A stretch of DNA of 64,000 nt, from assembly GCF_025144465.1 (NCBI RefSeq), contig NZ_CP083553.1:2540001-2604000 (forward strand), in the 5' to 3' direction. The notes under the pieces were generated by a model. That model was not told where the DNA came from. It made no database searches and saw nothing but the letters and a program-made list of their open reading frames with translations. The position numbers were made by a program, and so were the translations under genes. This stretch comes from Leisingera sp. S132. Lineage in GTDB: Bacteria > Pseudomonadota > Alphaproteobacteria > Rhodobacterales > Rhodobacteraceae. Shown piece after piece: positions 1-64,000 of this stretch (its first letter is position 1; each line of letters starts with the position of its first letter).

Positions 1-294
1 CTCCGCCTCAATCGCGGCCTGCAACTCCGCCTTCCGGTCCTCCGCCCCGTCCTGGCCCAGCAGCACCGCCGAGACCACTGCCGCGGCTACGTGGCTGTGG
101 GCGATATCCGCCGTCAGCTCATGCCGGACGGCCTGGGTCACATTGATCTGGCGTTCCAGGTTCAGCTCGCTTTGCCACAGGCTGAAGAGCGACACCGACG
201 CCAGGATCAGAACCGAACACATTGCAATGACGCCGGACAGGAGCAGCCGGCGTTTGAGGGGCATCGTGCGAAACATGGAGGGACTGCGAAACAT
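1..294 (-). CDS. N-terminal part of a membrane sensor or chemoreceptor (truncated by window edge)
   Basis: An open frame on the minus strand begins with ATG at 294 and is still open at base 1, giving 98 residues. A basic start is followed by one hydrophobic segment (roughly residues 16-38), then a charged, helical extracytoplasmic stretch rich in Glu, Gln and Ala. This is the layout of the first membrane segment and periplasmic domain of a methyl-accepting chemotaxis protein or sensor kinase. Alternative in-frame ATGs lie at 276 and 264. The signalling domain lies outside the window, so the family cannot be fixed; chemoreceptor is an inference from layout only. Confidence 0.55.
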   Translation of the reverse strand, partial: MFRSPSMFRTMPLKRRLLLSGVIAMCSVLILASVSLFSLWQSELNLERQINVTQAVRHELTADIAHSHVAAAVVSAVLLGQDGAEDRKAELQAAIEAE

Positions 295-491
295 GATAAA
301 CTCACCACAAGGTTGTTTTGGTCAGACAAAATCACCCGGGTTAATTTTTAAAAAATCTGTAGACCCGACGCAGATTTTTAACGGTGGCTGAACGGAACGG
401 CAGCAAGTCCGGGGCGCGCGGGCCACTGGCCATCTGCCGCCGTCTCTGCCATAGCTGGCCGCAACAGATCCCTGCGCGAGAAGGCCCGGCC

Positions 492-1367
492 ATGACCCAG
501 ATCATCACCTCCCTTTCCGACATTTCCAGCCGCTACAAGGCGCTGTTCGTGGATCTGTGGGGCTGTGTGCACAACGGCATCACCGCCTTTCCCGACGCGG
601 TGGCAGCGCTGCAGGCCTACCGCGCGGCGGGCGGCATCGTGGTGCTGGTGACCAATTCGCCGAAACCGCGGGCGGGCGTGGCGGCGCAGCTGGGGCAGTT
701 CAACGTGCCGGATGATGCTTATGACACGATCTCCACCTCGGGCGACAGCGCGCGGGCGGCGATGTTCACGGGTGCGGTGGGCAACAAGGTCTACTTCATG
801 GGCGAATGGCAGCGCGATGCTGGGTTTTTCGAGCCGCTGCACGTGATCCATGATCCGGTGGAGATCACCCGGGTGCCGCTGAAGGAGGCCGAGGGCATTG
901 TTTGCTGCGGGCCGTTCGACACCATGGCGGATCCGGAAGTGAACCGGGCCGATTTCCTCTATGCCAAGCAGATGGGCATGAAGCTGTTGTGCGCCAACCC
1001 CGACATCATCGTCGACCGCGGCGAGACGCGGGAGTGGTGCGCGGGGGCGCTGGCGCGGCTTTACACCGAGATGGGCGGCGAGAGCCTGTATTTCGGCAAG
1101 CCGCATCCGCCGATCTATGACCTGGCCCGGCTGCGGCTGCAGGAGGTGGCGCCGGGGATCGCCGATTCCGAGATCCTGGCGATCGGGGACGGGCCGCATA
1201 CGGATATTGCCGGCGCCATGGGCGAAGGCATCGATTCCCTGTTCATCACCGGCGGGCTTGCGGCCAGGGAAACAAAGACTTCGGTCCAGCCGGATGCGGA
1301 TGCGCTGACGGCCTACCTGGCGCAGGAGCAGTCCGCACCGACCTATGCCATTGGTTTCCTGCGGTAG
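492..1367 (+). CDS. HAD-superfamily class IIA hydrolase (TIGR01459-like)
   Basis: A 291-residue cytoplasmic phosphatase-type protein. Motif I is DLWGCVHNG (nucleophile Asp21, with Trp in place of the usual second Asp, as is normal for this subfamily). Motif II is LVTNS, motif III is the Lys of FGKPHPP, and motif IV is the acidic GDGPHTD near the C terminus. Class IIA members include 4-nitrophenylphosphatase and NagD-like enzymes; the true substrate is unknown. The frame is open further upstream to 384, but ATG 492 is preferred because GAGAAGG precedes it and homology starts there. It converges on the DUF1194 gene. Confidence 0.88.
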   Translation: MTQIITSLSDISSRYKALFVDLWGCVHNGITAFPDAVAALQAYRAAGGIVVLVTNSPKPRAGVAAQLGQFNVPDDAYDTISTSGDSARAAMFTGAVGNKVYFMGEWQRDAGFFEPLHVIHDPVEITRVPLKEAEGIVCCGPFDTMADPEVNRADFLYAKQMGMKLLCANPDIIVDRGETREWCAGALARLYTEMGGESLYFGKPHPPIYDLARLRLQEVAPGIADSEILAIGDGPHTDIAGAMGEGIDSLFITGGLAARETKTSVQPDADALTAYLAQEQSAPTYAIGFLR

Positions 1368-1433
1368 AACAGCCAGCTGCGCCGGGGCAGGATACCCGGG
1401 GAGGGAGCGCGGCGGACGCCGCAGGCCTCGCTC

Positions 1434-2123
1434 TTACTCGGCTGTGTTCATCGAGAGGAACAGATCCAGCTCCCGGGACAGCTTGCGCTGCATCGCCGCC
1501 GCGAAATCCTCGCCGCGGCTTGCCGTCATGACAAAGGAGCCGTCGCCGCCGGTGACCAGATACCGGTAATAACTCACCAGCTCCCGGTCGCCGTCCGGGA
1601 TGACCAGCCCGTTGATGGTAATGCCCAGCGAAACCGCCTTGTCCCGGAAATGGGCGGGCGATGGCCCCGAGTTGTTCCTTGCGTCTCCGGAGATGTCAAT
1701 TTTGCGCGCCGTGCCGTCAAAGCCGTTGGTTTCAATGAGCCGGGTTGCATAGTCGATGGCATAGGCGATCGAGGTGCCGCGGCCCGCGCTGGAGCGGGGC
1801 GCCTGATCCACCAGCCGGGAAAACGCCAGAATGCTTTCGGGGCCGTGCAAATGCCGCCAGCCCACGGCCTGGCGGTTGAGGCTTCCGACGCTCCAGTGAA
1901 CCAGCGTCACGGCGACTCCGTTGGGCTGCCTCTGGATGATGCCGGCAATTTCGGGCGTTCTGAAAGCCTCGGCAATACCCGACATCTGAAAGCGGTACTC
2001 CTCAGCGCTCACGCTGACGGAGGTGTCAACCGCGAGCACAAGCTCGACCGCAACCCGCTCCCGCGCCTGAGCGGTTGTGCAGGCCGCGATTGCGGCCGCC
2101 GCAACGGCACATCTGAAAATCAC
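1434..2123 (-). CDS. DUF1194 von Willebrand A-like secreted protein
   Basis: A 229-residue protein with an N-terminal signal peptide ending near the TAQA site at residues 17-20. The mature part begins with a von Willebrand A-type fold: a beta strand ending in DTSVSVS, which is a MIDAS-like DxSxS metal-binding motif, and later a strand carrying the KIDISGDARNN segment. This matches the alphaproteobacterial DUF1194 family, thought to be periplasmic; no function is established. It is transcribed divergently from the MaoC gene, with about 220 bases between them. Confidence 0.85.
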   Translation of the reverse strand: MIFRCAVAAAAIAACTTAQARERVAVELVLAVDTSVSVSAEEYRFQMSGIAEAFRTPEIAGIIQRQPNGVAVTLVHWSVGSLNRQAVGWRHLHGPESILAFSRLVDQAPRSSAGRGTSIAYAIDYATRLIETNGFDGTARKIDISGDARNNSGPSPAHFRDKAVSLGITINGLVIPDGDRELVSYYRYLVTGGDGSFVMTASRGEDFAAAMQRKLSRELDLFLSMNTAE

Positions 2124-2346
2124 CTTTCCGCGCCTCCTCCACTCCCCCGCAAAGGCTGGGGCAAAACCTGTGCGTTTTCAACAGCCGCGGCTGCGGGCCG
2201 GGCCAGGCGGCCATTCTTTTCAAGAATCGCTTGATTTTCTGCAGTTGCAAAGTAATAAAGTTGCGCAAGCGGCCACACTGGCGCGCAAAAGTTACAACGC
2301 CGAACGGTCAAGCAACACGATCAGGACCGGGCGAACGGAGGATGAA

Positions 2347-2790
2347 ATGTTGGACAACATGCCGCGCGGAACCATCTGCATCGAAGACATCGAGATGGGC
2401 ATGGTGCGTTACCTGCGCAAAGTCATCACCGATGAGGATATCGAGAAGTTCGCCCAGGTGTCGACCGACCGCAATCCGGTGCATCTGGATGACGATTACG
2501 CCCAGGACACGATTTTCGAGGGCCGCATCGCACATGGGATGCTGACCGCCGGGCTGATCTCAGCCGTCATTGGCGAGCAGCTGCCGGGCCATGGCACTAT
2601 CTACATGAGCCAGTCGCTGAAGTTCCTGGCCCCGGTGCGCCCGGGCGACCTAGTGCTGGCGGAGGTCGAAGTGACCGACATCATTATCGACAAGCGCCGG
2701 GTCAAGCTGGACTGCCGCTGCATCGTGGACGGCAAGAAGGTGCTGGTCGGCGAAGCCATGGTGATGGCGCCGTCGCGCAAGTTCGACTGA
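2347..2790 (+). CDS. MaoC family dehydratase
   Basis: A 147-residue hot-dog fold protein. The hydratase-type motif is visible as the stretch VSTDRNPVHLDDDYA followed by FEGRIAHGMLTAGL, supplying the Asp and His of the R-specific enoyl-CoA hydratase site. Family members hydrate or dehydrate acyl-CoA thioesters in fatty acid or polyhydroxyalkanoate metabolism; the specific substrate is not evident. The frame is open much further upstream, but ATG 2347 follows a good GGAGG (2337-2341) at 5 bases, which fixes the start. A strong terminator follows at 2815. Confidence 0.88.
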   Translation: MLDNMPRGTICIEDIEMGMVRYLRKVITDEDIEKFAQVSTDRNPVHLDDDYAQDTIFEGRIAHGMLTAGLISAVIGEQLPGHGTIYMSQSLKFLAPVRPGDLVLAEVEVTDIIIDKRRVKLDCRCIVDGKKVLVGEAMVMAPSRKFD

Positions 2791-2814
2791 GTTATCCGCA
2801 CGCAGCCGTTTCAG

Positions 2815-2846
2815 CCGCCGGGGGCCTTTGCCCTTGGCGGTTTTTT
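2815..2846 (+). terminator. Rho-independent terminator after the MaoC gene
   Basis: CCGCC at 2815-2819 pairs with GGCGG at 2836-2840. The stem continues inward through two G-U pairs and three G-C pairs around a short loop, and is followed by six T residues at 2841-2846. Confidence 0.8.
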
Positions 2847-3173
2847 CTTGCCGTGCCTGTTGTTCCGGTCTTTCCGTTCGGTTCTGCGCAGAAGCCCAAT
2901 TAAGGGGGCGGCGCCGCCGGATGGAGGTGGACAGACCCCGCAGGGGGCCTGCTCGGACAGGATATCCTGGACGACCCCCTTTTTATCAGGGCCGGTCTCC
3001 GGGGTGTCGCGCAGGCAGCCTCACAGATGCCTGCGCCTCGTATCATGGCCCATGCGCGGAGCCATGGCGGGGGATCGCGATCTTTTGGGAGTATGGCAGA
3101 GCCAGGTGAGGATTGCGTGAAGGGGGCGTACGGTGGGTACGCAACACACTGCAGGTTCTTCTCCGCTTCACTG
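2847..3173. other. Intergenic stretch with no supported gene
   Basis: About 330 bases between the MaoC terminator and the end of the hypothetical gene at 3174. Open frames here lack ribosome sites and family features. The only item of note is GGGAGTATGGCAGAGCCAGG at 3088-3107, which resembles a segment near 36590 and may be a dispersed intergenic repeat. Confidence 0.5.
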
Positions 3174-3605
3174 TTATGCCCCCGCATTTGTCTCCCAGTC
3201 TTTGCGAATTCGCTCAAACTCAGGCTCAATCACCCCATCGACATCATCGCAAGAAAAGTAAGCGATATTGAGCGCGCCATATAGGCCCTCGAACCCGGCA
3301 ACTCGTTCCAATAGAGCCAGTGACTTCTCGACGGGCCATGTTGCGCCCGAAGCTACCGCCTTCGCCGCCGAAACTGTTTGATCAGCCAGCGGATGGTCAC
3401 ACAGTAAACTCCACTTGTCTATCAGGCCGAAAATCTGGTCCCTGGAAGCATCCGTGCCAATTGGCGGCCTGCAAATCTCTTCGAGTGCCATAAACATGGC
3501 CGCAGAAGAGATCGAACGGGCTTGGGCAATCAACGCCGCTGCCTGCTCAGTATCATGATACGGGAATTTGCAATCTATCTGCTCGGCGAACTCAATTTCG
3601 TTCAT
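3174..3605 (-). CDS. Hypothetical protein, 143 residues
   Basis: A mostly helical, acidic, soluble protein with no signal peptide or membrane segment. Family not recognised. The reading frame is open upstream to 3668, but ATG 3605 gives the plausible start MNEIEFAEQ. The sequence is less GC-rich than its neighbours, and the gene is isolated between two gene-poor gaps, which hints at a small accessory gene. Coding status rests on length and amino-acid composition only, so confidence is moderate. Confidence 0.55.
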   Translation of the reverse strand: MNEIEFAEQIDCKFPYHDTEQAAALIAQARSISSAAMFMALEEICRPPIGTDASRDQIFGLIDKWSLLCDHPLADQTVSAAKAVASGATWPVEKSLALLERVAGFEGLYGALNIAYFSCDDVDGVIEPEFERIRKDWETNAGA

Positions 3606-3922
3606 GTGCCATCCCGTTATGCTCAGCGGGAGCATTGTGACAGCCCACAAGCGGCGCGCAACCACCAAGATGCCGAAAAATTGCTGAGGGCGGGCGCCTG
3701 CCCGCGGGGTGGCGCTGCGACGCCTGTTCGGGGCAGTTTATCCCAGCAACGTCCGTACGAGTTAACGAGGGAGCACTGCCCTCTCGAAAGCGCCAGCCCG
3801 TGCGGGCGGGCTGGCGCTCGCCCGGCGCCTGCGGCTTGTTTCCGGGCGGCGATGCGTGTGCTCCTTCCCTCCCCCGCCACTGGCCGCTTGAACCGCCGCG
3901 AAGGTGCAGGTACGGATGCGCC
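3606..3922. other. Gene-poor gap upstream of ribF
   Basis: About 320 very GC-rich bases with no supported gene. It contains the perfect hairpin annotated at 3789-3818 and a second GC-rich inverted segment near 3690-3710. Confidence 0.5.
3789..3818. repeat. Perfect 12-bp inverted repeat (stable hairpin)
   Basis: AGCGCCAGCCCG at 3789-3800 and its exact complement at 3807-3818 enclose the six-base loop TGCGGG. There is no long T tract on either side, so it is not a classic terminator. It may be a small intergenic palindromic element. Confidence 0.7.
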
Positions 3923-4855
3923 ATGCGTATCGTCAGAGATTTTCAATTCGTCGAACACCAGGACCGGGGCGCCACTGTTGCCATCGGCAATTTCGACGGC
4001 GTGCATCTGGGCCATCAGTCGGTGATCGAGCTGGCCCGCACGGCGGCGCCGGACGCGCCGCTGGGAGTGATGACGTTTGAGCCGCATCCGCGCGAGTATT
4101 TTGCACCCGATGCGCCGCCCTTCCGCCTGATGCGGGCCGAGACCCGCGCCCACCGGCTGGAGAAGCTGGGGGTGGAGCGGCTGTATGAGCTGAACTTCAA
4201 CACCGCGCTGTCGAGCCTGACGCCCGAAGAATTCGCCCGCGACGTGATCTCTGAAGGGCTGGGGCTGGCGCATGTCGTCGTCGGCGCCGATTTCTGCTTC
4301 GGCAAGGGCCGCGCGGGCAATGCCGAAGACCTGCAGCGGTTCGGCGCGCAGTACGGCTTTGGCGTCACCATTGCGCCCTTGATGGAATACTCCGAGCACG
4401 CGGTCTCCTCCACCGCGATCCGCAATGCGCTGAGCGAGGGCCGGCCTGCGGATGCCAAGGAAATGCTGGGCCACTGGCACCGGATCGAGGGCACCGTGAT
4501 CGGCGGCGAGCAGCGCGGGCGGGAGCTGGGCTTTCCCACTGCCAACATGTCGATCGACGGGCTGCATCAGCCGTGCTTTGGCGTTTACGCGGTGCTGGTC
4601 GATGTTTTGGACGGGCCGCATAAGGGCAGCTATCACGGCGCGGCCTCTGTCGGGGTGCGGCCGATGTTCGGGGGCGTGGTCCCGAATATCGAGACCTTTG
4701 TGTTTGATTTCTCCGGCGATCTGTATGGCGCAACGCTGTCGGTCGGGCTGGTGGCCTTCTTGCGGCCGGAGATGAAGTTTGACGGGCTGGATGCGCTGAT
4801 CGCGCAGATGGACGCGGATTGCGCCGAGGCGCGTGATATACTGGCGGCGCTATGA
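3923..4855 (+). CDS. ribF: Bifunctional riboflavin kinase / FAD synthetase
   Basis: A 310-residue enzyme that converts riboflavin to FMN and then FAD. The N-terminal adenylyltransferase domain carries GNFDGVHLGHQ at residues 22-32. The C-terminal kinase domain carries the GFPTAN signature, with PTAN at about 205-208, and the downstream strand with VGVRP. Length is normal for the family. ATG 3923 is chosen because homology starts there, although the frame is open upstream to 3800. The last codons overlap the start of the YcgN-type gene by 4 bases (ATGA), so the two are probably co-translated. Confidence 0.95.
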   Translation: MRIVRDFQFVEHQDRGATVAIGNFDGVHLGHQSVIELARTAAPDAPLGVMTFEPHPREYFAPDAPPFRLMRAETRAHRLEKLGVERLYELNFNTALSSLTPEEFARDVISEGLGLAHVVVGADFCFGKGRAGNAEDLQRFGAQYGFGVTIAPLMEYSEHAVSSTAIRNALSEGRPADAKEMLGHWHRIEGTVIGGEQRGRELGFPTANMSIDGLHQPCFGVYAVLVDVLDGPHKGSYHGAASVGVRPMFGGVVPNIETFVFDFSGDLYGATLSVGLVAFLRPEMKFDGLDALIAQMDADCAEARDILAAL

Positions 4856-5334
4856 AACCTGCAAAAGACGTGATCGACCGCTCCGGCCTGGGCGCGCGCT
4901 TCTGGGAGAAGAAGCCGCTGCAGAAACTGAGCCAGAAGGAATGGGAAGCGCTGTGCGACGGCTGCGGCAAATGCTGCCTGAACAAGCTGGAGGATGAGGA
5001 GACCGGCGAGGTCGCGCTGACCCGGGTCGCCTGCCGCCTGCTGGATGACAGCACCTGCCGCTGTGCCCAGTACCCGATCCGCCATCAGTTCATCCCCGAG
5101 TGCATCGTGCTGATGCCGGACAACCTGGACACCCACGCCTATTGGATGCCGGAAACCTGCGCCTACCGCCTCTTGTGGCAGGGCAAGCCGCTGCCGGAGT
5201 GGCACCCGCTGCTGACCGGCACCCCCGAAAGCGTGCATGAGGCGGGTGTTTCGGTGCGCGGCTGGACGGTGTCGGAGTTCGAGATTTCCGAGGAGGAGTG
5301 GGAAGACCACATCATCGAGGAACCGACCGGCTGA
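4852..5334 (+). CDS. YcgN family cysteine-cluster protein (UPF0260)
   Basis: A 160-residue protein with the CDGCGKCC cluster near residues 36-43 and further cysteines (CRLLDDSTCRC, ECIV, TCAYR) that could bind zinc or an Fe-S centre. The layout matches the YcgN/UPF0260 family, whose function is unknown. It overlaps ribF by 4 bases and therefore lies in the same transcript. Confidence 0.88.
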   Translation: MKPAKDVIDRSGLGARFWEKKPLQKLSQKEWEALCDGCGKCCLNKLEDEETGEVALTRVACRLLDDSTCRCAQYPIRHQFIPECIVLMPDNLDTHAYWMPETCAYRLLWQGKPLPEWHPLLTGTPESVHEAGVSVRGWTVSEFEISEEEWEDHIIEEPTG

Positions 5335-5446
5335 GCCTGCTGTCCGCGGGACTGTTAAACAGAAATACAATTTAAGGTTGCAAGACATGCACCCCCGCCG
5401 CCATGATGAGGAAATCCCAAAAGGTTTCCCATGAGGAGGGCGGCAG

Positions 5447-5653
5447 ATGCCATTCGAGCACGGCACCTATTTCAGCGAAAGAGAGACCTACAAAGCGCGG
5501 GAGTTCCTTTCGACCCTGGGCCTGAGCAGCAAGCAGGCCAGTGAAATCAGGGCCTGGCACCAGTACCACCTTGGCAAGCAGCTGATGATTTGGGCCACGG
5601 CGGGGACGTTTGCCGGCATCGGGCTGGGGCTGCTGTTTGCGCAGATGTTCTGA
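5447..5653 (+). CDS. Small single-pass membrane protein, 68 residues
   Basis: A short protein with a hydrophilic N-terminal half and one C-terminal hydrophobic segment (about residues 46-68: LMIWATAGTFAGIGLGLLFA) running to the end. A strong AGGAGGG at 5434-5440 sits 6 bases before ATG 5447, which supports real translation. Family not recognised. It lies between ycgN and the threonine aldolase gene on the same strand. Confidence 0.7.
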   Translation: MPFEHGTYFSERETYKAREFLSTLGLSSKQASEIRAWHQYHLGKQLMIWATAGTFAGIGLGLLFAQMF

Positions 5654-5738
5654 GAGCGCCGTCCCGGGCCGGCTTGGCATCAGCGGCGGAAGTGCCTACT
5701 GCTAGGCGGATATTCTGGCTGACCAAGGGACTTCGCTG

Positions 5739-6773
5739 ATGCATTTCGCCTCCGACAACTCCGGCCCGGTGCCGCAGCAGATCCTCGACGCGCTGGCGCG
5801 GGCCAACCAGGGCTATGCCATGGGCTATGGTGCCGATGCGGAAATGGCGGAGGTGACAGCGCGCATCCGGGAGATCTTCGAGGCGCCGGAGGCGGCGGTT
5901 TATCTGGTGGCCACCGGCACCGCCGCCAATGTGCTGGCGCTGTCGACGCTGGCGCAGCCCTGGCAGACGGTGTTCTGCACCAGGCCTGCGCATATCAACA
6001 TGGATGAATGCAACGCGCCGGAGTTCTATACCGGCGGCGCCAAGCTGACGCTTGTGACGGAGGCGGACAAGATGACCTCCGAAGGCTTGCGCGCCGCCAT
6101 CGAGGGCGAGGAGACCCGCGGCGTGCACGGGCCGCAGCGGGGGCCGGTGTCGCTGACGCAGGTGACGGAGTTCGGCACCGTCTACAGCCAGGCGGAGCTG
6201 AACGCGGTCTGCGGCGTGGCCCGCGAATACGGGCTGCCGGTGCATATGGACGGCGCGCGGTTTACCAATGCGCTGGTGTCGCTGGGCTGCACGCCGGCCG
6301 AGATGACCTGGAAGGCGGGGGTTGATGCGGTCTCGTTCGGCGGCACCAAGAACGGCTGCCTGGGGGTGGAGGCAGTGATCTTCTTTGATCCCAAACACGC
6401 GCAGGAGTTCGAGTACCGGCGCAAGCGCGGCGCGCATCTGTTTTCCAAGCACCGCTATCTGTCGGCGCAAATGCTGGCCTATCTGAGTGACGATCTGTGG
6501 CTGGAGAACGCCCGCGCCGCCAATGCCAAGACCGCGCTGCTGGCCGAAGGGCTGAAGGCGGCAGGCGCCCATTTCACCCATCCGGCGCAGGCCAACATGA
6601 TCTTTGCCGCCCTGCCCCGCCGCAAGCATCAGGAGCTGTTCGCCGCGGGCGCCATTTACCACCTGTGGGACGGGCTGCTGCAGGGGCCGGAGCATGAGAT
6701 GGTCACCGCCCGGTTCGTCTGCGACTGGTCCCTGCCCGAAGACCGGATCAGCGCTTTTCTCAGCCAGCTTTAG
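5739..6773 (+). CDS. ltaE: Low-specificity L-threonine aldolase
   Basis: A 344-residue PLP enzyme of the beta-eliminating lyase family, which splits L-threonine or L-allo-threonine into glycine and acetaldehyde. Visible features are the N-terminal FASDN start, the ATGTAAN phosphate-binding region, HMDGARF with the PLP-nitrogen-binding Asp, and the Schiff-base Lys204 in GGTKNG. Length is typical. It converges on a LysR gene only 10 bases away. The symbol is assigned by family; close paralogues act on phenylserine or hydroxyaspartate. Confidence 0.88.
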   Translation: MHFASDNSGPVPQQILDALARANQGYAMGYGADAEMAEVTARIREIFEAPEAAVYLVATGTAANVLALSTLAQPWQTVFCTRPAHINMDECNAPEFYTGGAKLTLVTEADKMTSEGLRAAIEGEETRGVHGPQRGPVSLTQVTEFGTVYSQAELNAVCGVAREYGLPVHMDGARFTNALVSLGCTPAEMTWKAGVDAVSFGGTKNGCLGVEAVIFFDPKHAQEFEYRRKRGAHLFSKHRYLSAQMLAYLSDDLWLENARAANAKTALLAEGLKAAGAHFTHPAQANMIFAALPRRKHQELFAAGAIYHLWDGLLQGPEHEMVTARFVCDWSLPEDRISAFLSQL

Positions 6774-6783
6774 CGGCCTGCCC

Positions 6784-7629
6784 CTATCGGCCGGTCTGGC
6801 AGGCGCTGCAGACCGACTTGGCGATCCCGGCAGCGAACTGCGTTTTGCGGTGTGCCACGCCCACCTGGCGCTGAACCGGATTGTCCCCGCACAGCGGCAG
6901 CACCGTGACGCCGTCCTGCGCGCCGGCATGGCCGAGCGGCACCAGCGCAACCCCCAGCCCGGCGGCCACCAGATCCAGAAGCTGGGCATCATGCACCGCT
7001 TCGGCCACGATGCCGACAACGATGCCGGACGGGGCCTCTCCCTGTCCCTGCATCAGCAGCTGGTCCGCCCCCGGGCAGTAGGGCCGTGCGATCAAGGGCT
7101 CGCCTTCAAGATCCGCCAAGCCAATTTCAGCACGCGCGGCCAGAGGATGACTGCGCGGCAGTGCTGCGCCGTAGCTTTCCTGCCACAACGGCTGAAAGGC
7201 GTAACCCCGCGGCACGCAGCCGTCGGAACAGAACAGAATGTCCGCGTCGTCCCGGCTGCCCGTGAACTGGAATTTCAGCGCGGCATTTTCCCGGCGCAAA
7301 CCGGATAAGGCGGCACGGAACGACGCCACCAGGACATCCGGCTGGCAATGCACCCGGACCACCTGCGGCGCACGCCCTGACAGCCGCTGTTCCAGCAGGC
7401 TGAGCTGGGCCAGAACCGCGCCGGACTGGCGGTAGAGTTCATGCCCCAGCGCGGTGGGAGTCAGCCCGTCCCGGCTGCGCTGGAACAAGGCGCCGCCAAA
7501 ATGCTCCTCAAGCTTTGAAACGGCCGCTGAGACCGAAGGCTGGCTGACGCCGTTCACCCGCGCCGAGGCGCTGAAAGTGCCAGTATCATAGGCGGATTGG
7601 AAATATCGGAGCGGGGCCAGGTCGATCAT
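6784..7629 (-). CDS. LysR family transcriptional regulator
   Basis: A 281-residue regulator with an N-terminal winged helix-turn-helix (residues 1-60; SASARVNGVSQPSVSAAVSKLEE is the recognition region) and a periplasmic-binding-protein-like effector domain. The effector is unknown. It is divergent from the SnoaL-like gene at 7728, and a 15-bp inverted repeat overlaps its own start codon, suggesting autoregulation and control of that neighbour. Confidence 0.9.
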   Translation of the reverse strand: MIDLAPLRYFQSAYDTGTFSASARVNGVSQPSVSAAVSKLEEHFGGALFQRSRDGLTPTALGHELYRQSGAVLAQLSLLEQRLSGRAPQVVRVHCQPDVLVASFRAALSGLRRENAALKFQFTGSRDDADILFCSDGCVPRGYAFQPLWQESYGAALPRSHPLAARAEIGLADLEGEPLIARPYCPGADQLLMQGQGEAPSGIVVGIVAEAVHDAQLLDLVAAGLGVALVPLGHAGAQDGVTVLPLCGDNPVQRQVGVAHRKTQFAAGIAKSVCSACQTGR

Positions 7630-7642
7630 AGGATATGCCTAT
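7628..7642. promoter_or_regulatory. Candidate LysR operator overlapping the regulator start codon
   Basis: ATAGG-ATATG-CCTAT is a perfect 5-bp inverted repeat with a 5-bp centre. It also nests GATAT-GCCT-ATATC at 7632-7645. It spans the ATG of the LysR gene and lies about 90 bases before the divergent SnoaL-like gene. The dyad fits a LysR-type box, but binding is inferred. Confidence 0.45.
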
Positions 7643-7727
7643 ATCAAGGATAACCCGCAAAGCAATTAACTTTACCTGAGCGACGTGGCCAGATGTCAGT
7701 AATTGCAGCAGCGAAACAGGGGATCCC

Positions 7728-8135
7728 ATGAAAGACACAGCAACAGCGGCCCAAAGGCCCGTCATTGATCAGGTTTTGAAGCAGTTTGAGGCGGGAGATC
7801 CGGCCATTCTGGGCCTGATTGCGCCCGATATCGATTTCCGCATTGATCACTACAAGGACGACGCGGATATATCCTGGCAGGCAGCCACCGGCATCGAAGA
7901 CTTTGCCAAAGTGCTGGCCCGGCTTGGCCAGGAGATCTTTCCGCAAGGCACGCTGATCCTGGAAAGCACATCTCAGGATCTGGGAGGCGGCTGGTTTCTG
8001 ACCCGGTTCCGCCAGCGGTTCTACTATGCCCTGGCCGGAGCGATGGTCGAAAGCGGCACCTTGATCACCACCCATCAGGAAGACGGCAAAATCGATTTTT
8101 TCCGCGAGGTGGTCACATCGGTGACGGAGATCTGA
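7728..8135 (+). CDS. SnoaL-like / NTF2-fold protein
   Basis: A 135-residue protein with the cone-shaped NTF2/SnoaL pattern: an N-terminal helix pair, a strand beginning DIDFRIDHYKDD, and a C-terminal sheet (LILESTSQDLGGGWFLTRF, then GTLITTHQEDGKIDFFREV). Such proteins are small enzymes or ligand-binding domains; no specific role can be given. It is divergent from the LysR regulator with 98 bases between, and is probably that regulator's target. Confidence 0.7.
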   Translation: MKDTATAAQRPVIDQVLKQFEAGDPAILGLIAPDIDFRIDHYKDDADISWQAATGIEDFAKVLARLGQEIFPQGTLILESTSQDLGGGWFLTRFRQRFYYALAGAMVESGTLITTHQEDGKIDFFREVVTSVTEI

Positions 8136-8150
8136 CACACCGGAGCGGCC

Positions 8151-8969
8151 TCATGCGACAGCCGGGTCCGGGCTGCCCTGCCCCCAGAACCGGCGCAGCA
8201 GCGCGGCGGTTTCCGCCGGGTGGGTGATTGGCAGCATGTGGCCCGCGCCTGGTACCGCGGTGTGTGCGGCTGCGGGCAGACGGCGGCAGAGGCTGCGGGC
8301 GATGGCGGGGATCACGGGCGGGCTGGCGGCACCTGTCAGGATCTGCACCGGCATCGTCACGGGCTCCAGCGCGCCCGGGGCCAAGGTGCCGTTGGCATCC
8401 GAATGCAGCACCGCGCGGCTGGCCATCACCACCGGCATGGCGCGGACCATGGCGGCACGGGCGGGGGCTGGCAGGTCGGGCCATTTGGGCTCGCCTGCCC
8501 CCCACATGCGGTTGAACAGCCGGGTAGTAAGTTCACGGTCCCCCGCTTCCCAGGCGGCTTCGGCCGGAAGGCTGGCCGCCTCCAAAGCGGCAAAGGCGGC
8601 GGGGTCTTCCTGTTGCGCGGCGGCAAACAGCACCGGTTCGATCAGGGTGAGGCTGCGCACCAGGTCCGGGCGGGCCATCGCCATGCGCAGCGCCACCGTG
8701 GCGCCGAAGGAATGGCCCAGAAGGTCCACGGGAGCCGTCAGCAGCGAAAGCCCTGCCTGCATGTTCAGCAGCTGGTAGTTACCCTGCCCGTCCCAGTCCG
8801 GGCTGCGGCCATGGCTGAGCATGTCGAAGGCGGTGAGGGTGATTTCCTCCGCCAGCACCTCTGCCACCCCGCGCCAGGCGCCGGAATGGGCCAGCGAGCA
8901 ATGCACCGCCAGCACCGCGCGCGGGCCGTGGCCGAAGCTGCGGCGGAACACCTGCGGCGCGCTGCTCAT
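8151..8969 (-). CDS. Alpha/beta hydrolase
   Basis: A 272-residue alpha/beta-hydrolase fold protein. The oxyanion region is VHCSLAHSG near residue 22, the nucleophile elbow is GHSFG with Ser87, and the catalytic His is in GAGHMLPITHP near residue 240; an acid residue lies between. The substrate is unknown. It is transcribed away from prs and converges on the SnoaL-like gene 15 bases away. Confidence 0.88.
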   Translation of the reverse strand: MSSAPQVFRRSFGHGPRAVLAVHCSLAHSGAWRGVAEVLAEEITLTAFDMLSHGRSPDWDGQGNYQLLNMQAGLSLLTAPVDLLGHSFGATVALRMAMARPDLVRSLTLIEPVLFAAAQQEDPAAFAALEAASLPAEAAWEAGDRELTTRLFNRMWGAGEPKWPDLPAPARAAMVRAMPVVMASRAVLHSDANGTLAPGALEPVTMPVQILTGAASPPVIPAIARSLCRRLPAAAHTAVPGAGHMLPITHPAETAALLRRFWGQGSPDPAVA

Positions 8970-9138
8970 GCGGGGCCTGCCAGCCGGGCATATCCGCGAG
9001 GGGTTGAGAGGGGGTGCCGTGATGCCACCAAAAGCTGTTTCTCCCGCTTAGAACTATGCGCGAGGGTAAGTGCATGATAAGCGGGGTTCAATATCACGAA
9101 TCTGACACATTGCCATTGCTGCCTGGGGATAACAGCCA

Positions 9139-10161
9139 ATGCCGACCTTGAACGAACCCAAGCTGATTGCTGGGAACGCCAACCTTCCTCTTGCCCAAGC
9201 CATTACCCGCCGCATGAGCATGCACCGCGGTGTCGACCAGGGGCTGGTGGATGCCCGCGTCGAGCGGTTCAATGACGGCGAGATCTTCGTCGAAGTCTAT
9301 GAGAACGTCCGCGGCGAGGACATGTTCATCATCCAGCCGACCTCCAACCCGGCCAATGACAACCTGATGGAACTGCTGATCATCGCTGACGCGCTGCGCC
9401 GTTCCTCGGCCCAGCGCATCACCGCGGTGATCCCCTACTTCGGCTATGCCCGCCAGGACCGCCGCACCAAGGCGCGCACGCCGATCTCGGCCAAGCTGGT
9501 CGCCAACATGCTGACCGGTGCGGGCATCGAGCGGGTGCTGACCATGGACCTGCACGCGGCGCAGATCCAGGGCTTCTTCGACATTCCGGTGGACAACCTC
9601 TATGCCAGCCCGATCTTTGCGCTGGACGTGAAGGACCAGTTCAAGGACCGGATGGACGAGCTGATGGTGGTGTCGCCGGACGTTGGCGGCGTGGCCCGTG
9701 CCCGCGAGCTGGCCAAGCGCATTAACGCGCCGCTGTCGATCGTTGACAAGCGCCGCGAGAAGCCCGGTGAAGTGGCAGAGATGACCGTGATCGGTGACGT
9801 GAAGGACAAGATCTGCCTGATCGTCGACGACATGTGCGACACCGCCGGCACCCTGTGCAAGGCGGCGCAGGTGCTGCTGGACAACGGTGCCAAGGAAGTG
9901 CACGCCTATATCACCCACGGCGTGATGAGCGGCCCGGCGGTGGAGCGGGTCAGCAACTCGGTGATGAAATCGCTGGTGCTGACCGACTCGATCCAGCCGA
10001 CCGAAGCGGTGAAGAACGCGCCCAACATCCGCATCGTGCCGACCGCGCCGCTGTTCACCCAGGCGATCCTGAACATCTGGCACGGCACATCGGTGTCCTC
10101 GCTGTTCGAGGACAAGACCCTGGTGCCGATCTACGAGAGCCTGTATTCCAACGGCGGCTGA
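9139..10161 (+). CDS. prs: Ribose-phosphate pyrophosphokinase
   Basis: A 340-residue PRPP synthetase that makes phosphoribosyl pyrophosphate from ribose 5-phosphate and ATP for nucleotide, histidine and tryptophan synthesis. Visible are the flexible-loop region [21 protein letters not shown], the divalent-metal site around [16 protein letters not shown], and the PRPP-binding signature [13 protein letters not shown]. It is slightly longer than the usual 310-320 residues because of an N-terminal extension. A strong terminator lies directly downstream. Confidence 0.96.
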
Positions 10162-10186
10162 GGCGGCTGTTTGACTGAATTGGAAA

Positions 10187-10209
10187 GCCCCGCGATTGCG
10201 GGGCTTTTT
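10187..10209. terminator. Rho-independent terminator between prs and the MFS gene
   Basis: GCCCCGC at 10187-10193 pairs perfectly with GCGGGGC at 10198-10204 around the loop GATT, followed by five T residues at 10205-10209 and preceded by AAA. It ends prs and may also serve the convergent MFS gene. Confidence 0.92.
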
Positions 10210-10214
10210 GCTTT

Positions 10215-11408
10215 TCAGGCGCTGGCGCGGCGGCGTCCTGCGTGCAGGGCGGCGGCAAGGGCGGCTGCGGCCATCAGCGCAATACCTGCCGCAGCACTGC
10301 CGAATGTGCCGCCGTAGCCCCACTTTGCAATGGCCGGTGTGGTGAAGAACGGCGACAGGAACTGGCCGCAGAACACCGAGGCCGTGAGGATGGCGCCGGC
10401 AGTGCCGCGGCGTGCGGACGGAGCCAGGGCCAGGGCCATCGCGACAAATCCAGGCGAGACCGTGGCATAGCCGATGCCGACAGCCATCGCGCCTGCGAGG
10501 GACAGGGCGGCGCTGCCCTGCTGAGCCAGTACCGTGAACCCCAGCGCAAGCGCGCCATAGCCGAGGGCAAATACAGCGCTGTGCGGCAGCCTGGACTTGA
10601 GCCGGCCGTAAAAGAGCGCGGCGATACCGCCGCAGAGCGACAACAGGCCCAGCCCGGCGCCGGTCATCAGCGCGCTGTTGAGGCCCTGGGACGCAAAGAA
10701 GAACGGCAGCTGGGTCGGCATCATGAAGAACAGCCCGTTGGTCAGCATCTGCAGCGCAGAGACGGCAATGACCAGCAGCAGCCAGGCCGGGTGGCCCGGC
10801 GCCTCTGCCTGCCCTGCCCCGCCGGTGCTGTGCCGGGGTTCGGGGGCGTGGCGCCAGACGGTGTAAAGGCACACGACAGCCAGCCCGTAGATCAGGAACG
10901 GCAGCCGCGGCGACAGGGTGGCGGCCAGCCCGGCGGTGCCGATGAAAACCAGCCCGCCGAAATTGCGGGCGGAGATCTGCAGCCCGGTCAGGGCCTGGCG
11001 GCTGGCACCGGTAAAATAATCGCCGATCAGCGCGGTCTGCGCAGTCATGATCAGGCCGACCGCAATGCCAAGGCCAAAGCGGCTGATGAGCATCAGGTGC
11101 AGGCCCGGCAGGTAAAAGCCCGCTGTGCCGCACAGAAGGAACAGCCAGATCCCTGCCAGCAGCACCCGCCGCCGCCCGCTGCGGTCGGTGAGCCAGCCTG
11201 CCAGCGGCGCGGTAAGCATCACCCCGAGCGAGGGCGCGGTGACCAGCAGCCGCACCAGAAAGCCCGCATCAGGCGTATCTGAAAACTCTTGCTCCAGCCC
11301 TGCCAGCGCCGGGCTGATGGTGGCGTTGGCCATGACCGTAAGGCTGGCGGCCATCAGCAGCGCAATGGCCTGGGGATGCCGCCAGAGGTTTTGGGTGTTG
11401 CTCGTCAT
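10215..11408 (-). CDS. Major facilitator superfamily transporter
   Basis: A 397-residue integral membrane protein with about 12 hydrophobic segments. MFS motif A appears between segments 2 and 3 as GWLTDRSGRRRVLL, and the ALTGLQISARNFGG region fits segment 5. Drug-efflux or sugar-efflux MFS members look like this; the substrate is unknown. It is divergent from a MerR-family regulator, a common arrangement for inducible efflux pumps. Confidence 0.88.
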   Translation of the reverse strand: MTSNTQNLWRHPQAIALLMAASLTVMANATISPALAGLEQEFSDTPDAGFLVRLLVTAPSLGVMLTAPLAGWLTDRSGRRRVLLAGIWLFLLCGTAGFYLPGLHLMLISRFGLGIAVGLIMTAQTALIGDYFTGASRQALTGLQISARNFGGLVFIGTAGLAATLSPRLPFLIYGLAVVCLYTVWRHAPEPRHSTGGAGQAEAPGHPAWLLLVIAVSALQMLTNGLFFMMPTQLPFFFASQGLNSALMTGAGLGLLSLCGGIAALFYGRLKSRLPHSAVFALGYGALALGFTVLAQQGSAALSLAGAMAVGIGYATVSPGFVAMALALAPSARRGTAGAILTASVFCGQFLSPFFTTPAIAKWGYGGTFGSAAAGIALMAAAALAAALHAGRRRASA

Positions 11409-11457
11409 CGGGGATTTTCCTTGTCCTGTCCGTTCAAGGCTGGCAGCCTGCCAATTG

Positions 11458-11467
11458 AAGCCGGCTT
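11458..11467. promoter_or_regulatory. Palindrome in the MFS/MerR divergent promoter region
   Basis: AAGCCGGCTT is a perfect 10-bp palindrome in the 69-base gap between the MFS start (11408) and the MerR start (11478). MerR proteins bind dyads in stretched spacers, so this is a plausible operator, but no clear -35/-10 pair could be fixed around it. Confidence 0.3.
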
Positions 11468-11477
11468 GAGGTCAAGG

Positions 11478-11879
11478 ATGAAACTTCTGGATATCGGCGA
11501 GGTCGCGGACCGCTCCGGCGTGGCGCCCTCTGCCTTGCGGTATTACGAGGATCTGGGGCTGATCACCTCGGCGGCGCGCAAGGGGCTCAGGCGGCAGTTC
11601 GGGCCGGAGGTCCTGCTGCAGCTGTCGCTGATCACGCTGGGCAAGGCGGCGGGGTTTTCACTGCAGGAGATTGCGGGCATGTTCGGCAAGGACGGCCAGC
11701 CCGATCTGCCGCGGGAGCAGCTGCACGCGCGCGCCGATGCGCTGGAGGTGCAGATCCGCGAGCTGACGCTGCTGAAGGAGGCGCTGCGCCATGTGGCGGA
11801 CTGCCCGGCGCCCAGCCATCTGGAGTGCCCGAAGTTTCAAAAGCTGCTGCGGGCCGGGTCGATCACGGCGGAGGTTTAA
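11478..11879 (+). CDS. MerR family transcriptional regulator
   Basis: A 133-residue protein with the MerR winged helix-turn-helix at its start (IGEVADRSGVAPSALRYYED) followed by a long dimerising helix (about 75-110) and a C-terminal Cys pair in DCPAPSHLECPKF. The Cys pair resembles, but does not match, the SoxR cluster, so metal or redox sensing is possible but unproven. ATG 11478 follows a weak AAGG. It is divergent from the MFS gene and probably controls it. Its stop overlaps the convergent lectin gene by 4 bases. Confidence 0.85.
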   Translation: MKLLDIGEVADRSGVAPSALRYYEDLGLITSAARKGLRRQFGPEVLLQLSLITLGKAAGFSLQEIAGMFGKDGQPDLPREQLHARADALEVQIRELTLLKEALRHVADCPAPSHLECPKFQKLLRAGSITAEV

Positions 11880-12226
11880 TCGACGTCCCAATCGTCGGCG
11901 TGCGGCAGTTCACCTATTGCCAGCCAGGACGCGCGCAGGCGGGCGGCGCGGCTGTCGGCCCAGGTGCGGAAGACGATCTCGAACCCTTCGCAGGTGATAT
12001 TTTCCGCCACCAGCTCCGCGCGGATCGGGGCGGTGGTGGCCATATCCCAGAGAGACACCGAGACATGCACCGCCGGCGGGCTGGCATAGGCGGTGCTGAA
12101 AGCAACCGGCTGGCGCCGCACCCGCGGCCCGGTGCCGGTCCACATCTCGCCGCCCTCCTCGAAATCAGAGAAGACGGTGACATCGCCCTGTTCGACCCCG
12201 GTCCGGGGATTGCGCAGCCTTTTCAT
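11876..12226 (-). CDS. H-type lectin domain protein
   Basis: A 116-residue protein matching the H-type lectin domain seen in discoidins and snail agglutinins: an N-terminal FSDFEEGGEMWTGTGPR strand region, then PPAVHVSVSLWDM and a C-terminal FRTWADSRAARLRASWLAIGE. Short stand-alone copies are common in Rhodobacterales, and their sugar target is unknown. No signal peptide is visible. The frame is open far upstream, but ATG 12226 gives the family-length protein. Confidence 0.8.
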   Translation of the reverse strand: MKRLRNPRTGVEQGDVTVFSDFEEGGEMWTGTGPRVRRQPVAFSTAYASPPAVHVSVSLWDMATTAPIRAELVAENITCEGFEIVFRTWADSRAARLRASWLAIGELPHADDWDVD

Positions 12227-12561
12227 TCCGGTTCCCAAGCAGTTAGCCCGCTTCTCAGAGTAAGTCATACAGCGGGATAATCCAGAAATCAGCCGAAATG
12301 CGGCCGAATATGTGGCCTTTCGCGCACGGCGGGGGACGGCGGTGCTGCGGCTGCATCCCCCTGGGCGCAGGGGCAAGACCGGCCCGGACGAGGGAAATTT
12401 CCCCTCAACCGGCCAAACATCCCCGAAACGGGCCGTTCTCCCCGGATGTCGCAATATCTGTGGATTCCGGCGCGCTGGCATCGAGTCCGCGGCGGCGATC
12501 TCTGGTGTGTATCTGCATCCGCCAAAGCCAGGCGTTTTTGACCCAAGGGAGGAGAAACCCC
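12227..12561. other. Leader region before nhaC with no supported gene
   Basis: About 335 bases between the lectin gene start and the NhaC start. The plus-strand frame is open through it in phase with NhaC, but the composition does not look coding and the family homology begins only at 12562. It probably holds the divergent promoters; I see no clear hexamers. Confidence 0.45.
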
Positions 12562-14034
12562 GTGTCACCATCTGATCCGAATACCGCAAAACCCGGTCTG
12601 GGACTGGCGCTGCTGCCAATCCTGCTGACCCTCTTGGTGCTGGGCATCCAGCTGTTCTACTTCGGCGACTTCACCCCGCATATCCCGCTGGCGATCGGCA
12701 TTGCCATCACCGCGCTGGCCGGCCTGAAGCTGGGCCACAAGTGGGACAACATCGAAGAAGGCGTGTTCCACGTCATCAACATCTCGCTGCCGTCGGTGTC
12801 GATCCTGATCACCGTCGGCATGATCGTCGGGATCTGGATTGCCAGCGGCACCGTGCCGACGCTGATCTATTACGGCCTGAAAATCCTGTCGCCGGAGCTG
12901 TTTCTGGCTGCGGGCATGGTGCTGTGCTCCATCGTGTCGGTGTCGCTGGGCACCTCCTGGGGCACCGTGGGCACGGTCGGCCTGGCGCTGATGGGCATCG
13001 GCGCGGGCTTTGGCATTCCGATGTACTGGACCGCAGGCGCGGTGGTTTCGGGCGCCTTCTTCGGCGACAAGATCTCGCCGCTGTCGGACACCACCAACCT
13101 GGCCCCGGCCGTCACCGGCACCAACCTGTTCGACCACATCCGCAACATGCTGCCGACCACCGTGCCGTCGATGCTGATTGCGCTGGGGATCTATCTGGTG
13201 GTGGGCTTCACGCTGATCGACACCTCGCAAGTGTCGTTTGAGCGGATCGACGCGATCACTGCGGCGCTGGACGAGGCGTTCTGGATTTCGCCGCTGATGC
13301 TGCTGCCCGCCCTGCTGGTGATCGTGCTGGCGGTGAAGAAACAGCCCCCCATCCCGTCGCTGTTTGCCGGTGCGGTTGTCGGCGGCATCATGGCGATGGC
13401 GTGCCAGGGCGCGGGTCTGCACGAGACCTTCACATTCGCCAACAGCGGCTATTCCATCGACACTGGCGTGGCGGAAATCGACCCGTTGCTGAACCGCGGC
13501 GGCATCCAGTCGATGATGTGGACGATCTCGCTGGTGCTGCTGGCGCTGGGGTTCGGCGGCGCGCTGGAGCGCACCGGCTGTTTGCAGGCGATCATCGAGG
13601 TGATCATCGCCCGGGTGAAGAGCTTTGCCGGCATCCAGACCTCGGCCATTCTGACCTCGGTTGCGACCAACACCGTGGCCGGTGACCCCTATCTGTCGAT
13701 TGCCCTGCCGGGGCGGATGTATGCGCCGGTTTACCGCGGCATGAAGTATTCGCCGCTGAACCTGTCGCGCGCCATCGAGGAAGGCGGCACGCTGGTGTCG
13801 CCGCTGATCCCCTGGAACGCGGGCGGCGCCTTTGTGATCTCGGCGCTGGCGCTGGGGATTGGTGATGGCAACTTCGAGAACCTGCTGTACATCCCGCTGG
13901 CCTTTGCCTGCTGGCTGTCGCCGCTCATCGGCATCTTCTATGCGATGACCGGGCTGTTCTCGCCCAAGGCCAGCGACGATGAGATCGCGTCCTGGGAGGA
14001 TAGCGGCGAGCCGGTGCAGGAACTTACCGCCTGA
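12562..14034 (+). CDS. nhaC: Na+/H+ antiporter, NhaC family
   Basis: A 490-residue inner-membrane protein with about 11-12 hydrophobic segments and the family hallmarks GTSWGTVGTVGLAL and AFFGDKISPLSDTTNLAP, where polar residues in broken helices bind the ion. The start is GTG 12562, preceded by GGGAGGAG (12547-12554) at 7 bases. NhaC exchangers swap cytoplasmic Na+ for H+, which suits a marine organism; related NhaC-type proteins exchange malate and lactate. A strong hairpin terminator follows. Confidence 0.9.
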   Translation: MSPSDPNTAKPGLGLALLPILLTLLVLGIQLFYFGDFTPHIPLAIGIAITALAGLKLGHKWDNIEEGVFHVINISLPSVSILITVGMIVGIWIASGTVPTLIYYGLKILSPELFLAAGMVLCSIVSVSLGTSWGTVGTVGLALMGIGAGFGIPMYWTAGAVVSGAFFGDKISPLSDTTNLAPAVTGTNLFDHIRNMLPTTVPSMLIALGIYLVVGFTLIDTSQVSFERIDAITAALDEAFWISPLMLLPALLVIVLAVKKQPPIPSLFAGAVVGGIMAMACQGAGLHETFTFANSGYSIDTGVAEIDPLLNRGGIQSMMWTISLVLLALGFGGALERTGCLQAIIEVIIARVKSFAGIQTSAILTSVATNTVAGDPYLSIALPGRMYAPVYRGMKYSPLNLSRAIEEGGTLVSPLIPWNAGGAFVISALALGIGDGNFENLLYIPLAFACWLSPLIGIFYAMTGLFSPKASDDEIASWEDSGEPVQELTA

Positions 14035-14044
14035 TCCTTCCCCG

Positions 14045-14077
14045 CGCGCGCCGGAGCCTCCCCTCCGGCGCGCGTTT
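14045..14077 (+). terminator. Hairpin terminator after nhaC
   Basis: A perfect 12-bp stem, CGCGCGCCGGAG at 14045-14056 with its complement at 14063-14074, encloses the loop CCTCCC and is followed by TTT. The T tract is short but the stem is very stable. Confidence 0.75.
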
Positions 14078-14110
14078 CACTGTGAACGCCCCATCTGTTA
14101 GGTTAGCGAT

Positions 14111-15127
14111 ATGACATTCCGCAGCTTTGTCCCGAAGGGTGCGGCCAGTTTCCGGGTCGATTACGACGGGCCGCCCAAAGACATCTATTTTGTGCTTCTG
14201 CCGAAGCTGACCATGCTGGCCTTCAGCGCTGCGGTGGAGCCGCTGAGGATTGCCAACCAGGTGACCGGCAAGGAGCTGTACCGCTGGTTTCTGCTGAGCG
14301 AGGACGCAGCGCCAGTGCCCTGCTCCAACGGCATCGAAATCAACACCGGCATGGGGCTGGAGGACCTGCCGCGGGGCAGCTTTGGCTTTGTCTGCGCCGG
14401 CATTGAACCCTCTGACAGCGCCAGCCCCAAGGTGCTGGCCTGGATGCGGCGGCAGAATGCCCACGGCAGCCGCTTTGGCGGTATCTGCACCGGGGCTTTT
14501 GCGCTGGCGCAGGCGGGGCTCCTGCAGGGCCAGCGGTTTACCCTGCACTGGGAGAACCAGCCGTCGTTCTCGGAGTTTTTTCCCGGTCTGGAGCCGACTG
14601 CGAACCTCTATGAAATCGACAAGGGGCTGATGACCTGCGGCGGCGGCAATGCGGCCACCGACATGATGCTGGAGATGATCGAGACCGACCACGGCAAGGA
14701 CCTGGCGGTGATTGTGTCGGACATGTGCATCCACTTTCGCTCCAACAACCGCGAGGCGCTGCAGAAGTCGGCCTATTCGGTGGCGCTGAGCAGCCGCAAC
14801 CAGCATCTGATCAACGCCATGCAGTTCATGCATGAAACCATCGAGGAGCCGGTGGAGGTTGGCGTGGTGGCAGAGCACGCGCAGATTTCGCGGCGCCAGC
14901 TGGAACGGCTGTTCCAGCGCTATGTGGGCACCTCGCCGGTGCAGTTCTACATCGACCTTCGGGTGGGCCGGGCGCTGGCGCTGCTGAACGAGACCAACAT
15001 GACGGTGGCAGAGATATCCGCCGCCACCGGTTTCAGCAGCGCGACCCAGCTGTCGATCCGCTTCAAGAAACGCTACGGGCAGTCGCCTGCCTCCTTCCGC
15101 AAGAGCTGGGCGGAAAAGGAGGCTTAA
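14111..15127 (+). CDS. GlxA family AraC-type transcriptional regulator
   Basis: A 338-residue regulator with an N-terminal DJ-1/PfpI-like (class I glutamine amidotransferase fold) sensing domain and a C-terminal AraC domain with two helix-turn-helices (VAEHAQISRRQLERLF and MTVAEISAATGFSSATQLSIRFKK). The amidotransferase Cys position is present in GGICTGAF. Relatives such as GbdR and CdhR respond to glycine betaine, dimethylglycine or carnitine, so an osmolyte-responsive role is plausible. The target is not evident: nhaC upstream has its own terminator. Confidence 0.9.
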   Translation: MTFRSFVPKGAASFRVDYDGPPKDIYFVLLPKLTMLAFSAAVEPLRIANQVTGKELYRWFLLSEDAAPVPCSNGIEINTGMGLEDLPRGSFGFVCAGIEPSDSASPKVLAWMRRQNAHGSRFGGICTGAFALAQAGLLQGQRFTLHWENQPSFSEFFPGLEPTANLYEIDKGLMTCGGGNAATDMMLEMIETDHGKDLAVIVSDMCIHFRSNNREALQKSAYSVALSSRNQHLINAMQFMHETIEEPVEVGVVAEHAQISRRQLERLFQRYVGTSPVQFYIDLRVGRALALLNETNMTVAEISAATGFSSATQLSIRFKKRYGQSPASFRKSWAEKEA

Positions 15128-15139
15128 GCTCAGGCTGAC

Positions 15140-16357
15140 TCAGGCCTCGTCGCTGGCGAGGGCGGTGCTGAGGTCTGAAATGCGTTCGAGCCGGGTGGAG
15201 ATCCTGTCCTGGAACACGCCAAGCTCATCAATGATGGAGTTCAGCGATTCCCCGACGTTGCCCAGCCGGGCGCATTCGATCTTGCACAGCACCCGGGTGG
15301 TGGTCAGCGCCATGAAATGCCGGTGCAGGGTCAGGCAGGCCTTCTGGATGCGGTCGGCCTCAAACCGGACCGCCTGCAGGCTGGCGCGCGCCTTGCTGAA
15401 CTGGATTTCCGTAAGGTCGCTCAGAATTCCCTGCTCGCGGGAGATGTCGACGGCCGCGGTACCGCCTTCCTGCTCCAGCTGATGGCCGCATTCGGTCAGG
15501 ATCCGGGCCAGGCCCTCGACGAAGATGGCGGCGGTCACCGTGCCCTTGATGGCGCGAAAGTTGCTGTCCTTGCCCCAGACGTGGGCCTCGAACCAGTTCG
15601 ACATCTCGCGCGACATGGCGCTGTAGTTCTGGGACAGCACCGTCACCGGCCCGCCGGCCGGTTCGATGCGCGAGGCGATGACCCGCAAGTTATGGGGGAT
15701 GGTGCGCATCGATTCAAAATCCTGCACCAGCGCCTCGGTCTCCTCAAACAGCTGACCGGCGGTGGCGTGCATCGCGCGGCGTTCCGCCAGCCGGGCGCAA
15801 GGCGGGCGTTTCAGGCCCGCGTCACGGGCCAGCAGTTCCTCTGCCAGGGCGTGGCCTGCAAAGTCGCTGTAGGCCGCAAAGCCCAGTTCCTTGAGGCGGG
15901 CCAGCAGACGGGCGGCGCTGTCCTCCGGGCTCAGCCCGTCTTGCTGCTCGGCCTTGCGCAGGCTGCTGTATTCCTGCTGCACTGTCTTGAGCAGCGGGCT
16001 GGTCGGCTTGATCCGGGCCGAGAGATAGCCGCCGTCGCAGGGCGTGACCACGGCAAACACCCAGTAATAGCTGCCGTCCTTGGCGCGGTTCTTGACATAG
16101 GCGCCGACGGTTTCGCCCGCCTTGATGGTGTCCCACAACAGCTGAAAGACGGCACGCGGCATGTCCGGGTGGCGGATCACCTTATGCGGCGCGCCCAGCA
16201 GGTCCTCCAGCGGGTATTTGGCGACCCGGCTGAACACTGCATTGCCGGCCTGGATCACACCGCGGGGATCGGTGCGGGAAAAGAACACTTCATCAAGGGC
16301 AAAAGCCGATTCCCGGCCAGTGGATTGGGCGGCCAGCGCGCGGTCTTCAAAGGACAC
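15140..16357 (-). CDS. Aer-type PAS domain protein lacking a chemoreceptor tip
   Basis: A 405-residue protein. The N-terminal PAS domain (about 25-115) closely follows the aerotaxis receptor pattern, with VIRHPDMPRAVFQLLW and VKNRAKDGSYYWVFAVV, which in Aer binds FAD. The rest is helical with no transmembrane segment and no recognisable methyl-accepting signalling tip; the C-terminal quarter is predicted coiled coil (DELGVFQDRISTRLERI). It could be a soluble redox sensor passing a signal to other chemotaxis proteins. It is read from its own gene 13 bases from the GlxA stop, convergently. Confidence 0.8.
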   Translation of the reverse strand: MSFEDRALAAQSTGRESAFALDEVFFSRTDPRGVIQAGNAVFSRVAKYPLEDLLGAPHKVIRHPDMPRAVFQLLWDTIKAGETVGAYVKNRAKDGSYYWVFAVVTPCDGGYLSARIKPTSPLLKTVQQEYSSLRKAEQQDGLSPEDSAARLLARLKELGFAAYSDFAGHALAEELLARDAGLKRPPCARLAERRAMHATAGQLFEETEALVQDFESMRTIPHNLRVIASRIEPAGGPVTVLSQNYSAMSREMSNWFEAHVWGKDSNFRAIKGTVTAAIFVEGLARILTECGHQLEQEGGTAAVDISREQGILSDLTEIQFSKARASLQAVRFEADRIQKACLTLHRHFMALTTTRVLCKIECARLGNVGESLNSIIDELGVFQDRISTRLERISDLSTALASDEA

Positions 16358-16483
16358 GTTTCAGTTCCTGTCAGTGGTTGTCTCGTGCCGGTTCTGTTTA
16401 CCGGCCAGTGCTTGCCGAAATGCTAATGCGGGGCGGGTTGCTGGTGTTTTCCCGCCCCGTTTTCCGCCCCGTCATCTTGCGGC

Positions 16484-18073
16484 TCAGGCTGCGGCGTCCT
16501 GCAGCTGCGCTGCCGGCTGGCTGCTGTCCTCCAGCGTCACCCCGAGGCTTTCGCAGAGCGGCAGGCGGCGGGCCGCGAAATTGCCCGCGCGGGCGCGCAG
16601 CAGCGCCAGGTTTTCCTCCTCCGTCTCCAGCACCCTTCCGTCATGCTGCAGGCGCTGGCCCTGCGGCGCCAGGATGCGCCAGGCCAGATCCGCCCACTCC
16701 GCGGGCGTTTCCAGCCCCTCGCTGCGGGCAAGCAGGAACAGCTGCTCAAACCGGTCCAGCCCGACCCCGCCGCCGGTGACCGGCGACGCCAGATGGCACA
16801 GGGCATCGCTTTCCTCCGCGCGTTTGCAGACCGCGCGGTTGAAGGCGCGGCAGGCGGCGGTGCGGCTCTCCAGCCCCTCCAGCGGCAGCGCGGGGGCGAT
16901 CTGGCCGGCGCCGGCCAGCACTGTCAGCATGCGGGTGATGGCGCCCCATTCCATGGTTCCGAACGCGCCCTGATCCAGCAGGCCGCGCACCGTGGCCGGG
17001 CCACGTCCAAGCGCCTGCAGGACCGGCGCGTAGTCCGCCTGCTCCAGCGGCACATCCTGGCCGCGGTGGTGGAATTTGAGCATCCCGCCGTGGTAGGGCC
17101 GGATCAGCGCCAGCGGGGTGGCAAACCAGGCGCCAATGCCGCCGCGCGGGGTATGGGCCCGCCTGCCCTTCACAAAGACATCGGTGCGGAAATGCTCGTT
17201 CAGCAGCACGTCGCGCAGGCCTTCGCGGCGGAGCGGATCGCTTTCGCTGTCCAGCAGGGCGCGCTGCTGCGGGGCGAAGCGGACACAGTCGAGGTTGTCC
17301 ATCAGGCTGACGGAGCCTGCAAAGCTGAGCTTGGCACGGCCCAGCTCGGCGGCCAGATCCTCGAAAAAGAAAGGGGTCCAGTCCTGGTTGAAATACTCAT
17401 GCGCCACGTAATTTTCCGGCATCGACGCCATGTGATCGAGGCGGGCGGCAACCGCGGGGTTGCGTTCGAAGTACCCGCCGCCGGCGGCGGCCAGCTGGCG
17501 CGCGTAGGACAGGGCTTCGCCGATCCGTTCCGGCAGGGTGCCCCTGCCCTGTTCTGCCCGGGCCATCAGGATCCGGCGCAGCGGCATGGCGGCCGCCCAG
17601 CCGGGCTGGGTGTTGCAGCTGGCATAGACCAGGCCGCCCGGTTTCAGCCGATCTGCGATAAAGCGCAGGATGTGCTGGCGGTTCTCCTGCGACACCCAGC
17701 TGTAGACACCGTGCAGCGCGATGATGTCGAAGGACGCAGGCAGGCCGGAGGTCTCGCCGAAATCCTCAAAACTGCGCTCGTGGAAGCGGATGTTCTCCAG
17801 CGCAGCCTCCTGCGCCAGATCGCGGGCGCCGGCAATATGCGAAGGGCTGAAATCCATCGCGTGAAATTCGATATGCGGGTTGGCGGCTGCCAGCAGGTTG
17901 GCCGAGAACCCCTGGCCGCAGCCCAGCTCGCAATAGGTGAGGTTTTCGCCGTCCAGCCCGTGCCGGAGCCCCTGCGCGGTAGCCGTAAAGCCCAGCAAGG
18001 CCGGGGTCAGCTGGCGGTGGAAGTCGAAAGTGTAGTCGATGCCGGCGACATAGCCGGAGGTCCAATCTGTCAC
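16484..18073 (-). CDS. Class I SAM-dependent methyltransferase with methyltransferase regulatory domain
   Basis: A 529-residue protein. The N-terminal Rossmann methyltransferase has motif I ELGCGQG at residues 49-55 and the acidic residue ending the second strand in HAMDFSP (Asp74). It is followed by a long region matching the methyltransferase regulatory domain family (PF10119-like), about 230-520. The substrate is unknown. The start is GTG 18073, preceded by AGGA, because the similarity begins with TDWTSGYVAGIDY; the frame is open to 18274 without support. It borders the AT-richer segment. Confidence 0.82.
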   Translation of the reverse strand: MTDWTSGYVAGIDYTFDFHRQLTPALLGFTATAQGLRHGLDGENLTYCELGCGQGFSANLLAAANPHIEFHAMDFSPSHIAGARDLAQEAALENIRFHERSFEDFGETSGLPASFDIIALHGVYSWVSQENRQHILRFIADRLKPGGLVYASCNTQPGWAAAMPLRRILMARAEQGRGTLPERIGEALSYARQLAAAGGGYFERNPAVAARLDHMASMPENYVAHEYFNQDWTPFFFEDLAAELGRAKLSFAGSVSLMDNLDCVRFAPQQRALLDSESDPLRREGLRDVLLNEHFRTDVFVKGRRAHTPRGGIGAWFATPLALIRPYHGGMLKFHHRGQDVPLEQADYAPVLQALGRGPATVRGLLDQGAFGTMEWGAITRMLTVLAGAGQIAPALPLEGLESRTAACRAFNRAVCKRAEESDALCHLASPVTGGGVGLDRFEQLFLLARSEGLETPAEWADLAWRILAPQGQRLQHDGRVLETEEENLALLRARAGNFAARRLPLCESLGVTLEDSSQPAAQLQDAAA

Positions 18074-18478
18074 GGAGAATCCTGCTGTTTGGGTAAACGT
18101 CCTGCAGGGCAATTTCGGAAAATTTGGTGAGAATTGGGTTAAGGGCGGAGGGCTTGGTTCGGCGAAGGCGTATATAAAGGCGGCAAAGCCTGGCTGCACT
18201 GCCGTTGTGCCGCGCACTTCTAGACCTGCAAAGGTCAGGTTCGAGCCCAAAGCGACTACGGCCAGGGAAAACAACTTCGCGAGTGCAGCAGGACACGCAT
18301 CACCTCGACTGGCCCAAAGCAGGCACTCTTAGCGACCCTTAGGCGCTGCGGTGCGACGCCCGCTAGTGGACGTTGATCGATGTCGCAGAACCATGAAACA
18401 TGAGCGGCTGGTTGGCGAACAAAGCCGAAAATCGGGCCCTCCAAGAAACGGCAAACCACCCTTATTTGAACTAGCGCT
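18074..18478. other. Intergenic stretch beside the acquired gene
   Basis: About 400 bases with no supported gene. Base composition shifts from GC-rich to mixed in this interval. A segment near 18225-18260 looks superficially like a tRNA T arm, but no cloverleaf can be built. Confidence 0.45.
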
Positions 18479-18724
18479 TCAATCGTCAGCCTCGTCACTG
18501 AAATTTTCATTTCGACGTTTCTCGAAATATCGCGCTGCAGAACACATGCTGAAAACCGACAACCTAATAGTCAGCCACATCACGCTAACGGCGGCAAAAA
18601 TGAACATATAGGTGCGCCAGTTGTAACGGCCGTATTCTGTCTCTGAGCCGATATTGAGTACCCTAGGTTGGTCTGCGCCGAAGCTTTGGCAGTCTAATTT
18701 CCGGATACCCTCATCGCATTTATA

Positions 18725-18733
18725 ACCCAGAAC
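18725..18733. repeat. Left target-site duplication of the insertion sequence
   Basis: ACCCAGAAC abuts the left inverted repeat and is identical to 19784-19792. Nine bases is the normal duplication for the IS903 group of the IS5 family. Confidence 0.95.
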
Positions 18734-18760
18734 GACTCTGTTGCGCAAATCGGTTGAGGG
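18734..18760. repeat. Left terminal inverted repeat of the IS
   Basis: Begins GACTCTGTTGCGCAAATCGG and continues TTGAGGG. It pairs with the right end at 19757-19783, with mismatches at the second base and within the GG(T/G)TG segment. Confidence 0.92.
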
Positions 18761-18787
18761 CCAAGGTTCCCCTTTCCCCAGACGGAC

Positions 18788-19720
18788 TTATCCCACTGCC
18801 TCTGTGACGGGTATGCCAAGCGCGGTGAATCCGTTCATGACCGCAACACGGAGCTGAAGCTCGGCAACCTGACGTCCAGGATCCCGTGCCATCAGTCTTT
18901 GTCCCAGCAGTTTCATGCAGTGCATCTTGGTTTCGGCACGACTTCGGCGGTGGTATCCACTCCATTTCCGCCAAAGCGCTCGGCCAAGGTATTTCGACGC
19001 CCGCAGCGCTTCGTTGCGCGCAATCGCGCCTGCGGTGTCGGGTTTCCAGGGCTTGGCGTTCTTGCGGGGCGGGACGACGGCATTGGCACCTCGGTTGGCG
19101 ATGGCATCGTGGCACTTGCGCGTATCGTAGGCGCCATCTGCCGTGACACTGCCGATCTCCTGCTCGGGCGGGATCTGATTAAGCAGTTCCGGCAGCATGG
19201 GCGCATCACCAATGTTGCTACTGGTGAACTCGACTGCCCGGATTTCCAGTGTCTTTTCGTCGATACCGAGGTGAACCTTGCGCCACACGCGGCGTTTCGA
19301 GCCACCGTGCTTGCGCGCATTCCACTCGCCTTCGCCCTCTACCTTTATCCCAGTGCTGTCGATCAGCAGGTGTAGCGGCCCCTCAGAACCACGATACGGG
19401 ATGTTCACGGCGAGAGACTTCTGGCGGCGTGAAAGCGTGCTAAAATCCGGTACCGACCAGTCCAATCCACTCAATCGCAGGAGACTTTCCACGAAGCCGG
19501 TCGTCTGCCTGAGCGCCATACGGAACAGCACCTTCATCGTCAGGCAGGTCTTGATCGCGGCGTCGCTATAGATGGGCTGTCGGCCTCTCTTGCCGGTCGG
19601 CCGGGCCTCCCACGTCATCTCGGGATCGAACCAGATCGTCAGAGAGCCACGACGCTTCAGCGCTTCGTTATAGGCCCGCCAGTTCTTGATCTTGTAGGTC
19701 GGGGGTGTTGGTCTGCTCAT
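18788..19720 (-). CDS. IS5 family transposase, IS903 group
   Basis: A 310-residue DDE transposase. The N-terminal DUF4372-like DNA-binding part runs to about 100, followed by the catalytic core with Asp121 in LLIDSTGIK, Asp195 in TADGAYDT and Glu263 in RSRAETKMHCMK. All three acidic residues and the conserved Arg and Lys around Glu are present, and the frame is unbroken, so it should be active. It fills most of the element. Confidence 0.95.
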   Translation of the reverse strand: MSRPTPPTYKIKNWRAYNEALKRRGSLTIWFDPEMTWEARPTGKRGRQPIYSDAAIKTCLTMKVLFRMALRQTTGFVESLLRLSGLDWSVPDFSTLSRRQKSLAVNIPYRGSEGPLHLLIDSTGIKVEGEGEWNARKHGGSKRRVWRKVHLGIDEKTLEIRAVEFTSSNIGDAPMLPELLNQIPPEQEIGSVTADGAYDTRKCHDAIANRGANAVVPPRKNAKPWKPDTAGAIARNEALRASKYLGRALWRKWSGYHRRSRAETKMHCMKLLGQRLMARDPGRQVAELQLRVAVMNGFTALGIPVTEAVG

Positions 19721-19756
19721 GCCCTCCAGCTATCACGCTGGATTCATGAGATGAAT

Positions 19757-19783
19757 CCCTCACCCGATTTGCGCAACAGAGCC
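19757..19783. repeat. Right terminal inverted repeat of the IS
   Basis: Ends GATTTGCGCAACAGAGCC; the complement of the left end apart from two positions. Confidence 0.92.
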
Positions 19784-19792
19784 ACCCAGAAC
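19784..19792. repeat. Right target-site duplication of the insertion sequence
   Basis: ACCCAGAAC, identical to 18725-18733. On the minus strand it encodes the V-L-G junction of the interrupted gene. Confidence 0.95.
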
Positions 19793-19936
19793 CTCCGTCA
19801 GATCCGCCTCAACAATGTACCTCGTGCCGTCGCCGAGCGAAATCTCTAACCCAAATCCGTCGACATCTACGAAACCATAGGAATACCCACGGTAGATCTG
19901 TTCCTTCACGGTGTTCGAGTATGCGCCAAGATCATT

Positions 19937-19990
19937 AGACTGTGCCGTCTCATCAGACTGTGCCGTCTCATCAGACTGTGCCGTCTCATC
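19937..19990 (-). repeat. Three perfect 18-bp tandem repeats inside the interrupted gene
   Basis: AGACTGTGCCGTCTCATC occurs at 19937-19954, 19955-19972 and 19973-19990 without mismatch. Read on the minus strand it encodes SDETAQ three times, in a hydrophilic linker before the last quarter of the soluble domain. The unit is a multiple of three, so copy-number change would preserve the frame. Confidence 0.95.
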
Positions 19991-20554
19991 GCTACCTTGT
20001 TCTTCTCCGTGCGATATTTTTTGCTTTTCGTGATCGTCTAAGCAGAGCTGAACCGAGGAAAGCCGCTCGAAATTTAAGCTATTAGAACACTGCGTATCCT
20101 CGCTCCGCATACGACGCATTTTCCCAACCGACGTGAAGAATACGACATCGATTGAGAAAGATTCCCTGCCCTTTAAGTAAAAGGGGAATTGGCTTGCCAT
20201 CTGAGAATAGAGAGCACCGAGATCAGAAACGTAAGGGTTTGTTAGGGTTGGGTACATCGAGCGGCGACCAATTAAGGGATACGGGTAGTCGCCTGACAAC
20301 ATAACTGGCGTAATCTCAGCAAGAGACACTGGCTCTCGGGACTGATTGGAAATCAGGCACTTCGAAACATAAAATAAGAAACCATCTTCATGCTCGAATT
20401 CAGAATCTGATGGTGTTTCGCAGCGAATACTTAGGCTCGCTCCATTAAAAATATGGTTCTTTGACACGTCATAAATGAAGGGGACTAGTGATACAACAAT
20501 CGCAAGAGCCCCTAACGGCTCTTTGTGGACAGCGTTTTTAAGGAAATCTTTCAA

Positions 20555-20965
20555 GGAAGAGCTCGCTCAGTATAGTTGAAAGCGCTAGATATTTGCAGTC
20601 TTGCCTTTCATCACAAAACATCCAAATTCGAGGAGGTCGGAGTGACGGGTTTCTCCTTCATCTCCCAAGTAGATTCTATGCGGCATCGCGATCAAGCGCG
20701 CTAGTGACTTTAGTCCGAAAAACTATCCGCGCGAAAGTCTGCTTTGGCAAGGCGCCTAGAGCGGTTCGCACCGGCAGCGAACGGCAACTCCCCGCCCGTC
20801 CTCCAGGAACCCGAGCAGCCGCAGCGGAGACCAAGCAGGTGCAGCGAACGGCAGCAAGGTCCCGCCTTTTGCCACACGTGAGCAGCTCTCTGTATTGAAA
20901 CGGTAGAAAGCCTCTGCTGAGTGAGGCCCGCCGTCCGACCTGCCCCATTGTCAATCTTCCTAACC
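20555..20965. other. Intergenic stretch between the acquired gene and the atp operon
   Basis: About 410 bases with no supported gene. Short open frames here have no ribosome site or family pattern. The segment 20770-20860 has imperfect repeats of GCAGCGAACGGCA, seen at about 20776-20788 and 20841-20853. Confidence 0.45.
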
Positions 20966-20999
20966 AAAAGAAAACCGGCCCCCAATCGGGAGCCGGTTT
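20966..20999 (-). terminator. Terminator of the F1 ATP synthase operon
   Basis: AAACCGGC at 20972-20979 pairs with GCCGGTTT at 20992-20999, with further CCC/GGG pairing inside. Read on the minus strand the stem is followed by a T-rich tract (TTTTCTTTT), just after the atpC stop. Confidence 0.88.
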
Positions 21000-21024
21000 C
21001 TAAATCGTCCAATCCGCGGTTGGA

Positions 21025-21438
21025 TCAGAGGGACATATGGGTGCCCAGGGCTTCCATGTCGGCGAGCAGCTTGGCTGCGTCCTCGACAAGGCCGTGGGGC
21101 TGGTCTTCCTCTTTCGCGGTCTTGTACATCTCGCGGGCTTCCTCGATCAGCGCGTTCATCTGATCGCGGGTCATTTCGGCCATCGGGATCGCGCGTTCGG
21201 CCAGAACCGACAGGCTGTCGCCTGCGATTTCAGCAAAACCGCCGGTCACCAGATACTCCGAATTGCCTTCGGGGCTTTCGACCTTCAGCACGCCGGGGCG
21301 CAGGGTGGTGATGGTCGGCGCATGCTGAGGCATCGCCGTCATGTCGCCCTCGGCGCCGGGGATCTGAACCGCGCTGGCCTGCAGCGACGCCAGGGCGCGC
21401 TCGGGGCTCACGAGGTCGAATTGCATCGTTTGTGCCAT
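21025..21438 (-). CDS. atpC: ATP synthase F1 epsilon subunit
   Basis: A 137-residue epsilon subunit, part of the central stalk that couples rotation to catalysis. It has the N-terminal beta sandwich ([12 protein letters not shown], then [16 protein letters not shown]) and the C-terminal helical hairpin with [14 protein letters not shown]. The start at 21438 has AAAGGAGG 5 bases upstream. It is the last gene of the operon, 55 bases after atpD, with a stable hairpin in the gap. Confidence 0.95.
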
Positions 21439-21458
21439 TGGGGCCTCCTTTCAGGGTC

Positions 21459-21482
21459 CCCCCGCACCGCGGGGTGCGGGGG
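21459..21482 (-). repeat. Stable hairpin between atpD and atpC
   Basis: CCCCCGCACC at 21459-21468 is exactly complementary to 21473-21482 with the four-base loop GCGG. On the minus-strand transcript it lies between the atpD stop and the atpC ribosome site and lacks a T tract, so it is more likely an RNA-stability or translation-tuning element than a terminator. Confidence 0.75.
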
Positions 21483-21493
21483 AAAATCCGTTC

Positions 21494-22939
<1,446 letters not shown>

Positions 22940-23815
22940 TTAGAGCGCCTCAGCGCCCGAAATGATTTCAATCAGCTCGTTGGTGATCACGGCCTGACGG
23001 GAACGGTTGAACTGGATGGTCAGCTTGTCGATCATGTCGCCCGCGTTGCGGGTCGCGTTGTCCATCGCGCTCATCCGGGCACCCTGTTCGGATGCGCCGT
23101 TTTCCAGCAGGCCCGAGAAGATCTGGGTCGCCACGCCGCGCGGCAGCAGGTCCGCCAGGATCTGCTCTTCGCCGGGCTCGTAGTCGTAGACGGCGCCAGA
23201 GCTTTCACCTTCCTCGGCCTCAAAGGATGCCGGGATGATCTGCTGCGCGGTCGGGATCTGGGTCACGACGTTGACGAACTCCGAGTAGAAGATCGTGGCA
23301 ACGTCGAATTCACCAGCGTCGAACCGGGTCAGGATGTCCTTGGCGATCGTCTGCGCGTTGACATAGCCGATACGCTTGACTTCGCTGAGGTCCACATGGC
23401 CGACGAAATCACTGCCGAGGTCGCGTTTCAGGGCGTCACGGCCCTTCTTGCCGACGGTCAGAACCTTGACCGTCTTGCCCGCGCCTTTCAGCTCAGCCGC
23501 CTTTTGGCGGGCGAGCTTGGCAATGTTCGAGTTGAAGCCGCCGCAGAGGCCGCGTTCGGCGGTCATGACCACCAGGAGGTGAACCTGGTCCGAGCCGGTG
23601 CCGCGAAGCAGCTTGGGCGCGGAGTCGCTGCCGCCGACCGAGGCCGCCAGCCCTGCCATCACGGCGTTGAACCGCTTGGCGTAGGGCCGGGAATCCTCGG
23701 CAGCTTCCTGGGCGCGGCGAAGTTTCGCCGCGGCCACCATTTGCATGGCTTTGGTGATCTTGCGGGTCGATTTGACCGACTCGATCCTGTTTTTAAGGTC
23801 CTTGAGAGAAGGCAT
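22940..23815 (-). CDS. atpG: ATP synthase F1 gamma subunit
   Basis: A 291-residue central-stalk subunit. The N-terminal helix [23 protein letters not shown] and the C-terminal helix with [17 protein letters not shown] are the conserved coiled-coil pair that rotates inside the alpha-beta hexamer. Length and frame are normal. It sits between atpA and atpD with 15 and 21 base spacers. Confidence 0.97.
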
Positions 23816-23830
23816 GTCCCGACTCTCTCC

Positions 23831-25369
<1,539 letters not shown>

Positions 25370-25930
25370 TTATCCGACCTCTTTCATTGCATTCTGTAGG
25401 GAGTTGAGCTTGGAGCGGATCGAGCTGTCGATCATCTTCGAGCCCACTTTAACGACAAGACCGCCGATGATGGAGGCATCGACGGAAGCATTGATGGTAA
25501 CTTTCTTGCCCACGCGCTCGGCCAGGGTCTTGGCCAGCTTTTCGCTCTGGGTCTTGGTCAGCGCCTTGGCAGAGATCACCTCGGCGGTCACTTCGCCGCG
25601 GGCCTCGGCCAGACGGGCGCGCAGCGCCTCGATCAGCGCGGGCAGCACGAACAGGCGGCGCTTGTCGGCCATCAGGGCCAGGGTGTTGCGCAGCACGGGG
25701 TCCAAGCCCATCTTGTCTGCCACCGCGGTGATTGCGGCACCCTGCTCTTCGCGCGACACCAGCGGCGACTGGATCAGGCTGTTGAGATCTTGGCTGTCAG
25801 CCAGGGCGGCTGCCAGGTCATTGATGCTGGTTTCAAGGCTGTCGAGCGCCTTATTCTCTTCCGCGATGTCGAACACCGCCGTGGCATAGCGCGCGGCAAT
25901 GCCTGCAGAAATCGAAGCTGGTTCGGACAC
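25370..25930 (-). CDS. atpH: ATP synthase delta subunit
   Basis: A 186-residue peripheral-stalk subunit joining F1 to the membrane b subunits. The helical N-terminal domain (ISAGIAARYATAVFDIAEE) and the C-terminal Glu-rich strand region (VGKKVTINASVDASIIGGLVVKVG) are typical. GTG 25930 is preferred over the in-frame GTG 25936 because GGAAGG lies at the right distance and the protein then starts MSEPASIS. First gene of the operon; the Fo genes are not in this window. Confidence 0.93.
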   Translation of the reverse strand: MSEPASISAGIAARYATAVFDIAEENKALDSLETSINDLAAALADSQDLNSLIQSPLVSREEQGAAITAVADKMGLDPVLRNTLALMADKRRLFVLPALIEALRARLAEARGEVTAEVISAKALTKTQSEKLAKTLAERVGKKVTINASVDASIIGGLVVKVGSKMIDSSIRSKLNSLQNAMKEVG

Positions 25931-26305
25931 GTCCACCCTTCCGATATGTTTTTGGCCCCGGTTGGCGGACCTGGCGATCAGGAGGCGTCCGGGGGCGTGA
26001 GTCAGCCCACATGGCAGCGGGGCGTTGAAATCAGCGTGGGTCTAGCAGAGCGGATGCGACCTATCAACTGCCTATAACGGTAACAGGGAAAAGCATGTTT
26101 CCATTGTTTTCAACGACTTGCACCAAGTGCGGCCCTTTGACCACAGATGATTTTTAAAAAAGTGCGGCTTAACTGCAGGATTTGGCGATTCCGGAAAGCG
26201 GCATTTGCGGCAAAAATCGTCACATATGCCCCCCGCACCGCCTGTCCGGGCGGTTCAGAGCGCCGGAGGACAGTTTCAGGGAATCGAAATCCGCCGCCCT
26301 GCGGG
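25931..26305. other. Upstream region of the atp operon
   Basis: About 375 bases between atpH and the end of the methyltransferase gene. No gene is supported. The AT-rich part at 26080-26170 is the likely site of the atp promoter on the minus strand, but I cannot fix a convincing -35/-10 pair. Confidence 0.4.
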
Positions 26306-27052
26306 TCAGGCCGGTTCCGGCATCGGGTTCGACAAGCCTTCCAGCACCCGGATGCGGCTCGGGGCCTTGGTTCGGGTCATGTGGCCCTTCTGCGGATAGG
26401 TCTGCTTGCTGACCTCAACCATGAACACGCCCCCGGCCAGCATCGCGGGCAGCTTGCGGCCCATCTTTTCCAGCATGGCGCCCGATTTCAGCCAGAACCG
26501 CTTGTGGCTGGGCAGCCGGTAGAGCGCGGCGGTGTGCTGCTCGATGGCGAACTGATGCTGCCGCAGCTGCCCCTCCAGCTGGCGCAGCGTGTAGGGGCGG
26601 CCATAGCCGAAGGGGGTCAGATCGGAGCGCGCCCAAAGACCCGCCCGGTTTGGCACGATGAAAATCGCGCGGCCGCCCGGACCCAGCGCCCGCCAGCATT
26701 CCTCCAGCAGCTTGCTGGGCCGTTCCGAGGTTTCCAGCCCGTGCATCACCACCAGCCGGTCGGCGCGGCCGGTGTCGATCGGCCAGCTGGTTTCCTCGCA
26801 CAGGACGGAGACATTGGGCAGGCCTGCAGGCCATTGCATCACCCCCTGCGGCCCCGGCATCAGCGCCATCACCCGGCGCGCTTCCGGCAGGTACGGCCGC
26901 AAGAGCGGCGCGGCAAAGCCGAAGCCCGCCACCGTCAGCCCCTCCGCCTCCGGCCACAGCTCCAGCAGGCGGCCGCGGATCGAGGCCTGCGCCGCACGCC
27001 CCAGGGTGCTGCGGTAGTAGAAGTTCCTGAGATCCTGAACATCAAGATGCAT
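26306..27052 (-). CDS. Class I SAM-dependent methyltransferase
   Basis: A 248-residue protein with a Rossmann methyltransferase core. Motif I is degenerate ([13 protein letters not shown]), followed by RRVMALMP and the post-core strand [11 protein letters not shown], then [17 protein letters not shown]. The target is unknown. ATG 27052 is preferred over upstream in-frame ATGs because the family start [11 protein letters not shown] follows it. It is divergent from gloB with about 60 bases between, an arrangement often conserved in Rhodobacterales. Confidence 0.8.
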
Positions 27053-27113
27053 TGCGGGCGCCTGCTGCTTCGGCCAATCTGGGCGCAGTTTAGCAATGTA
27101 AAGGCGAATGACC

Positions 27114-27881
27114 ATGCCTCTTGAGATCATCACCCTGCCCTGCCTGTCGGATAACTATGCTTTTTTGATCCATAATCCGGCCTCGGGCGGGACCGCGCTG
27201 GTGGATGCCCCGGAGGCCGGCGCCATCAGGTCCGCCCTGTCGGAACGCGGCTGGGGACTGGACTGGATCCTGCTGACCCATCACCACTGGGACCATGTGG
27301 ACGGGGTGGCAGAGCTGCGCGATGCCTTTGGCGCCAAGGTGATTGGTGCGGAGGCAGACGCGCAGCGGCTGCCGGAACTGGATATGGCAGTCCCGGACGG
27401 CGGCACTTTCAGCTTGCTGGGCGAACAGGTGCAGGTGATGGATGTGTCCGGCCACACGGTTGGTCATATCGCCTTTTACATGCCCGGCGCCGCGGCGGTT
27501 TTCACCGCCGACAGCCTGATGGCGCTGGGATGCGGGCGGCTGTTTGAGGGCACGCCGCAGCAGATGTGGGCCAGCCTGTCGAAACTTGCCGCGCTGCCGC
27601 CGCAAACTATGGTTTATTCAGGACATGAATACACGCAGGCTAACGGTGCCTTTGCGATCACCGTGGACCCCGGCAACCCGGCGTTGCAGGCGCGGGTGAG
27701 TGATATCGCAAAGGCCAGGGACAATGGCGCCCCCACGGTGCCCTCTTCGCTGCAGCTGGAACTTGACACCAACCCCTTCCTGCGCGCCGGTGACAGTGCC
27801 GTGAGAGCCAATCTGGGCATGCAAGATGCTGAAGACACGGAAGTTTTTGCCGAAATCCGCAGGCGGAAGGACAATTTCTAA
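27114..27881 (+). CDS. gloB: Hydroxyacylglutathione hydrolase (glyoxalase II)
   Basis: A 255-residue metallo-beta-lactamase-fold enzyme that hydrolyses S-lactoylglutathione to lactate and glutathione, the second step of methylglyoxal detoxification. The binuclear metal motif THHHWDH is at residues 55-61, with further ligands in SGHTVGH, in FTADSL and in YSGHEYT. ATG 27114 sits at a better distance from AAAGG than ATG 27108, which would add two residues. Confidence 0.93.
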
Positions 27882-28057
27882 GGCAATCAAGGATATCGGG
27901 GCGCAACAGGGAGAAAATAATTGTGACCCCAAAATGAAGAAAAGACCTTGAAGCCGGCGCTCTATCAACCAAACTCTAACCTTATAAGCACATGGTTGAA
28001 CTGAGGGGTTGGTTAATACCGCCCCACCGGCCAACCCAAGATCAGAGGAGCACGCCC

Positions 28058-30382
28058 GTGCCTTCATTCTCGAGCACCCTGGAACAGGCCATTCACGCAG
28101 CGCTGGCGCTGGCGAATGAACGCCGTCATGAATTCGCAACCCTGGAACATCTGCTTCTGGCCCTGATTGATGAGCCCGACGCGGCCCGCGTGATGCGCGC
28201 CTGCAGCGTCGACCTGAGTGAATTGCGATCGTCGCTGGTCGAGTTCGTGGATGAGGATCTTGCCAACCTTGTGACCGACATCGACGGATCGGAGGCGGTG
28301 CCGACCGCTGCCTTCCAGCGCGTCATCCAGCGCGCCGCGATCCACGTGCAAAGCTCTGGCCGCACTGAGGTAACGGGGGCGAATGTGCTGGTCGCCATCT
28401 TTGCCGAGCGCGAGAGCGATGCCGCCTATTTCCTGCAGGACCAGGAGATGACCCGCTATGATGCGGTGAACTTCATCGCCCATGGCGTTGCCAAGGACCC
28501 GGCTTACGGGGAATCCCGTCCGGTAACCGGCGCGACCGAGCAGGAAGAGGACAACCTGACCACCGCGCCCGAGGGCGAGAAGAAGGAGTCGGCGCTGGCG
28601 AAATACTGCGTTGACCTGAACGCCAAATCCCGCGAAGGCGAGATTGATCCGCTGATCGGCCGCGACCACGAGGTGGAGCGCTGCATCCAGGTGCTGTGCC
28701 GCCGCCGCAAGAACAACCCGCTGCTGGTGGGCGACCCCGGTGTCGGCAAGACCGCCATCGCCGAGGGCCTGGCGCGACGCATCGTGTCCGGCGAGACCCC
28801 GGAAATCCTGTCGGAGACCACCATCTACTCGCTCGACATGGGCGCGCTTCTGGCGGGCACCCGCTACCGCGGTGATTTCGAGGAACGGCTGAAGGCAGTG
28901 GTCTCCGAACTGGAGGAGCATCCGGATGCGGTGCTGTTCATCGACGAAATCCACACCGTGATCGGCGCAGGTGCCACTTCGGGCGGTGCCATGGATGCGT
29001 CCAACCTGCTGAAACCTGCGCTGCAGGGCGGCAAGCTGCGCACCATGGGCTCCACCACCTACAAGGAGTTCCGCCAGCATTTCGAAAAGGACCGCGCGCT
29101 CTCCCGCCGGTTCCAGAAGATCGACGTGAATGAGCCGACGGTGGAGGATTCCATCGAAATCCTGAAGGGGCTGAAACCCTATTTCGAAGAGCATCACGGC
29201 ATCAAGTTCACCTCGGACGCGATCAAGACCGCGGTGGAGCTGTCGGCGCGCTACATCAACGACCGCAAGCTGCCGGACAAGGCAATCGATGTGATCGATG
29301 AGGCCGGTGCCGCACAGCACCTGATCATCGAAAGCAAGCGCCGCAAGACCATCGGCGTCAAGGAGATCGAGGCCGTGGTGGCCAAGATCGCCCGCATCCC
29401 GCCCAAGAACGTCTCCAAGGACGATGCCGAGGTGCTGAAGGATCTGGAGAAATCGCTGAAACGCGTGGTCTTCGGCCAGGACGATGCGATCACCGCGCTG
29501 TCGAGCGCCATCAAGCTGGCAAGGGCCGGCCTGCGCGAGCCTGAGAAGCCGATTGGCAACTACCTGTTCGCAGGCCCCACCGGCGTCGGCAAGACCGAGG
29601 TGGCCAAGCAGCTGGCGGATCAGCTGGGTGTGGAACTGCTGCGGTTCGATATGTCGGAGTATATGGAGAAACATGCGGTCTCCCGACTGATCGGCGCGCC
29701 TCCGGGCTATGTCGGGTTCGACCAGGGCGGCCTGCTGACCGATGGTGTTGACCAGCACCCGCATTGCGTGCTGCTGCTGGATGAGATCGAGAAGGCGCAC
29801 CCGGATGTCTACAACATCCTGTTGCAGGTGATGGACAACGGCCAGCTGACCGACCATAACGGCCGCACCGTGAACTTCCGCAACGTGATCCTGATCATGA
29901 CCTCCAACGCGGGCGCCTCGGAGCAGGCAAAGGCCGCCATCGGCTTTGGCCGCGACCGCCGCGAGGGCGAGGACACCGCCGCCATCGAGCGCACCTTCAC
30001 GCCGGAGTTCCGCAACCGCCTGGATGCGGTGATCTCCTTCGCGCCGCTGGGCAAAGAGGTGATCCTGCAAGTGGTCGAGAAGTTCGTGCTGCAGCTGGAA
30101 GCCCAGCTGATGGACCGCAATGTGTCGATCGAGCTGACCCGCAAGGCCGCCGAATGGCTGGCCGACAAGGGCTATGACGACCGGATGGGCGCGCGCCCGC
30201 TGGGCCGTGTCATTCAGGAGCACATCAAGAAGCCGTTGGCCGAAGAGCTGCTGTTCGGCAAGCTGACCAAGGGCGGCGTGGTCCAGGTCGGCATCAAGGA
30301 CGGCAAGCTGGATCTGCGTCTGGAAGGCCCCAGCAAGCCGCGGATTTCCGGCGACAAGCCGCCGCTCCTGACTGCGGACTGA
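28058..30382 (+). CDS. clpA: ATP-dependent Clp protease ATP-binding subunit ClpA
   Basis: A 774-residue AAA+ unfoldase that feeds substrates to ClpP. The N-terminal Clp repeat domain (about 1-145) binds the adaptor ClpS. The first ATPase module has Walker A GDPGVGKT from residue 225, and the second has GPTGVGKTE from residue 506 with Walker B VLLLDEIEKAHPD. The start is GTG 28058, with GAGGAG 9 bases upstream. clpS, often next door in proteobacteria, is not adjacent here. The stop shares one base with the start of the M23 gene. Confidence 0.96.
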   Translation: MPSFSSTLEQAIHAALALANERRHEFATLEHLLLALIDEPDAARVMRACSVDLSELRSSLVEFVDEDLANLVTDIDGSEAVPTAAFQRVIQRAAIHVQSSGRTEVTGANVLVAIFAERESDAAYFLQDQEMTRYDAVNFIAHGVAKDPAYGESRPVTGATEQEEDNLTTAPEGEKKESALAKYCVDLNAKSREGEIDPLIGRDHEVERCIQVLCRRRKNNPLLVGDPGVGKTAIAEGLARRIVSGETPEILSETTIYSLDMGALLAGTRYRGDFEERLKAVVSELEEHPDAVLFIDEIHTVIGAGATSGGAMDASNLLKPALQGGKLRTMGSTTYKEFRQHFEKDRALSRRFQKIDVNEPTVEDSIEILKGLKPYFEEHHGIKFTSDAIKTAVELSARYINDRKLPDKAIDVIDEAGAAQHLIIESKRRKTIGVKEIEAVVAKIARIPPKNVSKDDAEVLKDLEKSLKRVVFGQDDAITALSSAIKLARAGLREPEKPIGNYLFAGPTGVGKTEVAKQLADQLGVELLRFDMSEYMEKHAVSRLIGAPPGYVGFDQGGLLTDGVDQHPHCVLLLDEIEKAHPDVYNILLQVMDNGQLTDHNGRTVNFRNVILIMTSNAGASEQAKAAIGFGRDRREGEDTAAIERTFTPEFRNRLDAVISFAPLGKEVILQVVEKFVLQLEAQLMDRNVSIELTRKAAEWLADKGYDDRMGARPLGRVIQEHIKKPLAEELLFGKLTKGGVVQVGIKDGKLDLRLEGPSKPRISGDKPPLLTAD

Positions 30383-31353
30383 TGCGCCTCGCAGCGCTGC
30401 TGACCTCAATGTCGCTCGCCGCGCCTGCCGCGGCGGGCGATTTCCGTTTGCAGTTTCCGCTGGACTGCACCCTGGGCGAAAGCTGCCACATCCAGCAGTT
30501 CGTGGACCGTGATCCCGGGCCGGGTGCCCGTGATTTCACCTGCGGCACGCTCAGCTATGACGGGCACAAGGGCACCGACATCGCCCTGCCCTACCTGACG
30601 GACATGCAGGCAGGCGTGCAGGTGCGTGCGGCAGCGGACGGGGTTGTGCTGGGCACCCGCAACACGATGGCGGACGAGTATGCCACGGCGGAGAATGCCG
30701 CCGGCATTGAGGGCATGGAATGCGGCAATGGCGTGGTGCTGCGCCATGGCGGCGGCTGGGAGACACAGTACTGCCATATGAAGCGCGGCTCGATCCTGGT
30801 GGAAAGCGGCCAGAAGGTGAAGGCCGGCGAAGTGCTGGGCGAGGTTGGCCTCTCGGGCAAGACCCAGTTCCCGCATCTGCATCTGTCGGTGCGCAAGGAC
30901 GGCGCGGTCGTGGATCCGTTCTCCCCGGAGGCTGCGGACACCTGCGGAACCCAGCCGGAGCAGACGCTGTGGGCCAGCCTGCCGCCTTATCAGGCGGGCG
31001 GCGTTCTGGGCGCCGGTTTCAGCACCGCCATCCCGGATTACGGGGCCGTCAAGACCGGAACCGCCGATGAGGCACCTTTGCCGCCGGATGCGCCGGCCTT
31101 TGTATTCTGGGCCTATGCCTATGGCGGCCAGGCCGGGGACTTCATGGAGCTGAACGTGACCGGCCCCGGCGGGGAGTTCGTCGCCCACAGCGAAGCGCTG
31201 CAAAAGAACCAGGCGCAGTTCTTTCGCGCCGCGGGTCGGCGCCTGCGCGGCGGGCAGTGGCCGGCAGGCAGCTATACCGGCGTGGCCCGTCTGCTGCGGG
31301 ACGGTCACGAAATCGCCCGCTTCGTGCGCAGCATGACCATCGCGGCCCAGTAA
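30382..31353 (+). CDS. Secreted M23 family metallopeptidase
   Basis: A 323-residue protein with a signal peptide (about 1-18, ending APAAAG). The LytM-type peptidase domain has the zinc ligands in HKGTD and in the HLH of FPHLHLSVR, with another His in QYCHMKRG, so the catalytic set looks complete. Substrate is probably cell-wall peptide cross-links, acting in the periplasm. A C-terminal beta-rich region (about 230-323) resembles a carbohydrate or adhesion domain but is not identified. Its ATG overlaps the clpA stop (TGATG), giving translational coupling. Confidence 0.88.
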   Translation: MRLAALLTSMSLAAPAAAGDFRLQFPLDCTLGESCHIQQFVDRDPGPGARDFTCGTLSYDGHKGTDIALPYLTDMQAGVQVRAAADGVVLGTRNTMADEYATAENAAGIEGMECGNGVVLRHGGGWETQYCHMKRGSILVESGQKVKAGEVLGEVGLSGKTQFPHLHLSVRKDGAVVDPFSPEAADTCGTQPEQTLWASLPPYQAGGVLGAGFSTAIPDYGAVKTGTADEAPLPPDAPAFVFWAYAYGGQAGDFMELNVTGPGGEFVAHSEALQKNQAQFFRAAGRRLRGGQWPAGSYTGVARLLRDGHEIARFVRSMTIAAQ

Positions 31354-31717
31354 CGCATCCCGGGAGACCGTCCTGCAGCCGCAGCGCGGCTGCCCGGCCC
31401 AACGGGCGCAGCCGCCCTTGCAGGGCGGATTGGCGCCGGGCGGGAGCCGCCCGCGCCTGCACCAGACGCCTGCGCAGCGGCCGGAATTCCGGTTGCCGGA
31501 TTTGATTAAGCCCGCATCCGCAATAGTTTATAGCTTGCCCTGCTGCCCGGCGGGGCCGCAACCCGTGTGTAACTAGTAGCTTGTCTCCATTAGTGAAGCG
31601 GGTTGCACCCCGCACCACCCGCCGGGAAGGCTGGAGACGGCTGCAAACGGCCTGACATCGGGTTTTCCGGTGTGGCGGGAAATCCGGTGTGGTCATCATC
31701 CGGTGCGGCTAGCCCGC
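31354..31717. other. Intergenic stretch between the M23 gene and the OmpA-like gene
   Basis: About 360 bases with no supported gene. Two hairpins follow the M23 stop: GCCCG/CGGGC at 31392-31407 and CCGCCC/GGGCGG at 31412-31428, both without T tracts. The part 31520-31700 is less GC-rich; I see nothing definite in it. Confidence 0.5.
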
Positions 31718-33559
31718 TTATTTCTCAGTGAATTTCAGCTCGATCCGGCGGTTCTGCGCGCGCGCCTCCGGCGTGTCCGCCGGGTTCACCGGCTGGTATT
31801 CGCCAAAGCCGTTGGCCGCCAGCCGCGAGGGCGGCACCCCAAGCGCCTCCACCATGTAGCGCACCACCGACAGCGCCCGGCCCTGGCTGAGCTCCCAGTT
31901 GTCGGCAAATTTCGGATGTACCCCCAGGGGCGTATTGTCGGTGTGCCCGTCCACCCGGATGATCCAGTTGATCTCCGGCGGGATCGCCGCCACCACGCTT
32001 TGCAGGATCGACACCACCTTGGCGATCTCCACCCGGCCTGCAGGCGACAGAGTGGCGCTGCCGGGCGGGAACAGCACCTCGGAAGCAAAGACAAAGCGGT
32101 CGCCCTGAATGCGGACGCCCTCCTGCGTGCCCAGCAGATCGCGCAGGCGCCCGAAGAACTCTGAGCGGTAGCGCTCCAGGTCCTGTGCCTTGGCGGTGAG
32201 CGCCTCCGCTTCGGCCTCCAGCCGCTTGCGCTCCTGCTCTTCCAGCAGCCGCCGCTTGCGTTCCTCGGAAGCCGCCCGGGCCAGGGCCGCGTTCAGGTCC
32301 TGGCCGAGGTTCTGCAGCTGCACCTGCTGCGCTGCATCGCGAGCCTGGTAGTCGTCGAGAATGGCCTGCAAGCCGCCCAGCTGTTCGCGCAAGGCTGCGA
32401 CCTGCTGATTGAGCAGCGCGGTTTCGCGGCGGGCTTCCTCTGACACCGCCTGCTCTTGCGACAGCGCGTCCCGCGCCTGGGCCAGCAGGGCGGCGCGTTC
32501 TTCGGCCCGGGTCAGCTGTTCAGCGGCGCTGGCTTCTGCGGTCTCCTGCGCGGCCAGTGCGGCAAGCAGCCGCTGGCGCAGCACATCAAGGTCTTCGGAC
32601 TGGCTTTCTGCCGCGGTGAGAGCGGCCTTGGCCGCGGCCAGTTCCGCGGCCAGGCGTCCGGCTTCGGCGTCAGAGCCGGCGCGGGCGGTTTCCAGCTCCG
32701 AAAGCTGCGCATCCAGCTGTTTCCGGGCCGCCTCTGCCGCGGCCAGCAGGGTCAGGGTGTCCTCCGCCTGCTGCCGCTGCGCCTCCAGGGCCAGGGTCAT
32801 GGCGGTCAGTTCGGCATCCGCCGACTGCAGTCTTTCGCGCAAGGCTTCGGCGGCTGCGGCCTCCAGCAGCCGGGCAGATTCCTCCGCATTGAGTTGCTCC
32901 TGCAGGCCTGCGATTTCTTCGGTCTTCGCCGCCTGCTCCGTCTCAAGGCTGGCGATCAGCGCCTCCATCGCCTCACGCTCGGCCGCCGCCAGCCGGGCGG
33001 CTTCTGCCTGGGCGTCGATTTCGCCGCGGGCCTGGGCCAGAGCGAGGTTCAGGGCTTCCTGCTCGCTCAGCAGCGCGGCGCGGGCCGCCTCCAGGGTTTC
33101 GCGTGCGGCGTCCAGATCCGCAACCCGCGCCTGAGCAGCGTCGCGGCTGGCGATCAGGGCGGCAACCTGGGCCTCGAAACTGGTGATACGGCTGGCGGCC
33201 TCTGCCAGTTCGCCGGCCTGGCGGTCGCGTTCAGCCGTCAGCGAGGTGATCAGGCTGCGGGCCTGCGCCAGATCCTGTTCCGCCGTGTTGAGTGTCGAAG
33301 CCAGCGCCCCCAGCCGGGCGTTCAGGCGGCTGTTCTCGCGTTCCTCCAGCCCCAGCGCCGAAGCCAGCGCGCGGACCTCGGCAGAGAGTTCATCAAGCTG
33401 GCTTTCCTGTCCGGTGATGGTTTCGCGCAGCACGAATTGCACCACCATGAAGATGGTCAGCACAAACATCAGAACCAGCAGCAGCCCGGTCATCGCATCG
33501 ACGAAGCCGGGCCAGATCGAGGCCTGAAACCGCTGTCCTGTGCGCCGGGAAAGGGCCAT
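31718..33559 (-). CDS. MotB/OmpA-like protein with very long coiled coil
   Basis: A 613-residue membrane protein. One N-terminal membrane segment (about 19-43) carries Asp21 in GFVDAMTGLLLVLMFVL, at the position of the ion-binding Asp of MotB and ZorB. Residues about 50-470 are an almost continuous Ala/Glu/Gln/Leu-rich coiled coil. The C-terminal OmpA-family domain (about 475-613), with VDGHTDNTPLG and NRRIEL, binds peptidoglycan. Together with the upstream MotA/ExbB-like gene, 3 bases away, it should form an ion-driven motor-type complex in the inner membrane. Function unknown. Confidence 0.85.
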   Translation of the reverse strand: MALSRRTGQRFQASIWPGFVDAMTGLLLVLMFVLTIFMVVQFVLRETITGQESQLDELSAEVRALASALGLEERENSRLNARLGALASTLNTAEQDLAQARSLITSLTAERDRQAGELAEAASRITSFEAQVAALIASRDAAQARVADLDAARETLEAARAALLSEQEALNLALAQARGEIDAQAEAARLAAAEREAMEALIASLETEQAAKTEEIAGLQEQLNAEESARLLEAAAAEALRERLQSADAELTAMTLALEAQRQQAEDTLTLLAAAEAARKQLDAQLSELETARAGSDAEAGRLAAELAAAKAALTAAESQSEDLDVLRQRLLAALAAQETAEASAAEQLTRAEERAALLAQARDALSQEQAVSEEARRETALLNQQVAALREQLGGLQAILDDYQARDAAQQVQLQNLGQDLNAALARAASEERKRRLLEEQERKRLEAEAEALTAKAQDLERYRSEFFGRLRDLLGTQEGVRIQGDRFVFASEVLFPPGSATLSPAGRVEIAKVVSILQSVVAAIPPEINWIIRVDGHTDNTPLGVHPKFADNWELSQGRALSVVRYMVEALGVPPSRLAANGFGEYQPVNPADTPEARAQNRRIELKFTEK

Positions 33560-33562
33560 CAG

Positions 33563-34753
33563 TTATTCCCCCGGGCCGCGGTCCGGCAGACCGCCGCGGG
33601 ACAGTCCGCGCGGGCGCGCGAAAGCCTTGATCATCAGGTCGATGTCCTTGCGCAGCTCGGCCAGGCTCTCCTGGCGGCCTGCGGAGATTTCTTCGAGGAT
33701 CCGCAGCATCTGCACGTCGATCGAGCGCAGCCGCATCCGGCTTTCGGCGTCGATGCCGCCGTGCTCTCCCTGCGCGCGCAGGATCTCGGTCAGCGCCTCC
33801 TGCCCCACTGCAACCCGGTCCAGTGCCGCGGTGATGGTGCCGGTCTGATCCTGACGGCGGTTCATCTCCTGGATGGTTTCCACCAGCTCTGTCAGCCGCT
33901 GGTCCACCGCTGCGCGGCCCTCGGCGGTCTCGACAAACATTTCCTGCAGCATTTCCATTTGCTCCGCCATGGTGTCGAGCACCTGGGAGACCACGCCGCT
34001 GTCGCCGCCGCCGTCCTCACCCGAGGAGAAGCTGACGCGGGTGATGGAGGAAAGCCATTCCTCCAGCTCGCGGTAAAAGCGGTTCTGGCCGTGGCCTGCG
34101 AAGAGTTCAAGCAGGCCAACGATCAGCGACCCGGCAAGGCCCAGCAGCGAAGAGGCGAAGGCCACGCCCATGCCGCCCAGCTGCGCCTCCAGCCCGGTCA
34201 TCAGACGGTTGAAGACCGACAGGCCTTCTTCGCCCTCCTGCGGCGCCAGGCTGCGGATGGTGTCGACAACGGCGGGAACGGTTGTGGCCAGGCCGTAGAA
34301 GGTGCCGAGAAGGCCCAGAAAAATCAGCAGGTTGACAATGTAGCGGGTGATTTCGCGGTCTTCATCGATGCGGCTGGCCACCGAGTCCAGAATGGAGCGG
34401 GTGGAGGCCGAGCCCAGCTGCATCCGCGCGCTGCGCGTCGCCAGGAGCGAGGCCAAGGGTGCCAGTATCGACGGCGGGCGGCGGTGTTCCTGGTTGTCCC
34501 CGCCGGCAAAACGCTCGATCCAGCGCACCGAACCGATCAGCTGCACCACCTGCCAGAAACAGGCCAGCACCCCGATCACGAAGACAAAAACGATGAACCC
34601 GTTGAGCCAGGGATTGGCCTGGAACACCGGCAGCACCCGCGGCAGCGCCACAAAGGCGCCGAACCCCGATAGCCCCAGTGCGATCAGCATCATGATGATC
34701 TGCCGCACCGGCTGGGAGAACTGCGGCCGGGTCTTGCGGTCTGGCTGCGCCAT
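33563..34753 (-). CDS. MotA/TolQ/ExbB-like ion channel protein
   Basis: A 396-residue membrane protein with four hydrophobic segments: two near the N terminus (about 15-38 and 50-73) and the conserved pair containing LLIFLGLLGTFYGLATTVP and GGMGVAFASSLLGLAGSLIVG, which match the proton-channel helices of MotA, TolQ and ExbB. A helical cytoplasmic tail of about 170 residues follows. ATG 34753 was chosen over an upstream in-frame ATG because it starts at MAQPDRK with GGAGC before it. It is co-transcribed with the MotB/OmpA-like gene. Confidence 0.85.
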   Translation of the reverse strand: MAQPDRKTRPQFSQPVRQIIMMLIALGLSGFGAFVALPRVLPVFQANPWLNGFIVFVFVIGVLACFWQVVQLIGSVRWIERFAGGDNQEHRRPPSILAPLASLLATRSARMQLGSASTRSILDSVASRIDEDREITRYIVNLLIFLGLLGTFYGLATTVPAVVDTIRSLAPQEGEEGLSVFNRLMTGLEAQLGGMGVAFASSLLGLAGSLIVGLLELFAGHGQNRFYRELEEWLSSITRVSFSSGEDGGGDSGVVSQVLDTMAEQMEMLQEMFVETAEGRAAVDQRLTELVETIQEMNRRQDQTGTITAALDRVAVGQEALTEILRAQGEHGGIDAESRMRLRSIDVQMLRILEEISAGRQESLAELRKDIDLMIKAFARPRGLSRGGLPDRGPGE

Positions 34754-34831
34754 ATTGCCTGGCTCCTGACACTTTTGACTGCTCGTATTGCGTTCGCAGC
34801 CTATAAGCAAAGTGTCAAAAGCGCCAAGGCT

Positions 34832-35362
34832 TTATGCGGTGATTTCCCGCACCCGGCCCGCCAGCCAGTCGAGATCGCTGTCATGCAGGCCGATCTCGGC
34901 CAGATGCTCTGCCGTGTTATAGAGGTATTCGGTATTGGGTCCGCGGCCGCCCACCGCATGGGCGATGATCTGGGCCTGCTCCTCGAGGCTGAGGCCGCCG
35001 CAATACTGCACATGATGCGGGTCGATCACATAGGTGACGGCGGTGACCAAGGAGCCATCCGCCAGTTCAACTGCCAGGTCGCGTTCCAGATAGGCCGAGG
35101 AGATCAGCTCGCGCTCGCGCAGCTCCGCCAGGGTCTGCTCCTCGTGGCCCGCCTCCACCGCCAGGGCAATGCCCTTGCAATGGGCGTCCGCGACCGCATC
35201 CAGCGCCAGCACCAGGCCGGGCTTTTCCTCGCTTCCGCGGTGATGGATCGAGGACATGCAGAAGGAGCGGGCATAGCCGTGCAGCACTGCGACCTCGCGC
35301 CGGGCCACCGGGAAACCGGGGTTCCAAAGAAGTGATCCGTATCCGAATACCCACATTGTCAT
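34832..35362 (-). CDS. Gamma-glutamylcyclotransferase, ChaC family
   Basis: A 176-residue enzyme expected to release 5-oxoproline from glutathione or gamma-glutamyl peptides. The family signature VFGYGSLLWNPGF, which binds the gamma-glutamyl group, opens the protein, and the catalytic Glu is in the SAYLERDLAV region. ATG 35362 or 35356 are both possible; the first has GGAAAGG at a workable distance. It is divergent from the DUF2125 gene. Confidence 0.88.
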   Translation of the reverse strand: MTMWVFGYGSLLWNPGFPVARREVAVLHGYARSFCMSSIHHRGSEEKPGLVLALDAVADAHCKGIALAVEAGHEEQTLAELRERELISSAYLERDLAVELADGSLVTAVTYVIDPHHVQYCGGLSLEEQAQIIAHAVGGRGPNTEYLYNTAEHLAEIGLHDSDLDWLAGRVREITA

Positions 35363-35429
35363 GTCGTCTGGCCCTTTCCGTGCCCTCCCTATAAACAGCA
35401 ATCCTGGTCCGGACAAAAGAGGCTATCCG

Positions 35430-36428
35430 ATGCGCCTGGTGAAACTGCTGATTGCGGCCCTTCTGGTGTGGAGCCTGTACTGGGCGGCTGCGGCCTGGGG
35501 GCTGAAGCGCGGCATTGCCGCCTGGTTCGAAGTGCAGGAAAACCGCGGCTGGCAGGCCGAATATGCCGGGCTGGAGACGCGGGGGTATCCGTTCCGCCAC
35601 CAGACCCGGATCAGCCGCCCGGCGCTGGCGGATCCGCGCAGCGGCACCGCCTGGCGGGCGGACTGGCTGGAGCTGGACAGCCCGGCGGCCTGGCCCGGGC
35701 ATCTGGAACTGCATTTCCCGGCGGCTGCGCAGCGGCTGTCCTATTACGACCAGACCGCGGTGATCACCGCTGACGGGCTGCAGGCCAGCCTGCATCTGAA
35801 GCCCGGGGCGGCGCTGGAGCTGGAGCAGCTGGCGGCTGTTGCGGACAGCTGGCAGATTGCAACGGATGGCGAGACGGTGCTGAGCGGGGCGGCGCTGGAG
35901 CTGCGGGCAGTTCAGTCGGAGACCCCGGAAGCATACCGGATCACTGCAGACATCCGGGATTTTGCCCCGCGGGCGGCCTGGCGGCGGCTCTTGGCGGCCA
36001 GCGCGCCGCTGCCGGAGCGGTTCGACACGCTGGCGCTGGAGATGACGGTTGCCTTTGACGCGCCCTGGGACCGGACAGCGCTGGAGCAGCGGCGGCCGCA
36101 GCCGCGCCGGATCAATCTGAAGCTGGCAGATGCCTGCTGGGGCGGTCTGCGGCTCAAGGCCACCGGCGCGCTGACGGTCGATGAACAAGGGCTGCCGGAG
36201 GGCGAGATTGCGCTGCAGGCGGAAAACTGGCGCGGGCTGGTGCTGATGGCCGAACGCAGCGGTGCCCTGGCCCCGGCGCTGCGCGGCACGGTGGAGCGGG
36301 TGCTGGGCCTGCTGGCAGAGGCCAGCGGCAACCCGCGCGATCTGGATATCACGCTGGGATTTGCGGACGGCTATGTCACGCTTGGCCCGCTGCCGCTGGG
36401 CCATGCGCCGCGGCTGATCATCCGCTGA
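35430..36428 (+). CDS. DUF2125 domain protein
   Basis: A 332-residue protein with an N-terminal signal anchor (about 3-25) and a large beta-rich extracytoplasmic region. The pattern VQENRGWQAEYAGLETRGYPFR and the C-terminal SGNPRDLDITLGFADGYVTLGPLPLG match DUF2125, an alphaproteobacterial envelope family without assigned function. ATG 35430 follows AGAGG. It is probably monocistronic; a GCCCAAGG/CCTTGGGC hairpin lies downstream at 36478-36505. Confidence 0.85.
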   Translation: MRLVKLLIAALLVWSLYWAAAAWGLKRGIAAWFEVQENRGWQAEYAGLETRGYPFRHQTRISRPALADPRSGTAWRADWLELDSPAAWPGHLELHFPAAAQRLSYYDQTAVITADGLQASLHLKPGAALELEQLAAVADSWQIATDGETVLSGAALELRAVQSETPEAYRITADIRDFAPRAAWRRLLAASAPLPERFDTLALEMTVAFDAPWDRTALEQRRPQPRRINLKLADACWGGLRLKATGALTVDEQGLPEGEIALQAENWRGLVLMAERSGALAPALRGTVERVLGLLAEASGNPRDLDITLGFADGYVTLGPLPLGHAPRLIIR

Positions 36429-36640
36429 CACCGCCGCCGCCGGCCAAGGGCCGCGCAGCATTGGCGCAGCGCGCCCGGCCCAAGGCTGTACTGTGCCCCT
36501 TGGGCACTTTCAGCCGCGAGCGCTCGCCCTCATGCTGCGGATTGCGCTCGGCTGATCTGTCTGCTTTGCGGGGTTCTGCCTCGCGCTCCGGGATACTTGG
36601 AGCCAGATGAACAGGGGATCCTGAATTGAATACTGCACCG

Positions 36641-37459
36641 TCAGCGGCAGTAGGATCCGCCGCGATGGCGGGCCACGTCCAGGTGGAAGTGGTCCCTGTG
36701 ATAACGGTCGGCCTCTGGCCCCAGCACGGTGCCGAAGGGGCCGCAGGCAGCACGCCAGATCTTCTTCAGCTTCTTGCGGGTCTTGCGGTTCTGCCAGCCG
36801 TGCAGAACGGTGACGGTTTCACCGCTGGCAAGCGTGAAACCGGAGATGTCGATGGCCCTGCCCTTGCCGTGTTCCGAGATCTTGGCGCCTGGGCGGTTGT
36901 TGCGGGTGCGGCAGGCGTAATGGGCGGCAACGCGCAAGGAGACCACCTTGTTGCCGCGGCCAAAGGCGGTTTCAACCTCACGGTTGATCCAGGTCTTCAG
37001 GGCGCGGGCGGTGTTGCAGGTCATTAGTGAGGCCTGGCTGAGGCGGACCCCGGCGATCTCGCGCACCCGCACCGCGTCCTTGGCACCGCAGCCGGGCTGC
37101 GTGCCGGAGACATGGCCCACGTCGTCCCCCTGGATATCAATGTCGCCGCAAACCGAGCCCTTGCGGCGCTGGCGGCGCTTGAACAGCACTTGCTCTGGCA
37201 GCCTGTCCGGTCGTGCAAAGGGCTGCAAGGAGGCACCGGGGGCCAGCAGCGGCAGATCCGCAGGCCGGGAGGCTGCCGCCAGCCGCTGCTGTGATTGCGG
37301 ACGGGAGACCGGGCGCATGCCGGGCAACGGCTCACCGAGGGCTGCAAGGCCTGCGTCCGCCGCGGAACTGCCGGGCGGCTCCAGCAGGGCATCCGGCGTG
37401 GCGGCCAGCGCAGCCCCGCCGCACACAACTGCCAGAACCATCAGCCCCGCGCGGATCAT
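36641..37459 (-). CDS. Extensin-like family protein
   Basis: A 272-residue protein with a signal peptide (about 1-19) and a C-terminal extensin-like domain: MTCNTARALKTWINREV, RNNRPGAKISEHGKGRAIDISGF and DHFHLDVARH. The His and Asp residues of SEHGKGRAIDI and HFHLD resemble the zinc site of D,D-carboxypeptidases such as MepA and VanY, so a cell-wall peptidase role is plausible. ATG 37459 overlaps the tyrA stop by 4 bases, so it is the last gene of the hisC-tyrA-extensin operon. Confidence 0.88.
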   Translation of the reverse strand: MIRAGLMVLAVVCGGAALAATPDALLEPPGSSAADAGLAALGEPLPGMRPVSRPQSQQRLAAASRPADLPLLAPGASLQPFARPDRLPEQVLFKRRQRRKGSVCGDIDIQGDDVGHVSGTQPGCGAKDAVRVREIAGVRLSQASLMTCNTARALKTWINREVETAFGRGNKVVSLRVAAHYACRTRNNRPGAKISEHGKGRAIDISGFTLASGETVTVLHGWQNRKTRKKLKKIWRAACGPFGTVLGPEADRYHRDHFHLDVARHRGGSYCR

Positions 37460-38376
37460 TTCTTCTGCCCCCGGCCGAAGTCCGGCGCGTCGGTGTCCTG
37501 GCCTGCTTCGATAATGCCGCGGCGGATGGCGCGGGTGCGGGTGAAATAGTCGTGCAGGTGCTGCCCGTCGCCGGTGCGGATGGCGCGCTGCAAGGCAAAG
37601 AGCTCCTCGGTGAAGCGGCCCAGGATTTCCAGCGTGGCATCCTTGTTGGTCAGGAACACGTCGCGCCACATTGTCGGGTCGGAGGCCGCAATCCGGGTAA
37701 AGTCGCGGAAACCGGCAGCGGAATACTTGATCACCTCGCTGTCAGTGACCCGGCGCAGGTCGTCCGCCACGCCCACCATCGTATAGGCGATCAGGTGCGG
37801 CGTGTGCGAGGTGACAGCCAGCACAAGGTCGTGGTGGTCGGCGTCCATCTCATCGACATGCGCACCCATGCCCTCCCAAAGCGCACGCAGGCGGGCGGTG
37901 GCCTCGGGGTCAGTGCCCTCGACCGGGACCAGCAGCGACCAGCGGTTGTCGAACAGTTCGGCAAAACCGGATTCAGGGCCGGAATGCTCCGTCCCTGCCA
38001 GCGGGTGGGCGGGCACGAAATGCACGCCCTCGGGGATATGCGGCTGCACTGCCTCGATCACATGGCGTTTGACCGAGCCGACGTCGGACACGGTCGCGCC
38101 GGGCTTCAGCACCGGCGCGATGTCTTCCATCACCGGCCCCATGGCGCCGACCGGCACGCAGAGCACAATCAGGTCAGCGTCCTGCACCGCCTCCTGCGCG
38201 CTGTCGCAAACGCGGTCGCAGAGGCCGATGCGGCGGGCGGTTTCACGGGTTTCCGCACTGCGGGCATAGCCGGTGACCTCGCCTGCAAGGCCTGCGCGTT
38301 TCATCGCCCAGAACATCGAGGATGCAATCAGGCCAAGGCCGATCAGCGCGACGCGGCCGTAAACATGTCCGCTCAT
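37456..38376 (-). CDS. tyrA: Prephenate/arogenate dehydrogenase
   Basis: A 306-residue NAD(P)-dependent enzyme of tyrosine synthesis, oxidising prephenate or arogenate. The Rossmann loop is [12 protein letters not shown], then DVGSVK and the substrate-site segment [14 protein letters not shown] with its His; SHTPHLIAY follows. No chorismate mutase or ACT domain is fused. It overlaps hisC and the extensin-like gene by 4 bases each. HisC-type aminotransferases can also transaminate aromatic keto acids, which explains the pairing. Whether prephenate or arogenate is preferred cannot be told. Confidence 0.92.
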
Positions 38377-39473
38377 GCTTGAACCTCTTTGGCCTGGCCC
38401 TCTTTGAAAGCCTTCACCCCTTGCGCGATGCGGCGGCAGGAGTCTTCGTCGCCGATGGTGATGCGCAACGCGGTGGGCAGGTTGTAGCCCGCCACCCGGC
38501 GCACGATCAGGCCCTGCGCCTGCAGGTACAGGTCGCAGGCCTCCGCCTCTGCCTGGCTGGAGAACCGGGCCAGGATGAAGTTGGTGCTGGAAACGTCCGA
38601 CGGCACACCCAGTTCCGCCAGCGCATTGGCCAGCCATGAGCGCCACTTGGCGTTCTCGGACCGGCACTGATCCACGTAGTCTGTGTCACGCACCGAGGCT
38701 TCGGCCCCAGCCAGCGCGGTGCTGGAGACGTTGAAGGGGCCGCGCACACGGTTCAGAACGCCGATGATCTCCCTGGGGCCGTAGCCCCAGCCGATCCGGG
38801 CGCCGCCCAGGCCGTAGATCTTTGAGAAGGTGCGGGTCATGAAGACGTTGCTGCGGGTGCCGATCAGCGCGGCGCCGGCGTCAAAGCCTTCGACATATTC
38901 GGCATAGGCACCGTCCAGCACCAGCAGCGCGCCCGCGGGCAGGCCATCGGCCAGCCGGGCCACCTCAGCCTCGCTGATCATGGTGCCGGTGGGGTTATTC
39001 GGGTTGGCGATGAACACCAGCTTGGTCCTGGCGGTGCAGCCAGCCAGCAGCGCGTCAACATCGGTGACGCGCTCGCGCTCCTTCACCTCCACCGGGGTGG
39101 CGCCGGCGGCCAGCGCGCTGATCCGGTACATCGCAAAGCCGTGTTCGGTATAGAGCACTTCATCCCCCGGGCCGGCATAGGCCTGGCAGAGGAAGGCGAT
39201 GATCTCGTCGCTGCCGGCGCCGCAGATGATCTGCTCCGGATCCAGCCCGTGAACCTCGCCGATCGCCTGCCGCAGCGCCGCGTGGTCCGAGCTGGGATAG
39301 CGGTGCATGTTGGCCGCCGCATCCTGCATCGCCTGGACGGCGCGCGGGCTGGGGCCAAAGGGGTTCTCGTTCGAGGAGAGCTTCACAACATTGCTCACCC
39401 CGTTCACATGGGCAGCCCCGCCCTGATACAGAGCGATGTCCATGATACCGGGCTGCGGTGTGACTTGGGTCAT
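38373..39473 (-). CDS. hisC: Histidinol-phosphate / aromatic aminotransferase
   Basis: A 366-residue fold-type I PLP aminotransferase. The segment [12 protein letters not shown], the NPNNPTGTM loop and the Schiff-base Lys in [12 protein letters not shown] are visible, with a C-terminal Arg in RRVAGYNLP. It converts imidazole acetol phosphate to histidinol phosphate and, in many alphaproteobacteria, also acts on prephenate or phenylpyruvate. Its coupling to tyrA supports an aromatic role alongside histidine synthesis. Confidence 0.93.
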
Positions 39474-39595
39474 AATACGGGCTCCTTAATTCCAACCCGT
39501 CATAACGGCCCAAACGCTGGCGGGGAAGCACCAAGATGACGCTTCCCCCATGCTGCCGCCCCCCAGCGGCAGCCTGCCCCGGCCATGCGCCTGCG

Positions 39596-41242
39596 TTAAT
39601 GCGCAGATGCGGACTTGGGCATCTTGCGTTTGGCCTCAGCCATGATGATCTTCTGGATCTGCTTGCGCAGTTCCATGTCCTTGCGCATCGCCTCATTCGC
39701 CTGTTTCTGCATGGTCGAGGCCGATTGCGAGCCATCCGCGCCGTTCAGCGCCTCGCCTGCATATTTGCTGAGCGACTTGCCGGAAATCTGCTTGGCGATC
39801 TCGCCATAAACCGCGTCACCATGCAGCTTGATGAAATCGTCGGTGGCCTTAGCGCCGTATTTGGCAATGAGATCCTTCTTGACTGCGCCCTCCATTGCGG
39901 CGGGGGCCAGTTTGGTCTTGAGGAACGTCTCGGCCGCCCCGGTGAAGCCGGAGGAAAACTTCTCCAGCGCCTTGCCGGCGCTTGCGGACATGATGCCCGC
40001 GGTCAGGATCTTGGCGATGCTCTCCTTGATCTCCTTGGTGTTCGGCGGGCGGCCCTTTTCGATCATCGGCTTGGCGAGGCCGATGGTTTCCTTCAGCGCT
40101 TCTGTCACCATGGCCTCGCCGGCCTTGGACTTCAGGAACTTCTCAAAGAAGGCCTTGACCGCCTTCTTGGGCATCTCGCGCGACAGCCTGGAGGCCGCGG
40201 CCTTGGCCAGATCGTCAGCGAGGCCCGCTGAAAGCTTGGCAGTCAGCTTGCCGCCGGCCGCCCCTGCGAGGCCTGCTATGAAGCTGTCGATGAACACTTT
40301 CTTGGCGGCCCCGTCCCATGTCACCTTGTTGCCCGCCAGATGCTCACCCAGCTGGCCTGCACTGGATTTCAGCGCCTCGGTGCTGGCGGCAGCAATGGCG
40401 TGGGCCTTGGCGGGCGACATGCCCTTGGTCGCCACCAAACGCGCGGTCATGTAGGTCTCGACCACGGCAAAGGAGACCTCGCGCACCACTTCCAGCTTCC
40501 AGACGATGCCGCCGGCGGTGGCGATCCGCTGGTCGATGAATTTCTTGAAAGCCTTGCCGCCGGTGTTATAGGCCTTGGAGGCCTTTACATCCTGCTTGTA
40601 GACCTTCTTCCAGTCCGGTTTTTTCTTGCTGGTCAGTGTCTTGAGGAAGCTTGCCTCTGACCGGGCATTCAGGATCGGGGTCCAGGGCGGGTTGGTCTTG
40701 TCGTTGACCATGCTGACGGCAAATTCGGTCAGCGCATTCAAGAAGGTCTCGTTACCCTGGCGGGTGTTTTCCACATCGTTGCAGAAATCGACCCAGGATT
40801 CCGCCTGGCCGTACATGATTTCGGCCTTGGCCAGAAGCTTGCGGCGCAATTCTTCCTGCCCGGCCTCAAACTCGGCGACCGTGATCAGCTTGGTCTTGCC
40901 GTTCTCGACGACCTCAACCCGTTCGACCTTGGTGTCGGCGGCATGCATCGCCGCCAGTTTGGGCAGGCCTGCGTTCCAGGTGCGCATGCCGGGATCAACG
41001 ATGCCGTCAGGCTTTTTGAAGCCCAGCTTCTTTTTTTGAAAATCCTTGATGGTGCTGATCAAACCGGCGTCGCATTTGGTGCTGACCTCGATCGAATAGC
41101 CGTTCGCCTTGAGCATCAGGCGGACCAGTTCGACATCCGCGGGGGCGTTCTTGACCGGTTTGAATTTGCTTTCGCCAGTTTTCGGGTCCGGCTTGGTAAT
41201 CCGTTTCTTGTCGCCCACAGGGGCGGAAAGCTTGAGAGCCAT
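39596..41242 (-). CDS. Orphan peptidoglycan-binding-like protein, possible effector
   Basis: A 548-residue, Lys- and Ala-rich, basic protein with no signal peptide. Residues about 35-92 (VELVRLMLKANGYSIEVS to GIVDPGMRTWNAG) resemble a PG_binding_1 fold, but with insertions. The middle is helical, and about 330-420 contains Gly/Ala-rich amphipathic helices (FIAGLAGAAGGKLTAKL). No enzyme motif is recognised. The layout, a cell-wall-binding N terminus without a signal peptide joined to an amphipathic helical body, recalls type VI secretion effectors, but no secretion or immunity gene is adjacent. Function is not assigned. Confidence 0.7.
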   Translation of the reverse strand: MALKLSAPVGDKKRITKPDPKTGESKFKPVKNAPADVELVRLMLKANGYSIEVSTKCDAGLISTIKDFQKKKLGFKKPDGIVDPGMRTWNAGLPKLAAMHAADTKVERVEVVENGKTKLITVAEFEAGQEELRRKLLAKAEIMYGQAESWVDFCNDVENTRQGNETFLNALTEFAVSMVNDKTNPPWTPILNARSEASFLKTLTSKKKPDWKKVYKQDVKASKAYNTGGKAFKKFIDQRIATAGGIVWKLEVVREVSFAVVETYMTARLVATKGMSPAKAHAIAAASTEALKSSAGQLGEHLAGNKVTWDGAAKKVFIDSFIAGLAGAAGGKLTAKLSAGLADDLAKAAASRLSREMPKKAVKAFFEKFLKSKAGEAMVTEALKETIGLAKPMIEKGRPPNTKEIKESIAKILTAGIMSASAGKALEKFSSGFTGAAETFLKTKLAPAAMEGAVKKDLIAKYGAKATDDFIKLHGDAVYGEIAKQISGKSLSKYAGEALNGADGSQSASTMQKQANEAMRKDMELRKQIQKIIMAEAKRKMPKSASAH

Positions 41243-41412
41243 GACGTTGCTCCAACAAAATAACTACTGCTGGAAGCCTGCCATGCCGGCGGCGGGACGT
41301 CGCGGGGGATTTCAAATCGACTTTCCCCCTTTAAACGCGGGGGACAGCTGCCTACATATCACAAGCATGTGAGGTGCTTCCCGAAACCGTAAAGCACCCC
41401 ATTTGATTGGGC

Positions 41413-42837
41413 CTAAGCCGCCTGCGCCTTGAATCGTGCGGTGTGCGGATCGGCGTTGTAACGGGCGGCAACCTCCCCTGCCTTCATCGACAGCTCATTG
41501 ACGCAATCAATGATGTACTGCGCCTTCTCCTCCGTCATCAGGTAGGAAAAGTTGAGGCGCACCCAGCCGGGTTTCTTCATCTCTTCGCCTGCCTGCAGGT
41601 CGGCAAACAGAGTTTCGGATTCCGGCTGGCTGATACCCAGCAGACGGTGCGCATAGGGGCCTGCACAGGCGCAGCCGCCGCGGGCCTGGATGCCGTAGAC
41701 GTCGCTCAGCATGCGGGTGAACAGTTGCTGGTGCACCGGGTTTCCCTCGCCGTCGGAGACCAGGAAAGAGAAGATCGGCAGCCGGTGCGCATCCCGGTGG
41801 CCGAGGATGCGCAGGCGCGGATTGGCTGACCAGCCCTGCAAGGCCATCTGCGCGAATTTCTCCTCGCGGGCTTCGATCTGCTGCTGGCCCACGGCCTCCT
41901 TGACCAGAAACGCCAGCGCAGCGCGGATGTCGCCGATCACGTTGGGGGTGCCGGCCTCTTCGCGGGCGGCCAGGTCCTGGCTGTATTCATGCCGCCAGGG
42001 CGAGACAAAGCTGACGGTACCGCCGCCGGGCCAGGACGGGCAGCGGCGGCGCACTGCGGTCTGGTTGACGATCAGCACGCCGGAGGCGCCGGGGCCGCCC
42101 GGGAACTTGTGCGGCGAGACCACAATTGCATCTTTGCGCGCGGCGCCGCCCTGCCCCATGTCGATGGGCAGGTAAGGGCCGCCGCCGGCATAGTCCCAGA
42201 CCGCCAGCGCGCCATGTGCGTGCAGCAGGCGGCTGATGGGGCCGGGATCGGTGACGATGCCGGTCACGTTGGAAGCGGCAGAGAAGCTGCCGATTTTCAA
42301 GTCGCTGTCCGCGTGCTGCTTGAGCGCCCGCTCCAGCACTTCCAGGTCGGGGCCACCCTCTGCCACTTCGGGGATTTCCACCACCTCCGCGTTGCTTTCG
42401 CGCCAGGGCAGGATGTTGGAGTGATGCTCATACGGGCCAATGAAGACGACCGGGCGGGCGGCCTCATTGACGCCGAACAGGCTGACCAGACGGTTCAGGC
42501 CTGCGGTTGCGCCCGAGCCGGTGAAGATCACCGCGTCCTCTGCGGTGGCGCCGGTGATGCGGGCAATCTCAGCGCGCGCCTCGCGGCGCAGGCGGGTCAT
42601 CTGGGTGCCGCAGTATGATGCCTCAGTGTGGGAGTTGGCGTAGAAGGGCAGCACCTGTTCCGCCACAAAATCCTCCACCTGGCGCAGGGCGCGGCCAGAG
42701 GCGACGTAGTCGGCGTAGACCAGCGGCACCTCGCCATCGAGACCGGGGATCATCACGCCGTCGCCGATAACGCTTCGGCCAAGGGTTCCGTCCTGTTCCG
42801 CTTGCCGGATTGTCTGTTTGAATGCTGCCAGTGTCAT
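41413..42837 (-). CDS. Class V aminotransferase, cysteine-desulfurase-like
   Basis: A 474-residue fold-type I PLP enzyme. The Schiff-base Lys244 is in SPHKFPGG, the phosphate-binding Thr/Gly region is FTGSGATAG, and a Cys sits where desulfurases have theirs, in ARGGCACAGPY. It is longer than IscS or SufS and no Fe-S scaffold gene is adjacent, so the physiological substrate may not be cysteine. It is divergent from an Lrp-type regulator, which suggests amino-acid-dependent control. Confidence 0.85.
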   Translation of the reverse strand: MTLAAFKQTIRQAEQDGTLGRSVIGDGVMIPGLDGEVPLVYADYVASGRALRQVEDFVAEQVLPFYANSHTEASYCGTQMTRLRREARAEIARITGATAEDAVIFTGSGATAGLNRLVSLFGVNEAARPVVFIGPYEHHSNILPWRESNAEVVEIPEVAEGGPDLEVLERALKQHADSDLKIGSFSAASNVTGIVTDPGPISRLLHAHGALAVWDYAGGGPYLPIDMGQGGAARKDAIVVSPHKFPGGPGASGVLIVNQTAVRRRCPSWPGGGTVSFVSPWRHEYSQDLAAREEAGTPNVIGDIRAALAFLVKEAVGQQQIEAREEKFAQMALQGWSANPRLRILGHRDAHRLPIFSFLVSDGEGNPVHQQLFTRMLSDVYGIQARGGCACAGPYAHRLLGISQPESETLFADLQAGEEMKKPGWVRLNFSYLMTEEKAQYIIDCVNELSMKAGEVAARYNADPHTARFKAQAA

Positions 42838-42886
42838 GTCGCGCCTCCGAAATCTGTAAAGGCATCATGAACGGTTTGAAGTGCAA

Positions 42887-42930
42887 AAACTTTATCATTT
42901 ACTGAGTAGATTGCTGAAACTTTGTGTCAT
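42887..42930. promoter_or_regulatory. Direct repeats in the class V / Lrp divergent region
   Basis: AAACTTTATCAT at 42887-42898 recurs as AAACTTTGTGTCAT at 42917-42930. The starts are 30 bases apart, close to three helical turns, as expected for Lrp-type binding along one face of the DNA. The region is AT-rich against a GC-rich background. Binding is inferred. Confidence 0.4.
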
Positions 42931-42941
42931 ATGATCGAACC

Positions 42942-43403
42942 ATGAGCAAAAATGCAGACAATATTGACCGCGCTATTCTGCGTGCCCTGCAGCAGGACGC
43001 CAGCCTGTCGCAGCGGGAACTGGCGGATCAGGTGGGGCTGTCGCAGAACGCCTGCTGGCGGCGGCTGAAGGCGCTGAATGAACGCGGGCTGCTGAAAGGC
43101 TCTACCGCGCGGCTGGACCGCAAGCAGCTGGGGCTGGACCTGGTGGTGTTTGTGCTGCTGCGCACCCGGCATCATTCAGCGGACTGGCTGCAAAAATTCC
43201 GCCGCCATGTGCTGACCATTCCCGAAGTGGTGGATTTCCACCGCATCGGCGGCGACTACGACTATCAGCTGAAAGTGGTGACAGAAGACATGGCCAGCTA
43301 TGACAAGGTTTATCAGCGGCTGATTTCTGGTGTGGAACTGGACAGCGTGACCTCCTATTTCGCAATGGAGGCCATCGCCGAGGGGCGTCCGCTGCCCTTG
43401 TGA
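42942..43403 (+). CDS. Lrp/AsnC family transcriptional regulator
   Basis: A 153-residue regulator. The N-terminal helix-turn-helix is IDRAILRALQQDASLSQREL to LSQNACWRRLKAL, and the C-terminal RAM (amino-acid binding) domain has HRIGGDYDYQLKVV. ATG 42942 is used; an in-frame GTG at 42924 would add six residues. It probably regulates the divergent class V PLP gene and itself. Confidence 0.9.
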   Translation: MSKNADNIDRAILRALQQDASLSQRELADQVGLSQNACWRRLKALNERGLLKGSTARLDRKQLGLDLVVFVLLRTRHHSADWLQKFRRHVLTIPEVVDFHRIGGDYDYQLKVVTEDMASYDKVYQRLISGVELDSVTSYFAMEAIAEGRPLPL

Positions 43404-43445
43404 AAACGCTGGAAGGGCGTCCCCCCTGCCCTGCGGGCAAGACTG

Positions 43446-44018
43446 TCAGTGCCCGAAGGCGCTGTCTTTCATCCATTTCGGCCGCTTGCCGTCCGGCCCC
43501 ATGCGCATATGCAGGCAGGCGGTGCCAAGACGCTGGAAATAGAGGATATCGACCGGGTACCAGCCGGCCGAGGGCACCTCAACCTGGGTCACGATGGTGC
43601 TGTCGCAAGACTGGCGGCCGTCGTATTCACCCACGACTTGACCACCGATCCTGGCCAGCAGCCCGTCGTTGGTCAGAAAGTCGATATTGTGGACGCCCGG
43701 CGTGTCGAGTTTGACATAGCCGGTGATGCGGGCCGCCACATGCATCGGCCGTTTGGCGGTCAGCGTGTTCTGCCCCTCCTCTGTATCACGGTTGTCCAGC
43801 CCGGCAATGGGGCGTCCAGGTTCACTGCTGATTTTCAGCGCGGAGGAGGCTTCGGCCAGTGTCTTCACATCCTGCGGATAGGCATAAACCACCGCCAGTC
43901 CAGGCTTGACGCCGGAAGGCTGCGGATTCGCCGGTGTGAGCTTCAGCGGTGCGGCGCTTGCTGCTGCAGCCGCGATGGTGAGCGCAGCTGCGGCTGCGGC
44001 CTTCATCAAGATCTTCAT
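43446..44018 (-). CDS. Secreted PA14-like domain protein
   Basis: A 190-residue protein with an Ala-rich signal peptide (about 1-23). The mature part has a beta-rich section, VAARITGYVKLDTPGVHNIDFLTNDGLLARIGG, which follows the PA14 pattern of a glycan- or ligand-binding beta barrel, with two cysteines (CDST and ACLHM) that could form a disulfide. Probably periplasmic or surface-exposed. No specific partner is seen; it converges on the Lrp gene and is next to rpsD on the same strand. Confidence 0.65.
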   Translation of the reverse strand: MKILMKAAAAAALTIAAAAASAAPLKLTPANPQPSGVKPGLAVVYAYPQDVKTLAEASSALKISSEPGRPIAGLDNRDTEEGQNTLTAKRPMHVAARITGYVKLDTPGVHNIDFLTNDGLLARIGGQVVGEYDGRQSCDSTIVTQVEVPSAGWYPVDILYFQRLGTACLHMRMGPDGKRPKWMKDSAFGH

Positions 44019-44120
44019 TGGTCACTCCCTGATGTTTTGGATCAGGATAGTGCCAATGGCCCAAACGGGCCACTGCTTTTGAACCCGCTTGCCGCGAACG
44101 CCCTGCACAGCCGGCGCGCC

Positions 44121-44153
44121 AAAGAAAAAGGGCTGCCCGCGAGGACAGCCCTT
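44121..44153 (-). terminator. Terminator of rpsD
   Basis: AAGGGCTG at 44128-44135 pairs with CAGCCCTT at 44146-44153. On the minus strand the stem is followed by TTTTTCTTT. It lies 28 bases after the rpsD stop. Confidence 0.92.
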
Positions 44154-44180
44154 CCGCCAGATGCCCCAGGGGCAGCAGGC

Positions 44181-44801
44181 TTAGTTCTTGGCGTAGAATT
44201 CGACGACCAGGTTCGGTTCCATCATCACCGGGTACGGCACATCGCCCAGGCCGGGGGTGCGCACGAAGGTTGCGGTCATCTTGGAGTGGTCGGCTTCGAT
44301 GTAATCGGGCACATCGCGCTCAGCCAGCTGGACGGCTTCCAGAACGGCAACCATCTGCTTGGATTTGTCACGAACCTCGATCACGTCGCCCTCTTTCACG
44401 CGGTAGGAGGGGATGTTCACGCGCTTGCCGTTCACGGTCACGTGGCCGTGGTTGACGAACTGGCGGGCCGCAAAAACGGTTGCCACGAACTTGGCGCGGT
44501 AGACGACAGCGTCCAGGCGGCGCTCCAGCAGGCCGATCAGGTTTTCACCGGTGTCGCCGGAAACACGCACGGCTTCGCCGTAGATGCGGCGGAACTGCTT
44601 CTCGGTCAGGTCGCCATAGTAGCCCTTGAGCTTCTGCTTGGCGCGCAGCTGGATGCCGAAGTCGGACAGTTTGCCCTTGCGGCGCTGGCCGTGCTGGCCC
44701 GGGCCGTAGTCGCGGCGGTTGACCGGGGACTTCGGGCGGCCCCAGATGTTTTCGCCCATGCGGCGGTCGATTTTGTACTTGGCAGACGTGCGTTTGGTCA
44801 C
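44181..44801 (-). CDS. rpsD: 30S ribosomal protein S4
   Basis: A 206-residue primary 16S rRNA-binding protein that also takes part in translational accuracy. The S4 RNA-binding domain is [39 protein letters not shown]. Length and frame are normal. It is a stand-alone gene here, as in other alphaproteobacteria, with its own promoter (44900-44927), a structured leader and a terminator. In other bacteria S4 represses its own mRNA. Confidence 0.98.
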
Positions 44802-44841
44802 GGCTGATCTCCTTCTTAAGTTTCGAAGGGCGTTGTCCTCT

Positions 44842-44875
44842 TGCCTTGCGGCATGACAGGGATCCCCTTGCGGGG
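44842..44875 (-). promoter_or_regulatory. Structured leader of rpsD with two GCAA-tetraloop hairpins
   Basis: On the minus strand the leader contains CCCC-GCAA-GGGG (44864-44875) and TGCC-GCAA-GGCA (44842-44853). Both are 4-bp stems capped by a GNRA tetraloop, 10 bases apart and upstream of the ribosome site. GNRA-capped stems are common protein or tertiary contact sites, so this may be an S4 autoregulation element. That link is inference. Confidence 0.5.
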
Positions 44876-44899
44876 GCCACCAACACCAATGAAGCCGCG

Positions 44900-44927
44900 C
44901 TTATATAGGGGGATGGGGCAGAGTCAA
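44900..44927 (-). promoter_or_regulatory. Sigma-70-type promoter of rpsD
   Basis: On the minus strand, TTGACT (44922-44927) and TATAAG (44900-44905) are separated by 16 bases. This is close to consensus and about 100 bases before the rpsD start, giving a leader of about 90 bases that includes the two hairpins. Confidence 0.75.
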
Positions 44928-45014
44928 CACGGTGAATGCGTGTCCGGCAGGAAATTCGCGCCGCCGCCCGCCTCTGGCCGTGAAATAGCACCCTGGTCTT
45001 GCCGGTTGAAGGCT

Positions 45015-46076
45015 TCAGGCTGCGTCATGCCCCAGAATCGCGGCCTCGGTGGCGCTGAGGTTGCGGCGCGCATGGGCGCCATAGGCCAGCGGATCGTGCT
45101 CCAGCTCCGGCTGCAGGCGGAACAGGCGTTCCCGGTCAGGCTGGCTGAGCGCAGTCAGCGATGCGTTGGAGGGATGGAAGCTCTCTGTTTCCACCCCGTT
45201 GGCCCAGAGCACCTGGTGATTGGCCAGCATCAGATGAATATAGGTGACTTCACGCACGGAAGTGTCGGGCTGGATGGTGGAGCCATTGACCAGGTCACCG
45301 GCCGCCACCAGCACCTCGGGCGTGTTGAACAGAGCCCGCACACGGGCACCGCGCAGCAGCATCCGGTGATCGGGGGAGACCAGCAGTTCCCGCTCCGGCC
45401 GGTCGATGCCCAAGGCCCCTGCCTGAATGCGGACCGGCCGCAGCTGCGGCATGACATAAAGCCGGGCGCCGCTGATCCGGCGGGAGCCGATCCAGAGGAT
45501 TTCCTGGACGCCATTATCCCGGGTCTGAACCTTTCCGCCCTCGCGCAGCTGCTCTACCGGTTGCGGACCATCGGGGGTTGCGATCCGCGTGCCCGGCGTA
45601 AAGCAGATGACCCCGGCTTCGCCATCAGGCCGGGCTGTGCCGGCAGCGCCAAGCACGCAGTGCACGACCCATAGATCGGTGCCGCGCGGCGGCAGCTGGT
45701 CGACAAACATCAACAGCGGGTTCTGACCCGGCCCGGCCTCAATCAGTGTTGCAGTGAAGCTTTGCACCCCATTGGTGACAACAAACCAGCTGTCCATCAG
45801 CGGCTCGTCAATTTCGACCGCATCGACATCGGTCCGGTTCTGCACCGCAGCCCCCACCAGCCTGCGCACGGACCGTGCCGCGCGGCGGCGCAATTCTGCC
45901 TCGCCGTTTGCCCCATCAAGCCGCAACAGCCCTGCAGGCCCATCCACCTGCACGGCATCTCCGTGCCAGGACCACGCTGCCCCCGCATCAAGTGCGTCCT
46001 TGGGCGCCGCCGGGAGGCCGTCGATCTCTGTTTGCGACCAGGAAATAACAAACGTGCCACGAAAGCCCGTCTTCAT
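45015..46076 (-). CDS. Hint domain-containing protein
   Basis: A 353-residue protein. A beta-rich N-terminal part (about 1-150) is followed by a Hint (hedgehog/intein) module from CFTPGTRIATPDGPQPVEQL, with Cys158 at the splice-junction position, to about residue 300 (ELLVSPDHRMLL, then YIHLMLANHQVLWANG). Hint domains cleave or rearrange peptide bonds. The family is expanded in Rhodobacterales, often beside RTX-type repeats, but no such repeats are visible here. No classical signal peptide. Role unknown. Confidence 0.85.
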   Translation of the reverse strand: MKTGFRGTFVISWSQTEIDGLPAAPKDALDAGAAWSWHGDAVQVDGPAGLLRLDGANGEAELRRRAARSVRRLVGAAVQNRTDVDAVEIDEPLMDSWFVVTNGVQSFTATLIEAGPGQNPLLMFVDQLPPRGTDLWVVHCVLGAAGTARPDGEAGVICFTPGTRIATPDGPQPVEQLREGGKVQTRDNGVQEILWIGSRRISGARLYVMPQLRPVRIQAGALGIDRPERELLVSPDHRMLLRGARVRALFNTPEVLVAAGDLVNGSTIQPDTSVREVTYIHLMLANHQVLWANGVETESFHPSNASLTALSQPDRERLFRLQPELEHDPLAYGAHARRNLSATEAAILGHDAA

Positions 46077-46263
46077 CTGCCTGTATGCCTGCTTCGTCTT
46101 TTAATTATTAACGAAACATTAACAATGCGGCGCGCGGCTGGAAACAGCGGGAAGCTAAAATGCATGTGAGCGTGCCCAATGCGCACCATTTCCAAGGAGT
46201 TTGGCCCCGCTCAGCAGGCGGGCCGCTTAAAGGTCAGCCCGGGCGCGGCGCCGCGACCCTGCG

Positions 46264-47179
46264 TCACCCCATCGGCGCATAACTGGACCGCAGGCCGTCC
46301 GCTGCCTGACGGACCACCTCAGCCACCTGCATCAGCTGCCGGGCCAGCGGGTTGCTGCGGCGCCAGATCATGCCGATGGTGCGCGAAGGTTGCGGGTCGC
46401 GGAAACGGGCAACCGACACCTCCGCCGAGCGGGTTTCCACCGGCACCGCCATTTCCGGGATCAGCGTCACACCTATTCCGGCGCTGACCATCTGCACCAG
46501 CGTCGACAAGGAGCTGCCGTCCAGCAGTTCCCGCGGGGCCGCGGACTGCATATTGCAGAACGACAGCGCCTGGTCGCGGAAGCAATGCCCCTCCTCCAGC
46601 AGCAGGAGGCGCATCTCGCGCAGGCCCTCGGGACCCGGAACCGGCGTGCCGGCATCCTCCCCTGGGCGCACCAGGACAAAGTGCTCAGCAAACAGCGGCA
46701 CCTCTTCATATGAAGGCTCAGACACCGGCAGTGCGACGATGGCCGTGTCCAGCCGCCCCTCTCCCAGTTCCTCCAGCAGCTTGGGCGTCACCGTTTCGCG
46801 GACCCGGATATCAGCCTCGGGGTACTGGCTGGTGAGTGTGCCCACGATGGAGGGCAGCAGATAGGGTGCAATGGTGGGAATCACCCCGATGCGCAGGCGT
46901 CCGGCGAGCCCCTCGCGCGAGGCCCGTGCCAGCTCTCCCAGTTCATCCACCGAGCGCAGGATGCCGCGCACGCGGGCAGCCAGATCCTCACCCAGGCTGG
47001 TGAGCCGTACCTGACGGGCGCCGCGCTCCACCAGCTGCACCCCCAGCGCCTCCTCCAACTCTTTGATCTGAACAGACAAAGCCGGCTGAGACACCGCGCA
47101 GGCATCCGCCGCGCGGCCAAAATGGCGGTGCAGGGCCAGCGCCTCGAAATAGCGCATCTGGCGAAGGGTCACGTTTGTC

Positions 47180-47181
<2 letters not shown>
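46264..47181 (-). CDS. oxyR: Hydrogen-peroxide regulator OxyR (LysR family)
   Basis: A 305-residue LysR-type regulator with the winged helix-turn-helix at residues 1-60. The redox pair is Cys200 and Cys209 in GHCFRDQALSFC, matching Cys199/Cys208 of E. coli OxyR, which form a disulfide on peroxide exposure. It is divergent from katG, its expected target. Two T-N11-A boxes lie in the shared promoter region, one overlapping its own start codon. Confidence 0.93.
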
Positions 47182-49590
<2,409 letters not shown>

Positions 49591-49614
49591 ACTCCCGGCA
49601 CGGAAGACAAAGAG

Positions 49615-49640
49615 CGCCCCGGATATCCGGGGCGTTTTTT
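49615..49640 (+). terminator. Rho-independent terminator of katG
   Basis: A perfect palindrome from CGCCCCGGAT (49615-49624) through ATCCGGGGCG (49625-49634) is followed by six T residues. Confidence 0.95.
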
Positions 49641-49675
49641 ATGGGCGGGTTTTGCGCCTGCCGCCGCGCGGCGGC

Positions 49676-49708
49676 AAAAAGAAGCCGGAGGATTACTCCC
49701 CCGGCTTC
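49676..49708 (-). terminator. Terminator of the BCCT gene
   Basis: GAAGCCGG at 49681-49688 pairs with CCGGCTTC at 49701-49708, with additional GGA/TCC pairing inside. On the minus strand it ends in TTTTT (49676-49680), about 70 bases past the BCCT stop. Confidence 0.9.
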
Positions 49709-49776
49709 TCCGCCCCATCCGGGGCTTTCCTGTAACAGCCGGGCAAACGCGGCAGCGCTGCCCGGTGTCTGCTTCT

Positions 49777-51600
49777 TTACTCGGCCGGAGCCGCAGCCTT
49801 TTCACGCTGACCATCACGGAACAGCGCCTTGGCCAGGGACACGCACATCAGGCCCATGACCATGGTGAAGGGCAGCGCGCCGATGATCATCGCGCTTTTC
49901 AGCGCTTCCATCGGGTCGGCCCCGCCATTCTGCTTGCCCGCAAACAGCAGGGTGCCGATGACCGCGGTCAGGATCAGGCCCCAGACGATCTTGTGCTTGT
50001 TGCCGATGTTCTGGTCGCCGCCGGACATGATGGTGTTCATCACCAGGATGCCGGAGTCTGCCGAGGTGACCAGGAAGGTCATGATCAGCACCACGCACAT
50101 GATGGTGATGCCGGACAGCAGGCCGCCGTCGATCATGCTTTGCAGGGTCACGAACAGCTTTGCGGTGTTCGATGCGCCGATGATCGCGCCGTCTGCGCCG
50201 CCGGTCAGTTCCAGGTCGATGGCGGTGCCGCCCAGGATGGCCATCCAGGCAAAGCAGACCAGTGCAGGAGCAATCACACAGCCGAGGATAAACTCACGCA
50301 CCGACCGGCCGCGTGAAATCCGCGCCAGGAACAGGCCAACGAAGGGCGAGAACGCGATCCACCAGGCCCAGTAGAAGGTGGTCCAGCCCGCCTGCCAGCC
50401 AAACTGGCGCTGCGGCTCACCCGCAGCGTAAGCTGCTGCCAGAACCTCGTCGGACAGGGCAGCGGCTTCGCCTTCCAGGCCGGTCTTGAAGCCCTCAAAG
50501 GAGCCCCAGGCATTGGTTGCACCTCCGCGCAGCGCATCGGCGTAAGGTGCAGCATCTGCTGGCAGCGCTGCCGCAAAGTCCGCGGCCGACTGCGGCATGT
50601 AGGGGCCAAAGCTCAGCGCGGTGAAATGCAGGACGTAGTCCACAAAGGCCGAAGCATACGTGGTCATAGCGAACATGAAAGAGCCGAAAACCACGAACAC
50701 CAGCAGCAGGATCAGGGACAGAACCAAGTTCAGGTTCGACAGATACTTCACGCCGCGGCCCACACCCGAGACAGCTGAGATGATCGACAGGCCCATGATG
50801 GCAAAGAGACCGGCCAGCAGGCCAACGGTTCCCGGAGCAGGCGCATCACCGCTCATGTCCATCATCCATTCCATGCCGGTGACCGCGTAAACGCCGTCCA
50901 CGAACTGAGAAACGCCAAAGCCAATGGTGACGGAGACGCCCAGGATGGTGGCAACAACACCCAGAACGTCAACGACATGGCCCAGGAAGCCGTTCATCAG
51001 CTTGCCGAACAGCGGTGTCAGCGCGGTGCGGATGGTCAGCGGCATGTCGCGGGTATAGGCATAGTAGGCCAGCGACAGGCCGGTCACCACATAGATCGCC
51101 CAGGCGTGGAAACCGTAGTGCAGGAACGTGTAACGGAAGCCGGATTGAACGGCCTCTTCGGTGTTGGGTGTCACTTCCTGCGCCAGAACGACAGGGTTGG
51201 AGCCCCAGAGACCCATCGGCTCGGCGGTTGCAAAAACCATGAGGCCAACGCCGAGGCCGGCGCCGAACATCATCGAGAACCATGAGAAGTCCGAGAACTC
51301 TTTGCCCTGGCCCGGTCCCCCCATGATCCGCTTACCGGTTTGCGGCAATGCGGCGACCACAAACAGGAAAAAGGCGAAGAAACCGACGATAACGATGTAG
51401 AAGGCGTTGAAATCCTCAAGGATACGCCAGTTGAGGCTGCCCAGAACGCCCGTGGCGTTTGCCGGCCAGACCAGTGCCCAGAGAACCAGAGCGACCATGA
51501 TCCCCTTGCTGAGCAAGGCGATCTCGACACTGTGCCCCTTGTAGAAGCCCTGGTCGGAGGTCTTGATCTCCAGATCCGTAAAAGGTTGCTTTATAGACAT
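49777..51600 (-). CDS. BCCT family betaine/choline/carnitine-type transporter
   Basis: A 607-residue inner-membrane transporter with about 12 hydrophobic segments. The family core is visible in SMMFGAGLGVGLMVFATAEP and in the tryptophan-rich FGWQAGWTTFYWAWWIAFSPFVGLFLARISRG, which forms the aromatic box that holds quaternary ammonium groups. An insertion between about 355 and 410 is rich in Ala and Gly. ATG 51600 has GGGAGG upstream. Substrate is unknown but likely a betaine-like solute; it closes the catabolic cluster. Confidence 0.92.
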   Translation of the reverse strand: MSIKQPFTDLEIKTSDQGFYKGHSVEIALLSKGIMVALVLWALVWPANATGVLGSLNWRILEDFNAFYIVIVGFFAFFLFVVAALPQTGKRIMGGPGQGKEFSDFSWFSMMFGAGLGVGLMVFATAEPMGLWGSNPVVLAQEVTPNTEEAVQSGFRYTFLHYGFHAWAIYVVTGLSLAYYAYTRDMPLTIRTALTPLFGKLMNGFLGHVVDVLGVVATILGVSVTIGFGVSQFVDGVYAVTGMEWMMDMSGDAPAPGTVGLLAGLFAIMGLSIISAVSGVGRGVKYLSNLNLVLSLILLLVFVVFGSFMFAMTTYASAFVDYVLHFTALSFGPYMPQSAADFAAALPADAAPYADALRGGATNAWGSFEGFKTGLEGEAAALSDEVLAAAYAAGEPQRQFGWQAGWTTFYWAWWIAFSPFVGLFLARISRGRSVREFILGCVIAPALVCFAWMAILGGTAIDLELTGGADGAIIGASNTAKLFVTLQSMIDGGLLSGITIMCVVLIMTFLVTSADSGILVMNTIMSGGDQNIGNKHKIVWGLILTAVIGTLLFAGKQNGGADPMEALKSAMIIGALPFTMVMGLMCVSLAKALFRDGQREKAAAPAE

Positions 51601-51677
51601 GCGTTTCCTCCCGTTTCGCACGTGCCGCACCAAGGTGCGGATGGTCCGGCGGTTCGTGCAACCGCCGGTATTTGGCG

Positions 51678-51917
51678 TCAGCCCAGCTGAGCTTCGATCC
51701 TGGCCAGTGTTGCGGTACTGACCGCGACGCCGTCTGTACGGGCCTGCAAGCGCTTGGCCCGACGCCCGTCTCCGGGCAGATGTGCGCCGGCTTGCCCGCG
51801 CACCGCTTCTACGATCCCGGCCATTCCAGCACCAAAAGCGTCATTTGCTGTCGCAGCCGGGTCGATTGCGATGAACATTTGGCCGGTTTTCGGCGGACCG
51901 TCCGAGTTCGCGGAAAA
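51678..51917 (-). pseudogene. C-terminal remnant of a second Ldh-family oxidoreductase
   Basis: About 79 codons in an open frame (FSANSDGPPKTGQMFIAIDP to VAVSTATLARIEAQLG) align without gaps to the end of the Ldh-family protein encoded just upstream, with roughly half the residues identical by eye. Only the last quarter of such a protein is present; nothing resembling the N-terminal NAD-binding part is found. It lies between the intact Ldh gene and the BCCT gene and is best read as a decayed tandem duplicate. Confidence 0.75.
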
Positions 51918-51984
51918 CCGGCGTTTCTTAGTCCAGGGGGGCAGAACATTCGGAATAGCGGTCAAAGTCTCTCCCCTCGCGCGG

Positions 51985-52992
51985 TTATGCGATTGCTCGC
52001 ACACGCTCCAGCAGAGCAGCATTCACAGCGACCCCCTCTTCGCGGGCTCGCAAGCGCTTAACGCGGCGGTCGTCACCGGAAACAAAAGCACCTTCCTGTT
52101 CCCGGAAGGACTCGGTCAGGGCCTTCAAACGTTCTCCGAACATCTGGCCGGAGGTTGCATCAGGATCGATGGCAATAAAGAACTGACCTGTCTTCGGCGG
52201 GCCACCTGCTGTGCCCGAGAATGGGCTGGCTACCGCACCCAATGTGGCACCGGTCATAGCTGCTGCCATAATCTCAACCATCAACGCTTGGTTCACGCCC
52301 TTGTAGCCGCCCGACGGCACCATTGATCCCTTGAGACCTGCTTCTGGATCAGTAGTTGGCTTGCCGTCTGCATCCAACACCCAGCCTTCGGGAACCGGTT
52401 TGCCTTCGCGTGCGTGTTTCATAACTTCGCTTTTTGCGATCGTGCTTGCGGACTGATCGATCAGAACTTCTGCATCGCCTTTGCCATCCGGGGCAGCAAC
52501 CGAAATCGGGTTGGTGCCAACAACCGGTTTGGAACCGCCCCAAGGGGCGACGGACGCGGGAGCATTGGTGAAGCCAAAGCTCAGCAAACCGGCCTGGGCC
52601 AGACGCAGAGTGTGGATGCCCAGCACGCCGCAGTTGTAGGAGTTGTTCACAGCCAGAACGGCAACACCCTGTTCACGGGCTAGCGGCACCAGCTTTTCAA
52701 AACCCATATCGATTGCAGTATGCGCGAATCCGGTGGCTGCGTCAGCGACAAGCACAGCTGGGCGAGGCTGTGTCAGGACAGGCCGGGCCTGTCCATCCAC
52801 CTTGCCGCACTGAACATGCTCTGCGTAGATCGGGATATAGGCGAGACCATGCGAGGCAACGCCGTCCGCTTCGGTCATGGCTGTTGCCACAGCCAGCGGA
52901 CGTGCGTTTGCTTCCGTGGTGCCAGCCTTGACAAGCGCCCGGAAAGCCAGGTCTTCAATTTCTGCAAGTGTAAGTGTCTGGGTCTCGATCAT
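51985..52992 (-). CDS. Ldh family NAD(P)-dependent oxidoreductase
   Basis: A 335-residue protein of the malate/L-lactate dehydrogenase type 2 family. Typical landmarks are TEADGVASHGLAYIPIYAEHV, the catalytic His in SYNCGVLGIHTLRLAQ, and GTNPISVAAPDG followed by DQSAST. Related enzymes reduce delta-1-piperideine- or pyrroline-2-carboxylate, ureidoglycolate or sulfolactate, so a cyclic imino acid or 2-hydroxy acid is a reasonable guess. It is 13 bases downstream of the DUF3726 gene in the same transcript. Confidence 0.9.
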   Translation of the reverse strand: MIETQTLTLAEIEDLAFRALVKAGTTEANARPLAVATAMTEADGVASHGLAYIPIYAEHVQCGKVDGQARPVLTQPRPAVLVADAATGFAHTAIDMGFEKLVPLAREQGVAVLAVNNSYNCGVLGIHTLRLAQAGLLSFGFTNAPASVAPWGGSKPVVGTNPISVAAPDGKGDAEVLIDQSASTIAKSEVMKHAREGKPVPEGWVLDADGKPTTDPEAGLKGSMVPSGGYKGVNQALMVEIMAAAMTGATLGAVASPFSGTAGGPPKTGQFFIAIDPDATSGQMFGERLKALTESFREQEGAFVSGDDRRVKRLRAREEGVAVNAALLERVRAIA

Positions 52993-53005
52993 TTAGGTAC
53001 CTTTG

Positions 53006-53653
53006 TCAGTCATTGTCGGATAGCCCGGCACCGGCGCCGCGCAGTCGCGAAGCTTCGGTGGCGGGCGCATAGGTGCGGTGGGCAAGAACGCCAAGGCGGT
53101 CCCATGCCTCTGCCGGGGCGCTGCCGCGCAGCACCGGCTCGCGGCGTTCTGTCATGCTGGCAGGGGCAGTAAAGGTGACCTTGTCCGCCAGCCTGGCAGT
53201 ATAGGCATCCGGCGCGCCCTGGGCGCACAGCTGGCGTCCGTCGGTTGCCAGGCGGGCGCCGGCCCATTCCACGGAAACCGCCGTTTCCAGCCGCAGCGCC
53301 GCGCCGGCGGCGAAGGGCACCAGCAGCAACGGAACGCAAACGCGTTCCATCACGATCTGCCCTTCGTCCATCAGCTGCACCGCGCAATCGCTCAGAGCAG
53401 CCCCCGCAATCAGCGGGCTCATCCGGCCCGACGGCGCACGCCAAACGCCCTCCAGCGCGGACGGCGTAAAATCGGCAGGCGGCAGGCGGTCGTTCATTTC
53501 CAGGAGCTCGGCCAGAAGTTCAGCCCCCGGAAAGCCGAAGGAGGAGATCCAGCGGGTGCCCTTTGCGGCTTCCTCGGCCAGTCCCCAGCTCAACCCGGCA
53601 CCGCGGGCCGCGCGTTTGCACATAGCCTCGATTTCATTCAGCGAATGGGTCAT
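53006..53653 (-). CDS. DUF3726-like protein
   Basis: A 215-residue soluble protein starting SLNEIEAMCKRAARGAGLSWGLAEEA, the pattern I associate with DUF3726. The rest is a mixed alpha/beta stretch rich in Ala with no catalytic motif I can name. It overlaps the 570-residue unknown gene by 4 bases (ATGA), and the Ldh gene follows directly. Such linkage suggests a role in the same pathway, perhaps as an accessory to the oxidoreductase. Family name is from memory of the N-terminal pattern. Confidence 0.65.
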   Translation of the reverse strand: MTHSLNEIEAMCKRAARGAGLSWGLAEEAAKGTRWISSFGFPGAELLAELLEMNDRLPPADFTPSALEGVWRAPSGRMSPLIAGAALSDCAVQLMDEGQIVMERVCVPLLLVPFAAGAALRLETAVSVEWAGARLATDGRQLCAQGAPDAYTARLADKVTFTAPASMTERREPVLRGSAPAEAWDRLGVLAHRTYAPATEASRLRGAGAGLSDND

Positions 53654-55362
53654 GCCGGTGCCCCCTCTTCAAGCGTCGGATAGACCCAGAAATCAGCATT
53701 TTCCGCTGACAGGTCCTGAGGATACGGGGCATTGCCGTACATGCAGATCCGGACCCACCGGTCGGACCGGGGATCGAACTGGGTAGCGCCGAAAAAGGCG
53801 AGCTTGCAGCGGAGCATGTCAATCGGCAGGACATCATGTGAAATCGTGTTGTCCCGGATTTCCGCATATGGCGCACGTCCGGCAATCTGCACCCTGCGCA
53901 CCGTATGGCGGTGCTCAGGGTGGCGCAGCAGGAACTCGGCAACGCGGGTATCGCCCTGCCAATGAGCCAGCGCCTTGAACAAGGCAGCAGCGTCCCGCCC
54001 AGGCGCCAGCGGCTGTTCATACTCTTCGACTGGCTCTTCGAAACGCTCGCCCAGACGGGGTTCAAGCTTCTCCTCGGAGACATACCAGGCGCGGGCACGG
54101 TTTTCCGGCTGTTGCCAATCGGTGCCGATGGCCCATTCATAGACCCGCTCCAGCAGACCGCGCAGTTCCTCGATGGTCATTGCACCGGCGATGCGGAACG
54201 TCGGCGTATTGTCTGCGGCCATGCCGTTGCTCAGATCGTCCACCAGGCCGCCATAGGGCTCCAGCATCAGCGATGCGAGCCATTCCTGCCCTTCCAGCGT
54301 CAGCGTCTCTTCCGCCCAGCGGTACATCCGGTCCCAGGGATGGCTGCCGCTCAAAGCTTCAGGACTGGCCAGGTAGCCATCAATTTTCTCCAGATCGCTG
54401 CGCAGCTCACTTAGCTTGCGGACCTGAATTTCATGTTCCGAGTGCCACAGCGCCACGTTCTTCTTGCTGCGCTGCAACAGCTCCAGGAACAAACCCGTGT
54501 CTTCATCAGACGCACTGTCCAGGCTGCGGACGGTCCGGATCGCTTCCTCGCGGGAGGCAATCCAGTTGTTGAACAGAACCGGGTGGTTCAACAGGAATGG
54601 CGCCATGCCCAGTCCGGTTGAATTGCCGATCCCGAGCGAACGCGCCAGTTCCGGGGCCAGCCGGGCTGCAGTGTTCCCCGCAGCTTTGGCGCGCATGTCG
54701 GCCATATGCTGCACAAGATCGCGCACGTACCAGCGGGTCAGGAAAACCGACAGCATTTCTGCCTGAAACGGAACTTCGAACTCGGGGCGTGCGGCGATCA
54801 TCTCGCGGTCGGCAGCACCCAGCTTGCCAGAGCCGTAAACAGCGGTGGTCCGCATCAGGTATCCGACCGCCTGCAGCTGCTCTGGATCCGGCTGCTTCCC
54901 CTCTGCCAGGGAGGACACCACATGTTCCCACAGCCGCACAGACCGGTTCGCACGGGACACCGAAATCTCGCGCTCGCTGACCCGGCCCGCCTCCTGATAG
55001 GGGACGTTTTTCGAAAGCCGTTCGATATCTTCGTCGGTGGGGATGCCGTCAAACAGGGCAAAGGTGGAATCCCAAGCGGTTGCAATCACCCGGTCCGACC
55101 GCATTTCGGGCGGCAGATCGTGGGCAAAGGCAACCAGGGAGTAAGTCCGCGCAGGGGTGGTAGCGGAATAGACCGCCACACCAACGCCCTTGGCATCGAT
55201 ATCGAACTTGGGGCGTGCAAAGCTCCAGTTTTCCCGGGCCATGCGGCGTGTCAGCACCCGCATGAAGCTGAGGCGGCACTGATGCAAGGAACCGAGCCGG
55301 CTGAGGCGCATGACCTGTGCCGGATCCCGTCGTGATATCGTTGTCTGCGCGGTTGTTTCCAT
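53650..55362 (-). CDS. Unknown conserved-looking protein, 570 residues
   Basis: A large soluble protein with no signal peptide or membrane segment and no recognised domain. Distinct segments are SLHQCRLSFMRVLTRRM (about 27-43), GSGKLGAADREMIAARPEFEVPFQAEMLSVFLTRWYVRDL (about 185-225), GIGNSTGLGMAPFLLNHPVLFNNWIASREE (about 254-283) and HDVLPIDMLRCKLAFFGATQFDPRSDRWVRICMYG near the C terminus. Conserved-looking Cys, His and Arg residues could form an active site. Its position between the M19-like and DUF3726 genes, 3 bases and -4 bases apart, shows it belongs to the catabolic operon. It may be the key novel enzyme. Confidence 0.8.
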   Translation of the reverse strand: METTAQTTISRRDPAQVMRLSRLGSLHQCRLSFMRVLTRRMARENWSFARPKFDIDAKGVGVAVYSATTPARTYSLVAFAHDLPPEMRSDRVIATAWDSTFALFDGIPTDEDIERLSKNVPYQEAGRVSEREISVSRANRSVRLWEHVVSSLAEGKQPDPEQLQAVGYLMRTTAVYGSGKLGAADREMIAARPEFEVPFQAEMLSVFLTRWYVRDLVQHMADMRAKAAGNTAARLAPELARSLGIGNSTGLGMAPFLLNHPVLFNNWIASREEAIRTVRSLDSASDEDTGLFLELLQRSKKNVALWHSEHEIQVRKLSELRSDLEKIDGYLASPEALSGSHPWDRMYRWAEETLTLEGQEWLASLMLEPYGGLVDDLSNGMAADNTPTFRIAGAMTIEELRGLLERVYEWAIGTDWQQPENRARAWYVSEEKLEPRLGERFEEPVEEYEQPLAPGRDAAALFKALAHWQGDTRVAEFLLRHPEHRHTVRRVQIAGRAPYAEIRDNTISHDVLPIDMLRCKLAFFGATQFDPRSDRWVRICMYGNAPYPQDLSAENADFWVYPTLEEGAPA

Positions 55363-55365
55363 GAC

Positions 55366-56349
55366 CTATCCCTTTGGGCCAAAGTTTTCGGCGAAGAACC
55401 GGTACCAGTTCCCGCCCATGATGCCGCTGACCTCGTCATCGTTCATGCCCGTCGCGCGAAGGCCTTCTTCGATGTTTCCAAAGTCGCGGTTGTCCTTGAA
55501 CCAGCTAGGCATTGCCGGGAAGCCCGGCGCGGCGGCTGATCCTTCGCCGTAGTCGATCTCTTTCGTCCAGCGGCCGACGCGCATCCATTCAACGATGCTG
55601 TCGGGCTGATCCTGGCAGAGATCGGTGCCGATCCCGAGATGCTCCACCCCGTATTTCTCGGCAGTGCGTGCGATCATCTCGCAGAAGCTTTGCAGGGTAC
55701 AGTCGGACTTGCCCTTCAAGTGGTGCGGATAGACCGAGAACCCCAGCATGCCGCCGTGGCCGGTCACTGCGCGGATGACATCATCCTTCTTGTTGCGCAG
55801 GGCCGGCGACCATTCATGCGGGTTGGCATGAGTAATGGCGATCGGGCGGCTGGAAATTTCCGCTGCTTCGATGGTGGAGCGGTCGGCGGAATGGCTCATA
55901 TCCACGACCAGGCCGACCCGGTTCATCTCCTTGATCACCTGCTTGCCCATGCGGGTGATCCCCATGTCCTCAGCCTCGTAGCAGCCGGTCGCCAGCAGCG
56001 ACTGGTTGTTGTAGGTGAGCTGCATGAATCGGGCGCCGAGCGTGTGCAGGATCTCCACTAGGCCGATGTCGTCCTCCATCGGCGAGGGGTTCTGGAAGCC
56101 GAAGAACACAGCGGTGCGGCCGGTTTCGCGGGCCTTGTCGATGTCAGAGGCCCACTGCCCCTTCATGATCAGATCCGGGTACTGCTCGAACCAGCGGTTC
56201 CATTTCTCGAAGTTCAGGACCGTCTCGCGGAAGGTCTCGTGATAGGCAATGGTGACATGGATCGCGTCCACGCCGCCTTCGCGCAGCTGGCGGAAGATCT
56301 TCTCGGACCAGTTGGCATATTGCAGGCAGTCGATACGGTATCCGGTCAT
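55366..56349 (-). CDS. Membrane dipeptidase (M19) family protein lacking the N-terminal metal motif
   Basis: A 327-residue TIM-barrel amidohydrolase-type protein. The two downstream His ligands are in DMSHSADRS and ITHANPHEW, and the late Asp is in GIGTDLC. The family's N-terminal HxD, normally DGHND, is absent: the equivalent place reads IDCLQYANW. Relatives of this shape are linked to dimethylglycine catabolism in pseudomonads, so a role other than peptide cleavage is likely. It starts at ATG 56349, 136 bases after the aldehyde dehydrogenase. Confidence 0.85.
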   Translation of the reverse strand: MTGYRIDCLQYANWSEKIFRQLREGGVDAIHVTIAYHETFRETVLNFEKWNRWFEQYPDLIMKGQWASDIDKARETGRTAVFFGFQNPSPMEDDIGLVEILHTLGARFMQLTYNNQSLLATGCYEAEDMGITRMGKQVIKEMNRVGLVVDMSHSADRSTIEAAEISSRPIAITHANPHEWSPALRNKKDDVIRAVTGHGGMLGFSVYPHHLKGKSDCTLQSFCEMIARTAEKYGVEHLGIGTDLCQDQPDSIVEWMRVGRWTKEIDYGEGSAAAPGFPAMPSWFKDNRDFGNIEEGLRATGMNDDEVSGIMGGNWYRFFAENFGPKG

Positions 56350-56485
56350 TCAAGCACCTCGGTTATCTAAATCGCGCACCCGGCCCTAGGCGGCGGGCAG
56401 GATGCGCCCGCCACAGGGGAAACATGGAGGGCGGGCGCTTCCGCAAACTGGCAGGCCGGTCTTCGGCGCGGCCAGGATTTCAGTC

Positions 56486-57931
56486 TCAGACCGGCTTGCC
56501 GGCGCTGATGTAGGCGGTCTTGACGGTGGTGTAGAACTCCGCCGCCGCCTTGCCCTGCTCGCGCGGGCCATAGGAGCTGTCGCCGCGGCCGCCGAAGGGC
56601 ACGTGGTAGTCGGTGCCTGCGGTTGGCAGGTTGACAGTGACCACACCGGTGCGCGCGTTGCGGCGGAAGTGGGTGGCGCGGGCCAGCGACTGGGTGACGA
56701 TGCCCGAGGTCAGGCCGAAGTTGGTGTCGTTCACCACCGACAGCGCCTCGTCATAGCTGCCGACCTTGATCACGCTGGTCAGCGGTGCGAACATTTCCTC
56801 GCGGTTGATGCGCATGTTGTTGGTGGTGTTCAGGAACACGCCGGGGGACATGTAGAAACCCTCGTGCGGCATCTCCAGGCGCTGGCCGCCGCAGGCCAGT
56901 TCAGCGCCTTCAGAAGTGCCAATGTCCACATAGGCCAGGTTCTCGTTCAGCTGCTGCTCGCTGACCACCGGCCCCATCTGCACGCCCGCTTCCAGCGCGT
57001 GGCCCACTTTCATGGCCTGTGCCCCGGCGACAAGCTTGTCGACAAAGGCATCATGAATGGCCGCGTGGACCACGAGCCGGGAGGAGGCGGTGCATTTCTG
57101 TCCAGTGCCGCCAAAGGCGCCGCCCAGCGCCAGGGTGACGGCCAGATCCAGATCGGCGTCATCCATCACCGCCAGCGCGTTCTTGGAGCCCATCTCCATC
57201 TGCACCTTGGTCAGGTTCTGGATGGCGGCAGACGCGATGCCCTTGCCCACAGGCACCGAACCGGTGAAGGAAATCGCGTTCACCTTGGGGCTTTCGACCA
57301 GGCGCTGGCCGATAGAACGGCCCGACCCCATGACCAGCGAGAACAGGCCCTTGGGGATGTCTTGACGTTCGATGATCTCAGTCAGGGCAACAGCGGAGGC
57401 CGGGGTGATATTGGCCGGCTTCCACACCACTGCGTTGCCGTAGCAGAGCGCCGGAGCGATCTTCCAGGAGGCGGTCGCAGTCGGGAAGTTCCAGGGCGAG
57501 ATGATTGCCACCACGCCAACTGCCTCACGGCGCACGTCCACTTCGATATCCGGGCGCACGGAGTCGGCGTTTTCTCCGATCTGGCGCAGGCATTCGGCGG
57601 CGTAATAGGTGAAGAACTGGCCGGCGCGGTAAACCTCGCCCTTGCCTTCGGCCAGCGGCTTGCCTTCCTCGCGGCTCAGCAGTGTGCCCAGCTCCTCGGC
57701 GCGGGCCATCAGCTCATTGCCGATGTTCATCAGTACCGCCTGCTTGCGCTCCAGCCCGTAGGCCGCCCATTCGGCTTGGGCGATCTGCGCCTGATCCAGG
57801 GTTGCCTCCAGCTGATCGGAGCTGGCCTGGGCAAACATGCCAACCAGATCGTTCAGATCCGACGGGTTGCGGTTTTCGATTTCGCTTTCGCCAGCCAGCC
57901 ATTCGCCGGCAATCAGGTTCAGTTTGGTCAC
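56486..57931 (-). CDS. NAD(P)-dependent aldehyde dehydrogenase
   Basis: A 481-residue enzyme of the aldehyde dehydrogenase superfamily. Asn148 is in SPWNFP, Lys171 in VVWKPAN, the general base Glu246 in QMEMGSKN and the nucleophile Cys280 in GTGQKC, so the catalytic set is complete. The EMGSK form and overall pattern resemble 2-oxoglutarate semialdehyde dehydrogenases. The start is GTG 57931, giving MTKLNLIAGEW; the open frame continues upstream to 58384 but overlaps the divergent regulator. First gene of the catabolic cluster. Confidence 0.92.
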   Translation of the reverse strand: MTKLNLIAGEWLAGESEIENRNPSDLNDLVGMFAQASSDQLEATLDQAQIAQAEWAAYGLERKQAVLMNIGNELMARAEELGTLLSREEGKPLAEGKGEVYRAGQFFTYYAAECLRQIGENADSVRPDIEVDVRREAVGVVAIISPWNFPTATASWKIAPALCYGNAVVWKPANITPASAVALTEIIERQDIPKGLFSLVMGSGRSIGQRLVESPKVNAISFTGSVPVGKGIASAAIQNLTKVQMEMGSKNALAVMDDADLDLAVTLALGGAFGGTGQKCTASSRLVVHAAIHDAFVDKLVAGAQAMKVGHALEAGVQMGPVVSEQQLNENLAYVDIGTSEGAELACGGQRLEMPHEGFYMSPGVFLNTTNNMRINREEMFAPLTSVIKVGSYDEALSVVNDTNFGLTSGIVTQSLARATHFRRNARTGVVTVNLPTAGTDYHVPFGGRGDSSYGPREQGKAAAEFYTTVKTAYISAGKPV

Positions 57932-58018
57932 GGAAAAGCCCCAGATGCTGAATTTCAGGTTTCGTGCAGGATGGACTCCGGACGCCGCATCAGTCAAACT
58001 CAATAAACTGTAAAGAAC

Positions 58019-58033
58019 TTCAGGATTCTTGAA
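58019..58033. promoter_or_regulatory. Candidate LysR operator between the ALDH and LysR genes
   Basis: TTCAGGATTCTTGAA has the TTCA-N7-TGAA dyad and T-N11-A spacing of LysR-type boxes, extended by an outer C/G pair. It ends 2 bases before the LysR start and about 90 bases from the aldehyde dehydrogenase start. Confidence 0.5.
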
Positions 58034-58035
58034 GT

Positions 58036-58920
58036 ATGGCGTTGAAAATCGAAATGCTGCGCGCTTTCTGCACTGTGGCCCAGACCGGCAATCTGTCTGA
58101 GGCCGCAAACAGGCTGGGCCGGACCCAATCCGCTGTTTCCATGACACTGAAGCAGATGGAGGAGCATCTGGGCAAGAAGCTGTTTGAAGGCGAGCGCAAA
58201 AATCAGCTATCGCCTTTGGGCGCGCAGGTTTTTGAACTGGCTCAGCAGCAGGTGCGGCGCTTCGACCAGACCGTGCAAAGCATCGAATTGGCTGCAGAGG
58301 CGGCCCACGGTCTGCTGCAGATTGTCTCGGTTCCCTCCGTCGCCGCGCTGGTTTTTCCGGCGGTGCTGGAGCATATGACGGCACGCCACCCCGGGCTCAA
58401 GGTGGAGTTGCGCGACACAGACACCCAGGAGGTGCTTGATGCGCTGGCGGAGGGCAAGGCGGATATTGGCATCGCCTCCGGCTATCATCCCCTGAACGGC
58501 GTAAGGGCGGTTCCCTTGTTCGAGGACCGGTTTGGCCTGGTCTGCTCCACGGAGCATCCGCTGTACCGGCAGGAGGCCGTGCCGGAAATTGCTGATGTGA
58601 CCGCTGCGGGTTTTGTCCGCAATGCCCTGTGCGATCTGATCCGTAACGAGCGCTTTGTCGAGGCCAGCAGCAAGGCCGATGTGACGATCCACAACACCCA
58701 TTCTCTGATCACCATGGTGCGGACCGGCAAATGGGTCACCGTGCTGCCGCAGACGGTCGCCCGCTTCATGCCGGAAGCCACCGCCTTTCGCCCTATTGCC
58801 GATCTGCCCGACAAGCGGGCGGTCTACCTGTACCAGCGCGAACGGTCCCGCTTTGCCGCACTGACAGAGGAATGCTGCACCTTCATCCAGTCCTGCGGCC
58901 TGTTCGGCGCGCCGGGCTGA
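58036..58920 (+). CDS. LysR family transcriptional regulator of the catabolic cluster
   Basis: A 294-residue regulator with the N-terminal winged helix-turn-helix (SEAANRLGRTQSAVSMTLKQMEEHLG) and an effector domain from about 90. It is transcribed divergently from the aldehyde dehydrogenase with about 100 bases between, which holds a good LysR-type dyad. It therefore probably activates the cluster in response to the substrate or an intermediate. The effector is not known. It converges on the ABC transporter gene btuD, 40 bases away. Confidence 0.92.
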   Translation: MALKIEMLRAFCTVAQTGNLSEAANRLGRTQSAVSMTLKQMEEHLGKKLFEGERKNQLSPLGAQVFELAQQQVRRFDQTVQSIELAAEAAHGLLQIVSVPSVAALVFPAVLEHMTARHPGLKVELRDTDTQEVLDALAEGKADIGIASGYHPLNGVRAVPLFEDRFGLVCSTEHPLYRQEAVPEIADVTAAGFVRNALCDLIRNERFVEASSKADVTIHNTHSLITMVRTGKWVTVLPQTVARFMPEATAFRPIADLPDKRAVYLYQRERSRFAALTEECCTFIQSCGLFGAPG

Positions 58921-58960
58921 CAACACCCGGAACCCGCCGGGGCCGGCGACCGCCTGTACT

Positions 58961-59722
58961 TCAAGCCAATTGAAAAGACAGGAAGGGGTCCGCCCCATCG
59001 GCCTCGCGGACCCACCGCGCCTTGATCCCGAAAATCTCGGAAATCGTATCTGGGGCCAGTGCTAGTTCAGGTGCGCCACAGGCGACCAGCCGCCCATGCG
59101 ACAGCACCGCCACCTTATCGCAGGTCAACGCCTGGTTGAGGTCATGCAGGGCCACCACGGTGGTCACCTTCAGGTTCCGGATGCAGTGCAGGATCGACAG
59201 CTGGTGATGGATATCCAGATGGTTCGTCGGCTCATCCAGCAGCAGGAGCCCCGGCCGCTGCGCCAAGGCGCGGGCAATGTGCAGCCTCTGCCGTTCACCA
59301 CCTGACAGGGTGGCCCATTCGCGGCTTGCGAAGCCTTCCATCTCAACAGTGGCCAGTGCCTTATCCACCAGCGCGGTGTCCTCAAAGTTCCAGGGTTTCA
59401 GCACCGACAGCCAAGGGGTACGGCCCAGCTCCACAACGGAGCGGGCGGTAATCCGTTCGCCGGTGTCGGCCTGCTGCTCGACAATGGCAATCCGCTGGGC
59501 AATCTGGCGGCGTGTCAGCTGGGCCAGCGGCATGTCCGCCAGAAGCACCTGCCCTTGCGTTGGTTTTGCGAGACCGGACAGCAGCCGCATCAAGGTCGAC
59601 TTGCCGGAGCCGTTCGGCCCGACCAGAGCCAGCGTTTCGCCTGGCTGAACCGACACAGACACATCTTGCACCAGGGTTCTGCCGCGCACGGCAAACGACA
59701 GGTTGCGGGCTTCGATCTTCAT
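58961..59722 (-). CDS. btuD: ABC transporter ATP-binding protein, cobalamin type
   Basis: A 253-residue ATPase with Walker A GPNGSGKST, the signature LSGGERQRLHIARAL, Walker B LLLLDEPTNHLD and the switch His in ALHDLNQA. It belongs to the FecE/BtuD group that powers iron-complex and vitamin B12 import. It overlaps the permease by 4 bases. Assignment to cobalamin rests on the riboswitch upstream of the operon, not on this sequence alone. Confidence 0.85.
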   Translation of the reverse strand: MKIEARNLSFAVRGRTLVQDVSVSVQPGETLALVGPNGSGKSTLMRLLSGLAKPTQGQVLLADMPLAQLTRRQIAQRIAIVEQQADTGERITARSVVELGRTPWLSVLKPWNFEDTALVDKALATVEMEGFASREWATLSGGERQRLHIARALAQRPGLLLLDEPTNHLDIHHQLSILHCIRNLKVTTVVALHDLNQALTCDKVAVLSHGRLVACGAPELALAPDTISEIFGIKARWVREADGADPFLSFQLA

Positions 59723-60768
59723 CGTGCAGCCCTTTGCCCGCGCACCAGGATCACAGCAAAAGACGGCGCCCCGATCAAGGCGGTGACAACCCCGATAGGC
59801 AGCACCTGGCCGGGGATGATGATGCGGGACACGATGTCGGCAGCGATCAGGAACACCGCACCGGTCAGCGCCGCGGCCGGCATCAGCCTGCGGTGGCCGG
59901 GGCCGACCAGGAAGCGTGCGGCATGGGGGATCACCAGGCCGACAAAGCCGATGGAGCCGACGATCGACACCATTACCGCGGTCATCAGCGCAGTGGCAAA
60001 GATCAGCACCACCTGAACCCGCCGGACCGGGATGCCAAGTGAAGCAGCGGAGTCGCTGCCGAATGTGAACGCATCCAGCGCGCGGGCATGGAACCGGCAG
60101 ATCATCCAGCCCGCCAGCGCCAGCGGCACCGCCAGCCACACATCCGGCCAGCGCACGCCGCTGAGGTTGCCCATCAACCAGAACATGATGCCGCGGGCCT
60201 GATCGGCATTGGCGGACTTGGCGATGATAAAGGCGGTCAGCGCGTTGAACAGCTGCGAACCGGCGATACCCGCCAGAACGATCTGAGCCGCCGCGGCGCG
60301 GCTGCCCCCTGCCCCGGCCGCGCGGGCCAGGATGGCGACAAAGCCAAAGGCCAGCAGCGCCCCGTTGAAGGCGCCGAAGGACAACGACAGGGCGCCGCCG
60401 CCAAGCCCGGCGATAGTCACCGCAACCGCGCCGGTCGAGGCGCCGGCCGAAATACCCAGAATATAAGGGTCCGCCAGCGCGTTGCGCAGCAGCGCCTGCA
60501 GCACCACGCCAGCCACCGCCAGCGCCGCTCCGCAGGCCGCAGCCACCAGCGCCCGCGGCAGCCGGTAGCTCCAGATGATGCCCTGGTCCACCGGGTCCAC
60601 CGGCAGGCCCGCCCCGGCCAGCTTGTTGGCCAGAACGGACAGAACTAGGTCAGGCGCAAGCGGGGTTTCCCCGATCATTGCACCAGCCAGAACCGCCGCG
60701 GCCAGCACTGGCAGGGCCAGGCATGCGCCCCGGATGCCCTGCCAGGCCAATGCGGCGGCTGCGCTCAT
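59719..60768 (-). CDS. btuC: FecCD family ABC permease, cobalamin type
   Basis: A 349-residue integral membrane protein with about ten hydrophobic segments and the family signatures LPRALVAAACGAALAVAGVVLQ and GSIGFVGLVIPHAAR. Two copies would form the channel with two ATPase subunits. It overlaps its neighbours by 4 bases on both sides, so all three proteins are made in step. FecCD permeases for siderophores look alike; the riboswitch favours B12. Confidence 0.87.
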   Translation of the reverse strand: MSAAAALAWQGIRGACLALPVLAAAVLAGAMIGETPLAPDLVLSVLANKLAGAGLPVDPVDQGIIWSYRLPRALVAAACGAALAVAGVVLQALLRNALADPYILGISAGASTGAVAVTIAGLGGGALSLSFGAFNGALLAFGFVAILARAAGAGGSRAAAAQIVLAGIAGSQLFNALTAFIIAKSANADQARGIMFWLMGNLSGVRWPDVWLAVPLALAGWMICRFHARALDAFTFGSDSAASLGIPVRRVQVVLIFATALMTAVMVSIVGSIGFVGLVIPHAARFLVGPGHRRLMPAAALTGAVFLIAADIVSRIIIPGQVLPIGVVTALIGAPSFAVILVRGQRAAR

Positions 60769-61775
60769 TCGCCGTTGCCGATCGCGCTGAGTTCAGCAGC
60801 CAGATCCTCCAGCGCCGGGATGGCGCGGATGGTGGCATCCATGGCCTGGGCGTCCATCACCACGATACGATCATTTTTGACCGCGTCCATCTGGCTGGCG
60901 ACCGGATCATTGCGCAGGAACTCCAGCTTTTTCTCATAGTCATCCGCGGCAAAGCGGCGGCGGTCCATACGGGCAATCACGATCACGGTCGGGTTGGCCT
61001 TGGCGATGGTCTCCCAGCCCACGGTCGGCCATTCCTCGTCGGTTTTGATGACATTGCGGAGGCCCAGCTGCTGCATCATGTAGCCCGGTGCGCCCTTCTG
61101 GCCGGCCACGAACGGGTCGCTTTCCATCTCGGGCGAAGAGAACCAGAACACGGCGGAGGCGTCGTCCAGCGCAACCTCCTGCGCCTTGGCCACAGCCGCG
61201 GCCTCGCGCGCCTTGTAGTCTGCGACCAGTTCCGCGCCCTTCCCGGCCTCGCCGAAGATCGCCGCCAGTTCCTCGATGCCCTGATAGAGGCTGTCGGTGG
61301 TGAACATTTCGGTGCGGGTGCCGTCACCGCCGGTGGTGTTGTCCTTGCCAACGCAATCTGCGGGCATCACATAGGTCGGGATGCCGAGGTCATGGAACTG
61401 CTCGCGCTTGGCGACCACGCCTTCGGGGCCGACATGCCACTCATACTGGGCCGCCACCAGACCGGGGCGTTTGGCCACCACGCTTTCAAAGCTCGGATCG
61501 TTGTCCGCGAGGCGTTCGACCTTGCCGTTCAGCTCGGCAAATTCGGGCAGCACATCGTTGAACCAGACCGAGGTGCCCAGCACCTTGCCGCCCAGGCCCA
61601 GCGCATAGAGCACCTCTGTTGCAGCCTGGCCAACGGTCACGGAGGACGCAACGGGCGCCTCAAAGGTGACGGTCTCGCCGCAGTTTTGAAGGGTCAGCGG
61701 AAAGGTCTCGCTGGCGGCGGCTGCCTGAGCGGCCGCAACGAAAGAAAGGCCCATCAGGCCGGAACGCAGAAACAT
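60765..61775 (-). CDS. btuF: ABC transporter substrate-binding protein, cobalamin type
   Basis: A 336-residue periplasmic binding protein of the TroA/BtuF type, with a signal peptide (about 1-20, ending AAAAS). It has two alpha/beta lobes joined by a long helix; landmarks are AATEVLYALGLGGKVLGTS and RPGLVAAQYEW. ATG 61775 is preferred over 61790 because GGAG lies 9 bases before it and the hydrophobic signal then starts at once. First gene of the operon, directly downstream of a cobalamin riboswitch. Confidence 0.87.
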   Translation of the reverse strand: MFLRSGLMGLSFVAAAQAAAASETFPLTLQNCGETVTFEAPVASSVTVGQAATEVLYALGLGGKVLGTSVWFNDVLPEFAELNGKVERLADNDPSFESVVAKRPGLVAAQYEWHVGPEGVVAKREQFHDLGIPTYVMPADCVGKDNTTGGDGTRTEMFTTDSLYQGIEELAAIFGEAGKGAELVADYKAREAAAVAKAQEVALDDASAVFWFSSPEMESDPFVAGQKGAPGYMMQQLGLRNVIKTDEEWPTVGWETIAKANPTVIVIARMDRRRFAADDYEKKLEFLRNDPVASQMDAVKNDRIVVMDAQAMDATIRAIPALEDLAAELSAIGNGE

Positions 61776-61929
61776 GATTTCGATCTCCATGTGTCAATGA
61801 CCGGAGAACGGGTGAAAGGGCATTGACCGGTCAGGCGAAGGGATCCGGCCCTTCTTGCAGCCTCCAGCGCTGGCGGCGCATGTTACCGGCAACCTCCCCG
61901 GACAACCCCGTCCGGTGTGCTTCAGTTTT

Positions 61930-62105
61930 CACCGGCAGGTCTCCTGACTGGCGGGTCATTGCCTGCGCCGTCTTCCCGGACCGGATGGTCCAGTGACATC
62001 ATGGCACAGCACTCGCCGCCTACAGTTGCGGGGGCAGTTCCGGTTGGCGCCTGACAGCGCCGCGGATTCCCTCTTAGCCCTTGCGGGACCGGTAAGGCGC
62101 GGGTA
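61930..62105 (-). ncRNA. Cobalamin (B12) riboswitch
   Basis: On the minus strand the leader shows the conserved parts in order: an AACCGGAACTGCCCCCGCAA core with CTGTA (near 62020-62050), TCACTGG and CCGGGAAG further on, and the B12 box AGTCAGGAGACCTGCC (61934-61949). A CCGGAC/GTCCGG hairpin at 61898-61915 just after the aptamer may be part of the expression platform. Binding of adenosylcobalamin normally represses the downstream transport genes, here btuF-btuC-btuD. Confidence 0.95.
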
Positions 62106-62321
62106 GCGCATCACCTCTCTTGCGGCAAGAAAAACTTCGCCGGGCAGCCAATTTCTTCAGGCAGGCCAGCGCGCCGTTCAGGACGGGCGATGACACAACA
62201 TCCCGGAGGCATCCGCCCAAGCAACGCGCATTCGCGACTATCTGGCGGCCCGCGCTTGAGCGGCTGCAATTGATTGAACGGAGCCGCCGCTGTCTGACTG
62301 CGCCAGCACAACAAAGCTCCG

Positions 62322-63932
62322 CTAGGCGGCGTGGAAACAGCGGTCCACCAGAGCGGTTGTGTCCAGGATCAGGATCGACTCGTAGCGCCCGTCCTGCGTC
62401 TTATGCTGCAGGCAGCCGGTGACATCCTCGGCGATGCTTTTGGACGCATGCTGCTGATCCAGGGATTTCAGCTCAGCCACCCGGTTTTCAGTTGTGATGA
62501 TGATTTCATCAACTGAATCCACCAGAATCCCGAATTTCTGCTCGCCATGGCGGAAAATCAGAACCTTCTGATCCTGACTGGACGCCGGCGGCAGCCCGTA
62601 TAGCATCCGCGGGTTGAACAGCGTGATCAATTCCCCCCTCAAATTGAGGATTCCTTCGACGAATTCCAACGAAAACGGCGGTTCCAGAAGATCCTTGGGC
62701 CGGTTGATCACCTCGCTGACCTGCGCAGTGTCCAGCGCGAACCTTTTCTCGAAAGTGAATTTGATGAATGTGCGCCGCACTGCCCGGGCTTCCTGTTCCT
62801 CAGCCTCGGCCTCTGCCGTCTCGGGTGGGAAAACTTCCTGACAGGCCTTCGCCGCCGCCAGAAAGCTCGGCTCCCTCAGCAGCTTTCCAGGGTCCAGCAT
62901 CATGACGATCTGATTGTTCTTATCCAGCAGACACCCATTCACCAGATCGCCGCGCGGCAGGGCCAGCTTGGCAAAGGGCAGCACCTCATCCTCGAAATAC
63001 GGCAGGATGCTGTCGATCGAGAAAACCATGAGCCCGACCGGCCCCTCAAGGGTATCGATCACCAGCATGCGGCGTTCCTTGGGGATGGTTGCCCCAAGCT
63101 TGAAAGTTGCGTCGTCGCCCATAAAGCCGCGAAAATCTATCACTGGCAGTATGACACCGCGCATGTTCGCGGTGCCGATCACATTGCCGCCGGTCAGCAG
63201 GGACTGTTCCAGCTTGGGAACGGTTCTGACCTCTTTCACATGCCGAAGGTCAATGGCGCATGTCGTGTGGCCGGTTTGAAAGGACACGCAGGCGAGCTTC
63301 TTTCCCCTGTTGAGCTTGACGGTTTCCTTACTGGCCTCATTGTCCGCCCGGGGCAGTTTTTCCAGATTCAGCAATTCATGCGGGTCCAGAACCTGAACCA
63401 GCCTTTTGCCGTCCTCGAATTTGAGGACCCCATCGACGACGACATCCTTGATGCCCTCGCCATTGGGGCGGAAATCCACCCGCGCCACGCCTTTTCCGTT
63501 CAAGACCTCGCCGGTCCTGTCAAAGAGCAGGCCAATGCAGTGTTCCCCGTGTTCTATGATAGCAACCTTGCGCGCCTGGATGCTGTCAGCCGCCGGGAAC
63601 TCCAGCAGGCTGCGCAGGTCGATGACCGGGACAATCATGCCCCGCAGGTTAAACAGACCCAGCATGAAAGGCGGCGCGAGCGGCACCGGCGAAATATCCT
63701 CCGGTTCGTTCACGATCTCCTGGAGCGAGGAGACCGGTATTGCAAATTCGCTGTCGTCAATCAGGAAAGACCCGTATTTGTTTGTGTGGCTGCGCTGCGC
63801 CCTGGCTGCGGGCGGCGGCGCAGCTTGCCCGGCCGCTGCGCCGCCCTCCGCCCCGTCCGCAGAGCATCCCGCATGCCCCTGGGCGGCGCTGTGCGCGCCA
63901 AGGATCAGCGGGGCCGAGGTTTCCGGTTTCAT
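62322..63932 (-). CDS. Chemotaxis-type protein with three tandem CheW domains
   Basis: A 536-residue cytoplasmic protein. After a low-complexity Ala/Gly/Pro N terminus (about 1-50) come three CheW-like units at about 52-195, 212-355 and 389-530, each with the pattern of a strand (FLIDDSEFAIPVSS, VSFQTGHTTCAIDLRHV, FTFEKRFALDTAQV), then GxxNLRG or ANMRG and PVIDLR/PVIDFR/LFNPRM. CheW couples chemoreceptors to CheA; triple-CheW proteins are unusual and may act as a scaffold. Its start overlaps the stop of the upstream gene (ATGA). Confidence 0.88.
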   Translation of the reverse strand: MKPETSAPLILGAHSAAQGHAGCSADGAEGGAAAGQAAPPPAARAQRSHTNKYGSFLIDDSEFAIPVSSLQEIVNEPEDISPVPLAPPFMLGLFNLRGMIVPVIDLRSLLEFPAADSIQARKVAIIEHGEHCIGLLFDRTGEVLNGKGVARVDFRPNGEGIKDVVVDGVLKFEDGKRLVQVLDPHELLNLEKLPRADNEASKETVKLNRGKKLACVSFQTGHTTCAIDLRHVKEVRTVPKLEQSLLTGGNVIGTANMRGVILPVIDFRGFMGDDATFKLGATIPKERRMLVIDTLEGPVGLMVFSIDSILPYFEDEVLPFAKLALPRGDLVNGCLLDKNNQIVMMLDPGKLLREPSFLAAAKACQEVFPPETAEAEAEEQEARAVRRTFIKFTFEKRFALDTAQVSEVINRPKDLLEPPFSLEFVEGILNLRGELITLFNPRMLYGLPPASSQDQKVLIFRHGEQKFGILVDSVDEIIITTENRVAELKSLDQQHASKSIAEDVTGCLQHKTQDGRYESILILDTTALVDRCFHAA

Positions 63933-64000
63933 GACTGCACCCCCAAGCGCGGAATGGATTTGACAGTGAACTCGCCGCTGGAGCAGTCGATGGTCACCTG
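63929..64000 (-). CDS. C-terminal end of the gene upstream of the triple-CheW gene
   Basis: The minus-strand frame entering from the window edge encodes 23 residues ending QVTIDCSSGEFTVKSIPRLGVQS and stops at 63929-63931, overlapping the CheW start by 4 bases. It must be part of the same operon, probably another chemotaxis or signalling gene. Too little is present to name it. Confidence 0.6.
   Translation of the reverse strand, partial: QVTIDCSSGEFTVKSIPRLGVQS

Follow-up and report, generated by a model that had tools for sequence, protein, structure and literature searches.

A widespread operon of Leisingera sp. S132, built around a protein of no known family, as a probable homarine catabolic operon

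In this study, we report an operon of Leisingera sp. S132 that is probably a homarine (N-methylpicolinate) catabolic operon. The window, i.e. the whole stretch of DNA analysed, comprises 64,000 nucleotides. The operon, its conservation, an inverted repeat, the neighbourhood of genes of the N-methylglutamate dehydrogenase (Mgd) type, the exclusion between Ldh_2 and RidA genes and the predicted folds were all obtained by computation.

The operon lies on the minus strand and faces a divergent LysR-type regulator gene on the plus strand (58036-58920; Pfam HTH_1 and LysR_substrate). Reading away from the regulator, it encodes an aldehyde dehydrogenase (ALDH; 56486-57928; Pfam Aldedh, E 2.7e-148), an M19-like amidohydrolase-fold protein (55366-56349; Pfam M19, E 1.1e-71), a protein of 570 residues termed P570 (53650-55362), a DUF3726 protein (53006-53653; PF12525, E 2.5e-26, 91.8 bits against a cut-off of 22.1), an Ldh_2 oxidoreductase (51985-52992; PF02615, E 6e-92, 308.7 bits against 38.8) and a BCCT transporter for uptake (49777-51633; PF02028, E 7e-141, 470.4 bits against 27). 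The ALDH start at 57928 was our choice, the mechanical open reading frame extending to 58384. This gene set, proposed by an earlier sequence-only reading, was recovered in full by open reading frames and Pfam searches. The overlapping or nearly touching gene ends described there were also borne out, the P570 and DUF3726 genes overlapping by 4 bases and the M19 and P570 genes being separated by 3.

A 114-residue open reading frame at 51678-52022 had been overlooked in that reading. Its last 79 residues (51678..51917, minus strand) are the C-terminal remnant of a second, resident Ldh_2 gene that was replaced, and show 87-90% identity to the Ldh_2 proteins of three other loci (L075, L084 and L088). 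In the window the operon has a mosaic make-up, P570, DUF3726 and Ldh_2 having been swapped as one block, a finding that is new here.

P570 was found in 91 of 198 sampled genomes of the family, one genome per genus. Among 156 loci, the M19 gene lay within 5 kb of P570 on the same strand in 148, an ALDH gene within 6 kb in 109 and a LysR gene within 7 kb in 102. In all 80 named loci, P570 was followed directly by a DUF3726 reading frame. In the early gene maps, some frames opposite ALDH, M19 or Ldh_2 (c9, c11 and c17) were treated as mis-called antisense, and the later locus counts were made by tblastn, which replaced the gene-map frames. The gene set is a real, widespread operon, whose order is kept across many genera. 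A chance neighbourhood was rejected on account of this conservation across genomes and loci. Copies of the BCCT transporter with 69-96% identity occur near P570 in 34 other loci, and in other loci an ABC importer of the glycine-betaine/choline type takes its place. The M19-P570-DUF3726 trio was also present in four small AT-rich genomes, in two of which it lies behind betaine-type ABC genes and an ALDH gene. Moreover, a form of P570 with 43-48% identity occurs in many Rhodobacteraceae with no close ALDH or LysR beside it, and a distant rhizobial form (31% identity) is accompanied by IclR, an ABC importer, a class III aminotransferase, a succinate-semialdehyde dehydrogenase and RidA. Sets similar to the latter were seen in further annotated plasmid regions. 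The viral contigs searched held no relative. The set had been read as serving a marine osmolyte; marine bacteria do carry it, but it is not solely marine, as soil and rhizobial plasmids bear the operon or its relatives.

The gap between LysR and ALDH contains an operator-like inverted repeat, ACTTCA-N7-TGAAGT (58017..58035, no strand). TTCA-N7-TGAA was present in 60 of 72 distinct gaps from loci in which LysR directly faces ALDH, against 0.16 expected from mononucleotide shuffles. An extended 40-base operator pattern gave a single perfect match in the S132 genome, at positions 57994-58033 of the window. Through this predicted operator the operon would be controlled by the LysR protein, which appears to be a homR-like regulator. 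Independent regulation of LysR and the operon was rejected, given the conserved operator. The operator, the gene order and the type of transport support the earlier proposal that these genes are regulated together and serve the catabolism of a betaine-like solute containing nitrogen, P570 being the step that lacks an assignment.

The nearest NCBIfam models for the ALDH were alpha-ketoglutaric semialdehyde and 2,5-dioxovalerate dehydrogenase, both below cut-off (477.4 bits against 770 for NF042993, alpha-ketoglutaric semialdehyde dehydrogenase), and its closest solved chains were mostly betaine aldehyde dehydrogenases. M19 dipeptidases bind two metals through His-x-Asp, Glu, His, His and Asp. 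The best PDB match of the M19-like protein was 2i5g (E 5.8e-55), which we take to be from Pseudomonas aeruginosa, and both proteins carry Leu in place of His and Gln in place of Glu at the metal site. Among the 158 of 165 searched sequences whose M19 alignment was long enough, the His position was Leu in 157 and the Glu position Gln in all 158, and two His and one Asp were retained in all 158. Judged by these residues, the M19-like protein differs from normal dipeptidases in having some of its metal-site positions replaced, a point that is new here. Its want of ligands normally required by a two-metal hydrolase counts against the homarine reading.

P570 belongs to no Pfam family and matches no NCBIfam model; against PDB sequences a single-sequence search found none and a profile search reached E 0.68 at best. 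Its AlphaFold model is confident (pLDDT 85.1, pTM 0.89), yet Foldseek searches of PDB and BFVD returned nothing at E<=0.001. It is new here that a protein modelled with confidence finds no counterpart among Pfam families, NCBIfam models, PDB sequences and PDB folds. Because P570 has no known family or fold, an oxygenase role for it is a guess. The model of the DUF3726 protein (pLDDT 92.7) retrieved Ldh_2-type enzymes at ranks 1-26 in Foldseek (best E 2.9e-4, probability 1.00; six matches at E<=0.001), with TM scores of 0.43-0.48 normalised to the query. The DUF3726 protein is thus predicted to have a shortened Ldh_2-type fold, also a new observation, with 215 residues against about 335. Whereas the Ldh_2 proteins of the operon have an invariant Ser-His-Gly, DUF3726 has no His in its invariant or nearly invariant columns. 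Profile comparison with Ldh_2 was not significant (probability 6%, the Ldh_2 alignment being shallow) and a search of PDB sequences gave no match, so that the evidence for the fold relation consists of the predicted model together with a weak Pfam Ldh_2 match of the Sinorhizobium meliloti counterpart (E 0.025, below cut-off). A literature search found no mention of DUF3726 in the papers that it covered.

The nearest solved relative of the Ldh_2 protein is the imino acid reductase and N-methyl-amino-acid dehydrogenase DpkA (1wtj, E 3.7e-53), the next reaching 1e-37. DpkA reduces cyclic imino acids and serves N-methyl amino acid synthesis, according to a passage of PMC6110843. The two would share imine reduction next to a carboxylate. 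The relationship is nevertheless distant (184 bits over 331 residues), and the Ldh_2 gene here has P570 and DUF3726 as operon partners. Ldh_2 and RidA occurred together in 1 of 150 distinct loci (p 4.5e-7), and 56 of 156 loci had neither. With kinship removed, the exclusion is only suggestive: of 14 independent pairs, about 5 were opposite and 0 the same (median p 0.06). That the two hardly ever co-occur suggests two fates of one N-methyl-imine, an idea that is new here. The alternation predicts that operons with Ldh_2 yield N-methylglutamate and that those with RidA release methylamine.

Of the 156 loci, 13 had genes of a four-subunit sarcosine-oxidase type within 10 kb of the operon (11 if the 150 distinct loci are counted), and in all 13 Ldh_2 was present and RidA absent. 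In S132 the orthologous genes (86% SoxB identity) are located 16 kb away from gmaS and have an AraC gene close by, and the oxidase is therefore probably Mgd. In R. pomeroyi, as stated in a passage of PMC13390433, tmaR (AraC type) lies beside mgdABCD in a trimethylamine cluster with gmaS. Methylamine use also involves Mgd (PMC13390433), and little can therefore be concluded from the presence of Mgd by itself. Among 137 GmaS-negative genomes of the family, Mgd-type SoxB was found in 15 of 39 with a close P570 against 5 of 98 without (Fisher p 3.6e-6, uncorrected for kinship of the genomes); the other 24 of the 39 had no Mgd-type gene. There was no association with P570 in GmaS-positive genomes (28/39 against 16/22), and for the 43-48% form of P570 an Mgd-type gene was found in 0 of 13. 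The cut between Mgd-type and other SoxB (E 1e-212) was set by eye and the types overlap in identity to the S132 copy (69-90% and 66-71%, respectively); of the borderline genomes, G070 alone enters the GmaS-negative count. A plain sarcosine operon was rejected, since the adjoining sarcosine-oxidase-type genes fall, by this cut with its overlapping identities, into the type located close to GmaS or beside it. Mgd-type genes are joined to the operon on annotated plasmids of Ruegeria TM1040, Phaeobacter inhibens and Aliiroseovarius, and a record named Roseateles XES5 combines them with the operon, a betaine ABC importer, purU and folD. The Mgd-type genes of S132 lie elsewhere in the genome, away from the operon, which counts against the homarine reading.

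Homarine, or N-methylpicolinic acid, is a nitrogen compound that marine plankton produce and that is widespread in the sea. The homarine operon of environmental bacteria described by Ferrer-Gonzalez et al. in 2026 is said to be homABCDER, five genes plus a regulator, a number that fits ALDH, M19, P570, DUF3726, Ldh_2 and LysR. The published pathway concerns an N-methyl compound and involves Mgd, as is proposed for the present operon, according to a passage of PMC13390433 (citing Ferrer-Gonzalez 2026, Nat Microbiol), which was the only match of a literature search on the homarine operon. The copy in the window differs in being a mosaic with the scar of a second Ldh_2. The link to a probable Mgd indicates the homarine pathway (PMC13390433), which renders doubtful the statement of the sequence-only reading that the set matches no known pathway; the complete gene set may be one that has been described before. 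Both homarine as the substrate and N-methylglutamate as the hand-over product are likely.

In the proposed pathway, homarine would be imported by the BCCT transporter and its N-methylpyridinium ring opened by P570 with DUF3726 as partner subunit, a ring-opening role for the two that we favour slightly. The likeliest cleavage would be at C5-C6 with oxygen, giving an N-formyl-N-methyl C5 semialdehyde, although this exact chemistry is put forward with considerable doubt. ALDH would convert the aldehyde to the carboxylate, the M19-like protein would strip the one-carbon acyl group to leave an N-methyl-enamine/imine of 2-oxoglutarate, and Ldh_2 would reduce the imine to N-methylglutamate, which Mgd would convert to glutamate and methylene-tetrahydrofolate. 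In operons without Ldh_2, hydrolysis of the imine by RidA would instead yield 2-oxoglutarate and methylamine. The trigonelline pathway TgnABCD follows the same order, with cleavage of an N-methylpyridinium carboxylate ring, an aldehyde dehydrogenase and then N-formyl removal, but neither P570 nor DUF3726 matched a flavin monooxygenase family in Pfam or NCBIfam. A literature search on trigonelline returned matches that were not about this pathway.

Other substrates were considered. If stachydrine (proline betaine) or N-methylproline were degraded, N-methylproline would give N-methylglutamate semialdehyde, which ALDH would oxidise to N-methylglutamate and Mgd convert to glutamate. This accounts for ALDH, for uptake by a BCCT or betaine ABC transporter and for the link to Mgd, and rhizobia, in which related clusters are present, use stachydrine. 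However, it leaves P570, DUF3726, M19, Ldh_2 and RidA without a task, the gene maps (with neighbours partly annotated) showed no further conserved operon gene, and among nine annotated plasmid regions a Rieske-type gene was nearby only in P. inhibens, so that we regard stachydrine as very improbable. Only a little less improbable is another N-methylpyridinium compound or cyclic betaine, such as trigonelline, pipecolate betaine or hydroxyproline betaine, handled by the same logic. The gene functions would suit any N-methyl heterocyclic acid, Ldh_2 is nearest to a cyclic imino acid reductase, and the operon or its relatives occur in soil bacteria and rhizobia. Against this, homarine was the sole Mgd-linked substrate met in the literature covered here besides methylamine and its parent amines.

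A different possibility, compatible with the homarine reading and in itself rather unlikely, is that P570, DUF3726 and M19 form a general complex for the processing of C-N bonds, of which several pathways make use. It draws on the 31% rhizobial form with its distinct companions and on the 43-48% form that stands apart from ALDH and LysR, both of putative function. Strict specificity of the trio for homarine is improbable, because in soil rhizobia its distant forms occur next to genes for an aminotransferase and a succinate-semialdehyde dehydrogenase.

We tentatively suggest that P570 and DUF3726 may be a new two-subunit aromatic-ring-opening enzyme, its large subunit of a fold without a solved relative and its small subunit a cut-down Ldh_2-type protein with a conserved flexible C-terminal tail reaching its partner. 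This pair and the M19-like protein short of one metal site may have become distributed among proteobacteria of sea and soil, as a block that can be exchanged and that serves more than one N-heterocycle pathway. P570, which is widespread and confidently modelled and for which no solved relative was found, is a good target for work on structure and mechanism. If the homarine reading is true, the window offers candidates for every step of the breakdown, and the unexplained chemistry would be narrowed to P570 and DUF3726.

The operon lies on the minus strand and comprises genes for an aldehyde dehydrogenase (ALDH, 56486-57928), an M19-like protein (55366-56349), a protein of 570 residues (P570, 53650-55362), a DUF3726 protein (53006-53653), an Ldh_2 oxidoreductase (51985-52992) and a BCCT transporter (49777-51633), and is faced by a plus-strand LysR gene (58036-58920). 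All the genes named by the sequence-only reading were found, tightly spaced, with 4-base overlaps or 3-base spacings between the middle genes; two more BCCT genes occur in the strain's own genome outside the window. After the operon (46264-49590), as in the Leisingera loci L084 and L088, come what we take to be catalase-peroxidase-like and divergent OxyR-like genes, LysR domains being supported there by domain models. Beyond the LysR gene (58961-61790) stand genes presumed to encode an iron-type ABC importer with its binding protein, permease and ATPase; within this set, the sole model support was for an ATPase relative in L075, another P570-bearing locus.

The existence and conservation of the operon are nearly certain. 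P570 was present in 91 of 198 family genomes (one per genus), 53/385 genomes of the class and 22/299 of the phylum, the last including three families outside the class. Scanning of named genomes gave at least 556 coding stretches for P570, and the best 80 of these, which were kept, came mainly from Roseobacter-group bacteria, together with Pseudovibrio, Roseibium and some differently named bins, and had a DUF3726 frame directly after P570 in every case (80/80). Among 156 loci (the window, the 80 named and 75 further loci, some genomes appearing twice), M19 stood beside P570 in 148, ALDH in 109 and LysR in 102, which supports the earlier proposal of a single catabolic unit; DUF3726 was detectable by tblastn in 135, Ldh_2 was found in 75, one BCCT type in 35 and another in 32, and RidA in 26. 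Four small genomes (1.2-1.4 Mb; GC 28-36% in the regions examined), which resemble SAR11-type bacteria in size and composition, also carried M19-P570-DUF3726; in two of them the three genes come after ALDH and a choline/betaine ABC importer, of which the permease and ATPase genes were recognised and a third gene was assigned by position as the binding protein.

Alignment revealed a conserved block in the LysR-ALDH gap. Of 72 distinct gaps, all from loci in which LysR faces ALDH directly, the repeat TTCA-N7-TGAA (58017-58035 in the window) was found in 60, against 0.16 expected from mononucleotide shuffles: 40 of 47 where LysR is at least 50% identical and 20 of 25 where it is less close. An extended 40-base pattern gave a single perfect match in the strain's own genome, in this gap, and three others with 3 mismatches (the backwards control gave one match), and therefore the LysR regulon is probably confined to the operon.

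P570 matched nothing among the Pfam and NCBIfam models or PDB sequences, nor did a 20-row profile find PDB sequences (best E 0.68). Its model, built from 59 sequences (pLDDT 85.1, pTM 0.89), gave nothing at E<=0.001 in Foldseek searches of PDB and BFVD; several of its least certain loops (174-181, 250-252 and 431-435) coincide with the highly conserved GSGKLG, TGLGM and EEKLEPR, a pattern as expected of active-site loops needing a ligand or partner. For DUF3726 (60 sequences, pLDDT 92.7), the best 26 PDB matches were Ldh_2-type enzymes, headed by 1nxu (E 2.9e-4, probability 1.00), six of them at E<=0.001 with TM 0.43-0.48. This relation was not seen in sequence profiles, PDB sequences included, with the sole exception of a weak Ldh_2 match in the S. 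meliloti counterpart. The strongly conserved C-terminal residues of DUF3726, uncertain in the model at 208-215, would fit a P570-binding tail. In M19, two His and one Asp were retained in 158/158 relatives, the bridging Glu (position read off an alignment with 5lx0) was Gln in 158/158 and the first His was Leu in 157/158, the rest of the metal-ligand set being as we assume it. P570-DUF3726 is a candidate ring-opening enzyme, an assignment towards which we lean slightly.

The window shares 95-99% identity with Leisingera sp. SS27 (L084) in LysR, ALDH, M19, BCCT, KatG and OxyR, whereas the values for P570, DUF3726 and Ldh_2 are only 71%, 45% and 75%. DUF3726 (70-71%) and Ldh_2 (80-81%) are closer to those of Pelagimonas and Ruegeria R13_0, as, slightly, is P570 (74% and 72%). 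A stub of the resident Ldh_2, 89% identical to that of L084, remains at 51678-51917, and in L075 only P570 (92%) and DUF3726 (95%) are of the imported type, with a resident-type Ldh_2. A foreign P570-DUF3726-Ldh_2 allele (51985-55362) thus appears to have replaced the resident genes in a Leisingera-type operon, leaving the stub, and P570-DUF3726(-Ldh_2) has probably been exchanged as one unit, which would fit P570 and DUF3726 being physical partners.

Relatives of P570 were found in 168 of 72,556 plasmid records. Rhizobial forms of about 31% identity have as neighbours IclR, a second small protein, M19, an ABC importer, a class III aminotransferase, succinate-semialdehyde dehydrogenase and RidA, or similar sets; the S. 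meliloti plasmid locus L274 (8220-19662) carries such a P570-small protein-M19 trio with all of these and, judged from its genes, is a different pathway. Aminobacter and Pararhizobium soil plasmids hold a full LysR-ALDH-M19-P570-DUF3726-Ldh-betaine ABC set (P570 about 46% identical). The trio probably carries out a single type of chemistry for different pathways. A second form of P570 (43-48% identity; L056-L065, e.g. L064:9184-10839) mostly adjoins M19, in part with a DUF3726-like protein, and lacks the close forms of ALDH and LysR; one family genome, G055, has both forms.

The homarine operon of Ferrer-Gonzalez et al., homABCDER, reportedly yields N-methylglutamate and glutamate, and the window set, with five enzyme genes and LysR, would fit it. 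Homarine is quite likely the substrate. According to PMC13390433, which cites Ferrer-Gonzalez et al., N-methylglutamate dehydrogenase (Mgd) participates in homarine catabolism. Four-subunit sarcosine-oxidase-type genes, regarded as putative Mgd, lie within 10 kb of P570 in 13/156 loci; domain models recognised alpha, beta and delta subunits, and none matched the gamma candidate. The operon is joined to such genes on the Ruegeria TM1040 megaplasmid, in Aliiroseovarius crassostreae, on P. inhibens pPGA1_262 (Ldh_2 not listed there) and in a record labelled Roseateles sp. XES5 (organism marked as unverified), where a betaine ABC importer and purU and folD, that is, tetrahydrofolate one-carbon handling, also flank it. 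On pPGA1_262 (L276, 13497-20980), a Rieske-type dioxygenase, FAD oxidoreductase, aldehyde dehydrogenase and PDR/VanB reductase adjoin the operon, perhaps another quaternary amine pathway.

Of three sarcosine-oxidase-type operons in the strain's own genome, the ortholog of the genes beside P570 (SoxB 86%, SoxA 76%, AraC 52% identical to theirs) lies on contig 1 at 219.5-224.7 kb; an AraC gene is separated from it by one gene, and GmaS (TIGR03105, above cut-off) follows 16 kb further on. In R. pomeroyi, according to PMC13390433, tmaR (AraC type) is directly upstream of mgdABCD in a trimethylamine cluster with gmaS, whereas the AraC gene here is on the other side; SoxB of the same type directly adjoins GmaS in three sampled genomes (G134, G039 and G071). 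Among the 137/198 GmaS-negative genomes, Mgd-type SoxB was present in 15/39 whose P570 is at least 50% identical (two being partial matches) versus 5/98 without such a P570 (p 3.6e-6, uncorrected for kinship), and in 0/13 with the 43-48% form; GmaS-positive genomes showed no association (28/39 versus 16/22). Since Mgd-type SoxB was absent from the other 24/39, Mgd is not obligatory.

The closest solved protein to the window Ldh_2 is DpkA (1wtj, E 3.7e-53; next 1e-37), which according to PMC6110843 reduces cyclic imino acids and converts 2-oxo acids with methylamine into N-methyl amino acids. Among 150 distinct P570 rows (6/156 left out as short or identical), Ldh_2 stood beside P570 in 71, RidA in 25 and both in 1 (p 4.5e-7); neither adjoined it in 56/156 loci. 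A quick tree gave at least 21 changes of Ldh_2 and 16 of RidA, and in 14 independent pairs differing in Ldh_2, RidA changed oppositely in about 5, in parallel in 0 and not at all in about 9 (median p 0.06). All 13 Mgd-flanked loci had Ldh_2 and none RidA; among 30 loci whose genomes' Mgd status was established (two genomes counted twice), Mgd was in the genome for 12/15 with Ldh_2 versus 5/15 without (p 0.025). We read this pattern as two fates of one N-methyl-imine, which Ldh_2 would reduce to N-methylglutamate and RidA would hydrolyse to 2-oxoglutarate and methylamine.

The complete operon has probably been published already, and the sequence-only reading's statement that it matched no known pathway is doubtful in view of the Mgd link; the novelty, as far as the databases searched show, would lie in P570 and DUF3726.
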